Assembly (NCBI GenBank): GCA_945956945.1
Contig: CAMFJO010000002.1
Location: forward strand, 1-14,244
Direction of reading: 5' to 3'
DNA: 14,244 nucleotides
From: an uncultured Legionellales bacterium
GTDB lineage: Bacteria > Pseudomonadota > Gammaproteobacteria > UBA1113
Part shown: piece by piece, positions 1-14,244 of the stretch
How positions within the stretch are numbered: the stretch's first letter is position 1
How the letters are laid out: each line of letters starts with the position of its first letter
Notes under the pieces: generated by a model
Seen by the model: the letters and a program-made list of their open reading frames with translations, nothing else
Told to the model about the DNA's origin: nothing
The model's database searches: none
Position numbers and translations under genes: made by a program

Positions 1-109
1 CTGTAGACATATCACAACGACGTGCTAAATCGGAAATGGATACATCCTGCTTGTTCATTAGATTTCGTAAATTATTAGATACGATAGATAAAATTTGTTT
101 TTTTTCCAT
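1..109 (-). CDS. N-terminal fragment of an XRE/Cro-type helix-turn-helix repressor (cut by window edge)
   Basis: The minus strand reads 36 codons from an ATG at 109 to the window edge, so only the N-terminus is visible. It starts MEKKQILSIV and contains ISDLARRCDMST (about residues 25-36), which has the spacing of the first part of a lambda-repressor-like helix-turn-helix: a helix with L-A, then the turn, then the start of the recognition helix. It is divergently transcribed from a csrA-like gene, with about 200 bp of shared regulatory DNA between them. From memory, Legionella integrative conjugative elements carry a prophage-repressor-like gene (LvrR type) near lvrA, lvrB and a csrA paralogue, so this may be the repressor of such a module. 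The family call is fairly safe. The link to mobile-element control is inference. Confidence 0.65.
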   Translation of the reverse strand, partial: MEKKQILSIVSNNLRNLMNKQDVSISDLARRCDMST

Positions 110-169
110 GAGGTACTCAGTGAGTTAAAAGCATCCTATTGGCTGATTAAAAATTCTACGCCGGATTCC

Positions 170-198
170 TTGACAAAGCAAGAACACTAGGCTAAACT
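170..198 (+). promoter_or_regulatory. Sigma-70 promoter for the csrA-like gene
   Basis: A perfect -35 hexamer TTGACA (170-175), a 17-bp spacer and a -10-like TAAACT (193-198, 4 of 6 consensus) lie upstream of the csrA-like gene. This predicts a start of transcription near 205 and a leader of about 100 nt. The leader contains a short inverted repeat (TTTTCCT 198-204 with AGGAAAA 220-226) and GGA triplets of the kind CsrA proteins bind. Feedback on its own mRNA is therefore possible but not shown. Confidence 0.6.
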
Positions 199-210
199 TT
201 TCCTGTAGCC
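190..210. promoter_or_regulatory. Candidate operator dyad overlapping the csrA promoter
   Basis: GGCTA (190-194) and TAGCC (206-210) form a perfect 5-bp dyad with an 11-bp centre. It overlaps the -10 element and predicted start of the csrA promoter. The size (21 bp) and position suit a dimeric phage-type repressor such as the divergent gene at the left edge. The arms are short, so this is only a candidate. Confidence 0.3.
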
Positions 211-307
211 GCTTCCTTTAGGAAAATAATGGCGACAACAATTTTTATTAAAGGGAAAGCCCTGCATCGTAGGTGCTTGAATTTTATCAATATTAAGGAG
301 GAGAGTC

Positions 308-505
308 ATGCTAATTTTATCTAGAAATCAGTCACAGGAAATCGTCATCGGAAAAAATGCCGAAATTCGAGTTGTAGTTGTTTCTATCGATGAAAATCAA
401 GTCAAATTAGGCTTTACAGCTTCAAAAGATATACCTATCCATAGATATGAAATTTTTCAAAAATTAGAACAAGAGAAAGAAGCGCTAATCCATGATTATG
501 CTTAG
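308..505 (+). CDS. CsrA/RsmA-family RNA-binding regulator (paralogue)
   Basis: A 65-residue protein of the usual CsrA length. It begins MLILSRNQSQEI, matching the family start MLILTR with its beta-1 RNA-contact residues, and has QVKLGFTA in the middle and IHRYEIFQKL near the end. The Arg of that last motif (R46) corresponds to RNA-contacting Arg44 of E. coli CsrA. CsrA dimers bind GGA motifs in mRNA leaders and usually block translation. The start is fixed by a strong Shine-Dalgarno AAGGAGG at 295-301, 6 nt before the ATG. The neighbours (divergent repressor, small unknown genes, no alaS or tRNA-Ser) differ from the housekeeping csrA locus. This points to an accessory copy like those (LvrC/CsrT type) on Legionella integrative elements. 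Family assignment is firm; the element-borne role is inference. Confidence 0.88.
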   Translation: MLILSRNQSQEIVIGKNAEIRVVVVSIDENQVKLGFTASKDIPIHRYEIFQKLEQEKEALIHDYA

Positions 506-520
506 TCTTAGCCAATTTAG

Positions 521-548
521 AGGCCCCTTGTTTGAAAAACAGGGGCTT
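521..548 (+). terminator. Stem-loop after the csrA-like gene, terminator or attenuator
   Basis: AGGCCCC (521-527) pairs with GGGGCTT (542-548, one G-U). TGTTT (529-533) pairs with AAACA (537-541), giving a 12-bp stem with one bulged T and a 3-nt loop. Only three Ts follow, so termination may be partial. The hairpin separates csrA from the next small gene and could act as an attenuator or 3' stabiliser. Confidence 0.6.
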
Positions 549-576
549 TGGATATTTTGAGGGAGAGATAGGTTAA

Positions 577-783
577 ATGAATTTGGATGATATAAAAACA
601 TTGTCCTTGCCGAATTATATCGCGCTTTTAATTTCGGAGCGTTTAGGTCTAGAGGCTAATCAAGAACAAGTAGATATACTGGAGGCTTTGGTATTGATGG
701 CCACTTATCCTAAAAAAGTAAAAGATAGAATAATTAAGAATGTGTTGGAGATGATGAATTGGCCTATTTTTTTCTGTATTTAA
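577..783 (+). CDS. Small hypothetical protein downstream of csrA
   Basis: A 68-residue open frame starting MNLDDIKTLS with a purine-rich ribosome site (GGGAGAG at 561-567, AGG at 570-572). The protein looks mostly helical, with leucines and charged residues through the middle (YIALLISERLGLEA, then QEQVDILEALVLMA). It ends in a hydrophobic WPIFFCI tail. I do not recognise the family. It is co-directional with the csrA-like gene, 71 bp downstream beyond a hairpin, and probably belongs to the same regulatory module. An opposite-strand frame overlaps the same stretch, but the ribosome site and direction favour this one. Confidence 0.5.
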   Translation: MNLDDIKTLSLPNYIALLISERLGLEANQEQVDILEALVLMATYPKKVKDRIIKNVLEMMNWPIFFCI

Positions 784-823
784 AAAATAAAGATTTACGT
801 AATGAGCAATGAGGGAATGCGAT

Positions 824-1012
824 ATGAATAAAGAATTATTTTTTGACGGAATGCTTTTCATGGATCTATATAATGTCAGCTTTATGATTCACTCAATATC
901 TGCTGTTGTGGTTAACGATCCATTTTTTAAGAGTGCTAATGTGTCAGCGCCATTATTTGGCCAGCAGAGTGATGCAAACAAAATCAGAAAACATTCTAAC
1001 CACTTATTTTAA
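824..1012 (+). CDS. Small hypothetical protein ending at the gpmI junction, possibly truncated
   Basis: A 62-residue frame starting [10 protein letters not shown]. It is preceded by GAGGGA at 811-816, 7 nt upstream, which is why I prefer this ATG to the one 15 nt earlier. The sequence is hydrophobic in the middle ([12 protein letters not shown]) and ends KHSNHLF. The stop codon lies only a few bases before the point where gpmI-like sequence begins on the other strand. The natural C-terminus may therefore have been lost, with the last residues being junction DNA. No family is recognised. It is probably the third gene of the csrA-containing block. Confidence 0.4.
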
Positions 1013-1124
1013 GCAATGGCTTTTTGGCCGCTGCAATGGCATTGTGTGCGCTGTCTTCTTTATAACCCCAACCATCCAGTACGATGAGTACCAAGGGTTT
1101 GGGTCGGGTAGGGGCTATGGCCAT
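996..1124 (-). pseudogene. gpmI: 5' remnant of gpmI, cofactor-independent phosphoglycerate mutase
   Basis: Read from an ATG at 1124, the minus strand gives [10 protein letters not shown], then [14 protein letters not shown] and [10 protein letters not shown]. This is the unmistakable start of GpmI, which interconverts 3- and 2-phosphoglycerate in glycolysis. Asp17 of LDGWG is the metal-binding aspartate of the alkaline-phosphatase-like core. Similarity stops after Pro36 (codon at 1017-1019). Six unrelated residues then lead to a stop at 996-998. The family is about 510 residues long, so over 90 per cent is missing, including the active-site serine. A good promoter and a ribosome site (AGGA, about 8 nt before the ATG) remain. 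In E. coli gpmI is next to and divergent from yibN, and yibN lies 1.6 kb to the right here, so this is the native locus cut by an insertion or rearrangement. Whether a complete gpmI or gpmA exists elsewhere cannot be seen. Confidence 0.85.
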
Positions 1125-1154
1125 TTTTTGTATCCTGGAATGTCGTTAGGCTCC

Positions 1155-1184
1155 ATTCTAATGCTTTTTTAGGGGTGATGTCAC
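1155..1184 (-). promoter_or_regulatory. Promoter of the truncated gpmI
   Basis: On the minus strand GTGACA (1184-1179), an 18-bp spacer and TAGAAT (1160-1155, 5 of 6 consensus) precede the gpmI start at 1124 by about 30 bp. A perfect 10-bp direct repeat TAGGGGTGAT (1170-1179 and 1189-1198, 19 bp apart) overlaps the -35 side and could be a regulator site. Confidence 0.5.
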
Positions 1185-1206
1185 GATGTAGGGGTGATTT
1201 CGGAGA

Positions 1207-2436
1207 TCAGTCCAGCATAGAAAAAGGAATTGCCCAAAGGTTGTCCCCAAATGCTAAACATTTATCGCCATTGTATAGCACTATACCACTTATCCAGTTT
1301 TTACCAGTTAACCCCGCTAGTTTTCTTAACCCATGAAAATCCTGATTAAAGATCGTATGGCTTGCCTTGACTTCGATACCAATAATTTTATGCGCGTGAC
1401 TTTCAAGGATAAAGTCAATTTCCATTTTATCTTTGTCACGATAATAATATATATTCCATGGTTCTTCTGTGAAAGAGATAGTTTTTAATAATTCACCATA
1501 TACCCATGTTTCCAATAATGCACCAAAATCAGATTTATTCCATTCAACACTTTCTATCGTCATTCGATTAAGGCTTGCCAAAAGACCACTATCCAAAAAG
1601 TGAATTTTTGGCGTTTTTATAATTCGGTTTAATGCATTGCTGTGCCACGGTTTTAATCGATGTACTAAAAACAAGGTTTCAAGTAAGCCAATATATTTTT
1701 GTGTTGTTTTAGAATCTAAATTTAACTGCCCACCAATTTGGGTAAAATTGGTTAATTTTCCAGACTGCTGTGCAAGCACCTCTAAAAGTCTTGGCATCTC
1801 GACTAATTTTTCGATTGAGGAAATATCTTTTATGTCTCTCTCTACAATTGCTTTGATATAAGATCCAGCCCATGCGCTACGTCTGGCTGGATCCGAGCGC
1901 AAGAGCATCTCTGGATATCCACCAGTGAGTACCCGTGAAATAATTTCTAATTGCTCTGAAGGTATTTGTTGAGGCCAAGATTGATTTTTGGCGTGACTTA
2001 GAAAAAGGTTTTCTCGATGACTCATTTCAGTCAGAGAAAGTGGTAATAAGGTTAATATTTCCATGCGCCCAGCCAAACTATCACCGACTTGAGGTAAAGC
2101 CAGAAGATTGGCTGATCCAGTTAATAAAAAGCGTCCGGGCTGCCTGTTTTGATCGACTGAGAATTTAATCGCACGCAATAATTCTGGTGCTCGTTGAATT
2201 TCATCTATGATTGCTTTATCTATGCTATTAATAAAACCGATGGGATCTTGTTTTGCTGCATTGAGTGTATTGTCGTCATCTAAAGTGTAATAAGATAAAG
2301 ATGGTGAATATTGTTTCACTAAGGTTGTTTTTCCGGATTGTCGCGGGCCATTAATTAAGACCACGGGTGTATCTTGCATCGCAATTTCCAAGCGGGCCTT
2401 CAGTTTTCTTGAAAAATCATTTTTAGTCGTTTTCAA
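1207..2436 (-). CDS. AAA-type ATP-binding protein with C-terminal DUF4143 nuclease-like domain
   Basis: 409 residues. The AAA_14 domain has Walker A GPRQSGKTT (30-38, Lys36), Walker B AIIDEIQ (75-81) and a sensor-like LLTGSAN (104-110). A winged-helix-like middle follows, then a DUF4143 C-terminus in which Asp341, Glu355 and Lys357 (EIDFILE then GIEVKAS) have the order of a PD-(D/E)xK fold. The start is a TTG at 2436, because AGAGGA lies 5 nt upstream and the first in-frame ATG would remove the N-terminus up to residue 20. Family members are scattered, horizontally spread genes of unclear function, often compared with toxin-antitoxin or mobile genes. It sits between the gpmI promoter and yibN, which are adjacent in E. 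coli, so it looks inserted. An array of 22-bp repeats lies just upstream. Confidence 0.85.
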   Translation of the reverse strand: MKTTKNDFSRKLKARLEIAMQDTPVVLINGPRQSGKTTLVKQYSPSLSYYTLDDDNTLNAAKQDPIGFINSIDKAIIDEIQRAPELLRAIKFSVDQNRQPGRFLLTGSANLLALPQVGDSLAGRMEILTLLPLSLTEMSHRENLFLSHAKNQSWPQQIPSEQLEIISRVLTGGYPEMLLRSDPARRSAWAGSYIKAIVERDIKDISSIEKLVEMPRLLEVLAQQSGKLTNFTQIGGQLNLDSKTTQKYIGLLETLFLVHRLKPWHSNALNRIIKTPKIHFLDSGLLASLNRMTIESVEWNKSDFGALLETWVYGELLKTISFTEEPWNIYYYRDKDKMEIDFILESHAHKIIGIEVKASHTIFNQDFHGLRKLAGLTGKNWISGIVLYNGDKCLAFGDNLWAIPFSMLD

Positions 2437-2465
2437 TAGGTTCCTCTACATTCTTGGTAAAAATC

Positions 2466-2575
2466 CGGCTAAAATGGAATAAATCCACGGCTATTATGGA
2501 ATATAAGCTCGGCTATTATGGAATATAGCGTCGGCTGATATGGAATATAGCATCGGCTGATATGGAATGCAAGAG
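2466..2575 (-). repeat. Five tandem 22-bp repeats upstream of the ATPase gene
   Basis: Five head-to-tail units start at 2466, 2488, 2510, 2532 and 2554, exactly 22 bp apart. All begin CGGCT, followed by a variable A/G and T/A stretch and then ATGGAAT; the last 5-7 positions vary. Units 2 to 4 are the most alike. There is no spacer between units, so it is not a CRISPR array. The period is near two helical turns, so bound proteins would lie on one face of the DNA. The array begins 30 bp upstream of the ATPase start. It could be an operator array, an iteron-like set, or the multi-repeat end of an IS21-type element. Confidence 0.85.
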
Positions 2576-2640
2576 AGGAGGTGAAAAACACCTACCAATT
2601 AGATAGGTATTTGGCTAATCCGTGTACTTTTAGATAGCCT

Positions 2641-2662
2641 CGGCTGATCGGGAATAAGGCAT
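2641..2662 (-). repeat. Sixth, separated copy of the 22-bp repeat
   Basis: CGGCTGATCGGGAATAAGGCAT matches the array consensus at most positions. It starts 87 bp after the fifth unit, almost four repeat lengths, and ends 4 bp before the -35 of the yibN promoter. A protein bound here could touch RNA polymerase at that promoter. The 65 bp between copies five and six hold short overlapping hairpins (AGGTG 2579-2583 with CACCT 2589-2593) but no clear further unit. Confidence 0.7.
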
Positions 2663-2666
2663 ACGG

Positions 2667-2695
2667 TTAACAAACCCCTCTAAGCCGTGTATACT
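2667..2695 (+). promoter_or_regulatory. Sigma-70 promoter of the yibN-grxC-secB-gpsA operon
   Basis: TTAACA (2667-2672), a 17-bp spacer and TATACT (2690-2695), each 5 of 6 consensus, give a strong promoter about 30 bp before the yibN start. Transcription should begin near 2702. The immediately upstream DNA is the sixth 22-bp repeat. Confidence 0.75.
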
Positions 2696-2726
2696 TGCTG
2701 CCAATATTGATTACAAAGAGGTCTCC

Positions 2727-3149
2727 ATGGGCGCGTACATCACATTTGCCAAGAGTCATTGGCTATTGTCACTGGCATTTTTAGTTGTGTTGGTGGCTTT
2801 GGTGGTCAATGAAGTCATTATCAGAATGCGTGGATTGAGCAAAATAAACCCACAATCACTCGTCAATTTGATGAATCGGGAACAGGCATTGGTTTTGGAT
2901 CTGCGTTCTCTAGAAGAATTCAAAGCAGGCCATATCGCCGGCGCCAAACACGTGGACGCGGTACAATTGACCAATAAGATAGACAATTTATTAAAGGACA
3001 AAAATCATCCGGTGATCCTCGTTTGTTCTCAAGGACAAAAAGCCTTAAGTCATGCTCAGCAGGTGGAAAAATTGGGTTATCAGCGTGTGTATTATTTGGC
3101 GCAAGGGATAGCGGCGTGGCGGCAAGATAATTTGCCTTTGGTCAAATAA
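2727..3149 (+). CDS. yibN: Membrane-anchored rhodanese-like sulfurtransferase, YibN type
   Basis: 140 residues. One hydrophobic segment (about 12-31, LLSLAFLVVLVALVV) anchors the protein in the inner membrane. A single rhodanese domain follows, with VLDLRSLEEFKAGHIAGA (about 56-73) and the active-site loop VCSQGQKA, where Cys100 would carry the persulfide, then YYLAQGIAAW near the end. Single-domain rhodaneses move sulfane sulfur; the exact substrate of YibN is not settled. The start is supported by AAGAGGT at 2716-2722. It is the first gene of the order yibN-grxC-secB-gpsA known from E. coli, with grxC 14 bp downstream, a pairing that suggests thiol or redox chemistry. Length and domain are normal for the family. 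Confidence 0.9.
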   Translation: MGAYITFAKSHWLLSLAFLVVLVALVVNEVIIRMRGLSKINPQSLVNLMNREQALVLDLRSLEEFKAGHIAGAKHVDAVQLTNKIDNLLKDKNHPVILVCSQGQKALSHAQQVEKLGYQRVYYLAQGIAAWRQDNLPLVK

Positions 3150-3163
3150 GCGGGGTTAAAGAC

Positions 3164-3433
3164 ATGGTCAAAGTGGTGATGTATACGCGAACCGTATGTC
3201 CGTATTGCGATCAGGCTAAAGCCTTGTTAAAGCGCCATGGAATTGCCATTCAGGAAATCAATATAGATTTAGAGCCCCAAAGGGCGCAAGAAATGATAGA
3301 AAGATCGCAGCGTCGCACTGTGCCGCAAATTTTTATCAATGATGAGCACATAGGCGGTTGTGATGATTTGTATGCATTAGAACGTGCCGGGAAATTAAAA
3401 CCAAAGTTAATAGGAGAACCGTTTCATGAGTGA
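3164..3433 (+). CDS. grxC: Glutaredoxin 3 (GrxC)
   Basis: 89 residues, a complete small glutaredoxin that reduces disulfides and glutathione mixed disulfides in the cytoplasm using glutathione. The active site is CPYC at 12-15, the dithiol form. TVPQIFI (about 52-58) holds the cis-proline, and GGCDDLYAL (about 63-71) is the glutathione-binding motif. The start is 14 bp after the yibN stop, with a purine-rich stretch before the ATG. The 3' end overlaps secB by 8 bp, so translation of the two is probably coupled. Operon position matches E. coli. Confidence 0.93.
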   Translation: MVKVVMYTRTVCPYCDQAKALLKRHGIAIQEINIDLEPQRAQEMIERSQRRTVPQIFINDEHIGGCDDLYALERAGKLKPKLIGEPFHE

Positions 3434-3905
3434 AGATAAAATAACGACAGAACAAACCGCACAAATGCATATTCAACGCTTGTATGTTAAGGATATGTCG
3501 TTTGAAGCACCAAACTCACCTGAAGTATTTCAAGTGCAAAATTGGCAGCCACAAATTGAAGTGGAATTAAATACCAGCTCCAAACCCTTAAGCGATAACC
3601 TGTATGAAGCCGCGGTCACCATTACGGTGACGGCTAAATTGGAAGAAAAAGTCGCTTATTTGGTGGAAGTTGCTCAAGCAGGCATTTTTGCCGTCGTGAA
3701 TTTTCCTGCTGATCAGGTGCAGTATTTAATGGGCGCTTATTGCCCCGCCATTTTATTTCCTTATGCGCGTCAGGTCATTGCGGATGCCATTATGAACGGC
3801 GGTTTCCCCGCATTGCATCTGGCACCGATGAATTTTGAAGCCTTGTATGCCCAGCAATTGCAGCAGAAAGAATCTCAAGGTTCTAGTATTATCAGAGAGT
3901 CGTAG
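3426..3905 (+). CDS. secB: Protein-export chaperone SecB
   Basis: 159 residues, typical SecB length. SecB is a cytoplasmic tetramer that holds preproteins unfolded and passes them to SecA. Family signatures are visible: LYVKDMSFEAPNSPE near residues 19-33, then GIFAVVNF, GAYCPAILFPYAR and GGFPALHLAPMNFEALY in the second half. The tail QQLQQKESQG is Gln-rich, as is common. The ATG at 3426 lies inside the end of grxC (8-bp overlap), preceded by GGAGAA. It is fourth from the end of nothing unusual: no frameshift or missing core motif is seen. In E. coli grxC, secB and gpsA are co-transcribed as here. Confidence 0.95.
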   Translation: MSEDKITTEQTAQMHIQRLYVKDMSFEAPNSPEVFQVQNWQPQIEVELNTSSKPLSDNLYEAAVTITVTAKLEEKVAYLVEVAQAGIFAVVNFPADQVQYLMGAYCPAILFPYARQVIADAIMNGGFPALHLAPMNFEALYAQQLQQKESQGSSIIRES

Positions 3906-3909
3906 TATT

Positions 3910-4905
3910 TTGAGCAAAACGTCTATCGCGGTATTAGGTGCTGGTTCATGGGGTACGGCGCTGGCTTTATTGTTGGCACGTAATCACCATCGTGTTCGTT
4001 GGTGGGGCCATGATAAAGTGCGCATGCAACAAGTGAAAAAGACGCATTGTAATGATAAATATTTTCCGGGCCTTATCCTTCCCGCCGCTTTGGAAATTGA
4101 ACTGGATCTAACACAGTGCGTACAAGAAGTTCAGCATGTTTTGTTGGTTGTTCCGAGCCATGCTTTTAGTACTACCTTAAAATCCATTGCACCGCACTTA
4201 TCTGCGAATACGGGCGTATTATGGGGCACCAAAGGTTTAGATGCCGAAGGACAATGGCTGCATGAAGTGGCTGCACAACAATTGGGAACTCAGCGTCAAT
4301 TGGCGATTTTATCGGGACCCTCTTTTGCCAAAGAGGTGGTCGATGAGAAACCGACCGCCGTCACCATCGCTGCCGAAGATAAAACCTATGGTGAGATCTT
4401 ATGTAAACTATTTTCCAATCACTATTTCAGAGCCTATCAAAACACCGATTTAATTGGCGTGCAGTTAGGCGGTGCCGTTAAAAACACCTTGGCGATTGCT
4501 GCCGGTATTGTCGATGGTTCTAATTTGGGTGCGAATGCACGCAGTGCCTTGATCACACGCGGCTTGGCGGAAATGATGCGCTTGGGCAATGCGGTAGGCG
4601 CGAAGGCCGCCACTTTAATGGGTTTAGCGGGTGTGGGGGACTTAATTCTCACTTGCACCGATAACCAATCGCGTAACCATCGTTTTGGGGTATTGTTGGG
4701 CCAAGGTTTGAGTGTAGAAGCCGCGTTACAACAAATAGGCCAGGTGGTAGAGGGTGTGAAAACCACTGAGCGCATTCAGCGTTTGCGCGCACATCACGAG
4801 GTCGATATGCCTATCACCCAATGTGTAGCTGAAGTATTACAGGATAAGATTAGCGTTAAACAAGCCGTACAACAATTAATGGCAAGGCCATTGCGGTTTG
4901 AATAG
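3910..4905 (+). CDS. gpsA: NAD(P)-dependent glycerol-3-phosphate dehydrogenase GpsA
   Basis: 331 residues from a TTG start. It reduces dihydroxyacetone phosphate to sn-glycerol 3-phosphate for phospholipid synthesis in the cytoplasm. The Rossmann motif GAGSWGTALA begins at residue 10. LWGTKGL, LSGPSFAKEV, the catalytic-lysine stretch GGAVKNTLAIAAG (Lys191) and AGVGDLILTC are all present. An ATG further upstream (3835) stays in frame but would add 25 residues of no family likeness, read from within secB. TTG at 3910 follows AGAGAG (3894-3899), lies 4 nt after the secB stop and gives MSKTSIAVLGAG, the normal N-terminus. The weak start codon probably relies on translation coupled to secB. Confidence 0.93.
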   Translation: MSKTSIAVLGAGSWGTALALLLARNHHRVRWWGHDKVRMQQVKKTHCNDKYFPGLILPAALEIELDLTQCVQEVQHVLLVVPSHAFSTTLKSIAPHLSANTGVLWGTKGLDAEGQWLHEVAAQQLGTQRQLAILSGPSFAKEVVDEKPTAVTIAAEDKTYGEILCKLFSNHYFRAYQNTDLIGVQLGGAVKNTLAIAAGIVDGSNLGANARSALITRGLAEMMRLGNAVGAKAATLMGLAGVGDLILTCTDNQSRNHRFGVLLGQGLSVEAALQQIGQVVEGVKTTERIQRLRAHHEVDMPITQCVAEVLQDKISVKQAVQQLMARPLRFE

Positions 4906-4915
4906 CGTCACCTTA

Positions 4916-4955
4916 AACTTAAGATGAGATTGATAACAGGCTCAAGTTATTTTTT
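4916..4955 (+). terminator. Candidate Rho-independent terminator after gpsA
   Basis: AACTTAAG (4916-4923) pairs with CTCAAGTT (4941-4948) with one mismatch. Alternatively ATAAC (4933-4937) pairs with GTTAT (4946-4950). Both end at a run of six Ts (4950-4955). The stems are AT-rich and modest, but the T-run and the position just after the operon support termination. Confidence 0.5.
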
Positions 4956-5017
4956 CAGTAAAATCCGAAAGTTAGCTGTCTTAATATTTCCTTAATTATT
5001 GCTTCATCAGTAAGGGG

Positions 5018-5023
5018 TATAAT
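5018..5023 (+). promoter_or_regulatory. Perfect -10 element upstream of the repeat-protein gene
   Basis: TATAAT stands at 5018-5023 after a GGGG tract, about 150 bp before the start of the large unknown gene. No good -35 hexamer is found 16-18 bp upstream, so an activator or another factor may be needed. The rest of the 264-bp gap (4906-5169) is very AT-rich. ATTAAAAGAGA occurs twice (near 5048 and 5151), the second copy supplying the ribosome site. Confidence 0.4.
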
Positions 5024-5136
5024 AGCTCCTGATAAGTATAAGAATAATTAAAAGAGATTGTATTTAGTAGCATTATAAGTTAAAATTCTTATTCATTTAG
5101 GAAACGTATAATTAAAAGTTATATTGCAACTATTTG

Positions 5137-5150
5137 AATTGTATACAATT
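5137..5150. promoter_or_regulatory. Perfect 14-bp palindrome in front of the repeat-protein gene
   Basis: AATTGTATACAATT is a perfect palindrome ending 19 bp before the ATG at 5170. In DNA it could be the operator of a dimeric regulator. In RNA it would make at most a weak hairpin next to the ribosome site. Function is not known. Confidence 0.4.
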
Positions 5151-5169
5151 ATTAAAAGAGAGGGTAAGC

Positions 5170-7560
5170 ATGAGTAGTGAAGATCAAAAAGGCATTATTT
5201 CGCCTGCAGCAATTCGCGCCGAAATTGGCGCCGAAATTGGCGCAAAGTTTTTCAAGCCCTCTGATAAACCCGCCAAGCGCGAAGATACACGCCAACGGCT
5301 GAGTGCCGACAAGCAGCAAACAAAAGAACAGCTGGCAGCCTTGTTAGGTGCCAAGAAAAATTCTCCTAAACCGCAAGATTCTCCTGTGGTGGCTACACCT
5401 TCAGATCCTGTTATAAGTGATATAGAAACAGCTTCAATCCCAACACCACCACCATTACCAGAAACATTAACAGCAGAAGAGAAAAAAGCAAGACGCGCAG
5501 CGCAAGAAGAAAAGCGCAGAGCAGAACAAGCAGAACAAGAAAAACGCGAAGCCGAGAAAAAATCAGCAGAAACCCCAGCAACGCCCCAGCGAAAAAACTC
5601 TATGGGTCCCGTTATATCGAATGAGCTTAGAGCGGCAATGGCGGCGCTTAATGCCAAAGTGACCGGAAACCATGAGGATGAAGAGGAGTGGGATGAAGAA
5701 GAAGATGCCGCAGTATCAGTGTCACCCATAGTAGCAACGGCTGCAGTCAATGCGCCCATCCCGCCACAAGAACCAACCCGTGCTCCAGAAGTTTCTGTCA
5801 CATCTGCACCGACAGTGACAAACCCTGCAGTTAAAACCGATGATAGAGCCGCGTTGTTACAAACTATACGAGAAGGTGTTCAGCTCAAGAAACGCGTTCT
5901 CCCTCAAGAGCAAGATAAAGTAGTTGCAGCGGCCACGGTCGTCCCCTCCGATGAGAAAGTGGAGCCTGCAGCCGTTTCAGAGGTTGTTAAAGCAGAGCCA
6001 CAGTTATCTGAAAATTTGTCAGCCGACTTAGTACAAGACGATAAGGCAGAGTTGGAAGCTGTTGAGGTTACACCCACTAAAGAAGAAGCAGTAACATCTA
6101 CTGAAGTAGATCCATTAACCCCTTCAACTTCAGAGGTTGTTAACGCCGAGCAGCCGTTATCGGAAAATATATTAGCCGATTCACTCCAAGACGATAAGGC
6201 AGAGTTGGAAGCTGTTGAGGTTACACCCACTAAAGAAGAAGCAGTAACATCTACTAAAGCAGATCCCTCAGCTCCCTCAACTGCAGAGCTTGCTACAGCA
6301 AAGCCGCAGTTACCTGGAGATTTATTAGCCGACTTGGCGAAAGACAATAAGGCGAGCTTAACACCTGTTGATGTCAAACCCACTAAAGCAGAAGTAGTCC
6401 CATCTTCTCTACCTGAAGCCGCTGCACCGGCCGTTCCCACGGTTAAAGCATCTGATGTTCTTGATGAGATGCAGCAAAATGCGCGCTTTAAAAAAGCAAA
6501 AGAGGATGCGAACAACCAGCCAGTTCAATCTACTGCGCCCGTCGTAGAAGCGAGCAGTGATCCCAGCAAGAATGAATGGAATAAGGGGTTTAATAGAATC
6601 CGTCAGCGCAATATCCCCTTTCAGTATGTTCCTGAGGCGGATCTTAAAAAAGGAATTGAAGCGTTTAATCAGAAAAAAGCAGCGAAAGAAGCAGCGAAAG
6701 AAGTAGGTCCAAGCGCTGTCAAAACAGTAGAATCAGCGCCAAAGCCAGAACCGACAATTGATCCGAAACCGGCTTCGACTGTCGATACTGATCGTGATTA
6801 TGCTTTAGCATTACATCTGGATGAATTACAACGCTCACCGAATGCAAGCGATCGCCAGTTGGCTGAAAATCCCGAGTATATCCGTCAACTGCAACACGCC
6901 TACGACAACAACAATACGAGAGACACCAAGGCTTTCAATCAGATGGATCTTCATGCTCAAAAAGAAGAGCGACGTCAAAATCTGGAAAAAACCTATCAGC
7001 CAAGACCGCAATCCCAGAAAAAGAGCTCTAGGGATTTTTATAGTCCACAATCCTCTATGCTGCGGGCACCCCGTATGCAGCCGCAAAGTCATCAGGCAGC
7101 ACAACCTGCGATGGCTCAAAGCGCGAGAGAATTGTATATGATGCAATCGATAACGTTTTTGATGGTCACTCATATGCAAATAAGCTCTTTTGAAACCTCT
7201 GCAAGTGTTGCGTCACATCCTTCTGCTTGTAGTGCCAGCTTTTTTATGTCTTATACCCACATTTGTCTGTCTCAGACTCAATCTTTGTCGGTGGGTAAGG
7301 ACGGATCGGTGTCTTATAGTACGAGTCAATCCTTATCTTACACCCAGATGAATATCGCTGGTGTGGATGATGGTAAAGGTAATCTCTCTTATAGTGCTGC
7401 GGCCGTAGCTTATCAGCATCATAGCCGCGCCTGTTCGTTTTTTCCAGGTCAGGCTAAAGAGGCTGCTCCCTCTGTCGGTGCTCCACACCATTCCCTCCGT
7501 TCTCTTATGGATAAAGTTGAGCCGATAGGATCGCCCGCTACGACGATGAAAGTACGGTAA
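5170..7560 (+). CDS. Large low-complexity protein with 51-residue repeats, function unknown
   Basis: 796 residues from the ATG at 5170, chosen because AGAGAGGG stands just before it; an ATG 12 codons earlier has no such site. I do not recognise it. Visible parts: an N-terminus with a short AEIGAEIGA repeat; a Lys/Glu/Arg/Ala-rich helical or coiled-coil stretch (about 104-134); an acidic patch EDEEEWDEEED (169-179); three repeats of 51 residues (270-320, 321-371, and a diverged 372-422) rich in Glu, Val, Pro and Thr; a Lys/Gln-rich middle; and a C-terminal part (about 640-796) rich in Ser, Tyr, Met and His with four Cys, where SLSVGKDGSVSY and GKGNLSYSAA resemble beta-hairpins. No signal peptide or membrane span is seen. 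Disorder plus repeats would fit a secreted effector, a surface protein or a scaffold, but nothing here decides. Confidence 0.85.
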   Translation: MSSEDQKGIISPAAIRAEIGAEIGAKFFKPSDKPAKREDTRQRLSADKQQTKEQLAALLGAKKNSPKPQDSPVVATPSDPVISDIETASIPTPPPLPETLTAEEKKARRAAQEEKRRAEQAEQEKREAEKKSAETPATPQRKNSMGPVISNELRAAMAALNAKVTGNHEDEEEWDEEEDAAVSVSPIVATAAVNAPIPPQEPTRAPEVSVTSAPTVTNPAVKTDDRAALLQTIREGVQLKKRVLPQEQDKVVAAATVVPSDEKVEPAAVSEVVKAEPQLSENLSADLVQDDKAELEAVEVTPTKEEAVTSTEVDPLTPSTSEVVNAEQPLSENILADSLQDDKAELEAVEVTPTKEEAVTSTKADPSAPSTAELATAKPQLPGDLLADLAKDNKASLTPVDVKPTKAEVVPSSLPEAAAPAVPTVKASDVLDEMQQNARFKKAKEDANNQPVQSTAPVVEASSDPSKNEWNKGFNRIRQRNIPFQYVPEADLKKGIEAFNQKKAAKEAAKEVGPSAVKTVESAPKPEPTIDPKPASTVDTDRDYALALHLDELQRSPNASDRQLAENPEYIRQLQHAYDNNNTRDTKAFNQMDLHAQKEERRQNLEKTYQPRPQSQKKSSRDFYSPQSSMLRAPRMQPQSHQAAQPAMAQSARELYMMQSITFLMVTHMQISSFETSASVASHPSACSASFFMSYTHICLSQTQSLSVGKDGSVSYSTSQSLSYTQMNIAGVDDGKGNLSYSAAAVAYQHHSRACSFFPGQAKEAAPSVGAPHHSLRSLMDKVEPIGSPATTMKVR
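5977..6435 (+). repeat. Three 153-bp intragenic repeats
   Basis: In-frame units start at 5977, 6130 and 6283. Units one and two share a 69-bp stretch without a single difference (6034-6102 and 6187-6255), which also preserves synonymous codon choices, so the duplication is recent or homogenised by recombination. Unit three keeps the protein pattern (PQLPGDLLADL, PTKAEVV) but has diverged in DNA. Copy number probably varies between strains. Confidence 0.9.
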
Positions 7561-7575
7561 GAGATTCCAGTAACC

Positions 7576-7600
7576 AAAGCCTATGGTTTCAATAGGCTTT
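7576..7600. terminator. Stem-loop between convergent genes
   Basis: AAAGCCTAT (7576-7584) and ATAGGCTTT (7592-7600) form a perfect 9-bp stem with a 7-nt loop. It lies between the ends of the unknown gene (plus) and rluC (minus). There is no adjacent T-run on either strand, so it may protect both 3' ends rather than terminate strongly. Confidence 0.5.
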
Positions 7601-7624
7601 GTTCATTTCAATAGTCGTTATTTT

Positions 7625-8569
7625 TTAGGCAGGTATCTTTTCTAAAACGCTCGCTAAATCTTCATACAATGGTGCTTCCACGCTGATTTTAAGTCCGGTT
7701 TTAGGATGAATAAAAGATAATTTATAAGCATGTAAAAATAAACGGCTTTTCTCTGTTATTTGGCATTGTCTGTCCAAATCACGCAGGCCGTATTTAGGAT
7801 CGCCCACAATGGGATGGCCCTTATGGCTTAAATGCACACGCAACTGATGGGTTCTACCTGTTTTAGGACTTAGCCGCAGTAAAGTGTGTAGCGCATAGGT
7901 TTTTTCAATGTTCACCTGGGTTAGCGCTTCCTTGCCTTCGGGATGAACCTGCACTTTATGTTCGCCAGAAGACAGAATGTGTTTTAGCAAGGGCGCGTCT
8001 ATGCTGTGCCAGTGTTTAGGCCAACGGCCATGGACCAAAGCCAAATAGGTTTTTTGGCAAGCGCCTTCTTGCAATAACACATGTAAAGCCTTCAAAGTGC
8101 TTCTTTTTTTGGCAATCATCAAGCAACCGGAAGTATCCTTATCCAAACGATGCACTAATTCTAAAAAGGGAGCTTCTCCCCAGGCTTGTCTTAAGATATC
8201 AATGACCCCGAAGCTGCTTAAAGTACCACCGTGTACGGGTAAACCCGGCGGCTTATTCAAAATGAGTAAATCATCATCACTGTAGAGAACAGCGTCCATT
8301 AAGCGTTTTTGTAGATAGATAGGGATCACCGTTTGCTGTGGGCTTTCCTGATACAAAGGAGGAATTCTCACTTGATCGTCTATCATCAGCTTATCGCTGG
8401 CCTTGGCGCGTTTTTTATTGATGCGCACTTCACCCGTGCGCAGCATGCGATAGATACGGCTTTTCGGGATATTTTTCAAGGTCTTGAATAAAAAGTTGTC
8501 TATTCTTTGGCCATCGCTGCTGGCGGTAACCTGGATAATGGATGCTTTTTGATACAATTCTTCGCGCAT
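7625..8569 (-). CDS. rluC: 23S rRNA pseudouridine synthase RluC
   Basis: 314 residues, RluA-family length. An S4 RNA-binding domain (about 20-80, GQRIDNFLFKTLKNIPKSRIYRML) precedes the catalytic domain. There HRLDKDTSG (140-148) carries the catalytic Asp143, and GRTHQLRVHLSHKGHPIVGDPKYG is the second signature. RluC makes pseudouridines 955, 2504 and 2580 (E. coli numbering) in 23S rRNA. RluD and RluA share the motifs, but divergence from rne, as in E. coli, and the match to the RluC start (VTASSDGQRIDNFL) favour RluC. The ATG at 8569 has no strong Shine-Dalgarno. Upstream DNA is shared with the rne promoter. Confidence 0.88.
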   Translation of the reverse strand: MREELYQKASIIQVTASSDGQRIDNFLFKTLKNIPKSRIYRMLRTGEVRINKKRAKASDKLMIDDQVRIPPLYQESPQQTVIPIYLQKRLMDAVLYSDDDLLILNKPPGLPVHGGTLSSFGVIDILRQAWGEAPFLELVHRLDKDTSGCLMIAKKRSTLKALHVLLQEGACQKTYLALVHGRWPKHWHSIDAPLLKHILSSGEHKVQVHPEGKEALTQVNIEKTYALHTLLRLSPKTGRTHQLRVHLSHKGHPIVGDPKYGLRDLDRQCQITEKSRLFLHAYKLSFIHPKTGLKISVEAPLYEDLASVLEKIPA

Positions 8570-8586
8570 AATAGCTAAGTTCTCAA

Positions 8587-8615
8587 TTGATATAAAAGGT
8601 TTTTTTTGATATACT
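8587..8615 (+). promoter_or_regulatory. Promoter of rne
   Basis: TTGATA (8587-8592), a 17-bp spacer containing a T-run, and TATACT (8610-8615), each 5 of 6 consensus. Transcription would begin near 8622, which gives the rne mRNA a leader of about 600 nt. Confidence 0.7.
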
Positions 8616-8621
8616 TTGTTC

Positions 8622-9222
8622 TGTCGCCTGTCCTGAGAGTGGTCAGGTGAAGCTCATCTAAAAATGGGACACAAAACTGCAAGATACCCTAAAGATGAGA
8701 TGCTAACAGATTTGTAACTGTTGGTATACTTCTCAGGGCCATATAAATATGGCTACGCGAAGTATAACCGCTTTATCCTGTTTAATTTAGATAATATAGG
8801 ATGAGCGTTGATATTTTGGGACCAGTTAGATACCTATACCCAATGAGGAGGTAGGACTGGTTAAGAATTAAATGACACGTTTTTGACCCGCCAGAGCGCG
8901 AAGTAGGAGGGCGTTGATAATTCGCTAGATTGAGGTGTCATGACTTGATTTTCCATCACCGTAGTTCAGAAAATCAGGCCAGTATCTCCAGCCTAGTAGA
9001 AATGTCAGCAACCCCTCATAAGAGGTAAACGTGTATTACTATAGAGAATACCGTGCTAGATCTTGGTTGTTTTTATCTCAAAGAGCCATTCACAGTGATA
9101 TTTCCTCTGTATTATACACCGTTTTATTATTTTAATCGCATTTTCTGTCGGTCATAGACTCCACAGCCATTGCTGCTTAGCTTAAAGCACAATAGCGAAG
9201 AGTTAGCGTATTGGAGAAAAAT
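8622..9222 (+). promoter_or_regulatory. Long structured 5' leader of rne, probable autoregulatory region
   Basis: No gene fits this 600-nt stretch, but the predicted leader holds a chain of stems. They are CCTG/CAGG with inner CC/GG (8627-8647); CTCATCT/AGATGAG (8653-8659, 8693-8699); AACAG/CTGTT (8705-8709, 8718-8722); GGTATACTTC/GAAGTATAACC (8723-8732, 8759-8769) enclosing GCCATA/TATGGC (8738-8743, 8748-8753); ACCAGT/ACTGGT (8821-8826, 8856-8861); ATGACAC/GTGTCAT (8872-8878, 8935-8941); and TGATTTTC/GAAAATCA (8946-8953, 8969-8976). The last 240 nt look unstructured and U-rich. In E. coli a 361-nt rne leader with hairpins binds RNase E and makes the enzyme degrade its own mRNA, so the same role is likely here. 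Similarity to that leader could not be checked. Confidence 0.65.
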
Positions 9223-11178
9223 ATGACTGAAAAAACTCAATTGAATAGATTATTGATCAATGGTACTCATAGTGAAGAACTGCGTTTGGCCATCCTCGAT
9301 GGTTATCGATTAGAAAATATCTATATTGAACAATTAGGACAACAAAAAAAAGGCAATATCTATAAAGGCGTTGTAACCCGTGTAGAGCCTAGCCTGCAAG
9401 CAGCTTTTGTCGACTTCGGTGCGGAGCGTCAGGGCTTTTTACCCCTCAAAGAAATCAGCGAACTGTATTTCACCCAAGCGGTAGATAATCCACGACAAGT
9501 CAGTATTGGCGATGTCATCAAGGAAGGCCAAGAATTAATTGTTCAGGTAGAAAAAGTAGAGCGCGGTAATAAGGGCGCTGCTTTAACGACTTTGGTGAAG
9601 ATCGCCGGATCCTACCTCGTCTTGATGGTCAATAGTTCAAGAGCTGGCGGTATTTCTCGACAAATTGATGGGGAAGAGCGCGATAGCTTAAAAGAGATTT
9701 TAGACAGATTAGATTTGCCCGAAGGGATGGGGATTATTATTCGTACCGCAGGTGTGGGTAAAAGTTATGAGGAATTGGCCTGGGACTTGGATATTTTATT
9801 GCGGTTATGGCAATCTATTCAGCAAGTGAGCCAACAAGTACAAGCTCCTGCTTTAATCCATCAGGAAAGCGATTTTGTCGTACGCGCCTTGCGCGATTTT
9901 CTACAAGTAGATACCAGTGAAATCATTCTCGATGTCCCCGAATTATACCAACGGGCTAAAGAGCATTTGGAGAAAATAAGGCCTGAACTGGTAGAAAAGC
10001 TTAAATTGTACGAAGGTTCTATGCCTTTATTCGATCAATATAAAGTAGAAGAACAAGTTGAAACAGCTTTCCAGTCTTCCATTCGCTTGCCTTCAGGCGG
10101 TGCGATTGTCATACAACCCACCGAAGCGTTGGTGAGTATCGATGTAAACTCAGCCAAAGATACCAAGGGCGGCCACATAGAGCAAACTGCCTTGAATACG
10201 AACCGTTTAGCGGCGATTGAAATTGCACGCCAATTGCGTTTACGTGATTTGGGTGGATTGGTTGTTGTTGATTTCATCGATATGGTTTCTCAAGACAGCC
10301 AAAAAGAAGTGGTGCAAGTTTTCCAGCAAGCAATTAAAAGCGACCGTGCGCGGGTACAATTTGGCCGTATTTCCAAATTTGGTTTAATGGAAGTCTCTCG
10401 GCAAAGATTGCGTCCTTCTTTGGCAGAAGCCAACCAAAGCATGTGTCCACGTTGCAATGGACAGGGAACTATTCGACAAGTGGAATCTTTGGCTTTGTCT
10501 ATTATCCGCCAAATGCGTCAAGAATCCTTAAACAATGGGGTGCGTGAAATTATTGCCTATGTGCCAGTGGATGTAGCGACCTTGTTGGTCAATGAAAAGC
10601 GCGCCATGATCACGGATTTGGAGCACAAACAACGCGTGCGTATTATCATTATTCCGCATCGTTATTTGGAAACGCCCCACTACAGAATTGAAAAAATATA
10701 CAAATCTTCTGGACGTGGTGAAGAAAATAAAAGTAGCTACATGCACCAATACGAATTAGGCGGTGAAGTACAGGGCTTGAAAGATATTGGTACCCATCGT
10801 GCAACTGAAGTTGAAACACCACTGATAGTGCATACTTTACCAGAAGCCCCCAAACCAGAAGGTCGTAAAAAGCAGGGATGGCTAAAACGTCTCCTCAGCA
10901 AGTTAGGAAGCAATACTTCTTCGGCTACCCCAAAGCAAGCTGCCACGGAGACTAAACAACCTCGACAATCGGGAGATCGTCGATCACACCATGGAAATAG
11001 AAATAGGAACAGAAATAACAATAACGATAATAATGGCAACACGAATCAGCAATCTCGTCGCAGGTACCATAAACATGGGCGTAATAAGCCACGAACCTCC
11101 GGAGGTGGCAGCAATACGGGCGGTGGCACAGGCAGTGGGCAGCGTACTCCGGCAACAACGGCAGCGCGTGAGGATTAG
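9223..11178 (+). CDS. rne: Ribonuclease E, short form without the long C-terminal scaffold
   Basis: 651 residues from the ATG at 9223, preceded by GGAGA at 9213-9217; an upstream in-frame TTG is less likely. RNase E cuts single-stranded AU-rich RNA in mRNA decay and rRNA/tRNA maturation. The S1 domain lies around 38-125 (NIYKGVVTRVEPSLQAAFVDFG). Asp307 (SIDVNS) and Asp350 (VVVDFIDM) match the catalytic Asp303 and Asp346 of E. coli. CPRC (408-411) is the zinc link. GWLKRLLSKLG (552-562) sits where E. coli has its membrane-binding amphipathic helix. A basic Arg/Asn/Gly-rich tail follows and ends at residue 651, whereas E. coli continues to 1061 with sites for enolase and PNPase. RNase G is excluded by the length and tail. 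The Asn-rich tail segment is low complexity. Confidence 0.93.
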   Translation: MTEKTQLNRLLINGTHSEELRLAILDGYRLENIYIEQLGQQKKGNIYKGVVTRVEPSLQAAFVDFGAERQGFLPLKEISELYFTQAVDNPRQVSIGDVIKEGQELIVQVEKVERGNKGAALTTLVKIAGSYLVLMVNSSRAGGISRQIDGEERDSLKEILDRLDLPEGMGIIIRTAGVGKSYEELAWDLDILLRLWQSIQQVSQQVQAPALIHQESDFVVRALRDFLQVDTSEIILDVPELYQRAKEHLEKIRPELVEKLKLYEGSMPLFDQYKVEEQVETAFQSSIRLPSGGAIVIQPTEALVSIDVNSAKDTKGGHIEQTALNTNRLAAIEIARQLRLRDLGGLVVVDFIDMVSQDSQKEVVQVFQQAIKSDRARVQFGRISKFGLMEVSRQRLRPSLAEANQSMCPRCNGQGTIRQVESLALSIIRQMRQESLNNGVREIIAYVPVDVATLLVNEKRAMITDLEHKQRVRIIIIPHRYLETPHYRIEKIYKSSGRGEENKSSYMHQYELGGEVQGLKDIGTHRATEVETPLIVHTLPEAPKPEGRKKQGWLKRLLSKLGSNTSSATPKQAATETKQPRQSGDRRSHHGNRNRNRNNNNDNNGNTNQQSRRRYHKHGRNKPRTSGGGSNTGGGTGSGQRTPATTAARED

Positions 11179-11220
11179 TTTGTTTGTCATTTAGAAAAGC
11201 TATCACAAAGAGAGTATGAC

Positions 11221-12003
11221 ATGGAACTCATACTCATCGGTGTGGTGACATTTTTAGTTTCTGGTTTAACACTGTTCTCGGGTTTTGGTTTGGGAACAGT
11301 GTTAATGCCTGTGTTCGCGCTATTCTTTCCCCTTCCATTAGCCATCGCAGCGACAGCCATCGTGCATTTTGTCAATAATCTTTTTAAATTCGGTTTAATG
11401 GCCAAAAAGGCAGATTGGCGAGTTGTGTTACGATTTGGCCTTCCTGCTGCTATCGCCGCGCTTTTGGGTGCCATGGCACTCAATTTGTTTAATGACATAC
11501 CCGCCATGAAGGATTACACTATCGGCACTGTCGGTTTTGAGATGACGGTGATCAAAGTTGTGATTGGTAGCTTGATTGTGATTTTTTCTTTATTAGAATT
11601 ATCACCGCGCTTTCAGGCACTGGCTTTTCCCGCATCTTGGCTGCCTGTGGGCGGATTGTTATCGGGATTCTTTGGTGGGCTATCAGGCAATCAGGGCGCT
11701 TTTCGCTCGGCTTTTTTGATAAAAGTGGGGTTATCGAAGGAGGCTTTTGTTGCGACTGGCATCGTTTCTGCCATTATGGTTGATGCTGTGCGACTGACGG
11801 TATATGGCACAACGGCTATGGAAAATCACCTTAGCCAATCACGCACCGTACTGATACCCGTTTTAACCGCGTCCATTTGCGCTTTACTGGGTACCTGGAT
11901 TGCAACGCATGTATTGCATAAGATCACTTTGCAGGTGATACAGCGCATTGTGGCGCTAGGAATGTTGGTGATAGGCGTAGCGCTTATAGCAGGAGTGATT
12001 TAA
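11221..12003 (+). CDS. TauE/SafE-family membrane permease
   Basis: 260 residues with about seven or eight hydrophobic segments. The pattern is typical of TauE/SafE (former DUF81): an N-terminal half with GFGLGTVLMPVFALFFPLPLAIAATAIVHFVNN, and a repeated half with GGLLSGFFGGLSGNQGAFRSAFL. Family members are proposed exporters of sulfite, sulfoacetate or other organosulfur anions; the substrate cannot be read from the sequence. The ATG at 11221 follows AAGAGAG and is 42 bp after the rne stop, with no terminator between, so it may be transcribed from the rne promoter. This placement next to rne is not one I know from E. coli. A long perfect inverted repeat lies early in the coding region. Confidence 0.85.
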   Translation: MELILIGVVTFLVSGLTLFSGFGLGTVLMPVFALFFPLPLAIAATAIVHFVNNLFKFGLMAKKADWRVVLRFGLPAAIAALLGAMALNLFNDIPAMKDYTIGTVGFEMTVIKVVIGSLIVIFSLLELSPRFQALAFPASWLPVGGLLSGFFGGLSGNQGAFRSAFLIKVGLSKEAFVATGIVSAIMVDAVRLTVYGTTAMENHLSQSRTVLIPVLTASICALLGTWIATHVLHKITLQVIQRIVALGMLVIGVALIAGVI

Positions 12004-12090
12004 TCTTAAAATGCTGAATGGTTTGTCATAGAAACTAAAAAGAAAAGTGTTTTTATATGAGTGAATATAAGGTTGTTTTATCCCGTATAG

Positions 12091-12112
12091 AGAACCACCT
12101 TTTTCTGGTTCT
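12091..12112. terminator. Stem-loop in the convergent gap after the permease gene
   Basis: AGAACCA (12091-12097) and TGGTTCT (12106-12112) form a perfect 7-bp stem around an 8-nt loop. No proper T-run follows on the plus strand. It lies 87 bp after the permease stop and could end or protect that transcript. Confidence 0.4.
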
Positions 12113-12149
12113 TATCTAAATAAATAATCTTCTCACTGTCCAGGATCTT

Positions 12150-12226
12150 CTGGATTGCCACGTCAACCGTTGCCTATTTTATGCATTCGCACAAGATCTG
12201 TGAAACGGTCTCCTCGCAATGACGGC
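12150..12226 (-). repeat. Dispersed palindromic repeat of the CGTCATTGCGAGG...GGCAATCC type
   Basis: Read on the minus strand it starts CCGTCATTGCGAGGAG and ends CGTGGCAATCCAG, the two conserved edges of a small dispersed repeat I know from Rickettsia and other intracellular or environmental bacteria. Nested arms are visible: ATTGC (12154-12158) with GCAAT (12216-12220), and ACCGTT (12166-12171) with AACGGT (12204-12209). A short open frame through it is not a gene. It fills much of the 279-bp gap between the permease gene and rplS. The remainder holds another hairpin, CAGA/TCTG plus AGTAGC/GCTACT (12234-12265), near the rplS end. Identification is from memory of the edge motifs. Confidence 0.6.
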
Positions 12227-12282
12227 TCACTCACAGAGAGTAGCCACAAGAAGCAGCTACTTCTGAGAATTCTAGCAATAAG

Positions 12283-12657
12283 TTATTCTTCTGCTGGTTT
12301 CTTTTTAGCCGCTAACTTTTCTTTAATACGCGCTGCTTTACCCGTTAAGGCACGGAGGTAATACAGTTTAGAACGGCGCACATCACCACGACGCACCACT
12401 TCTATGCCCGCTAACAAAGGACTGTAGGTTAAGAATACGCGCTCTACGCCTTCACCGTGAGAAATTTTTCTGACCGTGAAGGAAGAATTTAAGCCACGAT
12501 TACGTTTAGCCAAAACAACCCCTTCAAAGGCTTGAATACGTTCGTTGGTGCCTTCTTTCACCTTGACGTTCACAATAACGGTGTCACCGGGGTTAAATTC
12601 GGCGATCTTCTTACCTTCCATTTGTTGTGCTTCTATTTGTTGAATTAATTTACTCAT
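12283..12657 (-). CDS. rplS: 50S ribosomal protein L19
   Basis: 124 residues, slightly longer than the roughly 115 of E. coli because of a Lys/Ala-rich tail ([11 protein letters not shown]). Core L19 features are intact: [46 protein letters not shown] and [15 protein letters not shown]19 sits at the 30S-50S interface. It is the last gene of the rpsP-rimM-trmD-rplS operon. Its ATG at 12657 overlaps the end of trmD by 8 bp, so translation is probably coupled. No strong terminator follows; only the hairpin near 12234-12265 and the dispersed repeat are seen. Confidence 0.96.
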
Positions 12658-13405
12658 TTTCGTCTCCTGTTAGTTCTGCCAATATCTCTTTTTCTTCAGC
12701 GCTTAATTGCGCGCTGTTTAATAAATCGGGTCGTTTCTTCAACGTTCGCTCTAAAGCCATACGGTTGCGCCAACGCAGAATAGCTTCATGGTTTCCCGAT
12801 AACAATACCTCGGGCACTCGCATGCCTTCATCTTCTTCTGGCCGCGTGTATTGAGGGTATTCCAATAAACCCTTATTGGCAGAAGAAAAAGAATCTGCTT
12901 CAGCCGAAGTGCTATCGCCCAATACACCTGGTAGCAATCTTGCTACGGCGTCGATCACCACCATGGCGGCAAATTCGCCGCCGCTTAATACATAATCGCC
13001 TATAGAGCATTCTTCATCGACCATGCTCATAATAAGGCGCTCGTCTATGCCTTCATAACGTCCACACAATAACACCAAATTGTGTGTGCTTAATTTCTCT
13101 TTTAAGCGTACCACACCGGGTTGTTTTAACAGTGTTCCTTGTGGACTTAAATACACAACCCAATTGGGTTTATCGCGCTGTGCCTGAATGTGGCGTATGG
13201 CTTCACGCAAAGGTTTAGCCATCATCACCATGCCAGGGCCGCCGCCATAAGGCTTATCGTCTATGGTGCGGTGTTTATTGTCCGCATAATCGCGAACATC
13301 CCACCATCGTACCTGCAATAAGCCATTTTTCAAGGCTCTGCCCAACACGCCGTGATGCAATGCCTCAAACATATTTGGCAGAACGCTAATAATATCAATA
13401 TTCAC
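12650..13405 (-). CDS. trmD: tRNA (guanine-37-N1)-methyltransferase TrmD
   Basis: 251 residues, full length. TrmD methylates G37 next to the anticodon of several tRNAs and so prevents +1 frameshifts. [18 protein letters not shown] near 46-63, [18 protein letters not shown] and [20 protein letters not shown] form the deep trefoil knot that binds S-adenosylmethionine. AEADSFSS followed by [12 protein letters not shown] carries the catalytic Asp (E. coli Asp169). The start is a GTG at 13405 giving [13 protein letters not shown], the normal family N-terminus. The ribosome site is poor and the base of a large stem-loop ends only 23 nt upstream, so translation may be kept low or regulated. Confidence 0.95.
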
Positions 13406-13428
13406 TTAACTTTTCACTTTGTCCTAAG

Positions 13429-13552
13429 GAAAACGCATATTTGGCGCATCTTGCACGCAAAACGCTGACGAAAAATGCTCATTGACGTTTTATGTCAACT
13501 CCGCTTTTTCCCCAGCGTTTTGCGTGCAACCTGCATCCAAATTTGCATTTTC
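13429..13552. repeat. 124-bp imperfect palindrome between rimM and trmD
   Basis: Two arms of about 58 bp (13429-13486 and 13494-13552) are imperfect reverse complements around a 7-bp centre. The core is a perfect 17-bp pair, TTGCACGCAAAACGCTG (13451-13467) with its complement (13513-13529). Outer (ATTTGG with CCAAAT) and innermost (TTGAC with GTCAA) parts also pair. It lies inside an operon whose genes are usually almost contiguous, so the mRNA must contain a very long hairpin just upstream of trmD. The shape suggests a MITE-like or other intergenic palindromic element. No terminator T-run follows in the operon direction. Confidence 0.85.
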
Positions 13553-13592
13553 TCCCTATAGGCAGATTTAAGTGCTCAATAGAGTAGTTTAT

Positions 13593-14114
13593 TTAAAACT
13601 CAGGATCCCAATCGATAATAACCTGTTGTTTGGGTTTGTCTATCGATTTAAAGAAGACCCCTTTAATCAGCGGGACTAAATGTTCTTTAGTTCCTGTAAT
13701 CACCAATAATTCATGGGCTCCACTGTCAATAAAACCAGTGATCGTGCCGAGCTCAATGCCTTGCAGGTTAACAGCACTAAAACCTAACAAATCATTCAAA
13801 TAAAACTCGCCTTCTGCCAGAGGTGGAAATTCACTACGGGCAATAGCCACATCATTGCCGGCCAAAAACCGCACTGCTTCGGGGCTATCATAACCCACTA
13901 AATGCACAATCCAACCCTTGCCGTGTCTGACATGGTCATCGTGTTCAATGGAGATCCAGTTATCCTGGTTTGACCAATACCAACACTTATAATCCAATAA
14001 ATTGTCTTCCGGATCCGTAAAGGATTGTAACTTAATCCAACCCTTAACCCCAAAAGGAGAGCCGAAGCGGCCGACGATAATTTTTTGCTCTGTATCCGCT
14101 TGGTTCATCATCAT
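13593..14114 (-). CDS. rimM: Ribosome maturation factor RimM
   Basis: 173 residues, normal length. RimM binds S19 and helps fold the 3' (head) domain of the 30S subunit. The N-terminal barrel shows IIVGRFGSPFGVKGWIKLQSFTD (11-33). The C-terminal PRC-barrel shows EFYLNDLLGF, IELGTITGFIDSGAHELLVI and LVPLIKGVFFKSID, ending in VIIDWDPEF. Three ATGs in a row open the frame at 14114; the first is 7 nt after the rpsP stop, and no clear Shine-Dalgarno is seen, so coupling to rpsP is likely. The usual close link to trmD is broken here by a 187-bp gap holding the palindrome. Confidence 0.95.
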   Translation of the reverse strand: MMMNQADTEQKIIVGRFGSPFGVKGWIKLQSFTDPEDNLLDYKCWYWSNQDNWISIEHDDHVRHGKGWIVHLVGYDSPEAVRFLAGNDVAIARSEFPPLAEGEFYLNDLLGFSAVNLQGIELGTITGFIDSGAHELLVITGTKEHLVPLIKGVFFKSIDKPKQQVIIDWDPEF

Positions 14115-14121
14115 ACTAAGT

Positions 14122-14193
14122 TTAGGCGGCTTCGGCCATAGCCTTTATTTCTTGGTTGCCATTTTTAGCGTATTCTTTGACCAATGATTTGAC
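14122..14193 (-). CDS. rpsP: C-terminal end of 30S ribosomal protein S16 (cut by contig end)
   Basis: The minus strand gives the last 23 codons, VKSLVKEYAK followed by a short Asn/Glu-containing stretch and AEAA, then TAA at 14124-14122. VKSLVKEYAK resembles the terminal helix of S16 (E. coli VAALIKEVNK). The position directly before rimM in rpsP-rimM-trmD-rplS order supports the call. The gene is cut where adapter sequence begins at 14194, so nothing upstream is visible. Confidence 0.75.
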   Translation of the reverse strand, partial: VKSLVKEYAKNGNQEIKAMAEAA

Positions 14194-14244
14194 CTGTCTC
14201 TTATACACATCTCCGAGCCCACGAGACGTAGAGGACTCTCGGGT
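14194..14244. other. Nextera library adapter, not genomic DNA
   Basis: CTGTCTCTTATACACATCT (14194-14212) is the Tn5 mosaic end. CCGAGCCCACGAGAC (14213-14227) is the Nextera read-2 adapter. GTAGAGGA (14228-14235) matches, from memory, the N712 i7 index, and the last nine bases resemble the start of the flow-cell sequence with errors. All parts are in the order expected from read-through of a short insert. Confidence 0.97.

Follow-up and report, generated by a model that had tools for sequence, protein, structure and literature searches.

A gpmI 5′ end that stops after codon 36 beside yibN in an uncultured Legionellales bacterium

The gpmI remnant among described systems

In Legionella, csrA paralogues are carried on integrative elements, and the locus described here resembles these in that a csrA paralogue lies beside a divergent HTH frame; however, no conjugation or integration gene is recognised in the csrA block, which is cut by the contig end. 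The other close relation is to the cofactor-independent phosphoglycerate mutase GpmI (iPGM; TIGR01307/PRK05434; PF06415, PF01676), with which the locus shares the protein start, an upstream motif and the yibN neighbourhood, while differing in that codons 1–36 only are kept, without the catalytic serine and without the iPGM_N domain. PMC2964296 describes how phosphoglycerate mutases have been patchily lost and displaced within genera; the likeness to such losses, and to ordinary rearrangement remnants, lies in a core gene cut short at its ancestral locus, whereas no replacement mutase is found in the present genome, which is incomplete, and loss is not demonstrated. The window, that is, the whole stretch of DNA analysed, is the complete contig C2 (14,244 nt) and belongs to a 1.31-Mb genome, assembled into 267 contigs, that is 66.4% complete and 0.1% contaminated.

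The remnant occupies positions 996–1124 of the minus strand and reads as a frame of 42 residues made up of orthologue codons 1–36, six unrelated codons and a stop. Its assignment to gpmI, proposed earlier in a sequence-only reading of this DNA, is confirmed by profile matches and by alignment with four orthologues: PRK05434 matches with E 7.5e-9 (34.6 bits, model positions 5–35) and TIGR01307 with E 1.3e-7 (model positions 1–30), scores which for a 42-residue fragment lie far below the whole-protein cut-offs of 862 and 330.65, respectively, and Pfam Metalloenzyme narrowly passes its cut-off (24.7 against 24.3 bits). On the strength of these NCBIfam iPGM and Metalloenzyme scores, the match is beyond chance. 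The full-length gpmI of G001, a genome of the same genus, finds the remnant as its sole match in the studied genome (query residues 3–37, 57% identical, E 2.5e-8). The alternative that the frame is an unrelated conserved gene of 42 residues was rejected, as the protein database gave nothing but the frame itself (on two contigs) and one gpmI fragment with an adapter-like end.

An alignment of the 5′ region of gpmI covered five genomes of the genus (G000, the studied genome, and G001–G004). Over codons 10–35, the remnant is identical to the four orthologues at 16–19 of 26 positions, the intact genes agreeing among themselves at 15–20; over codons 36–41, identity drops to one position in six, the proline of codon 36, against four to six among the intact genes. 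The abrupt end of an otherwise intact similarity, also noted in the earlier reading, thus stands, and it places the junction (unstranded) at 1013–1018, with 1017 as the last base of codon 36. Judged by its sequence, the remnant is free of excess divergence and bears no sign of being an old pseudogene; with no decay visible, the break must be either recent or not a true break of the gene.

The region upstream (1133–1170, minus strand) holds a TTAGAAT-containing motif at about 1155–1170 and an AGGA ribosome site at 1133–1136. TTAGAAT is common to all five aligned genomes and an AGGATA-type ribosome site to four, G002 being the exception, so that the conserved 5′ region claimed beforehand is upheld, with a putative promoter role for the motif. 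A transcript from the old promoter would yield a 42-residue peptide keeping the first metal-binding aspartate: the remnant contains LDGWGY, which, through the G001 orthologue, aligns with D12 of PDB 1EJJ, presumably a metal-binding residue. By the same route, the last residue of the remnant falls on P31, and S62, which we take to be the catalytic serine, is missing together with everything beyond it; iPGM_N (PF06415) is absent from the remnant. Because the catalytic serine and this domain are lacking, the predicted product, which could still be made from the old start, would have no mutase activity, and nothing in the analysis supports another function for it.

Neighbourhoods on the two sides of the junction

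The start of gpmI had been described as still lying beside yibN, and comparison bears this out. A yibN-like rhodanese gene (2727–3149, plus strand), recognised by its rhodanese domain, is the ancestral divergent neighbour that adjoins gpmI in relatives; the two genes are divergent neighbours in six other genomes of the family, namely all four of the same genus (G001–G004), G005 and G009, an arrangement that we take to hold in E. coli likewise. In G006, gpmI and yibN lie on one contig and one strand, with their matched stretches about 3.2 kb apart; in G007 they are on different contigs, and in G008 neither gene is matched. Downstream of yibN in the window, the genes for glutaredoxin, SecB and glycerol-3-phosphate dehydrogenase are collinear with those of relatives.

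The interval between gpmI and yibN varies in content and length in all five genomes compared, from 683 to 8095 nt. In the window it measures 1602 nt and holds an AAA_14/DUF4143 ATPase gene (1207–2436, minus strand; PF13635 1.2e-44, PF13173 2.2e-26); it has 683 nt with a DUF2147 frame in G001, 703 nt with no frame of 80 aa or more in G002, 2266 nt with an AlbA_2 frame in G003, and 8095 nt in G004, where an ABC transporter, two ATPases, a csrA and others are found. A simple inversion of the interval was set aside by reasoning, the remnant having kept its orientation to yibN. Between the ATPase gene and yibN, tandem 22-nt repeats with five unit starts occupy 2466–2575 and are absent from the other loci scanned. 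Farther along the window, a frame of 808 aa (5134–7560) contains long low-complexity stretches; its match to WH2 is weak (E 0.0025, 17.9 bits, cut-off 23.1), and NCBIfam gives none. Rfam has no match within the window.

To the left of the break lies a csrA-paralogue block of a type that recurs at several sites in the genus. Its first frame, truncated where the contig begins, is the start of an HTH protein (2–109, minus strand; a weak HTH_26 match, E 0.0032, 18.1 bits, cut-off 22). It is followed on the plus strand by a divergent CsrA paralogue (308–505), which exceeds the cut-off of PF02599 (65.9 against 27 bits) and stays under the NCBIfam CsrA equivalog cut-offs (63.6 against 73 and 60.2 against 70.1). 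Next comes a 68-codon frame (577–783, plus strand) of a small csrA-side protein family (phmmer 3.5e-13, residues 1–55), which diverges from its relatives near the end and shows a one-base gap near 743 in DNA alignments. The last frame before the junction has 67 codons, or 62 from an inner ATG (809–1012, plus strand), and ends four to five bases short of the junction; a protein search returned only the frame itself, and neither NCBIfam nor Pfam matches it.

The csrA stretch 278–478 is 80% identical to a same-genus locus on a contig of G004 (G004:C44), and foreign contamination of the left side is ruled out by this DNA identity. The core stretch from yibN to gpsA is 72–75% identical to G001, G003 and G004, and less so to G002; because the csrA-side identity is about that of the core divergence between species, both sides of the junction are assigned to one lineage. 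The GC content of the csrA block is 34%, against 44–46% in core stretches.

The missing gpmI body and other mutases

Searches for the part of gpmI from codon 37 onwards and for gpmA or gpmB, both proposed in the earlier reading, returned no gpmI body anywhere in the assembly and no PF00300 mutase; PF06415 has no match here, though 6 of the 14 control genomes match it. The genes next after gpmI in relatives are an EnvC-like one, which NCBIfam matches best to EnvC (190.5 bits, cut-off 270), and a ctpA-like one for a C-terminal processing protease (over the TIGR00225 cut-off). In the studied genome, envC is not found and the G001 protease finds nothing, in a search run without a positive control. 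The G001 DNA that starts at about codon 34 of gpmI and runs through the EnvC-like gene, the ctpA-like gene and the frame after them yields just four matches, of 29–34 nt, whereas the G001 genes farther downstream have counterparts on contigs C34, C152 and C216, where nothing but a contig end interrupts the homologous frames. On C216, a HipA-like gene (G000:C216 854–2101, L251) lies between genes ordered differently from G001. A G001 stretch of about 160 nt (L060 2489–2652, G001:C7) matches many separate places in the studied genome at 73–94% and is a dispersed repeat.

In each of the four same-genus genomes, PF00300 gives one short match, to the first 68–77 of 194 positions. Since this family is absent or only shortly matched, iPGM seems to be the only phosphoglycerate mutase of the genus. 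The G004 gene (L040 13841–15397, G004:C40) carries an in-frame TAA after residue 106, behind which the frame reopens; this stop may be an error, given the low stated coverage of 2.45x. G008, the genome with no gpmI match, encodes a 206-aa PF00300 protein that passes the Pfam cut-off; its assignment as a dPGM was not upheld, as all 19 of its NCBIfam matches fall under cut-off.

The break had been expected to cost the cell its cofactor-independent mutase unless another copy exists. No gpmI body or PF00300 member turned up, but this falls short of establishing that the enzyme is lost: the assembly is only 66% complete, and what is missing takes in genes downstream of gpmI, as would follow if the region had simply gone unrecovered. 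With a third of the genome missing, the absence of gpmI is weak evidence.

Origins of the junction and csrA copies in relatives

The earlier reading had left a choice between an element integrated inside gpmI and a rearrangement that removed the rest of the gene. Within the part of the block that this contig covers (1–1016), no sign of an integrated element was seen in the form of a recognised integrase or transposase, element ends, a target duplication or a second junction. Among all explanations, we lean towards a genuine rearrangement breakpoint that cut gpmI short next to a variable interval. The orthologous gpmI 5′ end stands at its ancestral place; a deletion or translocation would have set the breakpoint after codon 36 and joined the gpmI start to a block of csrA paralogues from its own lineage, and we infer that this join exists in the cell. 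The iPGM match with its abruptly ending orthologue alignment, the yibN synteny in six family genomes, the shared lineage of the two sides and the variability of the gpmI–yibN interval in five of five genomes all argue for it, as does the lack of any alternative contig overlapping the junction in the studied genome. The junction-spanning 42-aa frame is, moreover, recorded on two contigs, which are possibly not independent. If the break is real, the species has lost what seems to be the only phosphoglycerate mutase of its genus, which would bear on its carbon metabolism and lifestyle.

What weighs against a real breakpoint largely speaks for a chimeric join made in the library, in amplification or in assembly, which would have fused an intact gpmI to a csrA locus lying at another place in this genome; in the cell the gene would then be whole, within the unrecovered third of the genome. 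The assembly is fragmentary, and a 19-nt transposon-adapter core occurs at 36 places in it, 34 of them verified as no more than 58 nt from a contig end, the other two being on C191 and C212; where it is present, frames that run into the end of a contig are therefore artefacts. Adapter sequence also forms the right end of the window's own contig (14194–14244). The gpmI body, envC and ctpA are missing together, as plain incompleteness would give, the remnant is undecayed, and in the protein database the 62-aa frame of the left side is found on six contigs against two for the junction-spanning frame, a difference that may reflect other flanks or merely gene calling. On the other hand, both sides belong to one lineage, the junction frame does recur on a second contig, the homologous frames on C34, C152 and C216 are cut only at contig ends, and the adapter pattern is not found at the junction. 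We regard a chimera as a real possibility, though probably not the answer; if it is one, it is a warning against inferring gene loss from one contig end in a fragmentary genome. Whether breakpoint or chimera, the finding belongs to a known kind, a broken gene of the ordinary sort in the one case and an artefact in the other.

That a mobile module carrying csrA entered gpmI at codon 36, leaving the gpmI body beyond the far end of the insert and off the contig, is very unlikely in our judgement, although the low GC of the block and the multiplication of csrA in relatives would suit it. Matches to csrA (PF02599) number 14 in G003, 16 in G004 and 5 in G006, and one or two in G000, G001, G002, G005, G007, G008 and G009; the copy number varies from 1 to 16 between species of the genus. 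A small companion frame, mostly of 76–83 aa, lies near csrA in seven compared loci, the window included, and an HTH-S24 protein is divergent to one csrA/companion-frame pair. However, the similarity among csrA copies stops near 800, away from the break, so that no module boundary coincides with it; among the frames in 1–1016 no integrase or transposase is recognised, the block being cut by the contig end, and the gpmI body was not found anywhere in the assembly. The block has no match in plasmid and phage collections (one plasmid record matches the ATPase only, phages none), and no 25-mer from the csrA side or the junction occurs in viral contigs. No second junction is found on the contig, and no flanking repeat pair qualifies as element ends or target duplication, only chance-level repeats occurring near 1016. 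One candidate duplication, GCAATGGC at 1013–1020 and 1033–1040 inside a 20-nt repeat (80%), was rejected as a weak coincidence, because each copy abuts gpmI-like sequence or falls inside it and because, following GCC, 15 of the 1011 csrA-side 5-mers would reproduce an 8-mer of the remnant. The csrA block and the DUF4143 ATPase were also set aside as a single element, since the ATPases of this type that a few other csrA loci have nearby are 23–43% identical and without the 22-nt repeats.

Still more improbable, and offered as speculation, is that the csrA block, companion frame and HTH gene form a self-spreading regulatory cassette, multiplied in part of the genus, whose movement broke gpmI, so that for lower glycolysis the species must rely on its environment, perhaps a host cell. 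The csrA expansion is a better lead than the gpmI break itself. Among the csrA comparison loci (L220–L249), HTH-type proteins resembling that of L056 adjoin csrA in L248, as they do in L056.
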